From assembly GCA_029263015.1 (NCBI GenBank), contig JAJCYI010000182.1, forward strand, positions 1 through 64,000: 64,000 nucleotides of DNA, given 5' to 3'. Every line of letters starts with the position of its first letter. Position 1 is the stretch's first letter. Below are positions 1 through 64,000 of the stretch, in pieces. The position numbers and the translations under genes are program-made. Origin of the DNA: Saprospiraceae bacterium. Lineage in GTDB: Bacteria; Bacteroidota; Bacteroidia; Chitinophagales; Saprospiraceae. A model generated the notes under the pieces. It searched no databases, was not told the DNA's origin, and saw only the letters and a program-made list of their open reading frames with translations.

Positions 1-29
1 GCGATGCAACTTCTTTAACGGCCTTCATG

Positions 30-93
30 GTTGTTTTTTTTCTATATGTCTGGGAGCGGTTAACCGCTCCCTGACATATAGAAAAAAAACAAC
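30..93. repeat. 64-base near-perfect palindrome
   Basis: Two 32-base arms (30-61 and 62-93) are reverse complements with one mismatch and no loop. The outer part of each arm is a run of eight T or A, and the core is GC-rich (GGGAGCGGTT/AACCGCTCCC). It lies just beyond the stop codon of the minus-strand gene at 104. The T run is on the 5' side of the hairpin on both strands, so it does not look like a standard intrinsic terminator. It could be a bidirectional transcription barrier or a dispersed palindrome. An upstream plus-strand gene may end inside bases 1-18, but too little is present to tell. Confidence 0.6.
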
Positions 94-103
94 CTGACAG
101 GCC

Positions 104-799
104 TCAATGGCACATCGGAATATTTTGCATCGCTTCCCAAAAACTAAAACCCTCTGGCAGATTGAACTGTAACCCCCTAAATATGAGCAATATGGCCAAT
201 GAGGCCACGAATATGGGAAACAGTTTTTTTAATTTATTTCGCCACTTAAGGCTGGCAAATTGCCCAGCTGTTGCAACGGCCAACATGAGTGGAATCGTTC
301 CTAATCCAAAAAGAAGCATATATAAAGCACTGCCTGTGATACTGCCCATGCTCACTGCTCCGACGATGGCCATATAAACCAAACCACATGGCAAAAACCC
401 ATTGACGATGCCAGTTCGGAAAAGTGCAGGAATGGAATTGTTTTTCAATAATTTGCCCAATTTCAATTTCACTAAAAAAAATATTTTTCCAATAATAGGG
501 GCATTTAATAACCGGCTTTCTATATTTATAGAAAATAAGGCAATTAATAATAAAAATATTCCCAAGCCGATAGATAACCATTTTTGCATGCCAGCGAGAA
601 AAACTCCCTCACCCAATATGCCAACTAATATGCCTAAGAAAACATAAGTAAAAGTCCTACCAAAATTATAAAGCAATAATTTTGATACCATATTTATCCG
701 GCTTTGAGATTGCACAGGAAGTGCCAAAGCAATCGGCCCACACATGCCAACGCAGTGCAAGCTCCCAAAAAGCCCCATTATGAATGCTGTCCAAAGCAT
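104..799 (-). CDS. TauE/SafE-family membrane protein, cbb3 oxidase biogenesis type
   Basis: A 231-residue integral membrane protein with about six hydrophobic segments. The N-terminus has the motif GLFGSLHCVGMCGPIALALP, typical of the short TauE/SafE-like proteins encoded beside cbb3 oxidase genes in Bacteroidota. A second matching half starts near residue 130 (GIVNGFLPCGLVYMAI). The paired Cys-containing motifs (HCVGMC and LPCG) suggest metal handling, and by context it probably helps copper delivery or another maturation step; that role is inference. It is the last gene of the cco run, 88 bases after the fixH-like gene. The annotation 'sulfite exporter' is a family name only. Confidence 0.85.
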   Translation of the reverse strand: MLWTAFIMGLFGSLHCVGMCGPIALALPVQSQSRINMVSKLLLYNFGRTFTYVFLGILVGILGEGVFLAGMQKWLSIGLGIFLLLIALFSINIESRLLNAPIIGKIFFLVKLKLGKLLKNNSIPALFRTGIVNGFLPCGLVYMAIVGAVSMGSITGSALYMLLFGLGTIPLMLAVATAGQFASLKWRNKLKKLFPIFVASLAILLIFRGLQFNLPEGFSFWEAMQNIPMCH

Positions 800-887
800 G
801 ATGTAAAAAAATTATGGTACTAGTTATTTTGGAAATTTGAAATTGAGAAATTATTAAAAACCTCCTTTCCGTTTCTGTAGCATGATT

Positions 888-1340
888 TTATACGGTAGGG
901 ATGTATATCACCTTTTTATCAAAATATGCTTTCCCTCCATGTTCCCATTTCACCTCCAGTTTCCAGCGACCAGCCACAATGTTTTCGATGGGAATTTCCA
1001 TGCGGTTTTCCGCATTTAATTCGATAGGAAAATGTTTGTCGAGTTTTTTATTGCTTGCCCGATAAAGCAATAGGTTTCCATTGACACCTTCCATGCCCGT
1101 TGGAAATTTGAGGGAAATTACTTTTTCTTCTTTATTAAATCGGATCGCAAGCCCAGCTTCCAAGCTGCGGCTATTTTGCATTTGCTCATACCTGCTCTGG
1201 TAATTCAGGTCTTCTTCATAATAATTTTCCACGACCAGATCATGGTCGTACTGGGTGGATTTATAAACCTGGTAAAAGAGTGATCCGGCAAAAATGGTAT
1301 AAAAAATAAAAATGCCAGTGCCCCAATTTATATTTTTCAT
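888..1340 (-). CDS. FixH/CcoH-family oxidase assembly protein
   Basis: A 150-residue protein with one N-terminal membrane span (about residues 6-26) followed by a periplasmic domain. The region after the span (VVENYYEEDLNYQ) and the later beta-rich part ending in a WKLEVKWEHGG-like segment match the FixH family, which is needed for assembly of cbb3-type cytochrome oxidase. It sits 50 bases downstream of ccoG and upstream of the TauE/SafE-like gene, the usual Bacteroidota order. The start is the first ATG of the frame and places the hydrophobic span at the N-terminus. Confidence 0.85.
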   Translation of the reverse strand: MKNINWGTGIFIFYTIFAGSLFYQVYKSTQYDHDLVVENYYEEDLNYQSRYEQMQNSRSLEAGLAIRFNKEEKVISLKFPTGMEGVNGNLLLYRASNKKLDKHFPIELNAENRMEIPIENIVAGRWKLEVKWEHGGKAYFDKKVIYIPTV

Positions 1341-1390
1341 TATTCTGAATTTTTAAATGTACAAAGTGAGAAAACAAATTCTCTCACCCC

Positions 1391-2926
1391 TTATTTTACA
1401 GGACCAAAAAAAGTGGTAGTTACCTCATCCACTAATTGGCCTCCTGAATAAACCTTTATCTTGATCTTGTTTTTTCTGCTCTTTAACTTATCCTTTTCCA
1501 TTTCAATAAAAAAAGCACCTTTGGCCATTTGGTTGCCCCCTGCCACTGGGGGATCGCCAACTAATTTGATAAGACCAAACTCATTTACCAACTCGAAACG
1601 GAGGGGCATTTCATTTTGCGTTTTATTAAAAACCTGGTAATTGTAGAGATTACTGAGATGCGTGTCATCCACCTTCTGATACAACATGCCCGGCGTGCGC
1701 AGGATGACCGCTTCCACATCGCTGCGATTGCCCAAAAAGAAAACATTCGCAGCCAGAAGGATGGCCAGCACGACTGTATATGCAATTACTCGCGGGGTAA
1801 ATATTTTTTTCCTTTGGGAAATGATCCCATTGTAACTATCGTACCGGATAAGGCCTTTTTCCCTTTTTACTTTCACCATCACTTCGTCACACGCATCCAT
1901 ACAGGCGGTGCAGTTGACGCATTCGAGTTGCACGCCATCGCGGATGTCAATGCCGGTTGGGCAGACTTTCACACAAAGATTACAGTCCACGCAATCACCA
2001 GTTATTTTGAAAGGTGTTTCGTCAACAATCGGCGTATTTTCAATGATTGCTTTTGGGTCGGCCTGGGAAAGGCCCATCATTTTTTCCAGAGAAATGTCTG
2101 GTTGGCGAACTGAGCTAGCTTTGCTTTTTGAACTGGGTTGTTTTTTCTGTTTTACAATTTTCCCCCTCGGTTCACCTCGCTCAAAATCATAAGAAACCTG
2201 GATGGTGTTTTTGTCGGTCAATACACCTTGCAATCTCCCATAAGGACAAATGGTGGTACAAACCTGTTCCCGTAATCTTGAAAAAACGCCATAGAAAGCA
2301 CCCGTAAAAGCTATCATGGAAAAAAAGCCGACGGGGTTTTTTGTAGGTGGATTTGTTATTATTTCTGTGACTTGATCAAGTCCAATAATGTAACTTAAAA
2401 AGGTATGGGAAATTAAGATGGAAATGCAAATAAAGATAAACTGTTTGAGGCTTTTTTTAATAATCTTATCCTTTGTCCAAGGCGCTTTGTCCAACTTTCG
2501 CTGAGCATTGGCATCTCCCTCGATCCAATATTCTATCCTGCGGAAAACCATTTCCATGAATATGGTCTGGGGGCATACCCAGCCACAAAACAGCCGACCA
2601 TAAATAACAGTAAACAAAATAATGAAGACCAGAAAGGTCAACATGGCAAACACGAATAGGTGAAAATCCTGGGGGGTGAAATGCACCCCAAAAATGATAA
2701 AATTGCGCTCAAGAATATTCAGGAGGACTAATGGTTCCCCATTCATTTTAATGAATGGCAGGCCAAACAGAACAGCCAAAAGTCCCCAACTTACATATTT
2801 GCGGGCATTGTAAAACCAACCCACCGGTTTTTTTGGATATATCCATATCCGCTTGCCTTGTTCGTCCACTGTGGCAATTTTATCGCGGTAACCTTCGGTG
2901 TCATTTATTTGTGGAGAATTGTCCAT
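1391..2926 (-). CDS. ccoG: Cytochrome c oxidase accessory protein CcoG
   Basis: A 511-residue polyferredoxin-like membrane protein. It has several membrane spans in the N-terminal half, the CcoG signature LFCGWVCPQTIFMEMVFRRIE, a second TTICPYGRLQG motif, and two 4Fe-4S clusters in a ferredoxin segment (CVDCNLCVKVCP and CVNCTACMDACD, about residues 315-350). The C-terminal third is an Ig-like periplasmic domain. CcoG is known to reduce copper during cbb3 oxidase assembly. The gene is separated from ccoP by 236 bases holding two hairpins, so it may be transcribed at a lower level than the structural genes. Confidence 0.93.
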   Translation of the reverse strand: MDNSPQINDTEGYRDKIATVDEQGKRIWIYPKKPVGWFYNARKYVSWGLLAVLFGLPFIKMNGEPLVLLNILERNFIIFGVHFTPQDFHLFVFAMLTFLVFIILFTVIYGRLFCGWVCPQTIFMEMVFRRIEYWIEGDANAQRKLDKAPWTKDKIIKKSLKQFIFICISILISHTFLSYIIGLDQVTEIITNPPTKNPVGFFSMIAFTGAFYGVFSRLREQVCTTICPYGRLQGVLTDKNTIQVSYDFERGEPRGKIVKQKKQPSSKSKASSVRQPDISLEKMMGLSQADPKAIIENTPIVDETPFKITGDCVDCNLCVKVCPTGIDIRDGVQLECVNCTACMDACDEVMVKVKREKGLIRYDSYNGIISQRKKIFTPRVIAYTVVLAILLAANVFFLGNRSDVEAVILRTPGMLYQKVDDTHLSNLYNYQVFNKTQNEMPLRFELVNEFGLIKLVGDPPVAGGNQMAKGAFFIEMEKDKLKSRKNKIKIKVYSGGQLVDEVTTTFFGPVK

Positions 2927-2948
2927 TGTTGCTTTACTGCCGGCTGTA

Positions 2949-2990
2949 AGGCACGCTGACTAAATAAATGTTCATTTAATCAGCGTGCCT
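2949..2990. repeat. Hairpin between ccoP and ccoG
   Basis: Arms 2949-2959 (AGGCACGCTGA) and 2980-2990 are perfect reverse complements, and pairing extends inward to about 18 bases with one mismatch, leaving a tiny loop. No T run follows on the minus strand, so it may be an RNA-stabilising or processing hairpin upstream of ccoG and not a terminator. Confidence 0.55.
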
Positions 2991-3044
2991 AAGCTAAGAC
3001 CAATATGCGGCACAGCCAAAAAGTAAGTTATTATTTAACGAGAT

Positions 3045-3080
3045 AAAAACGATCGGACCGGCGCTTAACCGATCCGATCG
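3045..3080 (-). terminator. Probable intrinsic terminator after ccoP
   Basis: Arms 3050-3057 and 3073-3080 (CGATCGGA/TCCGATCG) form a stem, and on the minus strand it is followed by TTTTTATC. It lies about 80 bases beyond the ccoP stop codon and would end or attenuate the ccoS-ccoP transcript before ccoG. Confidence 0.6.
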
Positions 3081-3162
3081 AATTTAAAGCGCTGCGCAAA
3101 TATTTACAGAATTCTTTAAAAACAATAGATTTGGAACTACAGAGAATTAACCCAGAGAATTC

Positions 3163-4080
3163 CTAAAGTTCGTCACTGTTTTCTCCTTCCCATTTATCCC
3201 CTTGCGGTTCTTTTGCATTTGGTGGGTCAGTACCTTGAAGAGAAAGGATATAGCTGGCTACTTTTTGCATATCGGAGGCACGTATCTGTGATTTCCACGA
3301 GATCATCCCTTTTTCGGGCACACCATATTTAATCGTTGCGAAAACATTTTTAATGCCCCCTCCATTAAACCAATATTCATCGGTCAGGTTTGGGCCAATG
3401 CCATTGCCCTCCAGGGCCATGCCGTGGCAAGGAGTACATTGAGCCTGGAAAATGGTTTGTCCTATGCTAAGGTCGGTGTCGTCAGTAAGGAGCGACACAT
3501 TGGTTTCGTCAACAGCATCCGCTTGGTTCGCCAGGTGCGCCTTTACAGCTTCTTCGGCTTCTTTCATTGAAATCTCATACTCCTCCGCAGAGCTTAAACC
3601 ATTGTCACTCATGTGGTAATAACCAAAATAGGCTACCCCAAAAATGATGGTGACATAAAACATGGCTACCCACCATGGGGGCAACACGTTGTCCAACTCC
3701 CGGATGCCGTCGTATTCGTGGTCGAAAAGGATGTCTTTTTCTTTTTCCATCGGTACCCGACTCCAGAAGTTTTTGCTATAACGCTTCCAGAAAGGTTCCT
3801 GGTTGAGGAGTTTCACCTCTTCCATTACTTCAATGCCATGTTCTTGCAATAAGCGGATCTTCTGCGCTTGCAGCAACATATTGTTCATATAAAATAATGC
3901 AGCGAATGCTCCCGCAATGACAAGTGCTCCGATCACAAGAACGGCATTGTTCAGCACCCAGGCCAGGGCACTTTCAGTAGTCATTTCTACAGTCGCTGGT
4001 TCTTGGGCAAACATCGCAGTCGTTAAAAACAGCAGAACTACTGTGAATATAATATGGGTATATTTATTTTTCATGACCAT
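3163..4080 (-). CDS. ccoP: cbb3 oxidase subunit CcoP (mono-heme)
   Basis: A 305-residue membrane-anchored cytochrome c subunit of cbb3 oxidase. It has an N-terminal signal-like segment ending near MFAQ, a membrane span (about 36-62), the conserved linker DNVLPPWWVAMFYVTIIFG of the CcoP N-terminal domain, and one C-type heme site QCTPCHGMALEGNGIGPNL. Proteobacterial CcoP carries two hemes; only one CxxCH is present here, as is usual in Bacteroidota. An alternative ATG at 4074 would shorten it by two residues. The start overlaps the end of ccoQ by 17 bases, indicating translational coupling. Confidence 0.92.
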   Translation of the reverse strand: MVMKNKYTHIIFTVVLLFLTTAMFAQEPATVEMTTESALAWVLNNAVLVIGALVIAGAFAALFYMNNMLLQAQKIRLLQEHGIEVMEEVKLLNQEPFWKRYSKNFWSRVPMEKEKDILFDHEYDGIRELDNVLPPWWVAMFYVTIIFGVAYFGYYHMSDNGLSSAEEYEISMKEAEEAVKAHLANQADAVDETNVSLLTDDTDLSIGQTIFQAQCTPCHGMALEGNGIGPNLTDEYWFNGGGIKNVFATIKYGVPEKGMISWKSQIRASDMQKVASYILSLQGTDPPNAKEPQGDKWEGENSDEL

Positions 4081-4264
4081 TATTTGTATTAGTTTTTACA
4101 ACTATTGAGTCGTCCAATGGAAGGTTGGACATTTTATCTATAAAAGATTTGCTCTTGCCAAATATGGCTATTGCGCTGATGATGAAGAGCAATATGAACG
4201 TTAGCATAGCAAAAATGGCCATCCAATTGATGTCGCCTGCGTTTGCCAAAATATGTTTATACAT
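4064..4264 (-). CDS. ccoQ: CcoQ-like small subunit of cbb3 oxidase
   Basis: A 66-residue protein with one membrane span (about residues 15-36, MAIFAMLTFILLFIISAIAIF) and a polar tail. Size, topology and position between ccoNO and ccoP identify it as the CcoQ/FixQ-type subunit that stabilises the complex. Its end overlaps the start of ccoP by 17 bases. It starts 60 bases after the ccoNO stop codon. Sequence conservation in this family is low, so position carries most of the weight. Confidence 0.8.
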   Translation of the reverse strand: MYKHILANAGDINWMAIFAMLTFILLFIISAIAIFGKSKSFIDKMSNLPLDDSIVVKTNTNNGHEK

Positions 4265-4324
4265 TTTGATTGATGGTTGATGGTTGCTGATTTATTTCAG
4301 GAAATAAATCAGCAATCAAAAAAT

Positions 4325-6460
4325 TTAGTTGCCCGTCTGCTTCGCTGGATTAATATCTGTTCCCAGTCTTTGCAGGTAAGCGATAATGGCAATGATTTCC
4401 TTCTTCTCCAGTCCTTCTTGTTCAATGCCCTCTTTCTTAAGGTTACCTGCAATAATACCGGCCTGTTTTTCTAAATCCTGTACAGCAATTTCATCATAGC
4501 GTGGCGGATATGGCGTATTGAGCGTTTGCAATACCCTGATTTTGGCAGCAGTATTGGATACATCCAAATCGTCTTCAATGAGCCAAGGATAAGGGGGCAT
4601 GATCGAACCAGGGGAGGTGCTGGTTGGGTCGAGCATGTGGTTGTAGTGCCAACTGTTAGGGTACTTGCCACCCACCCGGTGGAGGTCAGGGCCGGTACGC
4701 TTGCTTCCCCAAAGGAAGGGCCTATCGTAAATGAATTCCCCAGATTTTGAGTACTCGCCATACCGTTCTGTTTCACTACGGAACGGTCGGATCATCTGAG
4801 AGTGGCAGCCAAGGCAGCCTTCCCTGATGTAGAGGTTACGGCCTTCGAGTTCGAGCGGGGTGTAAGGTTTTACAGACGCTATCTTCGGTACATTATCATC
4901 GATCATCAGCATTGGGGCTATTTCGACTAGTCCACCGATCAGCACAAGTACCAGTGCAAGTACAAGCATCTGAACTGGACGGCGCTCAATCCAGCGGTGC
5001 CAATGTTCGCCTTTGTGCCCTGCCATTGAAACTTCCCGTGCAGGGGCTTCAGCAGCTTCATTTGCGATGAATGTTCCTTGTTTGGCGGTTTTCACTAAGT
5101 TATAGATCATTACAAATACGCTGCCCAGGTAAAGGGTGCCACCGAGTGCGCGCATTGCGTACATCGGAAGGATCTGTGTGACCGTTTCAAGGAAGTTGCC
5201 GTATTTCAAAATACCTTCTGGCAAAAATTCTTTCCACATCAAGCTCTGTGTCCAACCTGCCCAATACAATGGGATGGTATAGAAAAGAATGCCCAAAGTG
5301 CCTATCCAGAAGTGGGCGTTGGCCAGTTTAATTGAGTACAGTTTGGTGTTGAATAGTTTTGGGAAGAGATAGTACAACATCCCGAATGTGAGAAAGCCAT
5401 TCCATCCCAAAGTTCCAACATGCACATGGCCGATGGTCCAGTCGGTGTAGTGACTGATGGCGTTCACACTCTTGATGGCAAGGATCGGCCCTTCCAAAGT
5501 GGCCATACCGTATGCGGTGACTGCCACTACCATGAATTTCAGCATGGGGTCTCTCCGAACCCGGTCCCAGGCACCCCTTAGCGTGAGCAGCCCGTTCAAC
5601 ATACCACCCCAACTTGGAGCGATGAGCATCAAAGAGAAAACCACCCCAAGCGATTGTGCCCAATCGGGCAAAGCAGTATATAGCAAGTGGTGAGGCCCGG
5701 CCCAGATGTAGATAAAAATCAGAGCCCAAAAGTGTATGATAGATAGTTTGTATGAATAAACGGGCCTGTTCGCAGCTTTTGGGATAAAGTAGTACATCAG
5801 GCCGAGGTAAGGCGTGGTCAGAAAGAAAGCTACAGCATTGTGGCCGTACCACCACTGAACCAAAGCATCCTGCACGCCAGCAAATACACCATAACTTTTC
5901 CAAAATGTCACCGGTATTTCGATATTGTTGCCAAGGTGGAGCACCGTTACCGTTACCCAGGTAGCGATATAAAACCAGATGGCCACATAGAGGTGCTGCT
6001 CTCTCCTTTTCAAAATAGTGCCGAACATGTTGATACCAAAAACCACCCAAATCAAAGCGATGCCGATGTCGATCGGCCATTCAAGCTCAGCATATTCTTT
6101 TGCAGAAGTGATGCCTAGCGGTAGGGTGACGGCGGCGGCCAAAATGATTAGCTGCCAGCCCCAAAAATGGATATTGCTCAGCGCATTGCTGAACATCCTG
6201 GTCTTGAGTAGGCGTTGGAGCGAGTAGTACACACCCATGAAAATACCGTTCCCGACAAAAGCGAAAATGGCAGCGTTGGTGTGTAATGGACGGATACGCC
6301 CGAATGTTGTTTCGGCCAATCCTAAATTCGCAGCCGGTAAGATCAACTGAAATGCAGCGAGCAGGCCGACCAACATGCCGATCACCCCAAAAATGATGGT
6401 GGCATAGGCGAATTTCCTTACAATGGCATTGTCGTAACTGAATTGTTCTATTCTAGACAT
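4325..6460 (-). CDS. ccoN: cbb3 oxidase fused subunits I and II (CcoN-CcoO)
   Basis: A 711-residue fusion. Residues up to about 480 form the twelve-helix heme-copper oxidase subunit I, with the heme and CuB histidines in segments such as GHNAVAFFLTTPYLG, GPHHLLYTALP and HVHVGTLGWNG. After a linker, about residue 550 onward is CcoO, with the heme c site REGCLGCHSQMIRPF and the motif GPDLHRVGGKYPNSWH. The fusion of N and O is characteristic of Bacteroidota. The frame is open to a GTG at 6511, but the ATG at 6460 (MSRIEQFSYDN) is preferred because the family begins there and because the upstream 51 bases overlap the small ORF at 6474-6584. Confidence 0.95.
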   Translation of the reverse strand: MSRIEQFSYDNAIVRKFAYATIIFGVIGMLVGLLAAFQLILPAANLGLAETTFGRIRPLHTNAAIFAFVGNGIFMGVYYSLQRLLKTRMFSNALSNIHFWGWQLIILAAAVTLPLGITSAKEYAELEWPIDIGIALIWVVFGINMFGTILKRREQHLYVAIWFYIATWVTVTVLHLGNNIEIPVTFWKSYGVFAGVQDALVQWWYGHNAVAFFLTTPYLGLMYYFIPKAANRPVYSYKLSIIHFWALIFIYIWAGPHHLLYTALPDWAQSLGVVFSLMLIAPSWGGMLNGLLTLRGAWDRVRRDPMLKFMVVAVTAYGMATLEGPILAIKSVNAISHYTDWTIGHVHVGTLGWNGFLTFGMLYYLFPKLFNTKLYSIKLANAHFWIGTLGILFYTIPLYWAGWTQSLMWKEFLPEGILKYGNFLETVTQILPMYAMRALGGTLYLGSVFVMIYNLVKTAKQGTFIANEAAEAPAREVSMAGHKGEHWHRWIERRPVQMLVLALVLVLIGGLVEIAPMLMIDDNVPKIASVKPYTPLELEGRNLYIREGCLGCHSQMIRPFRSETERYGEYSKSGEFIYDRPFLWGSKRTGPDLHRVGGKYPNSWHYNHMLDPTSTSPGSIMPPYPWLIEDDLDVSNTAAKIRVLQTLNTPYPPRYDEIAVQDLEKQAGIIAGNLKKEGIEQEGLEKKEIIAIIAYLQRLGTDINPAKQTGN

Positions 6461-6473
6461 GGATATTCCGTTG

Positions 6474-6584
6474 TTAGTTGTTGGTTGATAGTTGTTTCGT
6501 TTTGACAACACCTATTGCCATCCTAAGCATGGCAATGGTCAGCGTGGCCAATAACAAGTAGAAAATAGATTGTATCAGAATCAT
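6474..6584 (-). CDS. 36-residue single-span membrane peptide in the cco operon
   Basis: A short ORF, not previously called, starting with an ATG that overlaps the ccoS stop codon in an ATGA arrangement (6581-6584) and ending in TAA at 6474-6476, 13 bases before the ccoNO start. The product begins MILIQSIFYLLLATLTIAML and has one hydrophobic helix followed by a short basic polar tail (VVKTKQLSTNN). Size, topology and exact stop-start overlap suggest a real translated component, possibly a small accessory subunit of the oxidase. No family is recognised, and a chance ORF cannot be excluded. Confidence 0.5.
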   Translation of the reverse strand: MILIQSIFYLLLATLTIAMLRMAIGVVKTKQLSTNN

Positions 6585-6796
6585 GATTTTTTCTTTTCAG
6601 GTCTGGATAGGTTACCGACTGCCGGTTTGTCAGTTGTCGAATTGGAAGAAGGTTTATCATCGAAGAGCATCCTGATGGAAGGGGTGTAGTCGTCTTCATA
6701 TTGCCCAGATTTGACAGCCCAAATGAAAGCTGCAAGAAATCCGACGGCGATGAGGAGGCTCACGATAATTAAGAGAAAAATGATGTTCATCTTCAA
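6581..6796 (-). CDS. ccoS: cbb3 oxidase assembly protein CcoS
   Basis: A 71-residue protein with one N-terminal membrane span followed by the family motif FIWAVKSGQYEDDYTPSIRMLFDD, which identifies CcoS. CcoS is required for cofactor insertion during cbb3 oxidase assembly. It is the first gene of the operon; a second in-frame ATG at 6790 (MNIIFLL) is an equally good start. The stop codon overlaps the start of a 36-residue ORF. Confidence 0.9.
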   Translation of the reverse strand: MKMNIIFLLIIVSLLIAVGFLAAFIWAVKSGQYEDDYTPSIRMLFDDKPSSNSTTDKPAVGNLSRPEKKKS

Positions 6797-6922
6797 TGAT
6801 TGAGTTTAGAGAATACTTGGGGTTTGATTTCTAGCTAAAATACACTGCTTATTTGAGGATACCTGGCTACCGAGAGGCAGGCCTTGGTGGAATGAACAGT
6901 CATTATGTTTTGACTTTCCACC

Positions 6923-6934
6923 TTGATATATCAA
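6923..6934. promoter_or_regulatory. TTGATATATCAA palindrome, possible Crp/FNR-type site
   Basis: A perfect palindrome whose half-sites (TTGAT/ATCAA) match those of FNR-type regulators, located about 130 bases upstream of the ccoS start codon. The spacer is two bases instead of the usual four, so a classical FNR dimer would not be spaced correctly. The location before a low-oxygen oxidase operon makes it worth noting; function is inference. Confidence 0.25.
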
Positions 6935-7191
6935 CAAATGAACAGCTTTTTCCTACAATCCCCAAATTATAATACTCTCTAATAAATAGCTGGTTTTAGA
7001 CCACCTGAATTCGGCTGCAAGGTCGCACCACACGGAAAATTGCCAGATGAGTTCTGTCAGGAAGGAAAGATGATTTTTGTCAGTATGGCTGGGAGTGACA
7101 ATAGGTTCTATTCAAATAACGTAACCGGAGGTTGTACTTCCGAAACTGATGGTCCAGAAGCACAATTTTTGGTTACGAATGGGGACAAAAC

Positions 7192-7225
7192 AAAAAGGCA
7201 AGTCCAGGGTTGAACTTGCCTTTTT
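7192..7225 (-). terminator. Intrinsic terminator after pyrH
   Basis: Arms 7192-7203 (AAAAAGGCAAGT) and 7214-7225 are perfect reverse complements with a ten-base loop; the arms end in runs of A/T so that a T run closes the hairpin on either strand. It lies 25 bases beyond the pyrH stop codon. Confidence 0.75.
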
Positions 7226-7249
7226 ATTATCAAATTCTTTCATGTCAGC

Positions 7250-7963
7250 TCAACCCTCCACCAGCGTTCCTATAGTTTCACCCTGCACGATGCGGAGCAA
7301 GTTCTTGGAGTTGTTTATGTTGAAAACAATGATCGGGATATTGTTTTCTTTACAAATGGTAAAGGCCGTCATGTCCATTACACCAAGTCCCTGACTGATG
7401 ACCTTTGCGAAACTCAGACGGTCGTATTTGGTAGCAGTAGGGTCTTTTTCTGGATCTGCGGTATAGATGCCATCTACCCTTGTACCTTTCAGGATTATAT
7501 TTGCGTTTATTTCGCTGGCCCGCAGGGCAGCGGCAGAATCGGTAGTGAAATAAGGGCTGCCTGTGCCGCCCGAAAAAATAACGACCCGGCCTTTTTCCAA
7601 GTGCCGGATAGCCCGGCGGCGAATATAGGATTCTGCAACTTGTTTCATTTCAATGGCTGAGATCAACCTTGTGAAAACACCCGCTTCTTCCAAGGCACTT
7701 TGCAAGGCCATGCCATTGATAACAGTGGCAAGCATACCCATGTAATCGCCCTGTACACGTTCGATGCCAGAGTCGCTAGCCTGAAGGCCCCTGAAAATAT
7801 TTCCGCCACCGATCACTATGGATACTTCAACACCGAGTCCGATCAAGTCTTTTATTTGGTTGGCATAATTGATGAGCATGCCAGGGTCTATACCAAACTG
7901 CTTTTCTCCCATCAGGGATTCTCCACTGAGTTTTAGAAGGACTCTTTTGTACTTTACTGCCAT
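7250..7963 (-). CDS. pyrH: UMP kinase
   Basis: A 237-residue amino-acid-kinase-fold enzyme that phosphorylates UMP to UDP in pyrimidine nucleotide synthesis. The N-terminal [14 protein letters not shown], the [11 protein letters not shown] loop, [15 protein letters not shown] and the [11 protein letters not shown] segment are all conserved in bacterial PyrH. Length is typical of the hexameric bacterial enzyme. It follows tsf in the rpsB-tsf-pyrH order common in bacteria but is separated from tsf by a terminator, so it may have its own promoter in the short spacer. Confidence 0.97.
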
Positions 7964-8044
7964 GAGTAATTTTGAGTTTTGAGTGAAGGGTTCTAATTTC
8001 TTTTGGTAAAATTAGCGATTGCCAGACTGCTAAAAAAAGCGGCA

Positions 8045-8085
8045 TAAAAAAAGGCGAATTAATTGCTTAATTCGCCTTCTCTGAG
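8045..8085 (-). terminator. Intrinsic terminator after tsf
   Basis: Arms 8051-8061 (AAGGCGAATTA) and 8068-8078 are perfect reverse complements around a six-base loop. On the minus strand the stem is followed by a T-rich tract (complement of the A run at 8046-8052). It starts 17 bases after the tsf stop codon. Confidence 0.8.
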
Positions 8086-8094
8086 ATCAGTTGG

Positions 8095-8931
8095 TCAACC
8101 TAATTCTGCATGTTTGAACTCGGTAACGGTCAAATCCTTGTGCAAGCTTTTTAAATAATCACTGACAGACATTTTGCTGTCTTTGACATAAGCTTGTGCG
8201 AGCAGGGTGTTGTCTTTGTAAAACTTACCCAATTTGCCCATTGCTATTCTTTCGAGCAATTCTTCAGGTTTGCCTTCGCCCCGTGCTTGCTCTTTGCCTA
8301 TTTCTATTTCTTTTTCAATGGTAGCAGAGTCTACTCCATCTTTATCTAATGCAACTGGGCGCATGGCTGCCACTTGCATGGCTATGTTTTTACCTGGCTC
8401 GATGTATTCGGTCCCTTCCATGTTCAAGGCAACAAGAACGCCCGCTTTGTATCCCATGTGGATATATGGCAAAATTTGTCCTTGACCAGCAGCAGTTTCG
8501 ATTTTTGAGTAGTGGCTAACTTCCAGTTTTTCACCTATCACACCTATCTGTTCAGTAACTTTTTCTCCAATGGATAAACCATTGTCAAATGACAATGCGT
8601 TTAGACTTTCTACTGTTTCTGGCAAATTGGATAATGCAATATCAGCGATTTTTCTTGCAAAATCCACAAAGTCTTCGTTCTTGGCCACAAAATCAGTTTC
8701 GCAGCTCAAGCGCACCAATACACCTTTATTGCGGTTGCTTGATGTTGCAGCGATAACAACACCTTCCTTGGCATCGCGGTCGGCACGTTTTGCAGAAAGT
8801 TTTTGGCCTTTTTTGCGGAGGTACTCAACGGCTTTATCAAAATCACCGTCAGCTTCTGTAAGGGCTTTTTTGCAATCCATCATACCTGCCCCGGTCATGT
8901 CACGAAGCTTTTTAATATCAGCGGCTGTCAT
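8095..8931 (-). CDS. tsf: Translation elongation factor Ts
   Basis: A 278-residue guanine nucleotide exchange factor for EF-Tu. The N-terminal UBA-like domain (ITAADIKKLRDMTGAGMMDCKKAL region) is diagnostic, followed by VVIAATSSNRNKGVLVRLSCETDFVAKNEDF. The two coiled and dimerisation domains typical of the family follow. It is downstream of rpsB by about 100 bases containing an inverted repeat, and is followed by a terminator. Confidence 0.97.
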   Translation of the reverse strand: MTAADIKKLRDMTGAGMMDCKKALTEADGDFDKAVEYLRKKGQKLSAKRADRDAKEGVVIAATSSNRNKGVLVRLSCETDFVAKNEDFVDFARKIADIALSNLPETVESLNALSFDNGLSIGEKVTEQIGVIGEKLEVSHYSKIETAAGQGQILPYIHMGYKAGVLVALNMEGTEYIEPGKNIAMQVAAMRPVALDKDGVDSATIEKEIEIGKEQARGEGKPEELLERIAMGKLGKFYKDNTLLAQAYVKDSKMSVSDYLKSLHKDLTVTEFKHAELG

Positions 8932-8982
8932 TTCTATTATTAATTTAAATGGTTAGTAAATGGTAGTTGTGGAGTGACTAAG

Positions 8983-9030
8983 TGAATAGTGATCGGGGTT
9001 TACTAATCACGGCTCACTAATCACTATTCA
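8983..9030. repeat. Inverted repeat between rpsB and tsf
   Basis: Arms 8983-8993 (TGAATAGTGAT) and 9020-9030 are perfect reverse complements. The spacer also contains reversed copies of related words (AGTGACTAAGTGA, CACTAATCAC), giving a mosaic of short palindromes. It may act as a mild attenuator or an mRNA processing site between the two genes. Confidence 0.5.
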
Positions 9031-9034
9031 AAAA

Positions 9035-9766
9035 TCATCCTTCAGCTTTTACCGGCTCCTTTTTCTGCGATTTATTGGACTGGCGTTCAGCCAACCCTTC
9101 GCGGATCGCATCTACGAGGTAGTTGGTGATGATGCCAATTGATTTTGAAGCATCGTCATTTGAAGGAATAGGAAAATCAACTTGTTTTGGATCAGAGTTG
9201 GTGTCAACCATTGCGAATGTGCGGATACCCAAGCGCTTGGCTTCTGCCACTGCCAAATGTTCGTGCATAATGTCAACAACAAATACAGCGGCAGGAAGGC
9301 GCACCAGGTTTTCGATACCACCCAGTACCTTTTGGAGCTTCACGCGTTCCCTTTCGAGGGTGAGGCGCTCCTTTTTGGTCATGTTGGTAGCAGTACCATC
9401 TGTGAGCATACGCTCAATGGATTGCATTTTTTTCACAGAACGTTTGATGGTAGCAAAATTGGTCATCATACCACCTAACCAACGTTCGGTAACGAAAGGC
9501 ATTCCAACTGATTGTGCAGCTTGTGAAACGATATCACGTCCCTGTTTTTTGGTAGCCACAAAGAGCACTTTCCGACCTGATTTTGCAACAGCACGCATAG
9601 CATTAGCTGCACGTTCCAGGCATTCAGTTGTGCGGTTCAGGTCAATGATGTGGATACCTTTGCGCTCCATGAAAATATATGGAGACATTTTAGGGTTCCA
9701 CTTCTTACGCATGTGGCCAAAGTGTACACCGGCATCGAGTAATTCTTGATATGTAGGTTTTGCCAT
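9035..9766 (-). CDS. rpsB: 30S ribosomal protein S2
   Basis: A 243-residue ribosomal protein S2. The N-terminal TYQELLDAGVHFGHMRKKWNPKMSPYIF, the GRKVLFVATKKQGRDIV segment, VTERWLGGMMTNFATI and DTNSDPKQVDFPIPSNDDASKSI are all conserved. It binds the head-body junction of the 30S subunit with S1. It is followed by tsf, as in nearly all bacteria. The C-terminal lysine-rich tail is a common lineage-specific extension. Confidence 0.98.
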   Translation of the reverse strand: MAKPTYQELLDAGVHFGHMRKKWNPKMSPYIFMERKGIHIIDLNRTTECLERAANAMRAVAKSGRKVLFVATKKQGRDIVSQAAQSVGMPFVTERWLGGMMTNFATIKRSVKKMQSIERMLTDGTATNMTKKERLTLERERVKLQKVLGGIENLVRLPAAVFVVDIMHEHLAVAEAKRLGIRTFAMVDTNSDPKQVDFPIPSNDDASKSIGIITNYLVDAIREGLAERQSNKSQKKEPVKAEG

Positions 9767-9786
9767 TTTAATATTACTATTGGTTC

Positions 9787-9833
9787 TTGGCTATAAACTA
9801 TTAGCCGATTGAAAGCTAACAGCCGATGGCCAA
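9787..9833. repeat. Imperfect palindrome between rpsI and rpsB
   Basis: The spacer begins with TTGGC and ends with GCCAA, with nested TTAGC/GCTAA words between them. The same vocabulary recurs in the spacer between rplM and rpsI (about 10248-10318), suggesting related intergenic palindromes that could fold in the polycistronic mRNA. Confidence 0.4.
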
Positions 9834-9841
9834 AAGCGGAA

Positions 9842-10231
9842 TTAACGTTTAGAGAACTGGAAGCTTTTCCTTGCTTTAGGTTTACCGTATTTCTTACGTT
9901 CAACTGAACGTGCATCACGGGTAAGCATTTTCTTGCTCTTAAGTGGTTTGCGGAATTCTTCATTAAGCTTCACCAGTGCCCGGGCGATGCCCATGCGTAT
10001 TGCTTCTGCCTGTCCTTTGAATCCGCCCCCTTTTACGTTAACCTTTATGTCGTAAATATTGCTTTCAAGTTCTATGGTGGCAAAAGGATCAGTCACACTT
10101 GGTTGGATGTGCATCTGAGGGAAGTATTCTTTGTGGTCTTTGCCATTCACCAAGATTTTACCTGTGCCTTTGGTCAGGTAAACCCTTGCTATGGAACGCT
10201 TCCTCCTGCCGATTGCATTTATCATTTCCAT
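9842..10231 (-). CDS. rpsI: 30S ribosomal protein S9
   Basis: A 129-residue ribosomal protein S9 with the conserved start NAIGRRKRSIARVYLTKGTG, the central VNVKGGGFKGQAEAIRMGIARAL region and the basic C-terminal tail ending in SKR that reaches the P-site tRNA. It follows rplM by about 85 bases, the near-universal L13-S9 pairing. Confidence 0.98.
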   Translation of the reverse strand: MEMINAIGRRKRSIARVYLTKGTGKILVNGKDHKEYFPQMHIQPSVTDPFATIELESNIYDIKVNVKGGGFKGQAEAIRMGIARALVKLNEEFRKPLKSKKMLTRDARSVERKKYGKPKARKSFQFSKR

Positions 10232-10247
10232 GTTAAATATAAAATAT

Positions 10248-10318
10248 TGCTCTTAGCTTTTAGCAGTTGACTATCGGTTATGAAACCAATAGCTAACGGC
10301 CAAGAGCCAACGGCTGTT
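10248..10318. repeat. Palindromic spacer between rplM and rpsI
   Basis: The spacer contains TTGCTCTTAGC near one end and GGCCAAGAGCCAA near the other, plus GGTT..AACC in the middle, giving an imperfect extended hairpin. It shares words with the palindrome between rpsI and rpsB. No gene fits. Confidence 0.35.
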
Positions 10319-10760
10319 AAAAGTTAAATGGTTGGGGCTTTTGCGCTTGGTGAGAATGTTCGCTGCCTGCATAAACAAACAACTTTTTGTACATCGCACG
10401 GCCCAATTTGTTTTTTGGCAACATGCCACGAACGCCATGTTCGATGACGGCTTCCGGTTTCCTCTTAAGGAGGCTTTCAGCGGTTTCCTTTCGCTGGCCA
10501 CCTGGGTAACCAGTGTAACGGACATATTCTTTTGCAGCGACCTTGTTTCCGGTGAAGCGGATTTTGTCAGCATTGAGAACGATCACGTAATCACCAGTAT
10601 CTACGTGAGGTGTGAAAGATGGTTTGTGCTTGCCCCGTAATACATGAGCGATGCGGGAAAACAAACGACCTGCCGTTTGTCCTGTGGCATCCACCACGTA
10701 CCAGTCGTGCTGCACTTCTTCTTTCTTCGCTGACACGGTATTATAACTCCGAGTATTCAC
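10317..10760 (-). CDS. rplM: 50S ribosomal protein L13
   Basis: A 147-residue ribosomal protein L13: [44 protein letters not shown], the RYTGYPGGQ loop and the [19 protein letters not shown] motif are conserved. The open frame extends to 10817, but family members begin at a sequence matching [13 protein letters not shown], so the GTG at 10758-10760 is chosen as the start. It is the first gene of the rplM-rpsI-rpsB-tsf run and has a clear promoter about 120 bases upstream. Confidence 0.95.
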
Positions 10761-10879
10761 GATTAATCTGTTTGATTGACTGTTTATAATTGATTTTTGC
10801 CAAGAGCTGAAAACCAATATTTGACAGCAAGATTTAACTATAATGGTTCGTTAACCAGACGCTTTTTCCAAAGCGGGTG

Positions 10880-10909
10880 CAAAAGTAAATTTCTTTGTTG
10901 TAAAAACAA
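10880..10909 (-). promoter_or_regulatory. Promoter of the rplM-rpsI-rpsB-tsf operon
   Basis: On the minus strand, a -7 box TACTTTTG (10880-10887) is preceded by exactly 19 bases and a TTG (10907-10909) as the -33 element. This matches the Bacteroidota housekeeping promoter (TTTG, about 19 bases, TAnnTTTG) closely. The transcript would start roughly at 10870-10875, giving a leader of about 110 bases to the rplM GTG. Confidence 0.65.
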
Positions 10910-11133
10910 CCTCTTTGACAATATTTTTAACCTTGTAGCTTTGTAACTCATTGAAAGACAATGGATATTTCGCACAAAAATTTTAGACATCCCTGTTTGT
11001 TGAAATTTTATGATGCCTCTGCAATCCTGTTTTGAAGATATTTTAGTGCATTCATACCTAATTGAAGGCAGGCAGCCCTATCACACTGATTGTGAATTCG
11101 GTCAATAGATTATTGATAGAAGAGCGGAATAAG
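10910..11133. other. Intergenic region between the rplM promoter and tRNA-Gln
   Basis: AT-rich sequence with no open frame of note. It lies between the operon promoter at 10880-10909 and the hairpin that follows the tRNA. I see no additional feature in it. Confidence 0.5.
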
Positions 11134-11170
11134 AAAAGTCCTTGCAAGTATGCTCGCAAAGACTTTTTTT
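11134..11170 (-). terminator. Hairpin terminator after tRNA-Gln
   Basis: Arms 11134-11145 (AAAAGTCCTTGC) and 11156-11167 pair with one mismatch around a ten-base loop. It begins two bases after the 3' end of the minus-strand tRNA gene, so it most likely ends that transcript. The T run is stronger on the plus strand. Confidence 0.6.
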
Positions 11171-11171
11171 G

Positions 11172-11243
11172 TTGGCCCACAAGGACTTGAACCTTGAACG
11201 ACAGTACCAAAAACTGCTGTGTTACCAATTACACCATGGGCCA
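11172..11243 (-). tRNA. tRNA-Gln (anticodon UUG)
   Basis: The minus strand folds into a full cloverleaf of 72 bases. Acceptor TGGCCCA pairs with TGGGCCA, the D stem is GTGT/ACAC, the anticodon stem is GCAGT/ACTGT with loop TTTTGGT, and the T stem is CAAGG/CCTTG with loop TTCAAGT. The anticodon is TTG, reading CAA and CAG. The discriminator base is A and CCA is not encoded. Confidence 0.95.
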
Positions 11244-11331
11244 ATCCTTAACTGCTTTTAGTCCCTTGCGGGAAAAGCGGGGCAAAGGTAAAACGATTTT
11301 TACTTTTTAAAAAGTTCCTTTAAAAAAAACA

Positions 11332-12171
11332 TCATGCCGCTGCCAACAATTTCCTTGACCACTCAGCGAACAGCTTTTCATCATTCAGGACATCATAAAG
11401 CCATTCATGGTATTCCGGAAATGAGGGCAGGTTGTTGTGCCCGCCTTCTTCAATTGGAAAGATTTTGATACGGTCAGGGTTAATGGATTGCAACAATTCA
11501 CTTTGATTAAAAGGAATCAGGCGGTCCTTCTTGCCGTGAATGATAAAAACCGGGCAACTCACTTTTTTTAAAAAATAATCGGTGCGTATCTGGTATTTCA
11601 GCAACCATCGAAGTGGCAGGAAAAAAGCATAGCGGCGTATCTGATACAAGAAACTGAAATACGGCGAATCAAGTATGAGCATTTTGGGTTTATTCCAAGA
11701 GGCGATCCGAGCAGAGACACCACTACCGAGGCTTCTTCCATAAACGATGATATTTTCTTCACCATATTTTTCTTCCAACCACTGGTAGACGTGTTGGGCA
11801 TCGTTATAAAGGGTCACTTCCGTCCTTTTGCCGGAACTTTTGCCCATGCCCCGGTAATCCGCCATAAAAAAATCATAGCCTTTACTCACAAAGTCTTTGG
11901 CAAATTTTCCCCACCCTTTCACGCTTTTTGAATTGCCTTTTAGATAATAAACAACACCCCTTGCATTGGGCACTTTGAAATGTAGGCCATTTATATAGCC
12001 CCCATCTTCCATTTCAAAGTGCATCTCTTCAAAAGGAAACGGGTATTTGTATTGAAAGGAATTTGGAAGTATTTCCGGTCGGAAAAAAAAGAAGTCCTGC
12101 ATGAGGTAAAAGATCAAGCAGACGGAAAGGTAAACAGCAAAAGCAGTGATTAATATCGATATCCAATCCAT
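11332..12171 (-). CDS. Alpha/beta hydrolase, membrane-anchored (BEM46/YqkD type)
   Basis: A 279-residue serine hydrolase with an N-terminal membrane span (about residues 5-27) that anchors the catalytic domain. The catalytic triad is visible: nucleophile serine in YGRSLGSG, aspartate in HGKKDRLIPF, and histidine in EEGGHNNLP. The motif ADYRGMGKSSGK is typical of the family. The substrate is unknown. It is a single gene on the minus strand beyond the tRNA-Gln, with a TACTTTCA sequence about 40 bases upstream as a possible -7 box. Confidence 0.85.
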   Translation of the reverse strand: MDWISILITAFAVYLSVCLIFYLMQDFFFFRPEILPNSFQYKYPFPFEEMHFEMEDGGYINGLHFKVPNARGVVYYLKGNSKSVKGWGKFAKDFVSKGYDFFMADYRGMGKSSGKRTEVTLYNDAQHVYQWLEEKYGEENIIVYGRSLGSGVSARIASWNKPKMLILDSPYFSFLYQIRRYAFFLPLRWLLKYQIRTDYFLKKVSCPVFIIHGKKDRLIPFNQSELLQSINPDRIKIFPIEEGGHNNLPSFPEYHEWLYDVLNDEKLFAEWSRKLLAAA

Positions 12172-12633
12172 TGTTTAACGTTCCTTGTTTTGCTTAATCA
12201 ACAATCATTCTTCGGAGCGTGAAAGTAGTGAAGTTGAAAAGAAAATGCAAACCGCCTACTTGTTTGGCAAATATTTTGCAAATGACAACCTACTTGACAC
12301 TTTTGATTTAAATTTATGGGAAAAGGCAGAATAAAATTTGCCTGCTATCCTTTTTTGCGTCATTTGTTTTGCCTGCTTGAAATAACAAAACTCTTCCCAA
12401 TTAATGTAGCAGGCCTTCTCTCCACAACACACAAAATGTCAATAGTTCAACCTGAGAATTCCCTGTAAGGTATTGGTCGATGTTCGACCGTTGACCAAAC
12501 CACCAGTATTAGCGACCTCCCCCCTTCCCTGATTAAATTGGTAACGGAAAATCGATGAACAAAATACCAACAAGCAAGTAGCTGTGCCTCCCTTCAACTC
12601 AGCCTATTCCGAAACTATAGATATCCATGAACA
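12172..12633. other. Divergent intergenic region
   Basis: About 460 bases between two divergently transcribed genes, so both promoters must lie here. I see no convincing ORF, repeat or RNA structure in it beyond a possible TACTTTCA box for the hydrolase near 12230. Confidence 0.4.
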
Positions 12634-13584
12634 ATGAACGCCAAACATTACATTCATTTCGTCTTTAGCCTCCTGCTATTTTATTCTTTTTCAACTACCG
12701 CTTCTGAGCGCGTGCCATTTCGCTTGGCTGGGAACTTGCTGCTCATCAAGGCCACAATCAATGGGCAGACCGGTGACTTTATCTTTGATACCGGCGCTCC
12801 AGAATTAATAGTCAACCAAGCACATTTTGCAGGAGTACGAGTTCCTTGGGCACAGGTCAGCGTGGTTGATTTTCATGGCCAGGCCAGTGAAGCCGGGTAT
12901 TTTCCTATACATGATTTTGCCATTGGTGGCCTGGAGATCAAGCAACAATATGCTTTGAGCATTGACTTGAAAGCGGTGGAACAGGTTAAGAATATATCAC
13001 TGTTGGGCATCATCGGGTATTCCGTCTTGAAAGATTTGGAGATCGTGTTTGATTTTGATTATCAAGAATTGATACTTACTCCTATTAAGAATAAGAGAAC
13101 ACCAACAATGTCTGATGCCCAGCAGTCTTTAGCTGTTTTCGATCTTCATTTGAGCGGGCATATTCCATTTTTGGTTACACAAGTTGGTAAAAAGAAATTC
13201 CGCATGGGCATTGACTCTGGTGCGGAGGTGAATATCCTCCACCAGCGAGCGAATAAAAAAGCTAAGGTTGATCTCAATGGTGCCCGAAGCATACGAGTAA
13301 AAAGCATTTCCCGAAAACAACAAACTGCCAAATCTGGCGTGCTGACCAACATGTCGATTGATGGTTATGCCACCGGCCCTCTCGAAATGACAGTGCTTAA
13401 TATCCTCCCTCTCAACGAAAGCCTTACCATAGACCTTGATGGTCTCCTCGGTATTCCTTTTTTGAAAAAAGGTAAAATGGCCATCAATTATAAAAGACGG
13501 AAACTATATGCCTGGCCACTGGAAGGAAGCATGGTCAATCAAGACTTACCGGATGAGGGGACTGAGGTGAGTTTGGAGTGGTAA
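12634..13584 (+). CDS. Secreted retropepsin-like aspartic protease
   Basis: A 316-residue protein with an N-terminal signal peptide (hydrophobic stretch IHFVFSLLLFYSFS ending near TTAS). It contains two aspartyl protease motifs, one in each half: DFIFDTGAPELIVN (about residue 50) and RMGIDSGAEVNILH (about residue 190). Two DTGA/DSGA motifs in a single chain imply an intramolecular pseudo-dimer like pepsin, unlike retroviral proteases that dimerise. The protein probably acts in the periplasm or outside the cell. Substrate unknown. It stands alone, with parC convergent 70 bases downstream. Confidence 0.8.
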   Translation: MNAKHYIHFVFSLLLFYSFSTTASERVPFRLAGNLLLIKATINGQTGDFIFDTGAPELIVNQAHFAGVRVPWAQVSVVDFHGQASEAGYFPIHDFAIGGLEIKQQYALSIDLKAVEQVKNISLLGIIGYSVLKDLEIVFDFDYQELILTPIKNKRTPTMSDAQQSLAVFDLHLSGHIPFLVTQVGKKKFRMGIDSGAEVNILHQRANKKAKVDLNGARSIRVKSISRKQQTAKSGVLTNMSIDGYATGPLEMTVLNILPLNESLTIDLDGLLGIPFLKKGKMAINYKRRKLYAWPLEGSMVNQDLPDEGTEVSLEW

Positions 13585-13653
13585 GCGATTGCAAAACCCA
13601 CAGCAGAACAGGTAATACGATTAACACAACTTGTTTGATAGGACTTTTATTCC

Positions 13654-16320
13654 TCAAAATAAACTCCCCTGTCCATCCACTTCAAAATCAATCGTGTCGC
13701 CAGTTTTTAGCTTTTCAGGAGAAGCGACTATTTTTTTAGCTTGTGGAGCAGGCTTTTCGGAAACGACCTTTTCTTTCGTTCCGCTGATTTTCAGTATTTT
13801 ATATTCCCCTAGTTTGTTTCCCAGCGCTTTCCAGCCCTTCACTTCAATGAATTCAGCGAGGTTCAGTTCTTCCTCGTGCTTTTCATTTTTTTGTTTGTAA
13901 CTGTATTTTACGATCGGCGCTTGGGAGGCAGTAGCAAAATAGAGCTTGGATAATTTATGATCAGCGATAAAGCCATAGCGTTGGTCGGTTGATGTGGTTT
14001 CTATCAAGAATCGTTTCACCATCGTCCAACCCCTGTTGCCATCAAAATGAACGGCAGAGATGGGAGTGTCCGGATCGAATTTGCCGATGTGAACCAAATC
14101 TTTGGGTTCGTAACGGCGTGTCATTTCAATAAAATTAAGCTCATAAGTTCCATCTTTGTAAATAGCGAGAATCGCTTCACCAGTATCAAACTCGCCGAGG
14201 AACAGGCCTCGTCCTTCTGTATTGAGTCGGCCACTTACTTCATCCATCCACAATTTCAAAGCACCAATGGTAGAATGGCCCGCTTCTTTCAACACCACTT
14301 TTTTTACCGGATACTTGGTAACGATATTACCGCCAGATCCCCGTCCTTTTATATCCAAGTCGCTAAAACCATAATCAAATATTTTGATACGGGCAGGGCT
14401 GGTTGGACTAAGGCTTATGGTGAGGAGTTCGGCCTCGCCGTTGGGATTGGCAGAAAAGTAAAGTAATTTCGATTTCGGGTCGCCTTTTGTCAGATCGTAT
14501 GCTTTATCACGAGTGATGGCAGTGACGTTAAAACGCTTGGCCATCGCACGGCCAGTTTTTCCATCAAAGTAGATCAAGTTGTAAGTCGTTCTATCATCTC
14601 CCTTTTTCCAAACATCGATATGGATAATGTCTTTCCCGACAAATGTTTTATCTGCAATACGTGAGACGAGGAATTTGCCATCCTTCCGAAATACAATGAT
14701 GTCGTCGATATCCGAACAATCGCAGACAAATTCATTTTTTTTCAAGCTTGTGCCAATGAAGCCTTCCTTGCGGTCAACATAAAGCTTGGCATTATTGGCG
14801 ACTACCTGCGTAGCCTGGATGCTTTCAAAGCTGGTAATTGTGGTTTTGCGCGCGCTGCCTTTGCCAAATTTATCCAACAACATCTGGAAATAAGCAATGG
14901 CATATTCTACCAAATGTGCAAGGTCGTGCTTCACTTGCCGAAGTTCTTCAATGATTCTTTCGATCAGTTCGTCCGCTTTGAAAGAATTGTATTTTGAAAT
15001 TCGTTTGATGCGGATTTCCGTCAGTCGGGTGATGTCGTCATCGGTAAGGTCACGTAGCAGTTCTTGCCTGTTATCACCTTTTTTTGCTGGATCAAAGGGA
15101 GTTGCCACATATTTCCGCATCTCCCGGTAAATGGTTTCTACCACTTCTTCCCAGCTTTCACATTCCTCTATTTGGTGATAAATGCGGTTTTCGATAAATA
15201 TTTTTTCGAGACTAGAAAACAGCCATTTTTCTTCCAGTTCGTGCTTGCGGATTTCAAGCTCCTGACGCAACAAGTCTTTGGTATTTTCCGTGCAGATTCT
15301 TAGAAGATTCTCAACCTCTGTAAATTCAGGTTTATTGTCAACAATAATGCAACAGTTGGGGGAGATGGACACTTCACAATTGGAAAAAGCATACAAGGCA
15401 TCAATGGCCACATCTGGCGAAACCCCTGCGGCAAGTTCGATGGCTATTTCAACATGTTCAGCGGTATTGTCATCTATTTTTTTGATCTTGATCTTGCCTT
15501 TCTCAACAGCTTTTTGAATGCTATCAATTAAGGAGGAAGTGGTAACGCTATATGGGAGGTCTTTTATTAACAGGATGTTCTTTTCGCCCTTTACAATAGC
15601 TGCCCGCACTTTTACTTTTCCACCCCGCTTCCCGCTGTTGTATTCACTTACATCAATCGACCCCCCGGTCATAAAGTCGGGGTAGATTTTCACCCTTTTA
15701 TCATTTAAAATATCAATCGAAGCCTTACAGAGTTCAATAAAATTGTGTGGCAAAACCTTGGTAGAAAGTCCCACGGCAATCCCATCAGCCCCTTGCGCTA
15801 GCACAAGAGGAAATTTCATGGGCAGGTTGATGGGTTCTTTTTTCCGCCCATCATAACTGAGTTGCCATTTGGTGGTTTGCGGATTGAAAGCAACAGTCTG
15901 CGCAAATTTGGTAAGCCTCGCCTCAATGTACCTCGACGCTGCTGCAGAGTCGCCAGTGCGGTAGTCGCCCCAGTTTCCCTGAGTGTCGATCAACAGCTCC
16001 TTCTGGCCAATGTTCACCAGAGCATCGCCAATGGCCGCGTCACCATGCGGATGATATTGCATGGTGTTACCAATAATATTGGCAACTTTGTGATAGCGGC
16101 CATCATCCTTTTCGTTCATGGCATGAAGAATACGGCGCTGTACAGGTTTCAGGCCATCCTCAATAGCAGGCACAGCCCTTTCAAGAATCACATAGCTTGC
16201 ATAGTCAAGGAAATAGTCCTCGTACATATTGGAGATGGTGGTGATGTGGGCATTTCCATCACCATTCAAGGGCATTCCGTTAGCTTTTTTATTCTCTTGT
16301 TGTTGATCTTTTTCGGCCAT
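13654..16320 (-). CDS. parC: DNA topoisomerase IV subunit A
   Basis: An 888-residue type IIA topoisomerase A subunit. It carries the winged-helix segment with catalytic tyrosine at residue 131 (AAASRYIEARL), the upstream YHPHGDAAIGDALV segment, and a long coiled-coil followed by a C-terminal beta-pinwheel domain. Bacteroidota ParC is distinguished from GyrA by features such as GLKPVQRRILHAMNEKDDGRYHKVANIIGNTMQYHPHG and the lack of a canonical GyrA box, which I did not find. The B subunit (parE) is not adjacent on the upstream side. The extended C-terminal tail is Lys/Ala rich. Confidence 0.93.
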   Translation of the reverse strand: MAEKDQQQENKKANGMPLNGDGNAHITTISNMYEDYFLDYASYVILERAVPAIEDGLKPVQRRILHAMNEKDDGRYHKVANIIGNTMQYHPHGDAAIGDALVNIGQKELLIDTQGNWGDYRTGDSAAASRYIEARLTKFAQTVAFNPQTTKWQLSYDGRKKEPINLPMKFPLVLAQGADGIAVGLSTKVLPHNFIELCKASIDILNDKRVKIYPDFMTGGSIDVSEYNSGKRGGKVKVRAAIVKGEKNILLIKDLPYSVTTSSLIDSIQKAVEKGKIKIKKIDDNTAEHVEIAIELAAGVSPDVAIDALYAFSNCEVSISPNCCIIVDNKPEFTEVENLLRICTENTKDLLRQELEIRKHELEEKWLFSSLEKIFIENRIYHQIEECESWEEVVETIYREMRKYVATPFDPAKKGDNRQELLRDLTDDDITRLTEIRIKRISKYNSFKADELIERIIEELRQVKHDLAHLVEYAIAYFQMLLDKFGKGSARKTTITSFESIQATQVVANNAKLYVDRKEGFIGTSLKKNEFVCDCSDIDDIIVFRKDGKFLVSRIADKTFVGKDIIHIDVWKKGDDRTTYNLIYFDGKTGRAMAKRFNVTAITRDKAYDLTKGDPKSKLLYFSANPNGEAELLTISLSPTSPARIKIFDYGFSDLDIKGRGSGGNIVTKYPVKKVVLKEAGHSTIGALKLWMDEVSGRLNTEGRGLFLGEFDTGEAILAIYKDGTYELNFIEMTRRYEPKDLVHIGKFDPDTPISAVHFDGNRGWTMVKRFLIETTSTDQRYGFIADHKLSKLYFATASQAPIVKYSYKQKNEKHEEELNLAEFIEVKGWKALGNKLGEYKILKISGTKEKVVSEKPAPQAKKIVASPEKLKTGDTIDFEVDGQGSLF

Positions 16321-16411
16321 GATTCTAATGCGTAGGCAAGTAAATTCAGTCGGAGAAAATGGGTTGGCGTAAAACCTCTCCCAGATTTATATCTTTTGTA
16401 AAATTGATCTG

Positions 16412-16419
16412 CAAAAGTA
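16412..16419 (-). promoter_or_regulatory. -7 promoter box of parC
   Basis: The minus strand reads TACTTTTGCA here, identical to the -7 box of the rplM operon and about 90 bases upstream of the parC start codon. A TTTG lies 24 bases further upstream, which is longer than the usual 19, so the -33 element is uncertain. Confidence 0.5.
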
Positions 16420-17056
16420 AGAATTCGTTCCTAATTTAAAAAACAAAATGTTTTTATAAATAGAAATGATTTGTTTCTAAATAATCCAAGTTGCGATAAA
16501 AACAGATCAAGATTAAAGGGTCTATTGGTTTAAGGTCTTTTGGTCCTTCGGAGCGTCTTTATACCAATAAACCGTTAGACCGATTTTCTTTTCAGATATG
16601 GAATCCTCGTAACTTAAGTTAATTAATAAAAGAATTTCACTCAAAATGGACAGGTAAATCTGAAGTTTTGATAGCGGAGGATATAATAATTGCAATACAT
16701 TGGCGACCCAACCTATTTCTTTTGTCATCTGTCTTACTTCTTGGTTTACAAAAAACTGATTACCTTTCCATTTCAATTTTTTTTAAAAGTATTAGGCTTT
16801 TGCCATTAAGGAATGAGATTTAAATAAAGTGTGCAAGTAGGCAAAATATTATTGTGCCAATCGAGGCGTCAAAACGAGCGTTATACCAAGTATAATAAGC
16901 GTTTTGACAACAAAGAGCGGCGCAAACCTGCCTGCCGGCAGGCAGGAAGATAAAGTATAGTTGTATATTTTATTTAGAACTCATTCCTAATCCATTTAAC
17001 AAAAGCAGCATCCTCTATTATCGGCTCGTTTTACAATCAGCATTATTTAAAGCCCA
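16420..17056. other. Intergenic region with palindromic repeat
   Basis: About 640 bases between divergent parC and the sigma factor gene. It is AT-rich and contains an 84-codon minus-strand frame (16522-16776) that looks non-coding, an AATCGAGGCG word at 16859-16868 that recurs elsewhere in the window, and a perfect 20-base palindrome at 16927-16946. Confidence 0.5.
16927..16946. repeat. Perfect palindrome CCTGCCTGCCGGCAGGCAGG
   Basis: A 20-base perfect palindrome of GC-rich sequence in AT-rich surroundings. A closely related copy lies at 28219-28239, in both cases downstream of a CGAGGCG-containing segment. This points to a dispersed repeat family in the genome. Confidence 0.65.
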
Positions 17057-17695
17057 ATGAATATAAACGATCTGGGCTTCAATAAAGAAGAGCGGGGAGG
17101 GGTGCTCAAAGAAATCAGCAACTGCATGGACATTGCAATACCATTCGGTTATCAAGAAGAGGATCTCATCACAGCCTGCATCCACAAGGAGCGTTGGGCA
17201 CAGAAAATGCTTTATGAAGAGCATTATCCGAAGATGATGGGAGTGTGCCTGCGTTATGCAGGTAGTCAGGACGAAGCGCTCGACATCCTGCACGAGGGGT
17301 TCATCAAGGTTTTCAAAAACCTCAATAAATATGAACCTGGCACTTCGCTCAATTCATGGATCAGGCGAATCATGGTCAACACGGCCATTGATTATTACCG
17401 CAAGATGGTACGCCGCCGCACAGAGGATATTGAAACAGCTTATGGCGTCGGATCCAAAGATGCGGATGCCCTGAGCCAGCTTTCAGAGCAGGAAATTTTG
17501 GAAGCAATACAAGAACTTTCACCAGCTTATAGAGCTGTATTTAACTTGTACATAATCGAAGGTTATTCCCACAAGGAAATTGCAAACCTTCTCGAAATAA
17601 ATGAAAGTACCTCACGATCAAATCTCGTTAAAGCCAGATTAAAATTACAGGCCAAACTGATGGCCAAGAACAAGATCTACGATGGAGCTAAATAA
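17057..17695 (+). CDS. ECF-type RNA polymerase sigma factor
   Basis: A 212-residue extracytoplasmic-function sigma factor. Region 2 is visible at about residues 52-115 (MLYEEHYPKMMGVCLRYAG, EALDILHEGFIKVFKNL, SWIRRIMVNTAIDYYRK) and region 4 at about residues 155-200 (LSPAYRAVFNLYIIEGYSHKEIA, SNLVKARLKLQ). About 45 residues precede region 2; an internal ATG (MDIAIPFGYQ) could be the true start. Its last 14 bases overlap the next gene, whose N-terminal domain is a candidate regulator of this factor. Confidence 0.92.
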   Translation: MNINDLGFNKEERGGVLKEISNCMDIAIPFGYQEEDLITACIHKERWAQKMLYEEHYPKMMGVCLRYAGSQDEALDILHEGFIKVFKNLNKYEPGTSLNSWIRRIMVNTAIDYYRKMVRRRTEDIETAYGVGSKDADALSQLSEQEILEAIQELSPAYRAVFNLYIIEGYSHKEIANLLEINESTSRSNLVKARLKLQAKLMAKNKIYDGAK

Positions 17696-19289
17696 GGAAT
17701 TTGATAAAAAAATACAGCAAAATCTCGAAAACCTGCAAGCAGGTTTTGACCCAGCTAGTTGGGAATTGTTGGCCCACCGCATGGATTTCGATGCACAGCA
17801 AGAAGTGGATGACCTGTGGAAAGGACGTCTGGGCAACATGGATGCAGCAATCGTCGCACCAAGCAGTTGGGAAGCTATGGAACAATTGATTGAGGCGGAA
17901 GAAGCAGCCGGACAGATTGAGGATGAAGTTCAACTTGATTCCATCGCTTATGAAAAACTCCGCAATTTTGAAGTCCCCTTCAAAAGCCACCACTGGACAT
18001 TGATGGCCAAACGCATTGAAGAAGAATTTTCACTGCGCCATAAATTATACAGGTATAAAGTTGCTGAAATAGCCTTAATGGCTTTGTTTTTATTGACGTT
18101 TGTTCGCTTCATGCCACTCATGGGCGAGTGGTTCGGTCCAGAAGAATCAAGTCAACACCAGCTGGAGCAACAGGATGCCACGCCAACCGATAACATCAAG
18201 CACAACTTTGATGACCAAAAGCAACAAAACAGTGGAGTTTCGAATGGCCCAATTGCGGAAAATGTTGATCGCAATTCCCAATCACCGGAAGTTGTTGATA
18301 TTGATCGGCTTCCCCCCGTTGACTTTGGGAGGATGACAAATGAGCAGTTAAACAATAACCGCTCCTTGGCCTCACTTCCAATTTTGGAATTATCTACACC
18401 TACCTCTACCTTATTACCTGCTGATAATATTGAGGAAAATATTGCTGGAAGAATAATAAAAGATGAGCATCCATTTAAAGACGCTGTTGACAGGAGTGGT
18501 CAACTTGATAAAATAGCTACTATAGGTGTCGGGATGCTTGACCCTGGCCATATTCCGAAACTGCCACCAATCAAAATAAATCCGCTCAAAAAACAAAGCA
18601 ACCTTCGTTTTAGCATTTTCACTACTGCTGACTTCAATTATGTCCTGACCCCATCCGACCAAATCAGTGTGTTTGATACGCTGGTGAAAACAGCTCCGAA
18701 TGCCACTTTGGCCAGTGGCTATGGCGGGGGCGTTATGCTCGGTTACAAAATGGGCAAATGGGAATTTCAAACTGGTGGGATTTATTCCTTCAAACGCTAT
18801 ATCCCGAATACGCCGATCTTTATTTTTGAAACCCTCAACTATTATATAAAAGAGGATTTCCACGGCATCCAACTTGACATTTTCCAACTGCCGTTAAATG
18901 CCCAGCACCATTTCAAAAATACAGGCAAGTGGCGTTTTTACGCGTCTGCCGGTGCTTCAGGCCATTTCATTACTTCTTCTATTTATGAAATTGGCTATGA
19001 AAGATTAGCACTAAGCTCCCCAAACCCTCCAAGTTCACCTGATGATACCAAAAGCATCCGTGAAGAAAAAAATTTCCCTGATGGCTTGCTCGACGGAGGC
19101 AGTTTGGGCGACAATTTTTACATGACCGTAAATTTCGGCCTTGGTGTTGAAAGGTTCGTCGCTCCTAAATGGGCTATTTTCTTCCAGCCAAATTATCAAC
19201 ACTACTTAATGTCCAATGGAATTGGCACGAACAAGGACAAGATTTACACGACTTCGTTTTACCTCGGGACCAAGTTTAATTTGAAATAA
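17682..19289 (+). CDS. Cytoplasmic domain-transmembrane-beta-barrel protein, candidate anti-sigma factor
   Basis: A 535-residue protein overlapping the sigma factor gene by 14 bases. Residues 1-120 are cytoplasmic-looking and contain three related helical segments with a conserved tryptophan (PASWELLAHRMD near 25, PSSWEAMEQLIEAEE near 60, SHHWTLMAKRIEEE near 100). A single membrane span follows (about 128-147), then a low-complexity linker and, from about residue 300, an aromatic-rich beta-strand domain resembling the outer-membrane barrel (PorT/OmpA-like) proteins, ending in a typical YLGTKFNLK strand. Sigma-gene coupling suggests an anti-sigma function; that and the barrel assignment are inference. 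Confidence 0.6.
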   Translation: MELNKEFDKKIQQNLENLQAGFDPASWELLAHRMDFDAQQEVDDLWKGRLGNMDAAIVAPSSWEAMEQLIEAEEAAGQIEDEVQLDSIAYEKLRNFEVPFKSHHWTLMAKRIEEEFSLRHKLYRYKVAEIALMALFLLTFVRFMPLMGEWFGPEESSQHQLEQQDATPTDNIKHNFDDQKQQNSGVSNGPIAENVDRNSQSPEVVDIDRLPPVDFGRMTNEQLNNNRSLASLPILELSTPTSTLLPADNIEENIAGRIIKDEHPFKDAVDRSGQLDKIATIGVGMLDPGHIPKLPPIKINPLKKQSNLRFSIFTTADFNYVLTPSDQISVFDTLVKTAPNATLASGYGGGVMLGYKMGKWEFQTGGIYSFKRYIPNTPIFIFETLNYYIKEDFHGIQLDIFQLPLNAQHHFKNTGKWRFYASAGASGHFITSSIYEIGYERLALSSPNPPSSPDDTKSIREEKNFPDGLLDGGSLGDNFYMTVNFGLGVERFVAPKWAIFFQPNYQHYLMSNGIGTNKDKIYTTSFYLGTKFNLK

Positions 19290-19291
19290 GG

Positions 19292-19354
19292 ATTGAACGC
19301 AGAGGAACGGTGATAAAATACAAACCTCCGCGTCTCTGCACCTCTGCGTTCAAT
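19292..19354. terminator. Inverted repeat between convergent genes
   Basis: Arms 19292-19305 (ATTGAACGCAGAGG) and 19341-19354 are perfect 14-base reverse complements. The repeat lies between the converging barrel protein and MoxR genes and probably acts as a two-way terminator, although no T run follows. The CGCAGAGG wording is common in Bacteroidota intergenic repeats. Confidence 0.5.
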
Positions 19355-19363
19355 ACTCAATCT

Positions 19364-20425
19364 CTACCGCGGCACTTCTATTTTTTTCAAAATATCTTCC
19401 ACAACGTCTTTCCCGTCAAACCCTTCCATTTCCCGTTCGGGGGTCAAGATGATGCGATGGTTCAGGACAGGATAAGCAACAAACCTAATGTCGTCGGGCG
19501 TGACGAAATCTCTACCGCCCATAGCTGCTATGGCCTTTGATGCTTTCAAGATAGCAAGCGAAGCACGGGGGGAAGCACCTAAGAAAAGGTCGGCATGGTT
19601 GCGGGTATGATGAATGACCTCTGCTATATAATCCAGCAATTCTTCCCTGATCTGTACCTGCTCCACTAATTGACGGCATTGGGCGATGCCTTCCGCATCG
19701 AAAACCGGACAGACATCCTCTTTCACTTTTTGACTGAAGTCATTGCGGAAGAGGCGGAGGATGGACTTCTCTTCTTCAAGCCCTGGGTAATCCACGTTTA
19801 TTTTAAACAAAAAGCGGTCGAGCTGCGCCTCTGGCAATTTGTATGTTCCTTCCTGATCGATCGGGTTTTGGGTAGCCACAACGAAGAAAGGTAAGCCCAT
19901 TTTATGTGTATCACCATCCACGGTCACCTGGTGTTCTTCCATCACTTCAAAAAGGGCAGCCTGAGTTTTGGCAGGAGCCCGGTTTATTTCATCAATGAGG
20001 ACGATATTGGAAAATATAGGCCCAGCGTTGAACGAAAATTCCGAGGTCTGCATGTTGAAAATGGTCGTTCCGACCACATCACTCGGCATCAGGTCGGGGG
20101 TGAACTGGATGCGTGAAAAGTCCACTGCCATCGTTTGTGCCAACAACCTCGCTGTCAGCGTTTTGGCGATACCAGGCACTCCTTCTATCAATACATGGCC
20201 ATTGCAGAAAATAGAGGCAATCAAGAGATCCATCATTTTTTCCTGTCCAACGATGACCTTGTGGAGTTCTTGTTTTATATTGATAACAGCATTAAAAACG
20301 GGAGATAGGTCAAGTCGGTTTTGCTGCCACACGGGGATGGCCGTTTCTTCCTCTACAACTTCTTCTGTTGGAGGCTGGGAGCTTTTTTCTTCGGGTTCGG
20401 TTGGGTCGAAATGTTCGTCTGTCAT
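19364..20425 (-). CDS. MoxR-family AAA+ ATPase
   Basis: A 353-residue ATPase of the MoxR group. Walker A is GVPGIAKTL (family variant of the P-loop), Walker B is IVLIDEINRAPAK, followed by ALFEVMEEHQVTVDG and the sensor motif VVATQNPIDQEGTYKLPEAQLDRF. About 35 acidic and proline-rich residues precede the AAA domain. MoxR proteins act as chaperones, often with VWA-domain partners. No VWA or DUF58 gene lies next to it here, which is unusual for the family. Confidence 0.92.
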   Translation of the reverse strand: MTDEHFDPTEPEEKSSQPPTEEVVEEETAIPVWQQNRLDLSPVFNAVINIKQELHKVIVGQEKMMDLLIASIFCNGHVLIEGVPGIAKTLTARLLAQTMAVDFSRIQFTPDLMPSDVVGTTIFNMQTSEFSFNAGPIFSNIVLIDEINRAPAKTQAALFEVMEEHQVTVDGDTHKMGLPFFVVATQNPIDQEGTYKLPEAQLDRFLFKINVDYPGLEEEKSILRLFRNDFSQKVKEDVCPVFDAEGIAQCRQLVEQVQIREELLDYIAEVIHHTRNHADLFLGASPRASLAILKASKAIAAMGGRDFVTPDDIRFVAYPVLNHRIILTPEREMEGFDGKDVVEDILKKIEVPR

Positions 20426-20509
20426 AAAATTTGGAATTGGGTATTCAGCGGTCTTCTATGACCGTTTTATGCTGTGCTGGTTATTTTTTTTCTTTGTTTC
20501 ATTCCCAAA

Positions 20510-20839
20510 TCAAAGGAATTTGAGAATTGTTTTTCTAAATACACTTTCGCTATATTGTTCAACTAATTCGTATTTATTATCTCCTTGATTTTCAAACTTA
20601 ATTAACAGATCACTTCCGATTTCATAAGATTGATTTTCACCAATAAACATTGCTCTTCCTCCACTTATTCTAACCCCAAAATCTCTGAGTTCAAATTCCA
20701 TTTCAGAATATGTTGAAAAGTGCCTATCAAAATTGCACTTATTTGTCGAAATATATTCTTTGACATAAATTCTTTTTCCCTTTAATGATTCACAACCCTC
20801 AAAAAACGATATTAGCTTCTCTTTTAAATCTTGGCTCAT
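20510..20839 (-). CDS. Hypothetical protein, 109 residues
   Basis: No family recognised. The product is a soluble-looking, mixed alpha/beta protein with no signal peptide or membrane span. It is markedly more AT-rich than its neighbours, with A/T-ending codons throughout, which suggests recent acquisition. It sits between moxR and the M14-type gene on the same strand, 28 bases downstream of the latter. Confidence 0.5.
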   Translation of the reverse strand: MSQDLKEKLISFFEGCESLKGKRIYVKEYISTNKCNFDRHFSTYSEMEFELRDFGVRISGGRAMFIGENQSYEIGSDLLIKFENQGDNKYELVEQYSESVFRKTILKFL

Positions 20840-20867
20840 TGTCTTTATTAATCGTTTTCTCCATGGA

Positions 20868-21770
20868 TCAAGCCCCCACCTCTTTTATCAAAAAGAAACC
20901 ATCACTGCCTTGGGGTTGGTAAAGTGGCATTAAGATGAGGCTGTCTTCTGGTGATTCAATCGTCCCGTGGCGGTCATTTGCCAAATGCTCTCCCTGCTGG
21001 ACAGGTTGAAAATTCCTATAACCTGGCAGCATTTTGAACTCATCCAAAGGACCGATGGGATGGACTTTTATTAATGCTGCAATTTTAGGTAAATCCTTTG
21101 AGAATTCCCGCAACAAACGGTCATGGCGGTTTTCGACATCGTTGGCACTCACACTGCCCACACTTCTCATACAGTTGATAATGGCTGCGATGCACCTATT
21201 AACAGATAGGTGATCGTTGTGCTGGCCTGCCTCAAAAGCAACCCCTGTTACTTTTCGTGGGTAGGCGTTGCCAAGGTTCAAGTAGGAAAAATTTGCTTCC
21301 GTAAAAAAATGAAGCGTTGTGCCTTGAATACCCTGCAACATGCCAGTAATGACGGGTGCGTTAAGTTCCACAGCAATCCGAATGCTTTCGGGGTCATCGG
21401 TAGCAATGGAAAAAATACCCCCTTCCGCAGAAGTGGTATGCAGGTCGAGGAGGATGACACTTTCAGGCTGGTAAGTAGTTATTTCCTCTTTCAGAATTCC
21501 CAACAGTTCTTTCATCTCCCGATCCTCTGAGTGGATTCCATTTTCCTGAGTTTTGAGTAGCCGCTTGACATTATTAAGTGTCCATTGCCTGTTCAGATCC
21601 CTGATGGTATTTCGCCTACCGTTCCGATAAGCTTCCACGTTGCCGAGCAGGCCAATGATTTTCCCCTTATAATAAAAATCAGGATTAGAAATCGGCTCTT
21701 TTAAGAGGAGTTGGAAAATAATTTCCAAAGCTTCCACCCCGGCAGGTTCGTTGCCATGCATGCCTGCCAT
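20868..21770 (-). CDS. Succinylglutamate desuccinylase/aspartoacylase-family enzyme
   Basis: A zinc-dependent deacylase of the M14 fold. The zinc ligands are visible in GMHGNEPAG (His, Glu) and LLDLHTTSAEGG (His), and the substrate-binding DLNRQW is present. The first ATG is at 21770, almost inside the active-site motif, so the N-terminus is missing. The frame is open upstream for 23 further codons that match the family N-terminus (HIIGEYEGTEKGPLLICMAG), beginning at an ATT codon at 21837-21839 just after an in-frame TAA. Either a rare ATT start is used or the sequence has an error. It is downstream of the NADPH-FMN reductase by a few bases. Confidence 0.8.
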   Translation of the reverse strand: MAGMHGNEPAGVEALEIIFQLLLKEPISNPDFYYKGKIIGLLGNVEAYRNGRRNTIRDLNRQWTLNNVKRLLKTQENGIHSEDREMKELLGILKEEITTYQPESVILLDLHTTSAEGGIFSIATDDPESIRIAVELNAPVITGMLQGIQGTTLHFFTEANFSYLNLGNAYPRKVTGVAFEAGQHNDHLSVNRCIAAIINCMRSVGSVSANDVENRHDRLLREFSKDLPKIAALIKVHPIGPLDEFKMLPGYRNFQPVQQGEHLANDRHGTIESPEDSLILMPLYQPQGSDGFFLIKEVGA

Positions 21771-21856
21771 GCATATCAGGAGCGGACCTTTTTCTGTCCC
21801 CTCATACTCACCAATGATATGTTTATTATTGTGTCTAATGCTTTTAGGTTATTCAA

Positions 21857-22372
21857 TCACCGTTCCTTATTTAAAAAATCAATGAGCCGTTGTGCTACCT
21901 GCTCTTTTAATATTTCATCCTCGACCCATACATGGACGTGCCCAAAATAACTCATACCAAGATAATTTGCGCTTTCCTTGAAAGGCATGTCGAAGCCCTC
22001 CGTCAAATCATCATGGCCACTACAACTGACCACACCCATTGATTTTCCCCGTAAAGAACGCCCAAGTTCCTTTTCCCAAATCAAAAGATCGGAAATCCGG
22101 TCAAAAAAAGTTTTCATTATGGCACTCATGGAGTACCAGTAAACCGGGGTTGCAAAAATAATGTTTTGGTATTTAGAAGCTAACTTTTTCATCAAAGGAA
22201 GGAAGTCGTCGTTACAGTGATTATTGTCATAATCAAAATAGTTGATCTGGTAGTCGTTTAAGTTCACCAAGTCATAGCTAAATTCTTCTGATATAAAATC
22301 AACCACCTTGCGCGTGTTCCCGTCACTCCTCGCACTACCCAAGATGACGACTGTGTTATGATGACTGTTCAT
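21857..22372 (-). CDS. NAD(P)H-dependent flavin oxidoreductase
   Basis: A 171-residue flavodoxin-like protein of the NADPH-dependent FMN reductase family. The phosphate-binding loop is ILGSARSDGNTRK, and the second flavin contact FATPVYWYSMSAIMKTFFDRISD is typical. It likely reduces quinones, azo compounds or free flavin in the cytoplasm; the substrate is not known. It lies just upstream of the aspartoacylase-family gene, and the two may be co-transcribed. Confidence 0.88.
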   Translation of the reverse strand: MNSHHNTVVILGSARSDGNTRKVVDFISEEFSYDLVNLNDYQINYFDYDNNHCNDDFLPLMKKLASKYQNIIFATPVYWYSMSAIMKTFFDRISDLLIWEKELGRSLRGKSMGVVSCSGHDDLTEGFDMPFKESANYLGMSYFGHVHVWVEDEILKEQVAQRLIDFLNKER

Positions 22373-22450
22373 TTTTTTAAAATATTATGAGGCTGTTCCC
22401 CCTCGCAAGTATGCGATCCAGCAAAAGAATGAAAATAACTAAAATTATAT

Positions 22451-23854
22451 TCACTCATTCACGACCAAAGGTCGGAATTGGCCATCTACCACTGCACTCA
22501 AAGGTTGAAAAACCCGTCCGTTCCAAACTCCAAAAAGACTAAATGGATGGCCGCCGCTAATGGCCACCGTTTTCCACCCCAAGTCTTCGTCAGCTAATAG
22601 TTGGAGTTCTTTGTTTTGCCGATCAATAAGCACAAAATTATCATTTTGGTAAACAGGAATCGTGTTTTTTAAAAATGCTGGGAAGAAAGAAAGCCAAGGA
22701 TTGGCGCTGAGCGCTGCTGCGTAATCATCGGCAAATGCCGAAAAGTTAGTGTAGCCGTTTTTCAGGTCAAAAGGCCGATCGACGTATTCAAATTGTTTGC
22801 ACAAAGCTCGCTGAGGGTAAGCGGAAGGGTAGAATGCCACTTCCCCGCTGAGTACCGTTCCCAATTTATAGCTCGTTTCATATGTATTGTCACCCCAAGC
22901 AAAGTCAAGCAGTAGCACATTTTTACGACTTTCTTCACCGACCAGCCAAGTACGACGGGCAGTCAGGTTGCCTTCTTCTTCTGTTTCTGTTTGCCCAGCC
23001 ACCAGCCAATGATCCTGTAGTGTGTCTCCCTCCTCCAAGACATCGCCCTTTTTGAAATTCATACCAGAAAGGTTGAGCAGGTCGTCTTGCAATGGCTCAG
23101 GGAGTTGTTGTATGTTTTGAAAACCCTTGACAATCAGGTAGATGTCGCCGAGTTCTGTCAGTAATTTTTCGTGCCAGTTCTCAGCTCTCATAAGCAATGG
23201 GAATTGCCGAATGCGTCGGGCGATACCACCCAATTTAGCATCCACCATGCGCGCTGCGAGATTCTGCCAATATTCTTGGGAATGTCCTTCCAATGTGGCA
23301 AGCCCCTGCCGGAATAGGTCAGTCAACCAGCTTTCCAACTCAGACAATCCTTCGTCCATTTGGAAGAGGCGTTTTTTCCGAGCCTCTTTTCGCTTTTCAG
23401 CAAGTGCAGCTTCTTCTTCTGGACTGCGTTTTTGGTTTTTGGTTTTTGGTTTTTGGTTTGCTTGTTCGTCCCTCTTCTCAATCCAACTGTTCACCCAATC
23501 GGGCGGATCGGTTACAACTGAGAATGAATCATTGTTTTTTGAAAACAACAAGAGTAAGCCAATGCCATGTTTACAAGGTTTCCGCCTCACTGGACACGAA
23601 CACCTGAATGCTGGCCCCTGAAAATCTACCTGTACTTTAAAAGGATCGGCTACATAGCCATAAGTTCCCCAAATCGCCCGGCCATTGCCTTCCAGGGTAT
23701 GCCAGATTTGGGCATGTGCCACAGACTTTGAGCGCTGGGCAGTGCCTGAGTCAGGGGCGTAGGAGAATATTTTTTCAGGGGTCAGGTTCATGAATGACGG
23801 TGGGTTTCTTTTCCAGGCAGATGAGGTGACAAGTCTTCTTTTACCATGTTCCAA
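22451..23854 (-). CDS. SWIM zinc-finger protein
   Basis: A 467-residue protein with a SWIM domain near residues 75-110 (FRCSCPVRRKPCKHGIGLLL; a CxC-x6-CxH zinc-binding pattern). A charged, lysine-rich segment follows, then a long region without recognised domain. SWIM domains bind nucleic acids or proteins. In many bacteria such genes lie next to a MoxR ATPase, DUF5691 and a VWA protein; here only the MoxR gene is nearby, 2 kb away and not adjacent, so the link is weak. Confidence 0.85.
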   Translation of the reverse strand: MEHGKRRLVTSSAWKRNPPSFMNLTPEKIFSYAPDSGTAQRSKSVAHAQIWHTLEGNGRAIWGTYGYVADPFKVQVDFQGPAFRCSCPVRRKPCKHGIGLLLLFSKNNDSFSVVTDPPDWVNSWIEKRDEQANQKPKTKNQKRSPEEEAALAEKRKEARKKRLFQMDEGLSELESWLTDLFRQGLATLEGHSQEYWQNLAARMVDAKLGGIARRIRQFPLLMRAENWHEKLLTELGDIYLIVKGFQNIQQLPEPLQDDLLNLSGMNFKKGDVLEEGDTLQDHWLVAGQTETEEEGNLTARRTWLVGEESRKNVLLLDFAWGDNTYETSYKLGTVLSGEVAFYPSAYPQRALCKQFEYVDRPFDLKNGYTNFSAFADDYAAALSANPWLSFFPAFLKNTIPVYQNDNFVLIDRQNKELQLLADEDLGWKTVAISGGHPFSLFGVWNGRVFQPLSAVVDGQFRPLVVNE

Positions 23855-24021
23855 AGGTGCAAAAAATCCTGCTAATTGAGCATTGGATACTCAATTAGCA
23901 AGAAAAAGGGTTTTAATTAGAGAATTCGCAGCGGCTTTTCTTACAGAAAAAAGTTGTTCAATTATCATAAAATTCGCCACCTGATTAGTTGGCAATAATA
24001 CAAGCCCCTTACTTTTGCCCC

Positions 24022-25470
24022 ATGAACACAACTCAAATTGAAACTGCCCTGTCCGACCTGTTCGAGCAGTGGGCCGGCGACCGGCCAGAGTTAATGCTTC
24101 CTCTTGCCCCATCTGCTTCGCCCCGCATTTATTACCGAATGTCGAGAGGGGAAAAGGTGGCCGTTGGGGCATACAACTCGGACCGAAAGGAAAATGAAGC
24201 CTTTCTCTGTTTCTCCAAACATTTCAAAGAAAAGGGCCTGCCAATACCGGACATTTATATCGAAGACCTTAGCCGGAACGTCTATCTACAGGAAGACCTG
24301 GGGGCGACAACGCTGTACAGTTACCTCTTGCAGGCTGGAGAACCGTTCCCTGATTACCTGGTGCGTATTTATAAAAAGGTGGTGGAAAAATTGGCCGTAT
24401 TGCAAGTAAAAGGCGGCGAAGGGCTGGACTTCAGCGTGTGTTATCCACGAGAGGCATTTGATAAACAAAGCATGCTCTGGGATTTTAATACATTCAAATA
24501 TTATTTCCTGAAATTAGCTAAAATACCGTTTGATGAGCAGCTAATTGAAGATGACATGCACCGGTTTGCTGAATACTTGCTGACGGCAGATTGCGATCAT
24601 TTTATGTTCCGAGATTTTCAGACTAGGAATATAATGATCCGAAATGGCGAACCTTATTTTATTGATTACCAAGGAGGTAGGAGAGGTGCACTGCAATACG
24701 ACCTTGCCTCGTTGCTCTATCAGGCGAAAGCCAATATCCCCAATGACATCCGCAAGGAACTGGTTGACCACTACCTTGATTCGCTGGAAAAACTGGTCTC
24801 TGTTGACCGGGAAAAATTCTTTGAATATTTCTATGGGTACGTCCTGATGCGGAGTATCCAGACTTTCGGCACCTATGGTTTCCGTGGCCTTTTTGAACGA
24901 AAGGAGTATTTTATTAAAAGCATTCCTTTTGCTATCCGCAATGTGAAATGGATTCTGGAAAACGCCAGTTTCCCAGTCGAAATGCCCGAACTGAGGGAAG
25001 CATTGGAAAGCATCGTTCAATCCAAGAAATTTGAACCTTTCGATAAAATAAAGGCGGCCTCCAGTCTGCTAACCATAACCGTGAACAGTTTTTCATTTCT
25101 TAAAGGAGTTCCTCCCGATCCTTCGGGGCATGGTGGGGGGTTCATTTTCGACTGCCGATCCATACACAATCCTGGCCGCTATGAACCCTATAAACGCCAG
25201 ACGGGGCGCGACGAACCAGTCATTAATTTCCTGCAACAGCATTCCCACATCACGGAATTCCTGAATCTTGTTTTCCTGATCGTTGACCCAGCGGTGGAGA
25301 ACTATATCGAGAGGAGCTTTACCGATTTAACGGTGAATTTTGGTTGTACCGGCGGCCAGCACCGTTCAGTATATGCAGCGGATCATTTTGCCAATCACGT
25401 GAAAGAAAAATATGGAGTGGTGGTGAAACTACAACATGTGGAGCAAGAGCGGAAGGAGTGGAAGAATTGA
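24022..25470 (+). CDS. Fusion of aminoglycoside phosphotransferase-like kinase and RapZ C-terminal domain
   Basis: A 482-residue two-domain protein. Residues to about 330 are an APH-type kinase, with an ATP-binding N-lobe and a catalytic loop FRDFQTRNIMIRNG followed by the metal-binding FIDYQGGRRGAL. The C-terminal 130 residues match the RapZ C-terminal domain (FIFDCRSIHNPGRYEPYK and FGCTGGQHRSVYAADHF). RapZ senses glucosamine-6-phosphate in enterobacteria, and related APH kinases phosphorylate N-acetylmuramate or N-acetylglucosamine at C1. A role in cell-wall sugar recycling or sensing is therefore plausible. The nucleotidyltransferase gene often found next to it is absent. The ATG at 24022 is preferred over the upstream one at 23989. 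Confidence 0.85.
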   Translation: MNTTQIETALSDLFEQWAGDRPELMLPLAPSASPRIYYRMSRGEKVAVGAYNSDRKENEAFLCFSKHFKEKGLPIPDIYIEDLSRNVYLQEDLGATTLYSYLLQAGEPFPDYLVRIYKKVVEKLAVLQVKGGEGLDFSVCYPREAFDKQSMLWDFNTFKYYFLKLAKIPFDEQLIEDDMHRFAEYLLTADCDHFMFRDFQTRNIMIRNGEPYFIDYQGGRRGALQYDLASLLYQAKANIPNDIRKELVDHYLDSLEKLVSVDREKFFEYFYGYVLMRSIQTFGTYGFRGLFERKEYFIKSIPFAIRNVKWILENASFPVEMPELREALESIVQSKKFEPFDKIKAASSLLTITVNSFSFLKGVPPDPSGHGGGFIFDCRSIHNPGRYEPYKRQTGRDEPVINFLQQHSHITEFLNLVFLIVDPAVENYIERSFTDLTVNFGCTGGQHRSVYAADHFANHVKEKYGVVVKLQHVEQERKEWKN

Positions 25471-25476
25471 GAAATC

Positions 25477-25529
25477 AAAATGAAAATCAAAATGAAAAGG
25501 CTTCATTCTCATTTTGATTCTCATTTTTA
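25477..25529. terminator. Bidirectional terminator hairpin
   Basis: An imperfect inverted repeat built of AAAATGAAAATC words (25477-25498) and TCATTTTGATTCTCA words (25505-25528), between converging genes. The stem is AT-rich with T runs on both sides, consistent with termination in both directions. Confidence 0.5.
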
Positions 25530-25537
25530 TGCTATTT

Positions 25538-25993
25538 CTATAACGGCGGAATTCTCAAAATCTGTCCTGGATAGATTTTGTCTGGATGCTCCAACATTGG
25601 TTTATTAGCCTCGAAAATAACAGGGTATTTCATGGGGTCTCCATAAACGTCCTTTGCGATTTTAGATAGTGTATCGCCGCTTTTCACTTCATGGAACACA
25701 GATTCTGGCTCTGGGTTGGTGACGGTGATATTGTCACCAACAGAGCCTACGCCTGTTACATTTCCGAGGGTAAGAATAATTTTTTCCCTGTCTGCATTGG
25801 TGGCTGTGGAACCAGACACGGCAATGTGATCTGCGAATCCAATGTTGAGGTTGTTCACTGGAATGCCTAAGCGGCTAATTTCAGCTTTAAGTGCATCAGC
25901 CTTGGACAGCTCAACAGGAGGTGTTGGTGCTGCTTTGTCTTTTTTCCCAAAAAGGCTTTTCCCGGCATTTTTGATAAATGAAAATAATCCCAT
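25538..25993 (-). CDS. BON and LysM domain protein (YgaU/Kbp-like)
   Basis: A 151-residue cytoplasmic protein. A BON domain spans about residues 35-97 and a LysM domain about 100-150 (HEVKSGDTLSKIAKDVYGD, KIYPGQILRIP). The organisation and size match Kbp (YgaU), a potassium-binding protein in E. coli. No signal peptide is present, which fits an intracellular role despite the LysM domain. It stands alone and faces the kinase-RapZ gene. Confidence 0.85.
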   Translation of the reverse strand: MGLFSFIKNAGKSLFGKKDKAAPTPPVELSKADALKAEISRLGIPVNNLNIGFADHIAVSGSTATNADREKIILTLGNVTGVGSVGDNITVTNPEPESVFHEVKSGDTLSKIAKDVYGDPMKYPVIFEANKPMLEHPDKIYPGQILRIPPL

Positions 25994-26167
25994 AACATTT
26001 TATGATTTTAATGGTGAATGATTGAAAAGCGAATGTATGATTGTTGGAAAGAGAATCCAACTTGATATTTGTCAATCAAGATTTTATCATCGTTACGAAT
26101 ACATTCACAGAACCAAGTTAGGACGACGAAAGGAGTTTGGGTCACTTTGGTCGAGGGTAAAATAAAG

Positions 26168-26192
26168 AGGCCCGGCGCAGTGCGCCGGGCCT
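26168..26192 (-). terminator. Intrinsic terminator after hemD
   Basis: Twelve-base perfect arms (AGGCCCGGCGCA at 26168-26179 and its complement at 26181-26192) with a one-base loop. On the minus strand it is followed by a T-rich tract (CTTTATTTTA). It lies about 85 bases beyond hemD. Confidence 0.65.
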
Positions 26193-26277
26193 TCAAACAA
26201 ACATACTATGAGAAAACAACTTGAAGATTGCTTTTGTATTAAAAAGAGTCTCCAAGGAATATCTTAACAGAGATATA

Positions 26278-27060
26278 TTAACTTTTGTTTGATATTTTCA
26301 AATAATTCTCAAGCGCTGTTGTCATGGAAGGTACATTAGGCGCTGGGGCTTGGATATTTAAGAGCAACCCATTACCTTCAATCGCAGAAGTTGTTGACTT
26401 CCCAAAACCTGCAATCCGTGTTGCGCTTTGTTTAAAATCAGGGAAATTTTCATAGAGGGCCTTGATGTCGAGCGGGCTGAAGAATACGATAATATCGTAA
26501 TAAATATTTTTCAAATCACTCAAGTCACTGGTCACGGTTTGGTACATCATCGCCTGTTTCCAGTCAAAGCCATTTTCTTCGAGGAAAGCACCAAAATTAC
26601 CTGATCCAAGATTAGATGTTGGCAACAAGAATTTCTCTTTCTCTTTGTGCTTCATCATTGCGGGCTTGAGATCGAGCACAGACCTGACACCGGCAAAAAC
26701 TTTCCGCTTCCGGTAAACAATGAACTTCTGGAGGTAGTTGGCAACTGCCTCCGTTTTACAGAAGTATTTGGTGTCTTGCGGCATCTTGACCCTCATGTCT
26801 TCACATAGGCGAAAAAAATGGTCAATTGCATTCTTGCTGGTAAATATAATGGCCGTATAATCATCCTGCTTGATCCGTTGTTTGCGGAATTCTTTGGCGG
26901 ATAATCCTTCTACATATATAAATGGCCTCCAGTCAATTTTCAGGTCGTATTTTGTTTCGAGATCAAAGTATGGGGAACGTTCTGGTTGAGGTTGCGATAC
27001 CAATATCGACTTTACCTTTTTGTAAGTTTCCTCCATCACTTTACCTTTAGTTACTTCCAT
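26278..27060 (-). CDS. hemD: Uroporphyrinogen-III synthase
   Basis: A 260-residue HemD. The N-terminal KVKSILVSQPQPERSPYFDLETKYDLKIDWRPFIYVEGL is the Bacteroidota form of the family, followed by the helical TAIIFTSKNAIDHFF and IIVFFSPLDIKALYENFPDFKQSATRIAGFGKST motifs. The enzyme cyclises hydroxymethylbilane to uroporphyrinogen III for heme synthesis. It follows a DUF4271 gene by 50 bases; that pairing is common in this phylum. Confidence 0.9.
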   Translation of the reverse strand: MEVTKGKVMEETYKKVKSILVSQPQPERSPYFDLETKYDLKIDWRPFIYVEGLSAKEFRKQRIKQDDYTAIIFTSKNAIDHFFRLCEDMRVKMPQDTKYFCKTEAVANYLQKFIVYRKRKVFAGVRSVLDLKPAMMKHKEKEKFLLPTSNLGSGNFGAFLEENGFDWKQAMMYQTVTSDLSDLKNIYYDIIVFFSPLDIKALYENFPDFKQSATRIAGFGKSTTSAIEGNGLLLNIQAPAPNVPSMTTALENYLKISNKS

Positions 27061-27111
27061 TCGAAAGGATAAATTTTTTGTTTCTCAATTTAGTTGTTCG
27101 AAGTTGCTTTC

Positions 27112-28032
27112 TCAATACACTTCCAAGAGTTTAATGATGACAAGCAGAGGTGCAATTTCGACGGCGCAAAGATACAAGAAAAAGTGGAATTTATGCCAGG
27201 CAAAAAATCGGTTGGCAATCAATAACCCCCGTAATCCCCTGAAAGCCAAGAGGGCCACGAGCAAGCCAATGGTAAGATAAATGAAGCCGACCCTTACATT
27301 TTCGGGAGCATAGGCGGCGAACAAAATCAAGGGCACCAGGAATATCCCGGCTATAATGTTGAACACTATTATTGTGAAATTATAACGGCCTACTTCTTTC
27401 TCGATCGGGAATATGTACCTGACACTGCTTAACATTAAATGTTTGGTAGCGTAAAACGCTGATATACCTGAAATGCAGAGCATCAAAGTGCCAAAATTTG
27501 ACTCTGCAATCTTGATGTTGAAATATTTCAATGCAATGAAAGTAAAGATGCTTGCATTGATTAAAAACATAGTATAAAGGATGAGGTTGCCAACTCTAAC
27601 ACCGGCACTTTGTTCTCGAAGCAGTTGGCTCAGTAGGTTGTCATTGAGGAATGCTTGCCACAATTTCCCAATGAATATCCTAAAAATGGTCATGGTCAAA
27701 GTAAGCATGACCAACATGGTCACAATGGTGAAAAACAGGAATTGCTGGTACAGTTCTTTTTTCTCTTTGGACGAGAGGATGCTACGTGGGCGTTTTATTT
27801 GGAACTGGGGTGTGAAATTGGTGGAGCTACCTTCAGAGGGGTAAATATTTAAAATGTCGAAAGGGTTGGAAGAAGTTGAGATGGTGATCGTGCTATCCTG
27901 CGAATCAGTTTGGGGCAAGCGAGGCAGCAGGTCAAAAGGACTTGCAGTCTGCTGTCCAAAACTGGGAATGCAGATAGAGAGGCAGAAAGCCAAGGCGATG
28001 AAAGACCTTTTTGTAAAATCGAGTTTGTCCAT
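27112..28032 (-). CDS. DUF4271 membrane protein
   Basis: A 306-residue protein with a signal-like N-terminus ending near SFGQQ, a low-complexity segment and about six membrane spans in the C-terminal two thirds, ending in a C-terminal hydrophobic segment (LLVIIKLLEVY). This is the layout of DUF4271, whose function is unknown. The frame is open to 28119, but the ATG at 28032 is preferred because a TACTTTTG promoter box lies only 20 bases upstream of it. It is upstream of hemD in the same direction. Confidence 0.8.
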   Translation of the reverse strand: MDKLDFTKRSFIALAFCLSICIPSFGQQTASPFDLLPRLPQTDSQDSTITISTSSNPFDILNIYPSEGSSTNFTPQFQIKRPRSILSSKEKKELYQQFLFFTIVTMLVMLTLTMTIFRIFIGKLWQAFLNDNLLSQLLREQSAGVRVGNLILYTMFLINASIFTFIALKYFNIKIAESNFGTLMLCISGISAFYATKHLMLSSVRYIFPIEKEVGRYNFTIIVFNIIAGIFLVPLILFAAYAPENVRVGFIYLTIGLLVALLAFRGLRGLLIANRFFAWHKFHFFLYLCAVEIAPLLVIIKLLEVY

Positions 28033-28051
28033 GATTTTGGATGATCGCGTG

Positions 28052-28059
28052 CAAAAGTA
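28052..28059 (-). promoter_or_regulatory. -7 promoter box of the DUF4271-hemD operon
   Basis: The minus strand reads TACTTTTGCA, the same sequence as the -7 box of the rplM operon, with a leader of only about 15-20 bases to the ATG at 28032. This supports the shorter DUF4271 start. No clear -33 TTG is seen. Confidence 0.5.
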
Positions 28060-28490
28060 GCTTTTCCAGTTCCGATTTTGATAATTTGTAGCCGATATTT
28101 CCAGTGAGGAACGGTGCATAAATAAATTGACGTTTTTGGGTGAATTACCTGACTGCCGTCAGGCAAGTTTTTTTTCTCTAACGAGGCGAAAAACGCAGGC
28201 ATAGCAAGTCTACGGCGAGCCTGCCGGCAGGCAGGCAGGTATTTTGAACAAAGTTAGGGGAAGAAAAGAAACGGCCAAAAATGGTAATTTATTTTTGAAT
28301 TGTTCCCAAGGTGCAAAGGCGGTGTTAATAGCCTGTTAAGCATTTCCAGTTTGGCAAAACAAACTGGTATTTTGTTTTCAATATTGGACCAGAAGTGGAA
28401 GGCTGACGCGAAAAAACCTAAGAGAGCTTGTAGCCAATTGATGGAATTATGGACAAGCTTTAACCCATTTGTCTTTTTCAACTGTGTTGC
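28060..28490. other. Divergent intergenic region with palindromic repeats
   Basis: About 430 bases between hemD-side genes and the histidine kinase. It contains a CCTGACTGCCGTCAGG hairpin (28148-28163), a CGAGGCG element at 28182-28188 and the palindromic GCCTGCCGGCAGGC with an added CAGGCAGG run (28219-28239). No gene is evident. Confidence 0.5.
28219..28239. repeat. GC-rich palindrome, second copy of the CCTGCCGGCAGG family
   Basis: GCCTGCCGGCAGGC (28219-28232) is a perfect palindrome extended by AGGCAGG. The 12-base core CCTGCCGGCAGG is shared with the palindrome at 16927-16946, and a CGAGGCG-containing segment precedes both by 35-60 bases. Confidence 0.6.
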
Positions 28491-29762
28491 ATGAGTAATA
28501 ATACTATAAAAGGAGTTGTGATTTTTGGATCCCTTGCGATCATCGGTATCATTGCGATACAAGCTTACCTTTTAATCAATACTTGGGATGCCGAGGAAAA
28601 AGAATTTGAAGAAAACGTCATTATCGCCCTGCAAAATGTGGCCGACCGATTCAAGGAGATGGGTAGTTCTCCACCGAAAATTGACCTCATCAACCAAGTA
28701 CTTTCCAACTACTTCATTGTCAATATAAATGACAATATCCGGCCTGAAATCCTTGAATTTTTTCTCCGCACAGAACTTGAACACATTGGCCTTCGCGAAG
28801 ATTTTGAATATGGCATCTACAACTGTAATTCGCGTGAAATGGCATATGGTAAATATATCAGCTATTCTCCGGGAGAAGAAACAAACCTTACCTCGCAATC
28901 AATTGAACTGCCGGTGCCAGAGGACGAAAATCTTATTTATTATTTTGGGGTGCGGTTTCCGAACCGAACATCCCAGATCCTTAGTAATATGAGGTTGACC
29001 CTGATTTTTTCGACCATTTTGCTGGTCACCATCTTATTTTTTCTGTACTCCATGTTTATCATTTTACAACAGAAAAGGCTTTCTGAAATGCAGAAGGATT
29101 TTATCAACAATATGACCCACGAGTTCAAGACGCCGATTTCAACAATAAAAATTTCTTCCGATGTTTTCTTAAAAAGTCCAGAAATCGCTGGCAATGAACG
29201 CCTGGCAAAATATGCCCAGATCATTCAGGAACAAAATACCCGCCTGAACAACCAGGTAGAAAAAGTACTGCAACTTGCCCGCATTGAAGAAGGCAATTTT
29301 AAACTGAACAAAGAAGGTGTTGACTTGCATCAACTATTAGCGAGCATTATGGAAAGTGTCCGTTTGAAAGTCGAAAAACAAGGGGGTACACTTGAGTGTA
29401 CTTTGAAGGCTGAACGCCCCATTGTTTTGGCCGACAAACTTCACCTTACTAACATCATTCACAATTTGTTGGACAACGCGGCCAAATACTGCAAAGAAGT
29501 ACCCCATATAACCGTCAGCACCAGCAGCAATAAAAACAGTAGAGTAGAGTTGGCTATACGCGACGAAGGGATTGGCATCAGGAAAGAAAACCTTACAAAG
29601 TTATTCGATAAGTTTTATAGAGTGCCGACCGGGAACGTCCACAATGTCAAAGGTTTTGGCCTTGGCCTGTTTTATGCCAAAAATATTTGCGCAGCACATA
29701 ATTGGAAAATCGTTATAAATAGTGAACCGAATAAGGAAACTATCGTATCTATTTTGATGTGA
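28491..29762 (+). CDS. Sensor histidine kinase
   Basis: A 423-residue membrane histidine kinase. It has an N-terminal span (about residues 10-30), a periplasmic sensing region, and a second span (about 167-190). The H-box histidine is in NMTHEFKTPISTIKIS, followed by the N-box HNLLDNAAKYC, and the G-boxes RDEGIGIRKENL and GFGLGLFYAKNI. The periplasmic region has no recognised domain. It is paired with the response regulator 71 bases downstream. Confidence 0.93.
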   Translation: MSNNTIKGVVIFGSLAIIGIIAIQAYLLINTWDAEEKEFEENVIIALQNVADRFKEMGSSPPKIDLINQVLSNYFIVNINDNIRPEILEFFLRTELEHIGLREDFEYGIYNCNSREMAYGKYISYSPGEETNLTSQSIELPVPEDENLIYYFGVRFPNRTSQILSNMRLTLIFSTILLVTILFFLYSMFIILQQKRLSEMQKDFINNMTHEFKTPISTIKISSDVFLKSPEIAGNERLAKYAQIIQEQNTRLNNQVEKVLQLARIEEGNFKLNKEGVDLHQLLASIMESVRLKVEKQGGTLECTLKAERPIVLADKLHLTNIIHNLLDNAAKYCKEVPHITVSTSSNKNSRVELAIRDEGIGIRKENLTKLFDKFYRVPTGNVHNVKGFGLGLFYAKNICAAHNWKIVINSEPNKETIVSILM

Positions 29763-29833
29763 AGCATGTTCGTACCCGTTATTGAAAATAAAAAAACTGA
29801 TTTCCCAAACTGAAACCTGAAATACATCAAGAG

Positions 29834-30514
29834 ATGAAAGCACACTTATTATATGTAGAAGATGACGCCAGCCTTGGATATGTCACCCGAGACAACTTGG
29901 AATTGCAAGGCTACCAAGTGACCCATTTTGAAGATGGCAAGTCGGTACTCAAAGCCATTGACAACCACCAATTTGATCTTTGCATCCTCGATGTAATGCT
30001 GCCTGGGGTGGACGGTTTTACCATTGCTGAAGAAATCCGGAAATATGACACCCAAGTACCGATCATTTTCCTCACGGCCAAGTCATTGAAAGAAGACAAG
30101 ATCAAGGGGTTGAAACTCGGTGGCGACGACTACATTACCAAGCCGTTCAGCATTGAAGAACTTATACTGAAAATTGAAGTCTTCCTTCGCCGCAGGACAA
30201 TCGTGGCTCCCAGCCAGGCCACCAACTACCGACTGGGCACTTATGAATTCGATTATAAGAACCTCGAACTCAACAATAATGGGGATTCGAATACGCTCAC
30301 ACAACGGGAAGCCGACCTTCTCCGGCTATTTTTGGAACAACCGAACCAAGTTATCAAGCGCTCAAATATCCTCGAAAAACTTTGGGGTGAAGACGATTAC
30401 TTTTTGGGCCGCAGCCTCGATGTATTTATTTCCCGCCTCCGCAAATACCTTAAAAATGATGAATCCTTGAAAATAGAGAACATCCATGGCGTGGGGTTTC
30501 GGTTGAAGATGTAA
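29834..30514 (+). CDS. OmpR-family response regulator
   Basis: A 226-residue response regulator with a receiver domain (phosphoacceptor aspartate in CILDVMLPGVDGF, LTAKS and ITKPFSIEEL) and a winged-helix DNA-binding domain (SNTLTQREADLLRLF and SRLRKYLKNDESLKIENIHGVGFRL). It is the output partner of the kinase just upstream. Targets are not known. Confidence 0.95.
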   Translation: MKAHLLYVEDDASLGYVTRDNLELQGYQVTHFEDGKSVLKAIDNHQFDLCILDVMLPGVDGFTIAEEIRKYDTQVPIIFLTAKSLKEDKIKGLKLGGDDYITKPFSIEELILKIEVFLRRRTIVAPSQATNYRLGTYEFDYKNLELNNNGDSNTLTQREADLLRLFLEQPNQVIKRSNILEKLWGEDDYFLGRSLDVFISRLRKYLKNDESLKIENIHGVGFRLKM

Positions 30515-30525
30515 TTATTGCACGG

Positions 30526-30597
30526 CTCCAACGCTTCCCGGTTTCATTGTTTGCATTACATCAAACTGTGAAACCGGGAAACAATGGAGTTTTTTTT
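30526..30597 (+). terminator. Intrinsic terminator of the two-component operon
   Basis: Arms 30535-30546 (TTCCCGGTTTCA) and 30569-30580 are perfect complements, with an outer CTCCA/TGGAG extension, followed by an eight-T run (30590-30597). It starts 12 bases after the response regulator stop codon. Confidence 0.85.
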
Positions 30598-30884
30598 GGC
30601 ATTGTTTTTGTCTTTATATGTGTTTTGAGGATATGCCAATTAAAGATTTTCCCAGAAGGGGAATGTTCGTTTTTTTAGGTTATTAAACCTGCTATAGAAA
30701 CTGTGACAGACACTGGCTTCCTTTTTAGCCTTCCACACACTTCCCAATATTTTCCCACAGTTTTTTAGAAGAATTCATGAGTCACCAATATTTTTAGGAG
30801 CTGTTCCTTAAAAGGATCATCCCTAAAACTGCTCTTTTTCTCATTTCTTGAGTACCCACACACCTGCACTAACATTTTAGGAAA

Positions 30885-31010
30885 CTACACAACATGCTGC
30901 ACCGTCCGGTGCAACAGGAAACTACAACCTGAAGACTTTGAAAAGATATTAGTCGGTTTCAAATTCGGTGCAGGCTACCCATGCTATATTTTGGGGTCTG
31001 CACTTTTTTT
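30885..31010 (+). ncRNA. Candidate small RNA in a convergent spacer
   Basis: A plus-strand region with a self-complementary hairpin GCACCGTCCGGTGC (30899-30912), followed by a terminator-like hairpin with arms GTGCAG (30968-30973) and CTGCAC (30998-31003) and a T7 run. Upstream, TTG (30848-30850), 19 bases and TAACATTT (30870-30877) weakly resemble a promoter. No protein-coding frame explains the hairpins. The call is inference; the promoter is only partial. Confidence 0.3.
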
Positions 31011-31080
31011 CGCCCAGGAAAAGCCAGCCCCCCTGCTTTCCTGAGCGAAAACCAGAATTGGAACTCCCCCTATTTGCAAA

Positions 31081-31126
31081 GCGGCTGGAAACATGCCTCC
31101 CATTTAGTTTCCGGCTGCTTTTTTTT
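31081..31126 (+). terminator. Second plus-strand hairpin with T run
   Basis: Arms 31081-31092 (GCGGCTGGAAAC) and 31107-31118 (GTTTCCGGCTGC) pair with one mismatch and one G-U, followed by T8 at 31119-31126. It is the third plus-strand terminator-like hairpin in the same spacer and lies close to the end of the converging DJ-1-like gene. Confidence 0.55.
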
Positions 31127-31184
31127 ATTTAGGGAATTAGAAATTAATAAGGGGCGCATGGTGGCGTAGTAATTTCCAATTCCC

Positions 31185-31922
31185 TTATTCTCCCTTTCCA
31201 ACTATCACGCACGGTACTTGCCCCAAATCCCAATCAATGACCAAGCCTCCAGCGAGCCGCTGGGTTATTTCTTTCCCGTACATTATTTCGGTTAAATAAA
31301 GCGCTGCTTCAAAAGATTTGGCACCACCGGCAGAGGTGATGTACTTGCCATCGTGAACAAAAAGAACACTATCTCTGACATCAAGGTGGGGAAACATTTT
31401 TTTGTACTTTCCAATATCGCCCGGAAAGGTGGTAGAAACAACATCATCCAACAATCCTGCTTTGGCCAAAACGAATGCTCCATCACAATGGGAAGTCACA
31501 AACATGGCATGCTCTGCCGTTTTCTTGACAAAATCGATCATGGCATGGTCATCAAGGTCGGAGTCGAGGTGGTGTTCGGCACTGGGCACAATAAGTATAT
31601 CGATAGGCGGAATTTCGTCGGTGATATAGTTGTAGTCGGGGAGCAAGCGGATGCCTTCAAAACTGGTGATTGGCCCTAAAGTATTGGCCACCAGGAACGT
31701 ATTCATGCTTTTGATACTGTCTCTAAAAATGGTGTGTTGAAAAATGTCATACGGAGCGGTCAGTTCGGTATTGTAAACACCATCCATAATGAGGAAAGCA
31801 GCATTATACCGCGCAGGTTGGATGTCAGGCTGGCGGGCAGGTACAGAAATAGCATTTTCATTTGAAGGTTGCTGGCAGGAAAAAAGGCAAAAAATGAATA
31901 ATGTTGCAGTGAAATATTTCAT
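31185..31922 (-). CDS. DJ-1/PfpI-family lipoprotein
   Basis: A 245-residue protein with a lipoprotein signal (hydrophobic stretch ending in LFSC, lipidated Cys about residue 16) and a DJ-1/PfpI domain. The nucleophile cysteine is in FVTSHCDGAFVLAKAGLLDD, and the THFPGD-like loop is STTFPGDIGKY. DJ-1-family proteins are usually cytoplasmic (deglycases, chaperones, amidases or the sensor domain of AraC-type regulators). Export as a lipoprotein is unusual. Function is not known. It is upstream of and divergent from aroA by 49 bases. Confidence 0.85.
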   Translation of the reverse strand: MKYFTATLFIFCLFSCQQPSNENAISVPARQPDIQPARYNAAFLIMDGVYNTELTAPYDIFQHTIFRDSIKSMNTFLVANTLGPITSFEGIRLLPDYNYITDEIPPIDILIVPSAEHHLDSDLDDHAMIDFVKKTAEHAMFVTSHCDGAFVLAKAGLLDDVVSTTFPGDIGKYKKMFPHLDVRDSVLFVHDGKYITSAGGAKSFEAALYLTEIMYGKEITQRLAGGLVIDWDLGQVPCVIVGKGE

Positions 31923-31971
31923 AATTGGAAATTTTCCGGCAAGTTATAAACCGTTCCTTTAAAGTTGCAGA

Positions 31972-33222
31972 ATGATCTACACCATTTCAAAAAAAGACAG
32001 AAACCTATTTGGAGAAATCCACCTAGATGGTTCAAAAAGCATTAGTAACCGGGCGCTCATTATCCGGGCTTTGGCTGAAGGGCATTTCGAAATAAAAAAC
32101 CTTTCCAAGTCGAAGGATTCGGAATTGATGCAAAGCTTGTTGGCAAGTAAGGAACAGGTGCTGGATGCCGGTGCAGCGGGAACTACTTTCCGTTTTATGA
32201 CAGCCTATCTTTCCTTGCAACCGGGCAGCCAAAAATTGACGGGAACGGACAGGATGAAACAGCGTCCAATTGAAATTTTGGTGGCGGCTTTAAAAACACT
32301 GGGTGCGGATATTGAATACCTTGACCAAGAAGGCTACCCACCATTGATGATCCACTCAGCAAAAGGCATCGGGGCAACCAATGAGTTGGTCATGCCCGCC
32401 AATACCAGCAGTCAATATATCTCAGCTTTGTTGATGATTGCTCCAAAACTACCCAATGGACTGACCATTGCCCTCGAAGGCAAAATCGTTTCCCGGCCTT
32501 ATCTTGAAATGACGCTTAAGATGATGGAATATTTTGGCGTGAAACATAGCTGGGAAGACAATCGCATTCATATCCCTCAGCAATCATATCAACCAAGGGA
32601 TTTTCTGGTGGAAGCCGATTGGTCGGCAGCTTCTTATTGGTATGCGATGGCAGCTTTTTCTGATGAATGCGATCTAACGCTTCACGGATTGTTCGCGAAA
32701 AGCGTGCAAGGTGATTCTGTATTAACGGAAATGATGAAAGGGTTGGGGGTCACTAGTGAATTTCGGGGAAATTCGGTCCGGTTGCAGAAATCGGTTGAAC
32801 CTGTCATGCCACTTTTTGAATGGGATTTTCTGCCTTGCCCTGATCTTGCCCAAACATTGGCCATAGTTTGTGTTGGGTTAGGAGTGCATGGCTTATTTTC
32901 TGGGTTAGAAACCTTGCGGATTAAAGAAACGGATCGCATCCTGGCGCTTCAAAATGAACTTGCCAAAATGCGGGCAATGATGACAAAGCTACCTTCCCGT
33001 TTTTCAAAAACCTCTAATAAAGAATTTTACATGATTGAGGGTGAGGCAGTGCTGGGAAATACGCCAGTTTTCGACACTTATGAAGATCACCGAATGGCAA
33101 TGTCATTTGCACCGCTGGCACTTTTGGGTGAAATAAAAATAGAAGAACCTGATGTCGTGAAAAAATCGTACCCAGCGTTTTGGGAAGATTTGAAACAAGT
33201 TGGTTTTGAGATAAGTGATTGA
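31972..33222 (+). CDS. aroA: 3-phosphoshikimate 1-carboxyvinyltransferase (EPSP synthase)
   Basis: A 416-residue enzyme of the shikimate pathway that joins PEP to shikimate-3-phosphate. The substrate loops are visible: LDGSKSISNRALIIRALAEG, AGTTFRFMTAYLS, DRMKQRPIEIL, and the C-terminal RIKETDRILALQNEL and YEDHRMAMSFA. Length is within the family range (about 410-430). It stands alone on the plus strand, 49 bases from the divergent DJ-1-like gene. Confidence 0.95.
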   Translation: MIYTISKKDRNLFGEIHLDGSKSISNRALIIRALAEGHFEIKNLSKSKDSELMQSLLASKEQVLDAGAAGTTFRFMTAYLSLQPGSQKLTGTDRMKQRPIEILVAALKTLGADIEYLDQEGYPPLMIHSAKGIGATNELVMPANTSSQYISALLMIAPKLPNGLTIALEGKIVSRPYLEMTLKMMEYFGVKHSWEDNRIHIPQQSYQPRDFLVEADWSAASYWYAMAAFSDECDLTLHGLFAKSVQGDSVLTEMMKGLGVTSEFRGNSVRLQKSVEPVMPLFEWDFLPCPDLAQTLAIVCVGLGVHGLFSGLETLRIKETDRILALQNELAKMRAMMTKLPSRFSKTSNKEFYMIEGEAVLGNTPVFDTYEDHRMAMSFAPLALLGEIKIEEPDVVKKSYPAFWEDLKQVGFEISD

Positions 33223-33366
33223 TAATGAGGAAACAATGCTATTGCAAAACTATTTTTTTTTGAATGTGGTATTTAATTTTTTTCTTTTTATCCTACTTCT
33301 TTTCAGAATATTCTTACCAAATCGGATATTCGTCCACTTGAAAGTTTGCGATCTTCAAAAATAGTC

Positions 33367-36300
33367 ATGGATAAAAATTTACCAAACCTGTTTTGGGGTC
33401 AGGGAAAATCCCCAAAAAACTCAAGTTGCTTTTTTATTAATCAACTGAGTTTCCGCATCCTCCTCGCCATTATTTCATTGAGCTTAATTCAATGTAAAAA
33501 CAGGCCAGATGCCCCGCTCGTGCAATTAGAAAAAGAGGCTCATATTGTTTTGATCGGAAACAATCTTTGCTCGAGAATGATGAACTTCGGTCATTTTGAA
33601 ACCGAAATGCAACTCCGTTTTCCCGACAGCTTGCTTTTTATCCGCAACATGTGCGATGGCGGAAACACGCCAGGATTTAGGCCACATTCGGGAAGGGTAA
33701 GTCCTTGGGTATTTGTTGGTGCCGAAAAATTTCAGACAGAACTTGCCAATAAATCTGGTAGTAAAGGGCATTTGGAAACACCGGATGAATGGCTCACCCA
33801 CCTTGAAGCAGATATCATCTTGGCTTTTTTTGGATATAATGAGTCGTTCGAAGGAGAAAAAGGCCTGGAAAATTATAAGGCAGAGCTGGAAGCTTTTATT
33901 CACCACACCCTGAACCAGCAATACAACGGAATTTCCCCTCCCCAATTGGTCATTGTATCCCCCATTGCTTTCCAAAACTTATCAGACAAATTTGATCTTC
34001 CTGACGGCATTTCGGAAAATGCCAACCTTGCATTGTACACCAATGCCATGAAAGAAGTGGCAGCTAAAAGCAACGTTCACTTCGTAGATGTTTTTAGTCT
34101 CACCAAAAAATGGTTCGAGTCTGGCGAACAGTTAACAGCGGATGGGTTCCAACTGACCGATGCAGGTTATGAAAAGTTTTCTAAATTTATTGCAAACAAG
34201 ATATTTAGTGGCACAGCAACCAAGGCAAAGCAACATCATGATTTGGTCCACGATGCAGTGCTGGAGAAAAACTGGTTTTGGCACAACGACTTTAAGATCC
34301 CCAATGGCGTTCATGTGTTTGGCCGCAGGTACGACCCTTTTGGTCCTGACAATTATCCTTTCGAAATTGCCAAAATCCGGGAAATGACCAAAATCCGGGA
34401 TCAAGCGATTTGGCTGGCTGCAAAGGGAAAGAAAATGGACATTGCGGAGGCTGATTTGAAAACATCGACCCTTCCTCCTGTTGAAACCAATTATGACCCC
34501 AGCAAAAAAAACGGTGACACCAAATACCTTTATGGGAAAGAAGCATTGGATAAACTCAGTGCCGCTCCTGGCTACCAGGTAGAACTCTTTGCTTCGGAAA
34601 AAGAATTTCCAGATTTGGCCAACCCCGTACAGCTATCATTTGATAACAAAGGCCGATTATGGGTGGCAGTAATGCCCTCCTATCCTCATTACAAACCTGG
34701 CGATAGCAGGCCCAACGATAAACTGTTGATTCTTGAAGACCTTGATGGTGACGGTAAAGCAGATCAACAAACCATCTTTGCGGATGGCTTGCACCTTCCG
34801 ATAGGTTTTGAATTTGCGCCCGAAGGTGTTTATGTTTCCCAGGGAACGAACCTGGTCTTGCTCACAGATATAGATGGTGACGACAAAGCGGACAAAAAAG
34901 AAATAATCCTGAGTGGCTTTGATGACCATGATACACACCACGCCATCAGTGCGTTTTGTGCAGACCCTTCTGGTGCAATTTATATGGGGGAAGGCGTTTT
35001 CTTGCATACGAATGTCGAGACACCTTATGGAACTGTCCGGGCGACCAATGGCGGGTTCTATCGATATAGTCCGCAGCGGCATCACCTGGAACGAACTGCC
35101 CAGTTGTCGATTCCAAACCCCTGGGGAATTGCATTTGACGAATGGGGCCAGAATTTCTTTGCCGAAACCTCCGGCCCTGCGGTGCGGTGGATGATGCCGG
35201 GAAGCATCAAGCCCCTTTATGGCGTATCCACTCACAAATCATTTGACCTGATCGAAGAAAAACACAGGGTTCGACCCACTTCCGGTTTGGAATTCGTTTC
35301 CAGTCGGCATTTTCCAGATGAAGTACAAGGTGATTTGCTAATAAATAATACCATTGGTTTTCTGGGAATGAAGCAACATGCTATAAAGGATGACGGAACT
35401 GGCTATGTGAGCCATCACCGACTTGATCTGTTAAAAGGTACTGATCCAAATTTCCGCCCTGTTGACATGGAGTTCGCACCCGATGGTTCCCTTTATTTGA
35501 TTGATTGGCACAATGTATTGATTGGACATATGCAACATAATGCCCGTGACCCGCTCAGGGATCATGCCCATGGGCGCATTTATCGGATCAGCTATCCTTC
35601 ACGTCCCCTGGTCACGCCAGCTAAGGTTGCCGGAGCAAGTGTTGAACAACTTTTGGATAACCTGAAACTGCCTGAATACCGGACCCGCTATCGAAGCCGC
35701 CGAGAACTCCGGGGGCATAAAACGTCAGAAGTTCTTCCCGCACTTAATACCTGGGTCGCCAATCTGGATAAGGGGGATGCCCAATACGAACACCGCCTGC
35801 TCGAAGCTTTGTGGGTAACCTGGGGGTTGAATCAAATTGATGAAAAATTAATTAGCCAATTACTCGGTGCAAAAGATTTTCGGGCAAGAACTGCTGCTGC
35901 AAGGGTACTTCGTTATGCAGGGCATCAAATAAAAAATCAAGCTGATCTACTAATGCAGGCCGCCAGAGATGACCATGGAAGGGTTCGTTTGGAAGCGTTG
36001 GTGGCAGCTTCATGGTTAGATAAAGATATTGGCCTCCCAATCGTGATGGAAGCTGGGAAAAAACCAATGGATAAATGGATGGTTCATGCACATGAAACGG
36101 CACTAGCTCATCTAAACGGCAGAAAAGTAGGGGAAAAACCAGCCCCAAAAATTGAAACCAATTTGAAAGGAAATGACCTGGTCTTATTTACCAAAGGAAA
36201 AGAGATTTATCATCGGGAAGGGTTTTGTGCTACTTGCCATCAAGGGGATGGAAAAGGACTCGAAGCCTCTGCATATCCCCCACTTACAGCCACCCCATGG

Positions 36301-36594
36301 ACAATAGGCAACGAAGACCGCTTAATCAAATTGACCTTAAAAGGACTTTATGGGCCATTGGAAATACACGGAAAAAAATACCCAGGCCTGGTTCCAATGA
36401 CTCCTTTTGGGGGAATGCTCAACGATGAAGAAGTGGCCTCTGTGCTGACCTATGTGCGGAATTCTTTTGGAAACCAAGCCTCCGTTATTTCCCCAAACAA
36501 AGTGAAGGAAATTCGCACAGCCATTGAGGGGAAGACAGGTTTTTATACACCTGAAGAATTGTTAATCCAGCATCCTGATGACAGGGTGAATTGA
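33367..36594 (+). CDS. PVC-type heme-binding dehydrogenase with SGNH and cytochrome c domains
   Basis: A 1075-residue exported protein with a signal segment ending in a lipobox-like LIQC (about residue 44). Order of domains: SGNH/GDSL-like region (about 60-280; LIGNNLCSRMM, GYNES, and DGFQLTDAGYEKF); a beta-propeller dehydrogenase domain (about 390-730; LWVAVMPSYPHY, IPNPWGIAFDEWGQNFFAET, PVDMEFAPDGSLYLIDWHNVLIGH); a HEAT-like helical segment; and a C-terminal cytochrome c (GFCATCHQGDGKGL). This is the PVC-type heme-binding protein family. Probably a periplasmic oxidase of sugars or alcohols. The ATG at 33367 is preferred to a TTG at 33346. Confidence 0.85.
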   Translation: MDKNLPNLFWGQGKSPKNSSCFFINQLSFRILLAIISLSLIQCKNRPDAPLVQLEKEAHIVLIGNNLCSRMMNFGHFETEMQLRFPDSLLFIRNMCDGGNTPGFRPHSGRVSPWVFVGAEKFQTELANKSGSKGHLETPDEWLTHLEADIILAFFGYNESFEGEKGLENYKAELEAFIHHTLNQQYNGISPPQLVIVSPIAFQNLSDKFDLPDGISENANLALYTNAMKEVAAKSNVHFVDVFSLTKKWFESGEQLTADGFQLTDAGYEKFSKFIANKIFSGTATKAKQHHDLVHDAVLEKNWFWHNDFKIPNGVHVFGRRYDPFGPDNYPFEIAKIREMTKIRDQAIWLAAKGKKMDIAEADLKTSTLPPVETNYDPSKKNGDTKYLYGKEALDKLSAAPGYQVELFASEKEFPDLANPVQLSFDNKGRLWVAVMPSYPHYKPGDSRPNDKLLILEDLDGDGKADQQTIFADGLHLPIGFEFAPEGVYVSQGTNLVLLTDIDGDDKADKKEIILSGFDDHDTHHAISAFCADPSGAIYMGEGVFLHTNVETPYGTVRATNGGFYRYSPQRHHLERTAQLSIPNPWGIAFDEWGQNFFAETSGPAVRWMMPGSIKPLYGVSTHKSFDLIEEKHRVRPTSGLEFVSSRHFPDEVQGDLLINNTIGFLGMKQHAIKDDGTGYVSHHRLDLLKGTDPNFRPVDMEFAPDGSLYLIDWHNVLIGHMQHNARDPLRDHAHGRIYRISYPSRPLVTPAKVAGASVEQLLDNLKLPEYRTRYRSRRELRGHKTSEVLPALNTWVANLDKGDAQYEHRLLEALWVTWGLNQIDEKLISQLLGAKDFRARTAAARVLRYAGHQIKNQADLLMQAARDDHGRVRLEALVAASWLDKDIGLPIVMEAGKKPMDKWMVHAHETALAHLNGRKVGEKPAPKIETNLKGNDLVLFTKGKEIYHREGFCATCHQGDGKGLEASAYPPLTATPWTIGNEDRLIKLTLKGLYGPLEIHGKKYPGLVPMTPFGGMLNDEEVASVLTYVRNSFGNQASVISPNKVKEIRTAIEGKTGFYTPEELLIQHPDDRVN

Positions 36595-36696
36595 GAAATT
36601 GGAAATTGGAAATTGGAAATTAAGCAACCAACTGAACTGTCTATTGTTTCAAAATTTCAAATTTCTTTATTTCAAATTTCAGAATACGATTATTAC
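36595..36696. repeat. Tandem GAAATTG repeat with inverted partners
   Basis: GGAAATT is repeated several times directly after the dehydrogenase stop codon, followed by inverted CAAATTTC copies further on. The spacer can fold into several AT-rich hairpins between the first two genes of the cluster. No protein frame is used: the aldolase starts at the ATG at 36697. Confidence 0.5.
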
Positions 36697-38667
36697 ATGA
36701 AAAGTTTTTGGAACGAAAAAGAAGCAAAAAAAATTAAAAAGGACTTGTTGCAATTAAGGGTTTATACCTCCAGGTTATTAGGTAAAGAAGAAGACCTGGT
36801 ATTGCACGGAGGAGGAAACACTTCCGTAAAGATCAGAGAAAAAAATATTTTTGGTGAGGAAGAGGACATCCTTTATGTCAAAGGTAGCGGATGGGATTTG
36901 GCCACCATCGAGGCACCTGGTTTTGCACCCGTGAAATTATCAGCTCTTTGTAGATTGGCAGAACTGGACAACCTTTCCGATATGGAAATGGTCAAGTGCC
37001 AACGGATGGCAATGACCGATCCCGCTGCTCCCAACCCCTCGGTGGAAGCTATCTTGCATGCGATTATCCCCTATACTTTTGTAGATCACACGCATGCTGA
37101 TGCGGTGGTCGTAATGACCAATACGCCTGATGGTAAAAAAAGAATCAGGGAAGCATTTGGTGACAGGGTACTGATTGTGCCATACGTCATGCCGGGCTTT
37201 ATTTTAGCCAAAAAGATTTATGAAATGACGAAAGGAATGGATTGGGATTCCATCGACGGAATGATCCTGCTCAATCACGGTGTATTTACTTTCCATGATG
37301 ACCCCAAGGTCAGCTATGAAAACATGATTGCTATTGTTTCGAAAGCTGAAAAATATCTGACAAAAGAAGGAACAAAACCAATCCAACAAATAAAAAGTGC
37401 AAAGCCAGATGGGTTGAAAATGGCGCAATTAAGAAGAGGGGTTTCTGAGCTAATGAAAAAACCAGTTCTCTGTCGTTTGGATGATTCCGGTGCGTCGGCG
37501 GCCTTCAGTAAATTGTCCAATGTCAGGCGCATTGCTAACCGCGGGCCTCTGACCCCAGACCATATTATACGAACCAAACGGACGCCCGTCGTCTTATCTG
37601 AAAATTTTGAAAAAGACCTTTTGGCGTACTCAAATGCTTACCAACAATATTTTGAAAAATATAATACAGGAGAACAAGAACAATTGGACGCCGCTCCACG
37701 GTGGGCAATTTGGCCGGGACAGGGAACACTGTCGTTTGGGCCGACCGTAAAAGCAATTAGAATCATCGAAGATATTACCCGGCACACGAAAAAAGCGATT
37801 TATCAAGCCGAGCAATTGGGAGGGTGGAAAGCTTTGCCAAAGCCTGATTTATTTGAAATGGAATATTGGAGTTTGGAGCAGGCCAAGCTAAAAAAGGCGG
37901 GTAATTCAAAACCTATGCAAGGAAAAATTGCGCTGGTCACAGGAGCAGCAAGTGGCATTGGGAAAGCTTGCGTGGAACAATTGGTGGCAGAGGGAGCAGT
38001 GGTTGCCGCTTTGGATATCAATCCAAATATTACTCATTGTTTTGATAAAAAAGAAGTTTTGGGAATCAAATGTGATGTGACGAATTCCAAACAATTGAAA
38101 AATGCCATTGAACAAACCGTTGCCTTTTTTGGTGGACTGGACATGCTCGTTTCCAATGCCGGCATCTTTCCCAAAAGTGCCTCCATTGCTCAAATGGATG
38201 AAAAGTTATGGCAAAAAAGTATGGACATTAACGTGACCAGTCACCAGCAATTGATCCAATTAAGTCTGCCTTATTTGGAGCTTGGTTTTGATCCTGCAAT
38301 AGTAATTATTGGTTCCAAAAACGTACCTGCCCCAGGGCCGGGCGCTGCTGCTTATTCTGTCGCCAAAGCAGGTTTGACTCAGTTGGGTAGGGTTGCCGCA
38401 CTTGAATTGGGCGATAAAGGCATACGCGTAAATATGCTCCATCCCAATGCGGTTTTTGATACAGGTGTTTGGACCGATGAAGTCCTCGAAGCCAGGGCCA
38501 AAAATTATGGTTTAACAGTCGAAGAATATAAAACCAATAATATCCTGAAAACAGAAGTGACTTCTAAAGATGTGGCCGGACTGGCAATAGCCATGTTGGG
38601 CAATACATTTTCAAAAGTAACAGGGGCACAAATCCCAATTGACGGGGGAAACGACCGGGTTATTTAG
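36697..38667 (+). CDS. Bifunctional class II aldolase/short-chain dehydrogenase (RhaD-RhaE type)
   Basis: A 656-residue fusion. Residues 1-400 are a class II aldolase, with VLHGGGNTSVKI, the zinc ligands in VDHTHADAVVV and the LLNHGVFTFHDD histidine. Residues 410-656 are a classical short-chain dehydrogenase with cofactor loop ALVTGAASGIGKACVEQL, SNAGI and the catalytic YSVAKAG (Tyr-x3-Lys). Homologues convert rhamnulose-1-phosphate to dihydroxyacetone phosphate and lactaldehyde and then oxidise or reduce the aldehyde. No rhamnose kinase or isomerase gene lies nearby. The ATG at 36697 is chosen because the family begins with MKSFWNEKEA-like sequence. Confidence 0.85.
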   Translation: MKSFWNEKEAKKIKKDLLQLRVYTSRLLGKEEDLVLHGGGNTSVKIREKNIFGEEEDILYVKGSGWDLATIEAPGFAPVKLSALCRLAELDNLSDMEMVKCQRMAMTDPAAPNPSVEAILHAIIPYTFVDHTHADAVVVMTNTPDGKKRIREAFGDRVLIVPYVMPGFILAKKIYEMTKGMDWDSIDGMILLNHGVFTFHDDPKVSYENMIAIVSKAEKYLTKEGTKPIQQIKSAKPDGLKMAQLRRGVSELMKKPVLCRLDDSGASAAFSKLSNVRRIANRGPLTPDHIIRTKRTPVVLSENFEKDLLAYSNAYQQYFEKYNTGEQEQLDAAPRWAIWPGQGTLSFGPTVKAIRIIEDITRHTKKAIYQAEQLGGWKALPKPDLFEMEYWSLEQAKLKKAGNSKPMQGKIALVTGAASGIGKACVEQLVAEGAVVAALDINPNITHCFDKKEVLGIKCDVTNSKQLKNAIEQTVAFFGGLDMLVSNAGIFPKSASIAQMDEKLWQKSMDINVTSHQQLIQLSLPYLELGFDPAIVIIGSKNVPAPGPGAAAYSVAKAGLTQLGRVAALELGDKGIRVNMLHPNAVFDTGVWTDEVLEARAKNYGLTVEEYKTNNILKTEVTSKDVAGLAIAMLGNTFSKVTGAQIPIDGGNDRVI

Positions 38668-38684
38668 GGGAAGGATTCAGGATA

Positions 38685-38788
38685 GAGGAGTCAGGTATGG
38701 AGAGCTACATGGCCTCAGAAAGAACAAGCGAGTTTTTTTGAAAATAAAGTGATGCTCTTCTTATAATTTATCTGACTCCTGACTCCTC
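38685..38788. repeat. Spaced inverted repeat between genes
   Basis: GAGGAGTCAGG (38685-38695) and CCTGACTCCTC (38778-38788) are perfect complements separated by 82 bases. Further imperfect pairs surround them. The spacer between the aldolase and the TIM-barrel gene may fold or terminate partially. No T run follows. Confidence 0.5.
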
Positions 38789-38826
38789 CCTCCTGACCCC
38801 TCAAGAACTCAAAAATCACACAAACA

Positions 38827-39690
38827 ATGATAGTAAAACATACTTCCCGAACAGCCATCATGGACAAATTGAGAAAGAAAGTGCAAGAAAAAACCCCCAT
38901 TCTTATTGCCAGTGCTGGAAGCGGATTAGTAGCTAGTTTACTCGAAAAAGCAGGTGCAGACTGCGTAAATACTTTCTCCGGCGCACGCTTGAGAGCCAAT
39001 GGAATGGGCACCATGTCCATGATGTGGCCTATTTTGGATTCGAACAAACAAACCTTGGATTATACGCGTGAAGATATTATGCCGGCCATTAAAGGTGATT
39101 CTTTTATTTGTGCTTGCCTGAATGCCAACGACCCGTTGAAAGATATGCGAATGGTGTTGAATGATTGTAAGGCGATGGGCGTCTATGCTGTTTCCAATAT
39201 CGGCCCCTCAATAAGTTATGTAGATAAAGACAGCGAGATATACAGGGTATTGACCAAAAGTGGAATTACCCTCGACAACGAAATTGACATGCTCAAACTG
39301 GCCAAAGAAATGGACATGGTATCCATTGGTCTGGCCTTTGATTTAGAGGATAGCATTCGAATAATGGAAGGCGCTCAACCTGATGTTTTTTGTTTTCATG
39401 CAGGAACGACTAAAGGGGGGTTGAAAGGATATGACTCTGGTGAAACATTGGCGGAAACGGTTAAAAGGACGGAAGAAGCGTACAAAAAATTACGGGAAAT
39501 AAAATCCGATGTCATTTTGATTGCCCACGGCGCAGGGTTGGTTACCCCCGAAGATGGACAGTACATACTCAACCATACTTCTTGTAATGGCATCTGGACA
39601 GGTTCTTCTACTGAACGGATTCCAATTGAAAAAGCGGTTTATGGAGTGGCAAAGGAATTTGCAGATTTGAGGTTTAAACAGAAGACCTGA
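38827..39690 (+). CDS. TIM-barrel signal transduction/PEP-hydrolase-like protein
   Basis: A 287-residue protein of the phosphoenolpyruvate hydrolase-like TIM-barrel family. Conserved stretches include LIASAGSGLVASLLEKAGAD, the GARLRANGMGTMSMMWPILD loop, FIC-ACLNANDPLKDM and the C-terminal LIAHGAGLVTPEDGQYIL with TSCNGIWTGSSTERIPIE. The family is poorly characterised; in plants the same domain is fused to a Tm-1-like domain. It lies directly upstream of a Tm-1-like gene. A second ATG at 38860 gives a shorter product; the first is preferred because upstream residues align with family N-termini. The stop codon is inside an inverted repeat. Confidence 0.75.
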   Translation: MIVKHTSRTAIMDKLRKKVQEKTPILIASAGSGLVASLLEKAGADCVNTFSGARLRANGMGTMSMMWPILDSNKQTLDYTREDIMPAIKGDSFICACLNANDPLKDMRMVLNDCKAMGVYAVSNIGPSISYVDKDSEIYRVLTKSGITLDNEIDMLKLAKEMDMVSIGLAFDLEDSIRIMEGAQPDVFCFHAGTTKGGLKGYDSGETLAETVKRTEEAYKKLREIKSDVILIAHGAGLVTPEDGQYILNHTSCNGIWTGSSTERIPIEKAVYGVAKEFADLRFKQKT

Positions 39691-39715
39691 CAGGTTTTGG
39701 AAACCTGTCAGGTCT
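39683..39715. repeat. Palindrome AGACCTGACAGGTTT spanning a stop codon
   Basis: Arms 39683-39697 and 39701-39715 are perfect 15-base complements with a three-base loop. The TGA stop codon of the upstream gene (39688-39690) lies in the left arm. Palindromes with this CCTGACAGG wording recur in Bacteroidota genomes and suggest a small mobile or terminator-like element. Confidence 0.6.
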
Positions 39716-39779
39716 GGCTGCAAAGGCATCGGTCAAAATGTTCCACTGCCGTATTCAACAATTTGAAAAACAATACACC

Positions 39780-41000
39780 ATGTCAAAAACCATCGCTTTG
39801 CTTATCACGCTAGATACCAAAGACCAAGAAGCAGGTTTTTTGAAAGCGCAAATAGAATCAAAGGGGCACAAGGCTTTGTTGATGGACATCGGGGTTATTG
39901 GTGAACCTGGCATTGGAGCGACGATAAGCAGGGACGCCGTCATTTCCGCAGGAGGAGGATTATTGTCAGAATTGTTGAAAAATCCTACCAGGGAAAAATC
40001 CAATCCCTTTGTAGTTAAGGGCTGCATCGATATTTTACAGAAATCGATTTTGGCCGATGAAGTTCACGCCGTTATAGGTTTGGGAGGAACGCAGGGCACT
40101 TCTACCTGCTGTGAGGTCATGGGCGCATTGCCGTATGGCTTTCCCAAAATCATGGTTTCCACGGTTGCTTCTGGCGACACTTCTGGGTTCGTGGGCATCA
40201 AGGACATCACCATGATGTTTTCGGTAAGTGACATATTAAGGTTGAACCCATTTACCCGAAAAATATTAACAAATGCCGCCGCCGCCGCATGTGGAATGGC
40301 AGAAGATGAAACGAAGTTTGTGATGGAGAAGGGGGAGAAACCATTGATCGGCATGTCCAACTTGGGGGTTTTGACACAAGGTACTATAGAGGCTGTTAAA
40401 TATTTTGAATCAAAAGGGTATGAAGTCATTGTTTTTCATGCAGTCGGATCTGGAGGCCGGGCGATGGAGCAAATGATGAAAGAAGGCATCATCGGGGCCG
40501 TATTTGACTATGCAATGGGAGAAATAGCCGATGACGTTTGGTCTGTCCTGCGCGCCGGTGGACCGGAGCGCTTAACGGTAGCAGGCAAACTTGGCTTACC
40601 TCAGGTACTGTGCCCTGGCGGAGCAGAACATTTGGGAATATTGGTGCCTCCAAATGAAGTGCCCGCAGCATATAAAAATCATAAATACGTATTCCACAGT
40701 CCCGTCGTATTTGTGCCCCGCTTGAATGTGAAAGAAATCCAGAAAGTGGCAGACGATATTTGTCAACGGTTGCAACACACCAAAAGCAAAGCTTATTTTA
40801 TGATACCAAAAGGAGGCATAGGTCGGTATTCCAAAATAGGCGGCGTGTTGGAGGACCATGAATCAGATACTGCTTTTTTCGACCGCCTGAAAGCGAATAT
40901 GCCGTCGAATATTGAAGTGATAGAAAGGGAGCTGTATGTGGAAGATCCTGCTTTTGTCAGAGAAGCTGCTGATTTATTGATTGCTTTAATTGAGTCGTAA
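39780..41000 (+). CDS. Tm-1-like ATP-binding protein (UPF0261)
   Basis: A 406-residue protein of the UPF0261/Tm-1 family. It begins with a nucleotide-binding segment (ALLITLDTKDQEAGFLKAQI) and carries VHAVIGLGGTQGTSTCCEVMGALPYGFPKIMVSTVASGDTSGFVG and the second-half GMSNLGVLTQGTIEAVKYFES. The plant Tm-1 protein, which blocks tomato mosaic virus replication, fuses this domain to the TIM-barrel domain encoded by the preceding gene. Here the two domains are separate neighbouring genes, so they probably act in one process. The biochemical reaction is unknown. Confidence 0.8.
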   Translation: MSKTIALLITLDTKDQEAGFLKAQIESKGHKALLMDIGVIGEPGIGATISRDAVISAGGGLLSELLKNPTREKSNPFVVKGCIDILQKSILADEVHAVIGLGGTQGTSTCCEVMGALPYGFPKIMVSTVASGDTSGFVGIKDITMMFSVSDILRLNPFTRKILTNAAAAACGMAEDETKFVMEKGEKPLIGMSNLGVLTQGTIEAVKYFESKGYEVIVFHAVGSGGRAMEQMMKEGIIGAVFDYAMGEIADDVWSVLRAGGPERLTVAGKLGLPQVLCPGGAEHLGILVPPNEVPAAYKNHKYVFHSPVVFVPRLNVKEIQKVADDICQRLQHTKSKAYFMIPKGGIGRYSKIGGVLEDHESDTAFFDRLKANMPSNIEVIERELYVEDPAFVREAADLLIALIES

Positions 41001-41107
41001 ACTATTTTTAAGGGCCAAAAGGAATCATAAGGAACACTCTCTTTTGTGCCTTTGGTGGTTCAAAAAAAAATCGAATGTTCCATCATTTCGAAAATCAACT
41101 TTTAACA

Positions 41108-42247
41108 ATGTTTCAAAATTATTCTTTCCCTATCATACTTATATTTTGTGCTTTATTGAGTTGTCAAACCAAGCCATCCAATGAAAAACCAGCAGAGGAG
41201 TCAACAGAAACTTCAACAGTTGAGTGGGTAACTTATAAAGGAAACAGTGATTTATATAAAGGTAAAAAAATAGTTTTGGTGAGCGGTGACGAAGAGTACC
41301 GCTCTGAAGAGGCGCTGCCTCAACTGGCGAAAATACTTGCCACACATCATGGTTTTGATTGCACTGTTTTATTTTCCCAAGACCCTGAACACCCTGGGAT
41401 CGTTGATCCAAATTATACTAAAAATATCCCCGGTCTTGCTGCTTTGCAAGATGCCGACCTTCTGTTTTTGTTCACGCGTTTCAGGGAGTTGCCAGATGGA
41501 CAAATGCAATATTTTCAGAATTATTTGCTCCAGGGCAAACCCATCATTGGGATAAGGACGGCTACCCATGCATTCCATTTTAAGGACAGCTTGAGCAACT
41601 GGTCGCATTGGGGCAATTATTACAAGCAAGAAGGTTCAGGTTGGGAAGGTGGTTTTGGCCGAAAAATCCTTGGCGTCAATTGGCATACCCATCATGGGCA
41701 TCATAAACACCAAAGTACGAGGGGTGTATTAGCTCTAGGGGCAGCATCCCACCCCGCCACAAAAAGCATTGAAGATGCAGCCATTTGGGGGGCCACGGAC
41801 GTGTACGGTCTGCCCTTGCCGTTATCCAAAAATATCACTCCCCTCGTCTTAGGACAGGTAACCAACCGAGCAGGGGATTTTGATGAAACCAATCTTTTTT
41901 TTGGAATGAAACCCAGCGACCAAGAAGCTGCGGCTAGTAATCCTGCAAGCAAAAAGGATTATAATCCAAATGACCCTATGATGCCCATTGTCTGGTCGAA
42001 ACCTTATCAATTGTCAGGTGGGAAATCGGGAATGGCCATCACCTCCACCATCGGATCGTCAACAGATATTTTAAATAAAGAACTCCGACGGCTTTTTGTT
42101 AATGCCACTTATTTTTTATTGGAAATGCCTGTGCCAGATAATGCGGAGGTAAATATAGTCGGCACATATAACCCGACACAATTTAGTTTTCAGGATGATG
42201 AATATTGGGATAAAAAGAAAATTAAAGTATCAGATTCTCTGGATTAA
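41108..42247 (+). CDS. ThuA-domain lipoprotein
   Basis: A 379-residue exported protein. The signal ends in a clear lipobox (LLSC, cysteine about residue 20 from the ATG at 41108). The ThuA domain covers the rest, with IVLVSGDEEYRSEEALPQLAKIL, FLFTRFRELPDGQMQYFQ and a histidine-rich HTHHGHHKHQ region that probably binds metal. ThuA proteins act in trehalose or glycoside metabolism, often alongside PVC-type dehydrogenases such as the first gene of this cluster. The ATG at 41108 is preferred because the signal starts there. Confidence 0.85.
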   Translation: MFQNYSFPIILIFCALLSCQTKPSNEKPAEESTETSTVEWVTYKGNSDLYKGKKIVLVSGDEEYRSEEALPQLAKILATHHGFDCTVLFSQDPEHPGIVDPNYTKNIPGLAALQDADLLFLFTRFRELPDGQMQYFQNYLLQGKPIIGIRTATHAFHFKDSLSNWSHWGNYYKQEGSGWEGGFGRKILGVNWHTHHGHHKHQSTRGVLALGAASHPATKSIEDAAIWGATDVYGLPLPLSKNITPLVLGQVTNRAGDFDETNLFFGMKPSDQEAAASNPASKKDYNPNDPMMPIVWSKPYQLSGGKSGMAITSTIGSSTDILNKELRRLFVNATYFLLEMPVPDNAEVNIVGTYNPTQFSFQDDEYWDKKKIKVSDSLD

Positions 42248-42274
42248 TAAAAATTAAATAGGGCAAACACATTC

Positions 42275-44719
42275 TTAGTTTTGTTTTACCATTTGCGCCA
42301 CTTTGCTAGTTTTATTGTCAATTTCAAAAACCAAAAAATACAACCCCACCGCCCAATCAGGGTGGATGGTAATATGGCCAACAGGATTGGCCAGGATGCG
42401 TTTTTCGACTTCTATTCCCAGCGCATCAAAAATGTGGAGTTCTGCCGAGTTGAATGCGGTATTGATTTTATATTCAACTTGAAACTGGCCCGAAAAAGGG
42501 TTTGGGAAAATATTCCATTTCACCAGATCGTCATCGTACACCAGGTCGCCGTCCTCAACCCCTTCCGTTATTTTGAAATTATCGAAAGCTGCTTCCAGAA
42601 AGTTAGGGCTTTCCTGCGAGTCGGATGTTTGTACGATGAGTCGCATTTGGTCGGTTATTTCAATCAAGCTTCGCAGGTCAATTTTTTTGGACTGCTGCCA
42701 CCAGTGCGTTTCGGTAATGGTTTCAACGAGGACTTTTTCCTTTCCATTATCAATATAAATATTCAGGGAATCATCAGCTGGAATGATGTCATAAACATAA
42801 ACGGAATCCTCGTTGAAGTAATAATTCCATTTGTCCCCATTTACAAACCAGGTTGAATAGGAAAGCTCAGGGCGGACGTAATTCTTGAGGACAGGAATCT
42901 CAGGAGAGGCAAACCAAGTGTTGCCATCCCTAACTTCATTTCGAAAAGCAAATGAACCAAAATCAGTTTCATATATAATCGCATCAATCCCTGTTGCGAA
43001 ACAAAAGTTGCCGGCATCACTTTTATCGTCGGAACTTGGAGACGTTGGATAGCAAAGCGTGGATGTAATATCATTGGGTTCGCCCCTTCCCCATTCGCCG
43101 CTTTTTACATCGCCATATACCTGCCATCCAAAATCAAAAATGAAGTTGTCCTCAAAGCCTTTTTCCAGTTCTATAATCATTTCATTTCCACCAATAAATT
43201 CTCCGGGGCGACTAAAGTCAGAACGCCATCCCCATTTCCCGGCATGGACAGTAAAGTCACCTTGGAACTGGATTGATAGGTCAACCACACCTTCTTCATT
43301 TGTTGTGAAATAATAATTTGAATCGGCCTGTTCGACCATTACGAAGGCATCCTTCATCGGTGTTTTAGTTGCTTTGTCAATCACTTTCACCTTGGTGGGG
43401 TAGCTGAGAGGCCACAGTTGAAAATGCATTTCCGTTACCGCTGCCCTCGAAAGGTTTACCGATATTATTTCATCAAAATAACCTTCTTTTTTCACCTCGA
43501 CTTGAAAAGTGCCCGGAGATAGTTGCCCGGTCTTGAATTGCCCCAGAAGGTCAGAACTCCCCTCGTTGATGTCGTCCGACAGTATTTTTATGGATGCACC
43601 AAAAATGGGCAAGCCCGTTGTTTCGTCTGTTACATCACCTTCCAAGTAACAGGCCCTTTCGTAAGTGGGCCGGAGTAAATAAAGCCCATTTTCATTATCA
43701 GAAACGATAATCAAACCAGATGGCAAAAAAGGATAAACACCGAATGCTCCATTATACCCCTCACAATTTTCGCTGGTATCGTATTCCCCTACCAATACTA
43801 AGTTATCTGGCTTGTTTGCATCGAGGATAATGATGCCATCAACATAATGGCTTACAACCAAAAAGCCGTTTATTTCATAAATATTGTGAGGAATGGATTC
43901 AATCCCTTCCCTTCTCGGCATAGCGAAGGCGTCCAATAATTTTATGTCGTCTATGTCCGAAATGTCGAAAGAAGAAACAGGTGAATACGGTTTTTCATCA
44001 GCGGCAAACAGCGTTGTTCCATCATCGGTTGCCCAAACACTGTGCGCGTAGCCACCAGGAATTTCAAATGAGCCTAGAAAAACCGGGGCATTCTTATTTG
44101 ACACATCCACCACGTTACCTGTCAGCCAACTACCATGAACGGCGTACATGATATTGTTTTCAGCATATACATCATGTGCCCCTCCTGTGCCAGCCCCACC
44201 AATAAATACTGGAGACCAAGGGTCGAGGTTAAAATCCAGTATGGCCACGTCGTTTGAAAGACTATTGTAGGCAAGATATCCGAAACCATTTTCATCAATC
44301 CAGATGTTATGGGCCCAGAGGAACTCATTACCTGACCCGTTCTGGTTTTTCCAAAAACCAAAATCAACGGAATCGGGCAAGCCGGACAGATCAATTGTCA
44401 TCATCCCGTAATTGGAAGAGGAAAGTGCATAGGCAAAATTATTCCACGTTTTCACATCCATCCACCTTATCAGTTCATTGCTGCCTGCCGATATGGTGTG
44501 TACGGGCACTTCCGGAATGCTAATGTCCACTATATGCACACCTTCGTACCCGCAGACCAGTGCGTACTCCCTTCCGTCGGGGGCAGCATAGCCCCAGAGG
44601 TCGGTTATTTCAATATTTTCAAATTCAAAATGAGAAACAAGTTGGAGGTTAGTTTGTCCAAACATTAAAGTGCCAGATAGACAAACCATCAGCATGGTTG
44701 CAGGAATAGTCATTTTCAT
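42275..44719 (-). CDS. Secreted choice-of-anchor-B protein with T9SS sorting signal
   Basis: An 814-residue secreted protein. After a signal peptide it has LVIVD-type beta-propeller repeats (LWGYAAPDGREYALVCGYEGVHIVDIS, then ALSSSNYGMMTIDLSGL), then a carboxypeptidase-regulatory-like domain (EGDVTDETTGLPIFGASIKIL), a beta-rich region, and a T9SS type A sorting domain at the C-terminus (IFPNPFSGQF, about residues 735-814). It is exported across the outer membrane and attached to the surface or released. The first of three T9SS cargo genes in a minus-strand run. Confidence 0.82.
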   Translation of the reverse strand: MKMTIPATMLMVCLSGTLMFGQTNLQLVSHFEFENIEITDLWGYAAPDGREYALVCGYEGVHIVDISIPEVPVHTISAGSNELIRWMDVKTWNNFAYALSSSNYGMMTIDLSGLPDSVDFGFWKNQNGSGNEFLWAHNIWIDENGFGYLAYNSLSNDVAILDFNLDPWSPVFIGGAGTGGAHDVYAENNIMYAVHGSWLTGNVVDVSNKNAPVFLGSFEIPGGYAHSVWATDDGTTLFAADEKPYSPVSSFDISDIDDIKLLDAFAMPRREGIESIPHNIYEINGFLVVSHYVDGIIILDANKPDNLVLVGEYDTSENCEGYNGAFGVYPFLPSGLIIVSDNENGLYLLRPTYERACYLEGDVTDETTGLPIFGASIKILSDDINEGSSDLLGQFKTGQLSPGTFQVEVKKEGYFDEIISVNLSRAAVTEMHFQLWPLSYPTKVKVIDKATKTPMKDAFVMVEQADSNYYFTTNEEGVVDLSIQFQGDFTVHAGKWGWRSDFSRPGEFIGGNEMIIELEKGFEDNFIFDFGWQVYGDVKSGEWGRGEPNDITSTLCYPTSPSSDDKSDAGNFCFATGIDAIIYETDFGSFAFRNEVRDGNTWFASPEIPVLKNYVRPELSYSTWFVNGDKWNYYFNEDSVYVYDIIPADDSLNIYIDNGKEKVLVETITETHWWQQSKKIDLRSLIEITDQMRLIVQTSDSQESPNFLEAAFDNFKITEGVEDGDLVYDDDLVKWNIFPNPFSGQFQVEYKINTAFNSAELHIFDALGIEVEKRILANPVGHITIHPDWAVGLYFLVFEIDNKTSKVAQMVKQN

Positions 44720-44760
44720 AAGCTATATATTTCGATCAAATTTACCATTTCATCCCCAAC

Positions 44761-44797
44761 AAAAAAAACTGCCCCACAAGCACAACTTGCGGGGCAG
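44761..44797 (-). terminator. Intrinsic terminator of the CBM-repeat gene
   Basis: Arms 44769-44780 (CTGCCCCACAAG) and 44786-44797 pair with one mismatch and end in an A run at 44761-44768, which is T8 on the minus strand. It lies downstream of the 913-residue T9SS gene and upstream of the next minus-strand gene. Confidence 0.75.
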
Positions 44798-44904
44798 CGT
44801 ATCATAATCTTGAATTGTAATCAATGTTACAATTTTCACCCAGGAATGCGAAAAAGATAAAGTGTACAAATTGGTTACTTTATTCTTTCCGCATTTCCAA
44901 GATA

Positions 44905-47646
44905 TTAATCTGCAATCAATTTCATTGTAGCCATCCTGCCTTCTTCATCCCTGAAATTCAGGAAGTACATCCCAGTAGGAATCTCGCTTCGGTTGATCTC
45001 AAGTTGAGTACCATTCACATTGCTGAAGTTAGCCACAACCCTTCCTGTGAAATCAACGAGGATGATGTCATAACTCACGTTGTTAGGATTGGTGAATGAA
45101 ACGACCGTTTTATTGCCAAATGGATTTGGGATAGCAACTAGACTGTTCTGCAATTCCAGGTCATACGTATTGGTCAGGTCACAAGTTGGGATGTCCGACA
45201 GGATCAAACGCAAGTCGCTACAAGCATCAAGTGGGTCTTTCCCTTCTGAGTCCCATGGTGAATCTGGAACGGTAGCACCTTGGTTGAACACCATATAGAT
45301 GTTGTCGAGGTCGCCGATCGGGATGCCATAATAAGCATTCGCATCAATGACCACTTCAAACACATCGTTGCCATCGTTGGCAGCTGTCATTGAGCCTGCA
45401 TCATCCCAAGCTACAACAGCAGACCATTGGTTGGCGCCTGAATGGAAGCCAATTTCACTCATGCCTGCTAGCTCTCCTGCTGCTTCTGGGCAGTTCAGTG
45501 CTTCATCGAACAACACTTTGACCAAGCCTGTGGCTGGGTCGTAACAACTGCCTGCGTCTTTTAGTGAAGAACTGGCTGTATTGGCAGGATCAAAATCGCA
45601 GGTTGGCAATTGGTCGATGATAATGTGAAGGTCATCGCAGTCGCCATCGAGTTCATAATCTTGATCTTTACCTTCAGAGTCCCACGGATTGTCAGGGTCG
45701 TTAGGGCCTTGGTTGAACACCATGAATATGTTTTCAATATCAGCAGGGTCAAGTCCATAATAAGCTCCCGGATCAATGGTGACAGAGAATTTATCACTGC
45801 CATCATTTGTAGCAGACATACCTCCTGCTGCATCCCAATCAATTACAGTTGCCCACTGGTTGGCACCTGAGTGGAATCCTATTGCATCCATCCCGGCCAG
45901 TTCACCAACTGCTATTTCGCAGTTTTGCGTTTCATCAAAGATAATTTTAATGGTGCCATCTGTATTCATGCAGCTGCCTTCTACTAACGACACACTGGTA
46001 ACAGCAACTGGGTCAAAACATGGCCCGCAGCTGGTAAAACACACAATGTCCAAATCATCATGGGATGGAGGGACAATCAATAACCGGTTGTTGCTGAACC
46101 CACCAGTTGTGCATTCTGTATCTGAGATATTTTCCCAGCCGTCAGGACCATTTTTAAATTTGTACTCAATGGTGTCGCCCGGAATCAGCGTCAACGTCAA
46201 TGCCCAGATGCTGTCGCCCAGGTTGATCATGGCCGTGTCCGTAAAATTGTTGAACGTGCCAGCGAGGAATACCCCTTCGGCAACGACTGTTTCGTTGGTC
46301 ATATCAACCCGAAAATTGATATTTACCGAATCGAGAATGACACAACCTTCGCATCTGTTGAAGCAAACAGTTGCTATAGATGTATCCAAAGCAGGAACAG
46401 AAACCCAACGGTTGGTACCATCGCCATCCAAGAGGCAATCGCCATCGAAATTCTCCCAACCATTCGGGCCATTTTTAAATTTATATTCTACGGTGTCACT
46501 AGGCATTGCGCCAAAGCTACCCGTCCAAGTGCCGTCTCCATTGTCACTGATTGGCGTGTCAGACCAACCATTGAATTCTCCAGCAATTAAAACACCTTCT
46601 GCCTCAACGGTTTCAAGAAGCATGTCCACTGTAATGGTCACGCCGACCAAGCCACAAGCATAACAAGAGTTGAAACAAAACGGACCAACGGAAGCGTCGT
46701 CCCCACCTGCTGTATATTGTCGGTTGGAGTCATTGGAGAGGCATGCGCCATCGAAATCCTCCCAGCCATCTGGGCCGTTTTTGAATTTGTACTCAATGTT
46801 GGAATCAGGATCCATTGTTAATATGACTGACCAGGTTCCATCACCATTGTCAACCATTAAACTGTCCGACCAACCATTGAAAGAACCAGCCATTCGAACG
46901 CCGTCGGCAGAAACGCTTTCATTGGTCATGTCTACCGTAAATGTAATATTGACTGGGCCGCCGGGACAAGCATCACAAGTGTTGAAGCAGACCGTAGCCA
47001 TGGAAGAATCGGCTGCTGGACCAACCACCAAGCGGTTGTTGCTAAAGCCAGGGGCAAGGCAGTCACCTCCCAGAATGTCTTCCCAACCATCTGGGCCATT
47101 TTTGAATTTGTATTCCAAAGAATCACTTGTTGTAATTCCAATAATTGTTGACCAAGTGCCATCACCATTATCGGTCATTGCACCATCTGTCCAGCCATTG
47201 AATGCGCCAGCGATAAATGCGCCTTCTGGGGCTACTGTTTCATTGGACATATCAACAGTGAAAGTGACGCCAGCCTGTCCACAGGCAAAGCATGAATTGA
47301 AACACACAGTAGCGAGCGTATCAGTATCGGCAGGCACAATATAGCTGCGGTTACCTCCAGTTGCCGCGTTGCAGAAACCGTCAAAGCCTTCCCAACCATC
47401 TGGGCCATTTTTATACTTGAATTGAACGGTATCGCCAGCAGTGAGATCAATGGTAGTTGACCAAGTGCCATCGCCATTGTCAGACATCAGTCCATCAGTC
47501 CAGCCATTGAACCCTCCAGCGACGAAAGCACCCTCTGCTGCAACAGATTCGTTGCTCATGTCCACCGTTAGCGTGACGCTGGTTTGCGAGAACCCGCAAA
47601 GGCAAGCCAAGGTGAGGATTAAAAAAGAAATGTAAAGTCGTTTCAT
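44905..47646 (-). CDS. Secreted protein with five tandem starch-binding-like domains and T9SS signal
   Basis: A 913-residue exported protein with a signal peptide (residues 1-21). Five tandem beta-sandwich domains of about 105 residues each follow (about 22-552), each with VDM..E...AEG, AGxFNGW, DNGDGTW, EYKFKNGPDGWE and a cysteine-rich ending CFNxCxxC. Two further repeats of about 130 residues come next (about 553-820; LAGM..IGFHSGANQW and FMVFNQG.NDPDNPWDSEGKD). The C-terminus is a T9SS type A domain. The domains resemble starch- or glycogen-binding modules, probably a surface glycan-binding protein. The ATG at 47646 is chosen for the signal peptide. Role is inference. Confidence 0.8.
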   Translation of the reverse strand: MKRLYISFLILTLACLCGFSQTSVTLTVDMSNESVAAEGAFVAGGFNGWTDGLMSDNGDGTWSTTIDLTAGDTVQFKYKNGPDGWEGFDGFCNAATGGNRSYIVPADTDTLATVCFNSCFACGQAGVTFTVDMSNETVAPEGAFIAGAFNGWTDGAMTDNGDGTWSTIIGITTSDSLEYKFKNGPDGWEDILGGDCLAPGFSNNRLVVGPAADSSMATVCFNTCDACPGGPVNITFTVDMTNESVSADGVRMAGSFNGWSDSLMVDNGDGTWSVILTMDPDSNIEYKFKNGPDGWEDFDGACLSNDSNRQYTAGGDDASVGPFCFNSCYACGLVGVTITVDMLLETVEAEGVLIAGEFNGWSDTPISDNGDGTWTGSFGAMPSDTVEYKFKNGPNGWENFDGDCLLDGDGTNRWVSVPALDTSIATVCFNRCEGCVILDSVNINFRVDMTNETVVAEGVFLAGTFNNFTDTAMINLGDSIWALTLTLIPGDTIEYKFKNGPDGWENISDTECTTGGFSNNRLLIVPPSHDDLDIVCFTSCGPCFDPVAVTSVSLVEGSCMNTDGTIKIIFDETQNCEIAVGELAGMDAIGFHSGANQWATVIDWDAAGGMSATNDGSDKFSVTIDPGAYYGLDPADIENIFMVFNQGPNDPDNPWDSEGKDQDYELDGDCDDLHIIIDQLPTCDFDPANTASSSLKDAGSCYDPATGLVKVLFDEALNCPEAAGELAGMSEIGFHSGANQWSAVVAWDDAGSMTAANDGNDVFEVVIDANAYYGIPIGDLDNIYMVFNQGATVPDSPWDSEGKDPLDACSDLRLILSDIPTCDLTNTYDLELQNSLVAIPNPFGNKTVVSFTNPNNVSYDIILVDFTGRVVANFSNVNGTQLEINRSEIPTGMYFLNFRDEEGRMATMKLIAD

Positions 47647-47694
47647 AATCATTAGCGGTTTAATTGATGTATTCACATAAAACAGTGGTCTGCC

Positions 47695-49656
47695 CTATGG
47701 GACTACACTAAGTTTCAATATATTAATGAGTTTTTTATCTAAGAATGTTTTCAGAAAATATATGCCTGGCAAGAAGCTGCCCTTATGTATTTTGATTTGA
47801 TTATCTGTGCTGGTCCAGCTTTCTAACTCACGCCCAGTCAGATCCACCAGGACAAAAATGAGCGGCTTGTTTTCAGGATTTGAAAAATAAATATTCGTGT
47901 GCCCACTAAATGGGTTTGGGGCTGCCGATATTTCAAACCCTATTTTTGGCAAGACCTCAAATGCGGCGGTCGCCATCAAAGTATCCTCCTGCACATAGAG
48001 TATTTGGTTAGGTGAAATATCCGTCAAGATTTGCCGCCCGCCTTTTGGCCAGGTGATAACCAAGCTATCCACCTTTTCAGCATTTCCCAATCCAAAATGC
48101 GCAATACTGGTGTTCTGTGACGCATGGCTGCTACCACTGACGACCTCATGCAACCATGATTTGCTCCCGACGGAGATTTTTATCTTCGCTCCGAATGCAT
48201 CCTTGTTGGAAACTGTTCCTTCTAATTCCACATCCAGCCAATTTCCACCATTGGTCAAATCATTTCTATAAAAAAGTACCTTGTGGGCAAGGCTTGGATC
48301 GGAAGTGCCGCTCACCCGAACCACCACTAAATCTTGGTCGCCATCTTTATCAAAATCGCCATGTGCGAAGCCCCTTGCAAATCCCGTATTGCCCAGCCCC
48401 GACTGAGTTGAAATATCTGTGAATGAAAGCCATTCGCCTTGTGGCCAAGCATTGTTCATAAAAAGCTTGTCGGGGTTCTGTACTTCCGTTTGGTTGAAAT
48501 CGAGGGCAGGGATAAAGCCATTTGCCACAAAAAGGTCAAGGTCGGTATCATTGTCCACATCGAGGAATGCCGTGCCCCAGCCCACGGTGAGGTTGTCGTC
48601 AGCATAGGTGTTTTCCACGCCAGCCTCCGTGGCTACATCTTGAAACATGCCGTCCACATTTTCCATCAAAACATTCCTGCCAAGGTTAGTGAAATAGTAG
48701 TCCAAGTCGTTATCCTGGTCTATGTCACCTGCGGCAATGCCCATTGCGTATATGCCGATGTCCAGGCCAGTAGATTGATTCTCGTTTGTAAAAACACCCT
48801 CCCCATTTTGGAAGGCACCGTTCGGGACAACCCATTCACCGTAGTCATTGGCCACAAGGATGTCGGTCATGCCATCATCGTTGAAATCAGTGCCCATCAC
48901 GGCCAATGCACACCCACCATCAATGGTGCCGCTCGTTTCACCAACTTCCGTGAAAGTCAGGTCGCCATTGTTGAGGTAAAGGAAATTTGGTTGCCCAGTA
49001 TGGGCGTAACCAATAGTCTGATTGGTCTGCGGGTCAACAAGGTAACCAAATGTTTCAACATAATTGCCCACATAAATATCCAGCCACCCGTCGTTGTTGA
49101 AATCTGCCATCGAAGCAGCCGTGCTCCACGCAGCATCGTCTCCCATTCCAGCAAAATTGCCGATATTGATGAAAGTGCCATCCCCATTGTTGAGCAGCAG
49201 CAAGTTGGGCGATTCACCCCTTGTTGCCAAGAATACATCCCGCCACCCATCATTATTGATGTCCCCGGTGACGATCCCTTTGGTGTGGATATTGGCAGTG
49301 ATGAGTAAGCCGGCCAGGAAGCCAACCTCGGAAAATGTACCGTCCCCATCATTTTCATACAGCACATCCCTTTTGTTTCCGCCAGTGATCCATATGTCTT
49401 CCCAGCCATCATTATTGTAATCAAAAACAGCTACCCCACCTCCCATGAGGTCGGTGCTAAGGTGGAAATGGTCAATCCCGACCTCTGCTGCCATTTCTGT
49501 AAATGCAACTTGAGCCATCAATTCCTGACCAAGTATCAGGAAGAAGAGGAAGTGGATGTTCAAAGTCGTTTTTTTCACTAAGCGATTGAGTAATGGATTT
49601 TGAAAAGCTAGTTCATTTGACTTTGGGGAGGATTGCATGTTTGCCATTAAAAGCAT
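47695..49656 (-). CDS. Secreted CRTAC1-type FG-GAP repeat protein with T9SS signal
   Basis: A 653-residue exported protein. It contains FG-GAP/VCBS beta-propeller repeats with repeated calcium-binding loops (DYNNDGWEDIWITGG, DINNDGWRDVFLATRG, DFNNDGWLDIYVGN), then an ASPIC/UnbV domain (VGSKSWLHEVVSGSSHASQ) and a T9SS type A sorting domain at the C-terminus (ISAAPNPFSGHTNIYFSNPE). The signal peptide appears to lie about 35-48 residues from the first ATG, so internal ATGs at 49647 or 49638 or a nearby start could be used. It is the upstream-most of the three T9SS cargo genes and the CBM-repeat gene follows 48 bases after it. Confidence 0.82.
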   Translation of the reverse strand: MLLMANMQSSPKSNELAFQNPLLNRLVKKTTLNIHFLFFLILGQELMAQVAFTEMAAEVGIDHFHLSTDLMGGGVAVFDYNNDGWEDIWITGGNKRDVLYENDGDGTFSEVGFLAGLLITANIHTKGIVTGDINNDGWRDVFLATRGESPNLLLLNNGDGTFINIGNFAGMGDDAAWSTAASMADFNNDGWLDIYVGNYVETFGYLVDPQTNQTIGYAHTGQPNFLYLNNGDLTFTEVGETSGTIDGGCALAVMGTDFNDDGMTDILVANDYGEWVVPNGAFQNGEGVFTNENQSTGLDIGIYAMGIAAGDIDQDNDLDYYFTNLGRNVLMENVDGMFQDVATEAGVENTYADDNLTVGWGTAFLDVDNDTDLDLFVANGFIPALDFNQTEVQNPDKLFMNNAWPQGEWLSFTDISTQSGLGNTGFARGFAHGDFDKDGDQDLVVVRVSGTSDPSLAHKVLFYRNDLTNGGNWLDVELEGTVSNKDAFGAKIKISVGSKSWLHEVVSGSSHASQNTSIAHFGLGNAEKVDSLVITWPKGGRQILTDISPNQILYVQEDTLMATAAFEVLPKIGFEISAAPNPFSGHTNIYFSNPENKPLIFVLVDLTGRELESWTSTDNQIKIHKGSFLPGIYFLKTFLDKKLINILKLSVVP

Positions 49657-50397
49657 CAGAAAAGTAAATAGAATTTTTATCCCTAAGCTATTAAGCGATA
49701 TTACAAAAAGTGGACAAGGTTAGTAAATGCCTGATATTCAATATTTTGCAAAAAATACAGGATGGTTTAGCACACGCATTCAGTCCTGCTTTGTCACATT
49801 AAATTGTTGTTTAGGAAACATGCTTTTCCTACCGCTAAAGGCCAAGCAGTCACAAGGAAAGGTGCATGATTAAATAATCAGATGGGTAGTGATAACTTTT
49901 GATCAGAGAAATGCAAATAGGGAGTTCCTATAATTTTTTCAGGCACACTATTATTTTGTTGATGAAGTCTGAATTGACATGTGTCTCTCAAATCAAAAAT
50001 CAAACGTCATGTAATCAAAAATCTTAAATCAACTCCTCTTCAATTTTGGGTGAATAGCAACGGGTTCAGATGTGTATCAATGACTTTCCCTACCTCCGCC
50101 CCCGGGCACCAGGTGTGCCAGTCGTTTACTTGGTTTTGATTCGGCACTTAGGAATGGTCATTACTTTTCGGAGATCGTTGGTGGTGGCCCCAGCCTGATG
50201 GAAAACCCAACCAGAATGAAAAGAGGTTCATGTCCATATTTATTATTGAAGTTGTTTAAAGTTCTGCGGCGAGACTAAATATAAATGCTTGGTTATCAAG
50301 ACGAAGCTGCGGGACGAAAAATAGCTGAAGTATTTGAGGATCAATGATCTGTATTTAGGCCATCGGAATAACTTTAAACAACTTCATTGTCAAACCC
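49657..50397. other. Non-coding region with a terminal-inverted-repeat element
   Basis: About 740 bases with no convincing gene between two minus-strand genes. It contains a 138-base element at 50248-50385 with perfect 16-base terminal inverted repeats, and a GC-rich patch (CCGCCCCCGGGCACCAGG, around 50097-50114) that looks unlike its surroundings. It may hold remnants of a small mobile element. Confidence 0.5.
50248..50385. mobile_element. MITE-like element with 16-base terminal inverted repeats
   Basis: GAAGTTGTTTAAAGTT (50248-50263) and its perfect complement (50370-50385) enclose 106 bases without coding capacity. The layout fits a miniature inverted-repeat transposable element. No transposase is present in the window. 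Confidence 0.4.
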
Positions 50398-51474
50398 TCA
50401 CTCCAGCAATCCAATCTTCTTCGCCCGTTCCTCCCATTTCTTTCGCGCATAATGCTGCAGGTCGGGAATGCTGTCTGATTCATCCATAATTTCAAAGCCT
50501 AAAATTGTCTCAAACAAATCCTCAAGAGTGACAAGGCCGATTACGCCGCCATACTCATCGGAAACGGCAGCAATGTGCGATCGGTGTTTGGACAAAAAAT
50601 CAAATAACTGGGGCAATTTTTTATTGTCGTTGACAATCGCCAATTCCCGTTTTATGGTTTTTAGGGCGGTGTCTCCATGACCTTCTAACATACCCTTAAA
50701 TACCTCGTTTTTAAGAACAAACCCAGTGAGGTTGTCCTGGTCTTCACCAAATATTGGAATCCTCGAAAAAGATATTTTTACTTCCGATTCATATAATTCT
50801 TTAAGGGTATTATTTTCATTAGCAATAAACATCATCGTGCGCGGAGTCATAATATCCTTTGCACTCAACTCATTCAGATGGAGCAGGTTTTGGATGATGG
50901 CCATTTCGTTTTCTTTCAAAGCCCCACTCTTTTTGCCCAAACTTGCCATCGCTAAAAAATCGGCTCTTGAAAAAACACTTTTTACATCCTTGGATTTGAG
51001 GTTTTTGGTAATCAACATACTGAGCCAGATAAATGGCTTGAGTATAAACAGGAGAATTTTCAATGACCGAACCGTAAAACCAGCAAGCGAATTCCAGTAA
51101 TTCGCGCCTAATGTTTTGGGAATGATTTCTGAAAGGATCAGAATCGCCAAAGTCATTAATGCGGCGATGACGGATTCAACGGTCAGCTCAAGGCCAAGAA
51201 TGTTAAATGGGGTGGTCTCATCAAAAAGCAGTTGCGCCTGTGCCCCCACGCCCATCGCTCCAACTGTGTGGGCAATTGTGTTCAAAGTGAGGATGGCCGA
51301 CAATGGGCGGTCAATATCTTGTTTGAAAGATTGCAAGGATTTGCCGAGCCTGGTCCCTTCCTCTACTTCCCGGTTGACAAAAGCAGGTGTGATGCTCAAC
51401 AGCACCGCCTCCCAGATCGAGCAGAGAAAAGAAAAGGAAATAGAGATTACAAAAAATAATATCAGTAGTGTCAT
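50398..51474 (-). CDS. CNNM/CorC-type CBS-domain membrane protein
   Basis: A 358-residue protein. The N-terminal DUF21 domain has about four membrane spans (residues 1-165), followed by two CBS domains (about 195-330; KDIMTPRTMMFIANENNTLKELYESE and SKHRSHIAAVSDEYGGVIGLVTLEDLFETILG). This is the TlyC/CorC hemolysin-like family, linked to magnesium or cobalt efflux. It lies upstream of a repeat-rich spacer and is transcribed on the minus strand. Confidence 0.88.
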   Translation of the reverse strand: MTLLILFFVISISFSFLCSIWEAVLLSITPAFVNREVEEGTRLGKSLQSFKQDIDRPLSAILTLNTIAHTVGAMGVGAQAQLLFDETTPFNILGLELTVESVIAALMTLAILILSEIIPKTLGANYWNSLAGFTVRSLKILLFILKPFIWLSMLITKNLKSKDVKSVFSRADFLAMASLGKKSGALKENEMAIIQNLLHLNELSAKDIMTPRTMMFIANENNTLKELYESEVKISFSRIPIFGEDQDNLTGFVLKNEVFKGMLEGHGDTALKTIKRELAIVNDNKKLPQLFDFLSKHRSHIAAVSDEYGGVIGLVTLEDLFETILGFEIMDESDSIPDLQHYARKKWEERAKKIGLLE

Positions 51475-51497
51475 GTAGTAGGGTTCAGTGGTTTATT

Positions 51498-51557
51498 GGT
51501 TTACAGGTGTATAGGTGTATAGGTGTATCAGTCTATAAACCGATATACCTATAAACC
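51498..51557. repeat. Tandem AGGTGTAT repeat within a hairpin
   Basis: Three exact direct copies of AGGTGTAT (51505-51512, 51513-51520, 51521-51528), flanked by an imperfect inverted repeat GGTTTACAGGTGTAT (51498-51512) and ATATACCTATAAACC (51543-51557). It lies between the CBS-domain gene and the ATP-grasp-like gene. It may be a transcript-end hairpin of the five-gene run. Confidence 0.5.
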
Positions 51558-51606
51558 AGTAATCCTCTCCACAAAAATAGGGAAAAGGCAATGGCAGTTC
51601 AGCTTC

Positions 51607-52803
51607 TCACATTTCAAAAAAACCGATGCTCCCTCCGACCCAGGTCTTCCCCATATTATACCTCACCCCAACCATTTCCCCTTTGCTCAACCTGACCAAG
51701 CTGGTGAGGACTTCAGGCCGGGGAGCATCCTTTTTCCAGGCCATTAATAGGCGCACTTCTGCTTTGGCAGGCTCATCCAATGTTTGTATGATAGGCGCGT
51801 AACTGACCTTTTTTTGCAAAATAAAATTGTCCCGTTGATTTTCGGGAATGGCATCAATGTCAGCCTTGGTCGGGTTCATGATAACCCCTTGGCCAGAGAA
51901 AGAATAAAGGGGTTTCAAGACATAGTTGGCAAGGTCTTCCGGAATTTCATTTTCGTTTAGATAAAACGAATCTGGCACAAAAGAGCTATTGAAGAGGGGC
52001 AAGGTGTGCTTGCTGACCCTGGCGAACCAATGGGGGTGACCGACCCATTCGACATTATATTCATTGGGGAAATAGAACTCCCGTTTCAAATCAGGCCGCT
52101 TTAAAAGTTCATCAAAAATGACTCGATTGTAAATGCGCTCTACACCTATTTTTTTACCATTTTCATCCAAATAAAATACGTCCCGGCCATCAACCTTCAG
52201 ATCGCTGACGCACAAAGTCCTCACCCCAATTGCCTTTTTCATGGCCCAAAAGTCGATTTGAGTATTTTGTTTGCGGGGTTCGATGTCTATGAGCACCACA
52301 TTTTCTGCGCGGGCATCTCCCAAAATAAGCTCTCGCAATGTCTCCGTATATGTTTCAGCAGTATAGCCTCCAAAAAGGTGGTTTAGGTTTTCGGGTATGT
52401 CAAAATGTTTTCGATAGGCTGTGGCACACAAGTGCTGATAAAAAAACAGGGAAGGAAATCCTTGTATTTCAATAAGTTGTGGCGAGATATTGCCTTCTTC
52501 ATCTTGGCAAATACCAAAATCTACACAAAGAAATGCAGTGTGGGCAGTCTCGTTCGGTACAAAATGATCGGGCAATATAGAAGCTTGCGATAATTCTTTG
52601 AAATTAGGCTGACTTATCACATCGGTCAGTTCGGAACAAGCTTGCAGCAACTGCTCAGTCAGTTGTTTTGGAATAAAGATCGGGGTTTCGGATATTTTGA
52701 AAGATGCCCGATAATTGACATGTCTCTCTATTGTGTTTAAAAGAGACTGGTATTTCTCTTCGGTGAAAGATTGATTGAATGCACTTCTTAGGTGGGAGAT
52801 CAT
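51607..52803 (-). CDS. ATP-grasp-like protein, last gene of the Septu-containing run
   Basis: A 398-residue protein of unrecognised exact family with ATP-grasp-like features in the C-terminal half: YVLKPLYSFSGQGVIMNP (lysine and glycine-rich loop, about residue 292), FILQKKVSYAPIIQT, and the acidic EVRLLMAWKKD. The N-terminal half has LIEIQGFPSLFFYQHL. It starts three bases after the HNH gene ends, so it is almost certainly in the same transcript. It may ligate an amino group to a carboxylate using ATP. Function is inference; the fold is likely but not proven from sequence. Confidence 0.6.
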   Translation of the reverse strand: MISHLRSAFNQSFTEEKYQSLLNTIERHVNYRASFKISETPIFIPKQLTEQLLQACSELTDVISQPNFKELSQASILPDHFVPNETAHTAFLCVDFGICQDEEGNISPQLIEIQGFPSLFFYQHLCATAYRKHFDIPENLNHLFGGYTAETYTETLRELILGDARAENVVLIDIEPRKQNTQIDFWAMKKAIGVRTLCVSDLKVDGRDVFYLDENGKKIGVERIYNRVIFDELLKRPDLKREFYFPNEYNVEWVGHPHWFARVSKHTLPLFNSSFVPDSFYLNENEIPEDLANYVLKPLYSFSGQGVIMNPTKADIDAIPENQRDNFILQKKVSYAPIIQTLDEPAKAEVRLLMAWKKDAPRPEVLTSLVRLSKGEMVGVRYNMGKTWVGGSIGFFEM

Positions 52804-52806
52804 TGG

Positions 52807-53490
52807 TTATATTTTACCATCCGGTCTGTGGACTGGATTCCCATTTTGATCAAAACAATCCATGGCTGTACCAGGGAAAGCATTGATGAGGGCAAGTTTT
52901 ATTGTTCTCTCATTTTTGAAAACAATCATCCAAATAGAAAAAAAGCCATGCCCCAAAGCGGTTTTGACTATCTGGTTTTGCATCTCTTTTTTTTGCATCG
53001 CATTCCAGTTGTTCAGACTGTCTTTCGCTATGCTCCAAACAAACTCTCTGTGAAGATGTCGTTTATCTGCTTTGGTGCATGGCTTTTCCGAGTTGGGTGT
53101 CCTGTTGAGACCGAGTAAATTGATAGTGGCAAGAGCCGTTTCCAACTGTTGTCCCGAAAGGGTGGAATTGGGTTGGATTATTTTTGTTTCATCATATTCA
53201 AATGCCCAGAAAGTATTGTCCTGGTCTGGCCAATAATAGCCAGAACGGGAAGAAACAAGGGATCCTTTATTGCTCGACCCATTGCAGTGGCGACAGGCAA
53301 GTAGAAAGTTTTCCCAACTACCTAAACTACCACCTTTAGAGGTGGCGACCGCATGTTCCACTTCAATTGAATTGTTCACCCTCATTTCACAGTAGGAACA
53401 ATAGCGTCCGATAGTAACTGCCAAAGGGTCTCGTGCAGTTTGGTAAGGTTTGAATTCTTCGTTTCGTTCTCCTTTGTCAACAGGGCGCAT
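52807..53490 (-). CDS. ptuB: PtuB-like HNH endonuclease (Septu defence)
   Basis: A 227-residue HNH nuclease. The zinc and catalytic layout is C31-x2-C34, then E45-H46, N61 and C66-x2-C69 (motifs YCSYCE, EVEHAVATSKGG, LLACRHCNGSSNKG). It resembles the TIGR02646-type HNH proteins found as PtuB in Septu and in some retron systems. It begins six bases after the AAA ATPase gene ends. No reverse transcriptase gene is present in the window, so the retron version is excluded here. The ATP-grasp-like gene starts three bases later. Confidence 0.8.
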   Translation of the reverse strand: MRPVDKGERNEEFKPYQTARDPLAVTIGRYCSYCEMRVNNSIEVEHAVATSKGGSLGSWENFLLACRHCNGSSNKGSLVSSRSGYYWPDQDNTFWAFEYDETKIIQPNSTLSGQQLETALATINLLGLNRTPNSEKPCTKADKRHLHREFVWSIAKDSLNNWNAMQKKEMQNQIVKTALGHGFFSIWMIVFKNERTIKLALINAFPGTAMDCFDQNGNPVHRPDGKI

Positions 53491-53496
53491 CAGGCT

Positions 53497-54849
53497 TCAT
53501 TTTTTCTTAGCCTTGTAATCGGCCTTTGGTTCGTTCAATACATTTGCTCCCCTTTTCAAAGAGGTTTCTTTTAACAGTCTTTTTTGTTCTAAAAAAGCAG
53601 TATAGGCCACGTTTGCCGCAAAAGGTTTTTTGATTAGTTCCAGTTCTTCTCGGAGCAATTGGATTTCGTCTTCGTCCTTTTCAGCATCCATGCTTTCGAG
53701 TTTTTTAAAAAAAAATTTGGCCGAATCGTACATTTTTTCGCGCTTCTTACTCCACTGCGGATTCACGACCCCCTGTATTTCTTCTACTATATCTTCTATG
53801 CTTTGGCTAGTGAAATTTTCTGGCATTTCTTCATATTCATTATCTAATCTAATGATGCCATCTTCATAATCAAGTGATTGGATAATAAATGGTGAATGCG
53901 TCGTAACGATGAATTGACAATTTGGGAAAATTCGCTTCAAGTCACTGATGATCGTGCGCTGCCATTTGGGATGCAAGTGGAGGTCTATTTCGTCTATCAG
54001 CACCACTCCGGGCGAATCGGTGGCAATGTGGGGGTTGAGTTCGGCCATGCGGAAGGCGATATCCGCTACCATGCCGATCATGTTTCTTTGCCCACCGCTC
54101 AACATGCTGAACGGGAGTTCTTTGCCATTGCCAATGTCAATATACAATTGGTCGTCTTCTGGTGAGAATATGGCTTGGGTTGGAGCAGAGTTACCTCCTT
54201 GAAATACTCCCAATGATTTTTTGACAGCATCCGTAACAGCCTGATATTCAGACGGAATGGTTTTTCTTTTAACTAAAATAAGTTCCATCCTTAAAAACCA
54301 CTCTTCAATGATTTTGAAATTGGTATTGGGCTTGAGGCAATCTTTGTAAGTATCAAGTCTGGATGCTATTTTACGTGGCTCAATTTTTCCTGTCTTTCCT
54401 GAAGACCAATACCTATCTGTGCCATAATATGCTATCATCGGGAGTACGACAGGAGTATTTTGCTGGACTTTTAAATAGGTTTTATTAAGGTATTCATTGA
54501 CTTTCCCCAAATGCCCGCCCCCAGGTCCATAATGCCAATCAATAATTTCGTTGTCCTCCACAGAAGCGGTGGCTTTGATTTTGGCATCGCGCTGTTTTTC
54601 AAGATTGGTTTTCACTCCCAGCCTATGTGGGACAACACGGATTTCATTACCATTCCAGTTCTGAAGGTTATCGGTGTCGCTACCTGAAAATTCTGCCTGC
54701 AGGTGAGCCAAGGCTTTGGCGATCCCATCTAAAACTGCCGTTTTCCCACTTCCATTATCCCCAACCAAAACCGTGAAGCGCTCGCCGAAAGAGAAAGTTC
54801 TTTCTTCAAAGCATTTGTAGTTTTTTAAATATATTTCCTTAAGGAACAT
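53497..54849 (-). CDS. ptuA: PtuA-like AAA ATPase (Septu defence)
   Basis: A 450-residue ABC/SMC-type AAA protein. Walker A is GDNGSGKT (residues 30-37), the signature is SMLSGGQRNM, Walker B is VVLIDEIDLHLHP, and the H-loop is TTHSPF. A helical insertion separates the two halves of the ATPase core. In Septu, PtuA forms a complex with the HNH nuclease PtuB, encoded next to it, and the pair blocks phage. Start is the first ATG of the frame. A weak TAACTTTAG sequence (54874-54881 on the minus strand) could be an internal promoter, so the pair might be expressed separately from the upstream genes. Confidence 0.8.
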   Translation of the reverse strand: MFLKEIYLKNYKCFEERTFSFGERFTVLVGDNGSGKTAVLDGIAKALAHLQAEFSGSDTDNLQNWNGNEIRVVPHRLGVKTNLEKQRDAKIKATASVEDNEIIDWHYGPGGGHLGKVNEYLNKTYLKVQQNTPVVLPMIAYYGTDRYWSSGKTGKIEPRKIASRLDTYKDCLKPNTNFKIIEEWFLRMELILVKRKTIPSEYQAVTDAVKKSLGVFQGGNSAPTQAIFSPEDDQLYIDIGNGKELPFSMLSGGQRNMIGMVADIAFRMAELNPHIATDSPGVVLIDEIDLHLHPKWQRTIISDLKRIFPNCQFIVTTHSPFIIQSLDYEDGIIRLDNEYEEMPENFTSQSIEDIVEEIQGVVNPQWSKKREKMYDSAKFFFKKLESMDAEKDEDEIQLLREELELIKKPFAANVAYTAFLEQKRLLKETSLKRGANVLNEPKADYKAKKK

Positions 54850-54889
54850 AAACTTAGATTTGTTGGAATGGGCTAAAGTTAGGTATTTC

Positions 54890-55717
54890 TCATACCAATT
54901 GCATGCTATTTTCCCTTACTCTCTGAATGGCTTTCCGCAGGAAAAAGGGCAGCACGATTGCATGTGTTTTTTCAATTTTATCAGGGTGGTTTAGATCTTT
55001 GACCATTGAGGCCAATTTTCCTTTGCCATATTCTTTGACAATGGCCACCATGCGTTCATTTTCTGTGAAATACCCGCGCATGCCATTGGCATCGGCTTCA
55101 GGATGGAACTGTGTGCCGACCATTTCGTCCGAAAAACGAACAGCCATCATGGCCCTCGGTAAGCCCTCTTCTTCCCTTTCCATTTCTATCAATAATAGCT
55201 TGGCACCTAGTTCTTTCATTCTATTACGATTGGGTTCAATGACTTGGTATTCCCTAAAATCAGCCACCCAAAACGGGTCGTCCAAGGCACGGAAAAGCCA
55301 TTCTTTTTGGCCAGCGTCCGTTTTGTGCACAGGAAATGTACCGAACGACATTTTACGTCTGCGGGCGATGTTGCCAATGCCAAAATGATGACAAGCCATT
55401 TGGAAAGAGTGGCAAATAAAGAAACAGTATTTTTTACTGCCGTCGCCATATTTATTGTGCTGCCAAATGTCCTCGATCAAATCGTTGAATGGCTTCAACC
55501 AGCTTTCATCGCCCACCAGTGGGTTGCCCGGCCCTCCTGAGAAAATGTATATATCGTAACCAAGATCAGGGACTTTCACCTCGCTCCGCACATCAAAAAT
55601 TTCGTATTCGATGTAATGAGAAAATTCTTTTACAATTTCCTGAATATTCTGCATACCCAAATTTCGGATGCCTTCGTACAAATCCAGGATCGCTAATTTT
55701 ACAGGTATCTTATCCAT
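54890..55717 (-). CDS. Class I glutamine amidotransferase (GMP synthase-like)
   Basis: A 275-residue protein with a class I GATase fold. The likely catalytic cysteine is in FICHSFQMACHHF (the usual GxCxG is altered), with the partner histidine and glutamate in GTQFHPEAD. It therefore probably transfers ammonia from glutamine to a partner. It lies between an upstream ATP-grasp ligase (75 bases) and the AAA ATPase (40 bases), on the same strand. The acceptor substrate is not known. Confidence 0.75.
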   Translation of the reverse strand: MDKIPVKLAILDLYEGIRNLGMQNIQEIVKEFSHYIEYEIFDVRSEVKVPDLGYDIYIFSGGPGNPLVGDESWLKPFNDLIEDIWQHNKYGDGSKKYCFFICHSFQMACHHFGIGNIARRRKMSFGTFPVHKTDAGQKEWLFRALDDPFWVADFREYQVIEPNRNRMKELGAKLLLIEMEREEEGLPRAMMAVRFSDEMVGTQFHPEADANGMRGYFTENERMVAIVKEYGKGKLASMVKDLNHPDKIEKTHAIVLPFFLRKAIQRVRENSMQLV

Positions 55718-55792
55718 TTATATTTACAAAATGGTTGGATGGCTGAGTAGTTAAATGATGATGGTTTGCAAAGCCATTTAACCATTCAGCCA

Positions 55793-56773
55793 TTATTTTT
55801 TCTTACGCTTCACAGGCGGCTTGGGCATTTTCCCTTTTATGCTGTCCTGCATGAAAGTGCCCCAAGTCAAGTTGTGCTGGCCAGGCTTATGTTCCTGTGC
55901 CTTTTCAATTGCAAAAGTCGCCATTGTTTCGACGACCCACTCGAAGTTCTCCTTTCCAACGGAAGCAACATCTGCATCGGGGGCAGGGTTGCAAAAGTCA
56001 ATAGCATAAGGGATGCCATCTTTGACTGCAAACTCCACGGTATTAAAATCGTACCCCAATCCATTGCAAAGACGAAAGGTATAATCTTCCATAATAGCCA
56101 GAAGTTCTTTAGAAGCTTTATGGTCCGCCACATAGCGTGAGTGGTGTGGGTTGCGTGGTTCGTAATCCATGATACGCACGTATTTTCGGCCTATGCAATA
56201 GCAACGGAAATAACTTTCAAAATCAATTGCTTCCTGAAACATCATCACCAATTGTTCGGTTTCGTTATACGCCTTGAATACTTCTGCCCAGTCGCCGACC
56301 GGATAAACGCTTTTCCAGCCTCCTCCTGAGTGTGGCTTCATGAATGCCGGAAATTCGCCAAGGTACTCTGTCATCGCTTCCCATTCGAGTGGGAATTTCA
56401 GGTTGGTGAAACTTTCAGCGGAAGTGTCGTCGGGATGATCTTTACTGGGAAGGAGGACCGTCTTTGGAACAGGTACGCCAAGTTGCTCAGCAAGTACATT
56501 GTTAAAAAATTTTTCATCAGCACTCCACCAAAATGGGTTATTGATGACTGCGGTGCCTGTGGCTGCTGCGTTTTTTAGAAATGCCCTGTAAAATGGTACG
56601 TCTTGGGAAATGCGGTCAATGATTACATCATAGCCACATGGCTGGTTCATCATTACTTCTTCCACTTTCACATATTCGGCGGTGATCCCTTTCACCGCTT
56701 TTGAATTCACCCGCTCAACGAATGCACTTGGGAAACTACGTTCTTTCCCGAATAGGATGCCTATTTTCTTCAT
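55793..56773 (-). CDS. ATP-grasp ligase, first gene of the run
   Basis: A 326-residue ATP-grasp enzyme. Visible parts are IGILFGKERSFPSAFVERVN (N-terminal fold), PAFMKPHSGGGWKSVYPV (ATP-binding lysine and glycine loop, about residue 145), FMMFQEAIDFESYFRCY-like segment, and EFAVKDGIPYAIDFCNPAPD (metal-binding Glu/Asn, about residues 265-290). The basic C-terminal tail ends in PVKRKKK. Such enzymes ligate carboxylates to amines. It begins an apparent operon of five genes. Confidence 0.72.
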   Translation of the reverse strand: MKKIGILFGKERSFPSAFVERVNSKAVKGITAEYVKVEEVMMNQPCGYDVIIDRISQDVPFYRAFLKNAAATGTAVINNPFWWSADEKFFNNVLAEQLGVPVPKTVLLPSKDHPDDTSAESFTNLKFPLEWEAMTEYLGEFPAFMKPHSGGGWKSVYPVGDWAEVFKAYNETEQLVMMFQEAIDFESYFRCYCIGRKYVRIMDYEPRNPHHSRYVADHKASKELLAIMEDYTFRLCNGLGYDFNTVEFAVKDGIPYAIDFCNPAPDADVASVGKENFEWVVETMATFAIEKAQEHKPGQHNLTWGTFMQDSIKGKMPKPPVKRKKK

Positions 56774-56886
56774 TATGTTTTGAATTTTATGTGTAGTTCA
56801 AAATGGGGGGATGGCAGAGCTGGGATTTCCCTACATTTGCCTGCCGTGCCTCATAGATTGTTATGATTCTTACTGTAATCGAGGCG

Positions 56887-56894
56887 CAAAGCTA
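56887..56894 (-). promoter_or_regulatory. -7 promoter box of the ATP-grasp/Septu run
   Basis: The minus strand reads TAGCTTTGCG, an exact TAnnTTTG match, 114 bases upstream of the ATP-grasp start codon and adjacent to an AATCGAGGCG element (56877-56886). No TTG is found 19 bases further upstream. Confidence 0.45.
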
Positions 56895-57018
56895 CATTGA
56901 TTTATTCTAATTTGCCTTAGGTACAATTATTTCATCTTAGAGTATATCTAAGATTTGTTCTTTCTGAGAACCAATACTTAAAAACCCTTACTCCAAAAAC
57001 AAGAACCTAATAAATTTC

Positions 57019-57888
57019 ATGATCGAATTACAGAATAAGAAGGCGGGCACGGTAGAGACCGGATACGAGATAACGAGTATCCTCAAAGACGGAATTACTA
57101 TTCACCAAATCAAGCAATTCCGGTCAACGTTTTTGGATACGCGATTCAAAATAGATGTTTATCTCCCACCGGATTTTGATGCTGGTAGTCACGGCAAATT
57201 CCCCCTGTTGCTTTTCAATGATGGCCAGGACATGCAGCAAGTTAGGCTTACACAAACCCTTCATCGCCTTTTTTTGCATAAGAAAATACCTTCCATAATT
57301 GTTGTGGCGATCCACGCTGGCAATCGCTTGCACGAATATGGTACTGCCGGGCAGCCCGATTACAAAAACCGGGGAGACTTGGCAGGTCGATACGCCAAAT
57401 TCATAGCGGCAGAATTGCTGCCATTCCTCCAAAAAAAATATCCCTGTGAAACACATCCTGGCAAAGTCGCCTTTGGGGGTTTTTCGCTCGGCGGACTTTC
57501 TGCACTGGATATTGTCTGGAACCATCCTCAACACTTTGGAAATGTTGGCGTGTTCTCAGGAGCGCTTTGGTGGCGGCACTCCGATTTTGAGGAAGGCAAT
57601 CCTGACACCCACCGCATCATGCACGAAATCATTCATCAAGAGGAACGCCGCCCTGGGCTGAAGTTTTGGTTTCAAACGGGCACCTTGGATGAAAAAGACG
57701 ACCGCAACAACAATGGTATAATAGATTCCATCGACGACACCCTTGACCTCATCAAAGAGTTAAAAAACAAAGGTTATTCTGACTCCGACATTCACTACCG
57801 AGAAGTCAAAGGTGGTATCCACCACCCCTCCACCTGGGGCAAGGTACTTCCAGAATTCCTGGAATGGTGTTTTTCGGAAGAGAAGTAA
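57019..57888 (+). CDS. Esterase-family alpha/beta hydrolase
   Basis: A 289-residue hydrolase of the putative esterase (Esterase D-like) family. The catalytic serine is in GGFSLGGLSALDIVW, with a DGQDMQQVRLTQ segment and a conserved KGGIHHPSTW near the end carrying the histidine. No signal peptide. It is divergent from the ATP-grasp gene, with 245 bases between them, and may belong to the same regulon. Substrate unknown. Confidence 0.8.
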   Translation: MIELQNKKAGTVETGYEITSILKDGITIHQIKQFRSTFLDTRFKIDVYLPPDFDAGSHGKFPLLLFNDGQDMQQVRLTQTLHRLFLHKKIPSIIVVAIHAGNRLHEYGTAGQPDYKNRGDLAGRYAKFIAAELLPFLQKKYPCETHPGKVAFGGFSLGGLSALDIVWNHPQHFGNVGVFSGALWWRHSDFEEGNPDTHRIMHEIIHQEERRPGLKFWFQTGTLDEKDDRNNNGIIDSIDDTLDLIKELKNKGYSDSDIHYREVKGGIHHPSTWGKVLPEFLEWCFSEEK

Positions 57889-57942
57889 AAATGAATATGC
57901 TGCAACTTTTTACTTTTGCCTTTTTACCTTTTACTTGAATCC

Positions 57943-58644
57943 ATGAAAATAATTATCACAGGCGCAACCAAAGGCATCGGCAAAGCAATTGCCGAAAAAT
58001 TCGCTGCGGAGGGTTTTGATCTCGCCATATGCTCCCGCAACAACGAAGACCTCAAGGGTTTCAAAAAAGAAATGCAATCCAAGCATCCCCAAATTGAAGT
58101 GCTGACCAAAGTGGCAGACATGCGCAAGAAAACGGAGGTGCTTGCATTTGCAGCGTTTGTAAAAAAACATTGGAACGGAATCGACGTCCTCGTCAATAAC
58201 GCTGGCCTTTTTATCCCTGGTGAAATAAGCAAAGAAGAAGATGGCGCCCTCGAACAGATGGTCGAAACCAACCTTTACAGTGCCTACCACCTGACCCGTG
58301 CGCTGCTCCCCGTCATGCTCGACAGAGGCAGCGGCCATATTTTCAATATGTGTTCAATTGCAAGCCTGATCGCCTATCCGAACGGTGGATCATATAGCAT
58401 CTCCAAATTTGCATTGCTCGGCTTTTCCAAAGTGTTGAGGGAAGAAATGAAAGACAAAGGTATCAAGGTCACTTCTATACTGCCCGGAGCCACCTGGTCG
58501 GCAAGCTGGGCTGGAGTGGATCTGCCAGAGAGCCGTCTGATGCAGGCCAACGACATTGCCATAGCTGTGTGGAGCGCCTGGACGATGAGTCCGTCCGCAG
58601 TGGTAGAGGATATAGTGATAAGGCCACAGTTGGGGGATTTATGA
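57943..58644 (+). CDS. Short-chain dehydrogenase/reductase
   Basis: A 233-residue SDR with the cofactor loop IITGATKGIGKAIAEKF, the NNAG motif (VLVNNAGLFIPGE), and catalytic Ser, Tyr and Lys in NMCSIASL and SYSISKFALLG. The TGxxxGxG form suggests NADP(H) or NAD(H) use. The substrate is not known. The ATG at 57943 is preferred to one at 57916 because the SDR fold begins there. It is in the same direction as the esterase, 54 bases downstream. Confidence 0.85.
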   Translation: MKIIITGATKGIGKAIAEKFAAEGFDLAICSRNNEDLKGFKKEMQSKHPQIEVLTKVADMRKKTEVLAFAAFVKKHWNGIDVLVNNAGLFIPGEISKEEDGALEQMVETNLYSAYHLTRALLPVMLDRGSGHIFNMCSIASLIAYPNGGSYSISKFALLGFSKVLREEMKDKGIKVTSILPGATWSASWAGVDLPESRLMQANDIAIAVWSAWTMSPSAVVEDIVIRPQLGDL

Positions 58645-58675
58645 TTGTTTCACTGTCTGAAGGCAAGACACAAAG

Positions 58676-58719
58676 CCGTGATATTTAGGTATTGAATTCC
58701 TAAATATCACGGTTTTTTT
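58676..58719 (+). terminator. Intrinsic terminator after the SDR gene
   Basis: Arms 58676-58689 (CCGTGATATTTAGG) and 58699-58712 are perfect complements with a nine-base loop, followed by T7 (58713-58719). It is part of a larger repeat that also pairs with a copy next to the start codon of the next gene. Confidence 0.85.
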
Positions 58720-58763
58720 ATTTAATATTGCTGGTAATTAGGAATTCAATACCTAAATATCAC
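58678..58763. repeat. 26-base inverted repeat flanking the DUF4143 gene start
   Basis: Arms 58678-58703 and 58738-58763 are perfect 26-base reverse complements. The second arm ends three bases before the ATG at 58767. The word CCTAAATATCAC appears three times in all, once inverted. The arrangement could switch between a terminator (58676-58712) and a longer hairpin covering the start codon. Confidence 0.7.
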
Positions 58764-58766
58764 AAA

Positions 58767-59927
58767 ATGGTAGCGAGAGCAATCTCAGAAAAAGTCCTTC
58801 AACTGGCCACCAAATTCCCAGTCATTAGCTTGACTGGCCCACGGCAATCTGGCAAGACAACCTTGGTGAGGCAATTGTTTCCAGACCACACCTACGTGAC
58901 TTTGGAAAACCCTGATTTCCGCACGGCGGCCAAGTTGTCGCCAAAATCATTCCTGAAACAACGCAAGGAAAAAGGGATTATCATCGACGAAGCCCAGTAT
59001 GTGCCAGAGATATTTTCATATGTACAACTGGAAGCTGATGAAAACAACAAGAGCGGCGAGTTTGTGCTTTGTGGCTCGCAGCACTTCCTGATGATGGAAA
59101 AAATTACCCAAAGCCTCGCTGGCAGGGTCGGCATTTTCAATCTGCTCCCTTTTAGTATGAACGAACTGGAAGATACAGAATACAGGTTTGAAGAGTACGC
59201 AGATTATATTTTTAAAGGTTTTTTTCCCCGTGTTTATGATAAAGATATTGCCCCGCCGGACTACTATCCAAATTACATCCAGACTTATGTAGAAAGGGAT
59301 GCCCGACAAATTATCAATATTTCAGACCTTGGCGTTTTCCAAAATTTCATTCGCTTGTGTGCCGGGCGCACCGGCCAGCTTTTCAATCAATCAGAAATTG
59401 GCGGACTGGCAGGTGTCGACCAAAAAACAGCCAGAAGGTGGCTGTCCATTCTCGAAACTGGCTTTCAGGTTTTCACGCTTCCGCCCTATTTCCGCAATTT
59501 CAACAAACGCATCATCAAAACTCCAAAACTGTACTTTTGGGATACTGGGTTGGCCTGCTCTCTTTTGGGCATTCAGTCTGCCGATGAACTGTTGCACCAT
59601 TTTGCCAGGGGTGCACTTTTTGAAAACTTCGTGATCGTCGAAACGATCAAACATTTTTACAACAAAGGCATTCGTCCCAATATCTATTTCTGGCGCGACC
59701 ATGTTGGTCACGAAATCGACCTGCTGGTTGACATAGGCGGTAAAATGTACCCTATCGAAATCAAGTCTGGTCAAAACCTCCAAGCCAGCTTTTTCAAAGG
59801 ATTACAGTATTTTAATAAACTTTCTGGCAATGACCCAGCCAACGGATATATTGTTTACGGCGGAGAGCAGCATTTGGAAGGGGAGCATGGAAATGTGCGG
59901 GGATGGCGGGAAATGGTGGGGTTTTGA
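58767..59927 (+). CDS. AAA_14/DUF4143 ATP-binding protein
   Basis: A 386-residue ATPase with Walker A GPRQSGKTTLVRQLF (about residue 25), the acidic motif IIIDEAQYVPEIF and sensor CGSQHFLMMEKITQSLAGRVG, followed by the C-terminal DUF4143 nuclease-like domain (IYFWRDHVGHEIDLLVDIGGKMYPIEIKSG). The C-terminal EIDLLV..IEIKSG is a restriction-endonuclease-like pattern. Such genes are scattered in bacteria and archaea; the function is unclear. The ATG at 58767 is chosen because the ATPase domain begins there and the inverted repeat ends just before it. Confidence 0.82.
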   Translation: MVARAISEKVLQLATKFPVISLTGPRQSGKTTLVRQLFPDHTYVTLENPDFRTAAKLSPKSFLKQRKEKGIIIDEAQYVPEIFSYVQLEADENNKSGEFVLCGSQHFLMMEKITQSLAGRVGIFNLLPFSMNELEDTEYRFEEYADYIFKGFFPRVYDKDIAPPDYYPNYIQTYVERDARQIINISDLGVFQNFIRLCAGRTGQLFNQSEIGGLAGVDQKTARRWLSILETGFQVFTLPPYFRNFNKRIIKTPKLYFWDTGLACSLLGIQSADELLHHFARGALFENFVIVETIKHFYNKGIRPNIYFWRDHVGHEIDLLVDIGGKMYPIEIKSGQNLQASFFKGLQYFNKLSGNDPANGYIVYGGEQHLEGEHGNVRGWREMVGF

Positions 59928-59933
59928 TTGCAT

Positions 59934-60977
59934 TCACCCCATCTCCAGCCCCTGTCCTTCCTTAAATGCCTTGTACCTCCCTTTACTAAATTTAGACCCA
60001 TTAAAAACCTCCACCTTCCGCAATTCCTTTTGCTCTTCCTCTGACAGTTTCGTAAAATCACTGCATTTGGCCGAACAGCAACTATTGTATTTTTCTGCAC
60101 AATCATCACATTGGATAAAGAGCAGGTGACAGGCATCATTGGCGCAATTCACATGCACATCGCAGTCGCCACCGCATTGGTGGCATTTAGCGACAATTTG
60201 CTCGCCGATGCTTTCGCCGAGGCGTTCATCGAAGACAAAATTTTTGCCCAGAAATTTGTTGGGCAAGTCTTGTTTTTCGCATTGGCGGGCATATTCGATA
60301 ATGCCGCCGTCCACCATGAACACATTTTCAAACCCCTTATACAAGTAATAAGCGCTGGCCTTTTCGCAACGTATACCCCCAGTGCAGTACATCACGATAT
60401 TTTTGTCTTTTTTGTCGGCCAACATGACCTCCACGAGGGGGAGGGCTTCGCGGAAGGTCACCACGTCAGGGCAGATGGCATTTTCAAAATAACCAACTTC
60501 ACTTTCGTAATGGTTGCGCATGTCCACCACGATGGTTTCGGGATCATCGGTTATCTCATTATAGGATTTTGCATCGAGGTGTTTGCCGCGTTTGGTCACG
60601 TCAAAACTTGCATCGTCGAGGCCATCGGCAACAATCTTTTTACGGATTTTTATTTTTAGTTTGAAAAACGATTTGCCATCGTCTTCGATAGCAATGTTGA
60701 TGCGGATGCCTTTCAGAAAAGGAATGGAATAAAGGGCTTTTTTGAATGCCTCAAAATTATTTTCAGGAACAGACATTTGGCCGTTCACGCCTTCTTTGGC
60801 CACATATATGCGACCATAGACGCCCACTTCATCCAACAATTTATAAAATTGGTGGCGGAAGAGTTCTGGGTTTTCAATGTTGGCATATTGATAAAACGAT
60901 AGTGTGATGCGCTTTTCATCACTGGCGAGCATGCGTTGTTTCAGCTCGTCGTTGTTGACTTTATTGTACAATTTCAT
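59934..60977 (-). CDS. trhO: tRNA uridine(34) hydroxylase TrhO (rhodanese family)
   Basis: A 347-residue protein with an N-terminal acylphosphatase-like region (RIYVAKEGVNGQMSVPENNFEAF), a rhodanese domain with active cysteine in YCTGGIRCEKASAYYL, and a cysteine-rich C-terminal region with many CxxC-type pairs (CHQCGGDC, CANDAC, CDDC, CCSAKC) that probably binds zinc. TrhO hydroxylates uridine 34 of some tRNAs. The ATG at 60977 is preferred to 60998 by alignment. It is convergent with the DUF4143 gene. Confidence 0.92.
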   Translation of the reverse strand: MKLYNKVNNDELKQRMLASDEKRITLSFYQYANIENPELFRHQFYKLLDEVGVYGRIYVAKEGVNGQMSVPENNFEAFKKALYSIPFLKGIRINIAIEDDGKSFFKLKIKIRKKIVADGLDDASFDVTKRGKHLDAKSYNEITDDPETIVVDMRNHYESEVGYFENAICPDVVTFREALPLVEVMLADKKDKNIVMYCTGGIRCEKASAYYLYKGFENVFMVDGGIIEYARQCEKQDLPNKFLGKNFVFDERLGESIGEQIVAKCHQCGGDCDVHVNCANDACHLLFIQCDDCAEKYNSCCSAKCSDFTKLSEEEQKELRKVEVFNGSKFSKGRYKAFKEGQGLEMG

Positions 60978-61026
60978 TTTTAAAGGTTTCAGTGACAATT
61001 GCAGTTTATCCTGAAAAAGGAAGACG

Positions 61027-61034
61027 CAAAGGTA
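61027..61034 (-). promoter_or_regulatory. -7 promoter box of trhO
   Basis: TACCTTTG on the minus strand is an exact match to the Bacteroidota TAnnTTTG element, 50 bases upstream of the trhO start codon. I did not find a TTG 19 bases upstream of it. Confidence 0.5.
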
Positions 61035-61126
61035 GTAAATCGAAAAGCCGTGAATCCTCCGATGGGGTGACTTTTCTCATTTGTTTCCCCCATCCCTTAA
61101 CTAATCATGTTTGGGACTGCTTTAAA

Positions 61127-61222
61127 TTTAAACCACGGAGAACACAGGGAAGCACAGGGGAATCACTATTTCCGCCTTCGGCGGAAAACCCCCTGTGCCC
61201 TCTGTGTCCCCTGTGGTTTAAA
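61127..61222. repeat. CACAGGG-rich inverted repeat
   Basis: Ends TTTAAACCAC (61127-61136) and GTGGTTTAAA (61213-61222) are exact complements. Between them lie AACACAGGGAAGCACAGGGG and its imperfect reverse, CCCCTGTGCCCTCTGTGTCCC, and an inner hairpin. The wording (ACCACGGAGAACACAGGG) is a widespread Bacteroidota intergenic repeat. Confidence 0.6.
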
Positions 61223-61426
61223 AAATGCAAGCTTTGGTTCTAAATTAGAGCTTACAGATCACTGCATCTCATTTGCCAGAGAGTTATAAACTCCAACGTG
61301 ACAAAGTGGTATTAGGGACTTGGGGAATTTCTTTTTCCAGTCAAAATATCGTAAACTTGCTTCTGGTCAGCACCACTCACTTCTGTCCTTCATTTTTGAA
61401 TTATATTAATCTCTAATAACAAACAC

Positions 61427-63598
61427 ATGAACATGAATGCTCTACTCCGAGTAGCTGTTTTTATACTCCTGTCGGCCAATACGCTGTTTACTCAAACTAT
61501 CTTTATTAATGAATTCCTGGCTTCCAACTCCGTAATCCTTGCCGATGAAGCTGGCGAGTTTGATGATTGGGTCGAGTTGTACAATGCCGGGACAGTGCTT
61601 GTTGACATTGGGGGCATGTATGTGACGGACGATCTGGCCGTTCCCACAAAATGGCAAATACCTTCCTCCGATCCTGCCAAAACAACCATCGCAGCAAATG
61701 GTTTCCTGATTCTTTGGTTCGACAACGACCCTGCCCAAGGGGTTCTCCATGTCGGTGCTAAACTCAGCGCCAGCGGTGAGGATCTTGGCCTTTTTGCTTC
61801 TGACGGAACGACTCAGATTGATGCGTTCAGCTTTGGGCCACAGTCGTCTGATATTTCCAATGGTCGCCTACCCGATGGAGGGGTTGACTTCCAGTTTTTT
61901 AATGTTCCCACGCCAGGCGAAACGAACGTTGGTTCACAGGGAGCCGACAAAGCAGGGGAGCCGACAGCCTCCGTCATTGGAGGTTTTTATAACAGTGCTT
62001 TCACTGTAGAATTGATGACCATCACGGCTGGGGCCGAAATCCGTTACACGTTGGATGGCAGTGACCCCACCGACGTTTCAACGCTTTACTCTACGGCTCT
62101 TTCCATAAACCAAACAACGACTTTACGTGCAAAGGCATTTGCAATAGATTTGCTGTCTAGCACGACAGCAACCTATTCTTATATTTTTGGACCGGGGCAT
62201 ACATTCCCAGTGATTGCATTGTCATTCAACGATGACGACTTTTTTGATCCCGCCACTGGAATTTATCCAAATTATGAACAAGATTTGGAGCGGCCCGTGC
62301 ATGTAGAATTTTTTGAAACGGATGGCTCGCAAGTATTGAGCCAGGAGGCCACCGTTGAAATCCACGGGACTGGCAGCGCGCAGCTCCCCCAGAAATCATT
62401 GAAGCTAAAAGCAAAAGCCAGCGGGGGCAGCGGATTTTTTGAGCACCCTATTTTCCCAGATTTACCTTATGGTAAATACCAGCGGTTTTTGCTTCGCAAT
62501 TCTGGTCAGGATTGGGATATCACCATGTTCCACGATGCAATGGTAGCAAGCCTTACAGGCGACTTGAGCGATGTTGGCAGCAGCATCAAAATGCCCAACC
62601 TCCACCACCAAGGATTCCGGCCAGGGATCGTTTATTTAAATGGCGAATTTTGGGGCATCCACAATTTGCGGGAGCACATGCAATCAGCATACGTAGAGCA
62701 GCATTTTGGATTGATCGACAATGAAATTGACTTGCTCGACAACGATGAGATAAAAGAAGGTTCAGATGATAATTGGACGGAACTGACCAACCTCCTGAAT
62801 AACAATGATTTTACTAACGATGCCAGCTTGGATCAATTTGGGGAGATGGTCAACCTGCCCAATTTCCTTGATTATAATGTGATGAATATCCTGATTGATG
62901 GCAGCGACTGGCCTGGCAATAATTACCGCCGTTGGCGGGCGAAAGACAATGGCAAATGGAACTTCATGACTTTTGACCTGGACTTCTCTTTTGGCCTATT
63001 CAACATTTTGCCAGGAGGCATTACTTGGAACACGGGCGAGGCAACAGCCAACTCACTGGCAAGATCGTTGGATGCCACGCAAACAACTTGGCCAAACCCC
63101 AAGTGGAACACGCTTTATTTTAGGAAACCAATGAAAAATGAGCAGTTCCGAACAGACTATATCAACCGCACGGCGGATTTCCTGAATGTGCTTTTTGCCC
63201 CTGATCGAGTGAATGCGAGGATCGATGAATTCGTAGCCTTGTACACCCCAGAAATGCAGCAACATTATGACAAATGGAACAGCGGATGGAATCCATTTGA
63301 TACTAATGTGCAGAATCTCAGGGACTTCGCCAATGCCCGACCGCCGATCATGCGGCAACATGTGGTGGATGCATTTACGGATGTGACAGGCACGGCTGAT
63401 GTCACTTTGCAGGCCGACCCGCCCGCTGGTGGAATAATTGAATTTAGCACACTGAACTTGACGCCAACCAATTTACCTTGGACAGGAAAATATTTTACAG
63501 GAGTGGAAATACCTGTGAAAGCCATCCCTGCGCCAGGGTACATTTTTGATAGCTGGTCGCTCGGGACTTTAGGCAATAGTTCAGCGGGGGGGGGGTGA
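61427..63598 (+). CDS. CotH-family secreted protein, first part (frameshifted)
   Basis: A 723-residue segment of a larger exported protein. It has a signal peptide (residues 1-23), a lamin-tail domain (INEFLASNSVILADEAGEFDDWVELYNAG), a chitobiase-like beta-strand region (ITAGAEIRYTLDGSDPT), a CotH kinase-like domain (VHVEFFETDGSQVL, VEIHGTGS, QRFLLRNSGQDWDITMFHDAMV, LREHMQSAYVEQHFG and WNFMTFDLDFSFG), and a further beta domain. The frame ends in a TGA right after a run of ten G (63586-63595). The next frame resumes with a second lamin-tail domain, so the gene is interrupted. Confidence 0.85.
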   Translation: MNMNALLRVAVFILLSANTLFTQTIFINEFLASNSVILADEAGEFDDWVELYNAGTVLVDIGGMYVTDDLAVPTKWQIPSSDPAKTTIAANGFLILWFDNDPAQGVLHVGAKLSASGEDLGLFASDGTTQIDAFSFGPQSSDISNGRLPDGGVDFQFFNVPTPGETNVGSQGADKAGEPTASVIGGFYNSAFTVELMTITAGAEIRYTLDGSDPTDVSTLYSTALSINQTTTLRAKAFAIDLLSSTTATYSYIFGPGHTFPVIALSFNDDDFFDPATGIYPNYEQDLERPVHVEFFETDGSQVLSQEATVEIHGTGSAQLPQKSLKLKAKASGGSGFFEHPIFPDLPYGKYQRFLLRNSGQDWDITMFHDAMVASLTGDLSDVGSSIKMPNLHHQGFRPGIVYLNGEFWGIHNLREHMQSAYVEQHFGLIDNEIDLLDNDEIKEGSDDNWTELTNLLNNNDFTNDASLDQFGEMVNLPNFLDYNVMNILIDGSDWPGNNYRRWRAKDNGKWNFMTFDLDFSFGLFNILPGGITWNTGEATANSLARSLDATQTTWPNPKWNTLYFRKPMKNEQFRTDYINRTADFLNVLFAPDRVNARIDEFVALYTPEMQQHYDKWNSGWNPFDTNVQNLRDFANARPPIMRQHVVDAFTDVTGTADVTLQADPPAGGIIEFSTLNLTPTNLPWTGKYFTGVEIPVKAIPAPGYIFDSWSLGTLGNSSAGGG

Positions 63599-64000
63599 CC
63601 CTAACTGGCGATTTGACACTGACCACCCATTTTACCCTGAGCGGCACACCTACTGAGAATATTGTAATCAATGAAATAAATTACAACTCCCCCGACGCAC
63701 CAAACAGTGGTGACTGGCTGGAACTCTACAATCCAAACAACCAAACCGTTGACCTATCCAACTGGACTTTGGAAGATGAAGATGCGGGACTCTTCACCAT
63801 TCCCAGTGGTACCATTTTACCTCCTGACAGCTATTTGGTTTTGGTGGAGGATGAGACGGATTTACACCTGTCTATCCTACCGTCAGCAACTATCTGGGCA
63901 GCTTTGGGGGTGGGGCAACTGGTTTCAAATTCAGCAACAATAATGAATTGTTGATCCTGCGAAATGCTAACATGGCGGTTATAGATAGCTTGCATTATGA
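63596..64000 (+). pseudogene. Continuation of the CotH-family gene, frameshifted and cut by the window end
   Basis: The second frame (about 63596-63850) continues TLTGDLTLTTHFTLSGTPTENIVINEINYNSPDAPNSGDWLELYNP, a lamin-tail domain. At about 63845-63860 the frame shifts again, and the third frame reads GFTPVYPTVSNYLGSFGGGATGF and NNELLILRNANMAVIDSLHY to the window end. Both shifts are consistent with one missing base. The natural product is probably a single long protein with a C-terminal T9SS domain beyond the window. Confidence 0.7.

What the first reader, a model, noticed from the sequence alone, without database searches (positions are those of the whole stretch)
51607..56773. Septu-like PtuA/PtuB pair embedded in an ATP-grasp/glutamine amidotransferase run
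Seen: five minus-strand genes with gaps of 75, 40, 6 and 3 bases: ATP-grasp ligase, class I GATase, AAA ATPase (GDNGSGKT, SGGQRNM, IDEIDLHLHP), HNH nuclease (CxxC, EH, N, CxxC) and an ATP-grasp-like gene. Known: the ATPase-HNH combination in this order is the Septu defence system. Inference: either Septu inserted between the parts of a conserved amidoligase operon, or the ligases and amidotransferase are new partners that modify, activate or restrain the nuclease. A three-base spacing between ptuB and the second ATP-grasp-like gene favours co-expression. A divergent esterase (57019) may belong to it.
Basis: partly seen in the sequence, partly recalled or inferred. Interest (0 to 1): 0.85.

Follow-up and report, generated by a model that had tools for sequence, protein, structure and literature searches.

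The report
Septu phage-defence pair inside ligase operon
A common two-gene bacterial phage-defence unit (Septu) sits in the middle of an unrelated, conserved three-gene enzyme operon, and related species show that the operon and the defence unit each occur without the other, so this looks like a small defence cassette lodged in a host operon and not a new multi-enzyme defence system.

Summary
In detail: five minus-strand genes with gaps of 75, 40, 6 and 3 bases. They encode a RimK-like ATP-grasp ligase (AG1), a class I GATase (GAT), PtuA, PtuB and a second ATP-grasp-like protein (AG2). PtuA/PtuB are full-length PADLOC Septu matches (387 and 248 bits). The first alternative, Septu inserted in a conserved operon, is supported; "ligases as new Septu partners" is not. 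In the genus, 11 of 13 relatives have AG1-GAT-AG2 with nothing inserted. In a family sample, 101 of 199 genomes have GAT and AG2, and 69 of 72 adjacent pairs have gaps under 400 bases. PtuAB loci fetched elsewhere lack the ligases nearby; PtuA and operon presence are not associated (p=0.23). The insertion is not unique: two relatives (G012, and G011 across a contig break) carry PtuAB in the same slot. The three carriers are not a clade, and in G011 and G012, though hardly in G000, PtuAB differs in composition from the flanks. So one intra-operon slot has been filled or emptied repeatedly, with no integrase gene or notable repeats at its ends. A second such slot lies beside a glycosyltransferase.

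The parts
55793..56773 (-). AG1: RimK-like ATP-grasp ligase (326 aa), first gene of the host operon
   Evidence: ORF; TIGR00768 E 3e-7, below cut-off; KPHSGGG motif; 64-85% identity to 16 chosen relatives
54890..55717 (-). GAT: class I glutamine amidotransferase (275 aa), C102/H205/E207 kept
   Evidence: PF00117 E 2e-9; invariant residues
54850..54889 (-). 40-nt leader between GAT and ptuA; similar leader in G011 and G012 by eye, with TAnnTTTA (promoter role unproven)
   Evidence: sequences; motif test inconclusive
53497..54849 (-). ptuA: Septu ATPase (450 aa), Walker A and B intact
   Evidence: PDLC00278 387 bits; PDB 8ee4 PtuA E 5e-43; motifs
52807..53490 (-). ptuB: Septu HNH nuclease (227 aa)
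   Evidence: PDLC00315 248 bits; PF01844 E 9e-7; PDB retron PtuB 9vh1 E 4e-5
51607..52803 (-). AG2: probable circularly permuted ATP-grasp (glutathionylspermidine-synthase/YgiC-like) acid-amine ligase (398 aa), last gene of the host operon
   Evidence: weak: YgiC 7uk8 E 0.026; CP_ATPgrasp_1 in 8 of 22 and GSP_synth in 4 of 22 members at E up to 1, none for the window's own protein; co-inherited with GAT in 101 of 199 family genomes
57019..57888 (+). divergent esterase (PF00756), neighbour of the host operon in 11 of 14 genus genomes, not part of Septu

Best explanation
A Septu (PtuA1/PtuB1) anti-phage cassette occupies a slot between GAT and AG2 of a conserved amidoligase operon (AG1-GAT-AG2) in this Bacteroidota genome, and works independently of it. 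The operon most likely makes a small amide or peptide-like metabolite: GAT frees ammonia from glutamine, and AG1 and AG2 form amide bonds (inferred from families). PtuA and PtuB work by themselves as in known Septu: an SMC/ABC-type ATPase that controls an HNH nuclease, which cuts phage DNA or a host tRNA on infection (inferred from homologues). The operon gives the cassette co-directional transcription (inferred from spacing). The slot has been gained, replaced or lost several times within the genus. As to how, I prefer repeated arrival, by exchange of the cassette between genus members through the shared flanking genes (inferred), over one ancestral insertion with four or more losses; the confidence below is for the independent-cassette reading under either history.
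For: Operon without Septu: 11 of 13 other genus genomes; 69 of 72 adjacent GAT-AG2 pairs in a 199-genome family sample have gaps under 400 bases. GAT and AG2 are co-inherited (101 genomes with both; 1 with AG2 only, 2 with GAT only, a G175 AG2 fragment left out), even where not adjacent. Septu without the operon: of 75 fetched PtuA/PtuB loci only the eight that belong to the three slots carry AG1, GAT or AG2. PtuA presence is independent of operon presence (18 of 29 versus 83 of 170, Fisher p 0.23). Same slot in G000, G012 and G011, which do not form a clade (p-AU 1e-40 operon; 2e-30 rpoB). For repeated arrival: GC3 in G012 is 69-79% in the flanking genes versus 49-51% in ptuAB; in G011 62-72% versus 36-53%. 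PtuB of G011 and G012 is as diverged as their flanking genes (third-position identity 50% versus 51-61%), so they did not recently copy from each other.
Against: In G000 itself the composition difference is small (GC3 46-48% flanks, 41-43% ptuAB). The slot copies are nearest relatives of each other (46-69% identity by part; next 37-39%, or 41% over residues 1-333 of the G003 copy), and their divergence order matches the hosts' (PtuB 73/62/60%, AG2 83/68/68%), which also fits one ancestral insertion. Flanks of G011 stay like its sister G007 up to the junction, with at most a slight GC3 dip, so a recombination tract is not shown. Low GC3 may be a lasting trait of defence genes. ptuB-AG2 spacing of 3-4 bases in all three genomes leaves room for a maintained link. 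No activity was tested.
Confidence: 0.8

Rival explanations
1. The five genes form one new defence system: the ligases and amidotransferase modify, activate or restrain PtuAB, or make its co-factor.
For: Tight spacing 75/40/6/3; same slot in three genomes that are not a clade; ptuB-AG2 3-4 bases apart in all three.
Against: Operon complete without ptuAB in 11 of 13 genus relatives, and GAT-AG2 tightly adjacent in 69 of 72 family pairs; fetched ptuAB loci elsewhere lack the operon genes; no association of presence; a second PtuAB-like pair of the same genus sits in another slot beside a glycosyltransferase.
Confidence: 0.07
2. History variant, lying inside the best explanation and not outside it: one ancestral insertion, inherited vertically, with at least four later clean losses (G010, G008, G007 and the G001/G004/G006/G009/G013 group; five if G004 is placed as in the operon tree).
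For: Slot copies are nearest relatives of each other; divergence order congruent with hosts; third-position identity of PtuB like that of flanks; GAT-ptuA leaders similar in all three by eye; composition of ptuAB in G000 is near that of its flanks.
Against: GC3 of ptuAB well below the flanks in G011 and G012, although residence long enough for third positions to fall to roughly 40-60% identity should have equalised it; each loss must be seamless; loss in G007 after its split from G011.
Confidence: 0.35
3. Assembly artefact or random ORF call.
For: G000 is a draft of 245 contigs; the G011 copy is split between two contigs.
Against: Continuous sequence in the window and in G012, same order, about 56-60% protein identity in ptuA and ptuB, intact frames.
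Confidence: 0.01

Closest known systems
Septu defence system, PADLOC PtuA1/PtuB1 (solved PtuA 8ee4)
   Same: Adjacent ptuA-ptuB, SMC/ABC-type ATPase and HNH nuclease with intact motifs; full-length profile matches.
   Different: Lies inside a metabolic operon, between GAT and AG2; activity untested.
Retron Ec78 / type I-A retron PtuAB effector
   Same: Related PtuA and PtuB (NCBIfam PtuA 220 bits, PtuB 31 bits).
   Different: Below the equivalog cut-offs (500 and 150); none of the five genes or the neighbours that I annotated is a reverse transcriptase; no Rfam match in 50000-58000.
Amidoligase operons of ATP-grasp and glutamine amidotransferase genes (general kind, recalled; Iyer and colleagues 2009, not read)
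   Same: AG1-GAT-AG2 looks like a biosynthetic amide-forming set.
   Different: Product unknown; my two searches listed no paper on this set (listings, passages of one paper).
Defence hotspots between core genes (PMC10250203, PMC10121019; search listing only)
   Same: Defence genes come and go at a fixed site between conserved genes.
   Different: Here the slot is inside an operon, about 2 kb, one system, with only ptuA and ptuB in it.

Membership tests
Septu | ptuA: ATPase of the PtuA family with Walker A and B | tested here: met
   PDLC00278 387 bits; motifs; PDB 8ee4 E 5e-43
Septu | ptuB: HNH nuclease directly downstream of ptuA | tested here: met
   PDLC00315 248 bits; 6-base gap
Septu | protects against phage, needs both enzymes | not testable with these tools
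   no experiment possible
Retron I-A (PtuAB effector) | reverse transcriptase and msr-msd RNA with ptuAB | tested here: not met
   none of the five genes or the annotated neighbours (CNNM, esterase, SDR, AAA_14/DUF4143) is an RT; Rfam none in 50000-58000; the rest of the window was not scanned for an RT
New five-gene defence system | the five genes keep together across genomes | tested here: not met
   11 of 13 genus relatives have the operon without ptuAB; ptuAB elsewhere without operon genes nearby
ATP-grasp (AG2) | ATP-grasp fold | tested here: inconclusive
   weak profile hits only; single-sequence fold unusable, pLDDT 33
Class I glutamine amidotransferase (GAT) | Cys-His-Glu catalytic triad | tested here: met
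   C102, H205, E207 invariant in 26 rows; that these are the triad is recalled from the family. The only PDB match of the profile at E up to 0.001 is homoserine O-succinyltransferase 2vdj, E 6e-4

The most novel reading that the evidence does not exclude
In the genomes where ptuAB sits in the slot, the defence pair is functionally tied to the amidoligase pathway (for example its product keeps PtuAB silent, or AG2 output depends on translation through ptuB), and the repeated use of the same slot reflects selection for that link and not only a handy promoter.
Probability: 0.08. Interest if true: 0.7.

Novelty: new member of a known kind. Interest (0 to 1): 0.3.

Why it matters
It warns against reading gene order alone as a new defence system: the comparison separates the defence pair from the ligases. 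It also gives a clear small example of a defence cassette that comes and goes at one slot inside a conserved operon, with a second such slot in the same genus, which makes the question of how cassettes without an integrase find the same site testable in strain-level genomes.

Tried and rejected
Single-sequence AlphaFold of AG2: pLDDT 33, not used. Profile searches against the PDB: nothing for AG1 at E up to 0.01, YgiC E 0.026 for AG2. Direct repeats at the cassette ends: longest 7 bases in G000 and G011, reached by 180 and 130 of 300 shuffles; none of 7 or more in G012. Own promoter for ptuA: TAnnTTTA is present in all three leaders (by eye), 32 bases before the start in G000. In the motif count TAnnTTTG within 29 bases of the start had 9 hits in 85 first genes against 0 in 55 internal ones, but TAnnTTTA had 2 against 1, and at 30-59 bases 1 against 2, so the ptuA element gives no evidence either way. 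A scan of GTDB contigs for PtuB relatives gave only two distant Parabeggiatoa loci, without AG1, GAT or AG2. Papers: none of the nine listed papers that hold both 'septu' and 'ATP-grasp' is about this, judged from titles and abstract starts; Li et al. 2024 on Septu PtuAB is not held.

Rows left out: the fragment matches of G175, the second match of G220 and the second match of G090 were dropped, so 102 AG2 and 103 GAT genomes were compared. The operon tree used 14 genus genomes and 6 of the other family loci; the rpoB tree lacks G006, which had no match. Alignments A1-A3 used 22, 17 and 26 chosen members. Nine PtuA matches never became loci and their neighbours were not looked at.

Full report
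Observation. PtuA is a full-length match to PADLOC PtuA1 (PDLC00278, 387 bits, residues 1-428) and matches the solved Septu PtuA 8ee4 (E 5e-43); PtuB matches PtuB1 (PDLC00315, 248 bits, residues 1-223). Walker A, LSGGQ, Walker B and HNH motifs are intact. The GATase keeps C102, H205 and E207, invariant in 26 aligned members. AG1 is RimK-like by a weak NCBIfam match (E 3e-7). AG2 has no family match of its own; among 22 members there are weak matches to circularly permuted ATP-grasp (8 of 22) and glutathionylspermidine synthase (4 of 22) models, and YgiC in the PDB at E 0.026. I call AG2 a probable ATP-grasp.

The host operon without Septu. The GATase is found in each of the 13 other genomes of the genus. 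In 11 of them AG1, GAT and AG2 follow each other with nothing between; in G012 and G011 ptuA follows GAT. In a sample of 199 family genomes, 101 have both GAT and AG2, one has only AG2 and two only GAT (a short G175 fragment of AG2 was left out). In 72 genomes the two are adjacent on one contig; 69 of these have a gap under 400 bases. The three exceptions are G000 (2090), G012 (2079) and G154 (1155 bases, holding a NYN-domain ORF on the other strand). In 29 genomes they are not adjacent: in 27 they lie on different contigs, in G097 and G208 on one contig some 754 kb and 200 kb apart. Such co-inheritance, in places without adjacency, speaks for one pathway of GAT and AG2 that does not need ptuAB.

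Septu without the host operon. Of 75 fetched PtuA or PtuB loci from the family, genus and phylum searches, 51 of which also show a PtuB match, only the eight that belong to the three slots in G000, G011 and G012 carry AG1, GAT or AG2. Most loci reach about 1.5 kb to each side, some are cut by contig ends, several are one place fetched twice, and nine matches were not fetched. A further locus (L143, G711) holds PtuA and PtuB and none of the operon genes. PtuA (E up to 1e-25) is in 29 of 199 family genomes, 18 of them with the operon, against 83 of 170 without PtuA: no association (Fisher p 0.23). Among 398 family genomes 6 have a PtuA match at E up to 1e-60; besides the slot copies these are 36-39% identical. 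The G012 copy is 57% identical; the G011 copy 46% in residues 1-213 and 69% in 246-448.

Same slot, three non-sister genomes. In G012 the order is AG1-GAT-ptuA-ptuB-AG2 on one contig. In G011, AG1-GAT-ptuA(N) ends one contig and ptuA(C)-ptuB-AG2 ends another; continuity there is inferred. The GAT-ptuA leader is about 40 bases and similar in all three by eye, and ptuB-AG2 spacing is 3, 4 and 4 bases. The carriers are not a clade: the sister of G000 is G010 and the sister of G011 is G007, both empty. One clade is rejected by the operon tree (20 rows, p-AU 1e-40) and by rpoB (13 rows, p-AU 2e-30); both trees need three changes of state.

Gain or loss. For repeated gain or replacement: in G012 the flanking genes have GC3 69-79% and ptuA/ptuB 49/51%; in G011 62-72% against 36-53%, with the flanks keeping host composition up to the junction apart from a slight dip in G011. 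In G000 the difference is small (46-48% against 41-43%). For one old insertion with four or more losses: the slot copies are nearest relatives of each other, their divergence order follows the hosts (PtuB 73, 62, 60%; AG2 83, 68, 68%), and third-position identity of PtuB is like that of the flanking genes (G011-G012: 50% against 51-61%). G004, G001 and G013 share empty-site sequence before AG2 (by eye), so their common ancestor had the empty site; in the rpoB tree G004 falls with G001, G013 and G009 (93/94), in the operon tree with G007 and G011 (95/93), so this does not decide it. I put repeated arrival or exchange somewhat above ancestral gain with losses. The slot holds only ptuA and ptuB, no integrase or transposase gene, and no repeat above chance flanks it.

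A second slot. In the genus, another ATPase-HNH pair (the HNH match is weak: E 8e-4, below cut-off, in G000; none by Pfam in G003 and G012) sits directly upstream of a conserved GT2 glycosyltransferase gene. Of 14 genomes 12 have the GT2; 6 of these 12 carry the pair there (G000, G001, G002, G003, G007, G012), in 5 it was not found (G004, G005, G006, G008, G009) and in G011 the contig ends at the GT2 (a much diverged pair could be missed). The HNH gene has GC3 16-36 points below its GT2 in the six. So a fixed place next to a conserved gene is not special to the amidoligase operon, which lowers the case for a specific partnership with ligases.

How it most likely works. Shown: gene content, intact motifs, slot polymorphism. 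Inferred: the operon makes an amide-bonded metabolite; PtuAB acts by itself. [quoted passage not shown] coli strain needs the Walker and HNH residues and cuts tRNA-Tyr in the variable loop (PMC13096335, passages). Which target the present pair has is unknown.

Verdict. A member of Septu by sequence, with an unusual and repeatedly used address; not a new five-gene system on present evidence. Interest 0.3.

Noticed in passing
L094:3811-7835 (G000:C163), L098:3132-7265 (G012:C27), L093:5419-9311 (G003:C29), L144-L155: A second, diverse ATPase-HNH pair sits directly upstream of a conserved GT2 glycosyltransferase in 6 of 12 genus genomes that have the GT2; in 5 the pair was not found and one cannot be told (contig end).
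   Followed up: partly
L094:7832-8550, L098:7262-7977, L152:783-1495: A HEPN plus nucleotidyltransferase (MNT) gene pair precedes the ATPase-HNH-GT2 run in G000 and G012, and in G009 stands next to the GT2 with no ATPase-HNH found.
   Followed up: partly
L090:4529-5137: In G154 a NYN-domain (RNase-like) ORF on the opposite strand lies in the same GAT-AG2 gap.
   Followed up: no
window 53497-54849: PtuA is uneven between the three slot copies: residues 101-213 are 32-47% identical, 246-350 are 78-90%; GC3 in G011 and G012 is low in the first stretch and higher in the second, as in a mosaic.
   Followed up: partly
window 50398-51474: Downstream of AG2 the window has a CNNM/CBS gene (GldE-like, below cut-off), whereas G008 has a HemD-like and a DUF4271 gene there, and ORFs of like size and strand stand there in several other genus genomes.
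   Followed up: no
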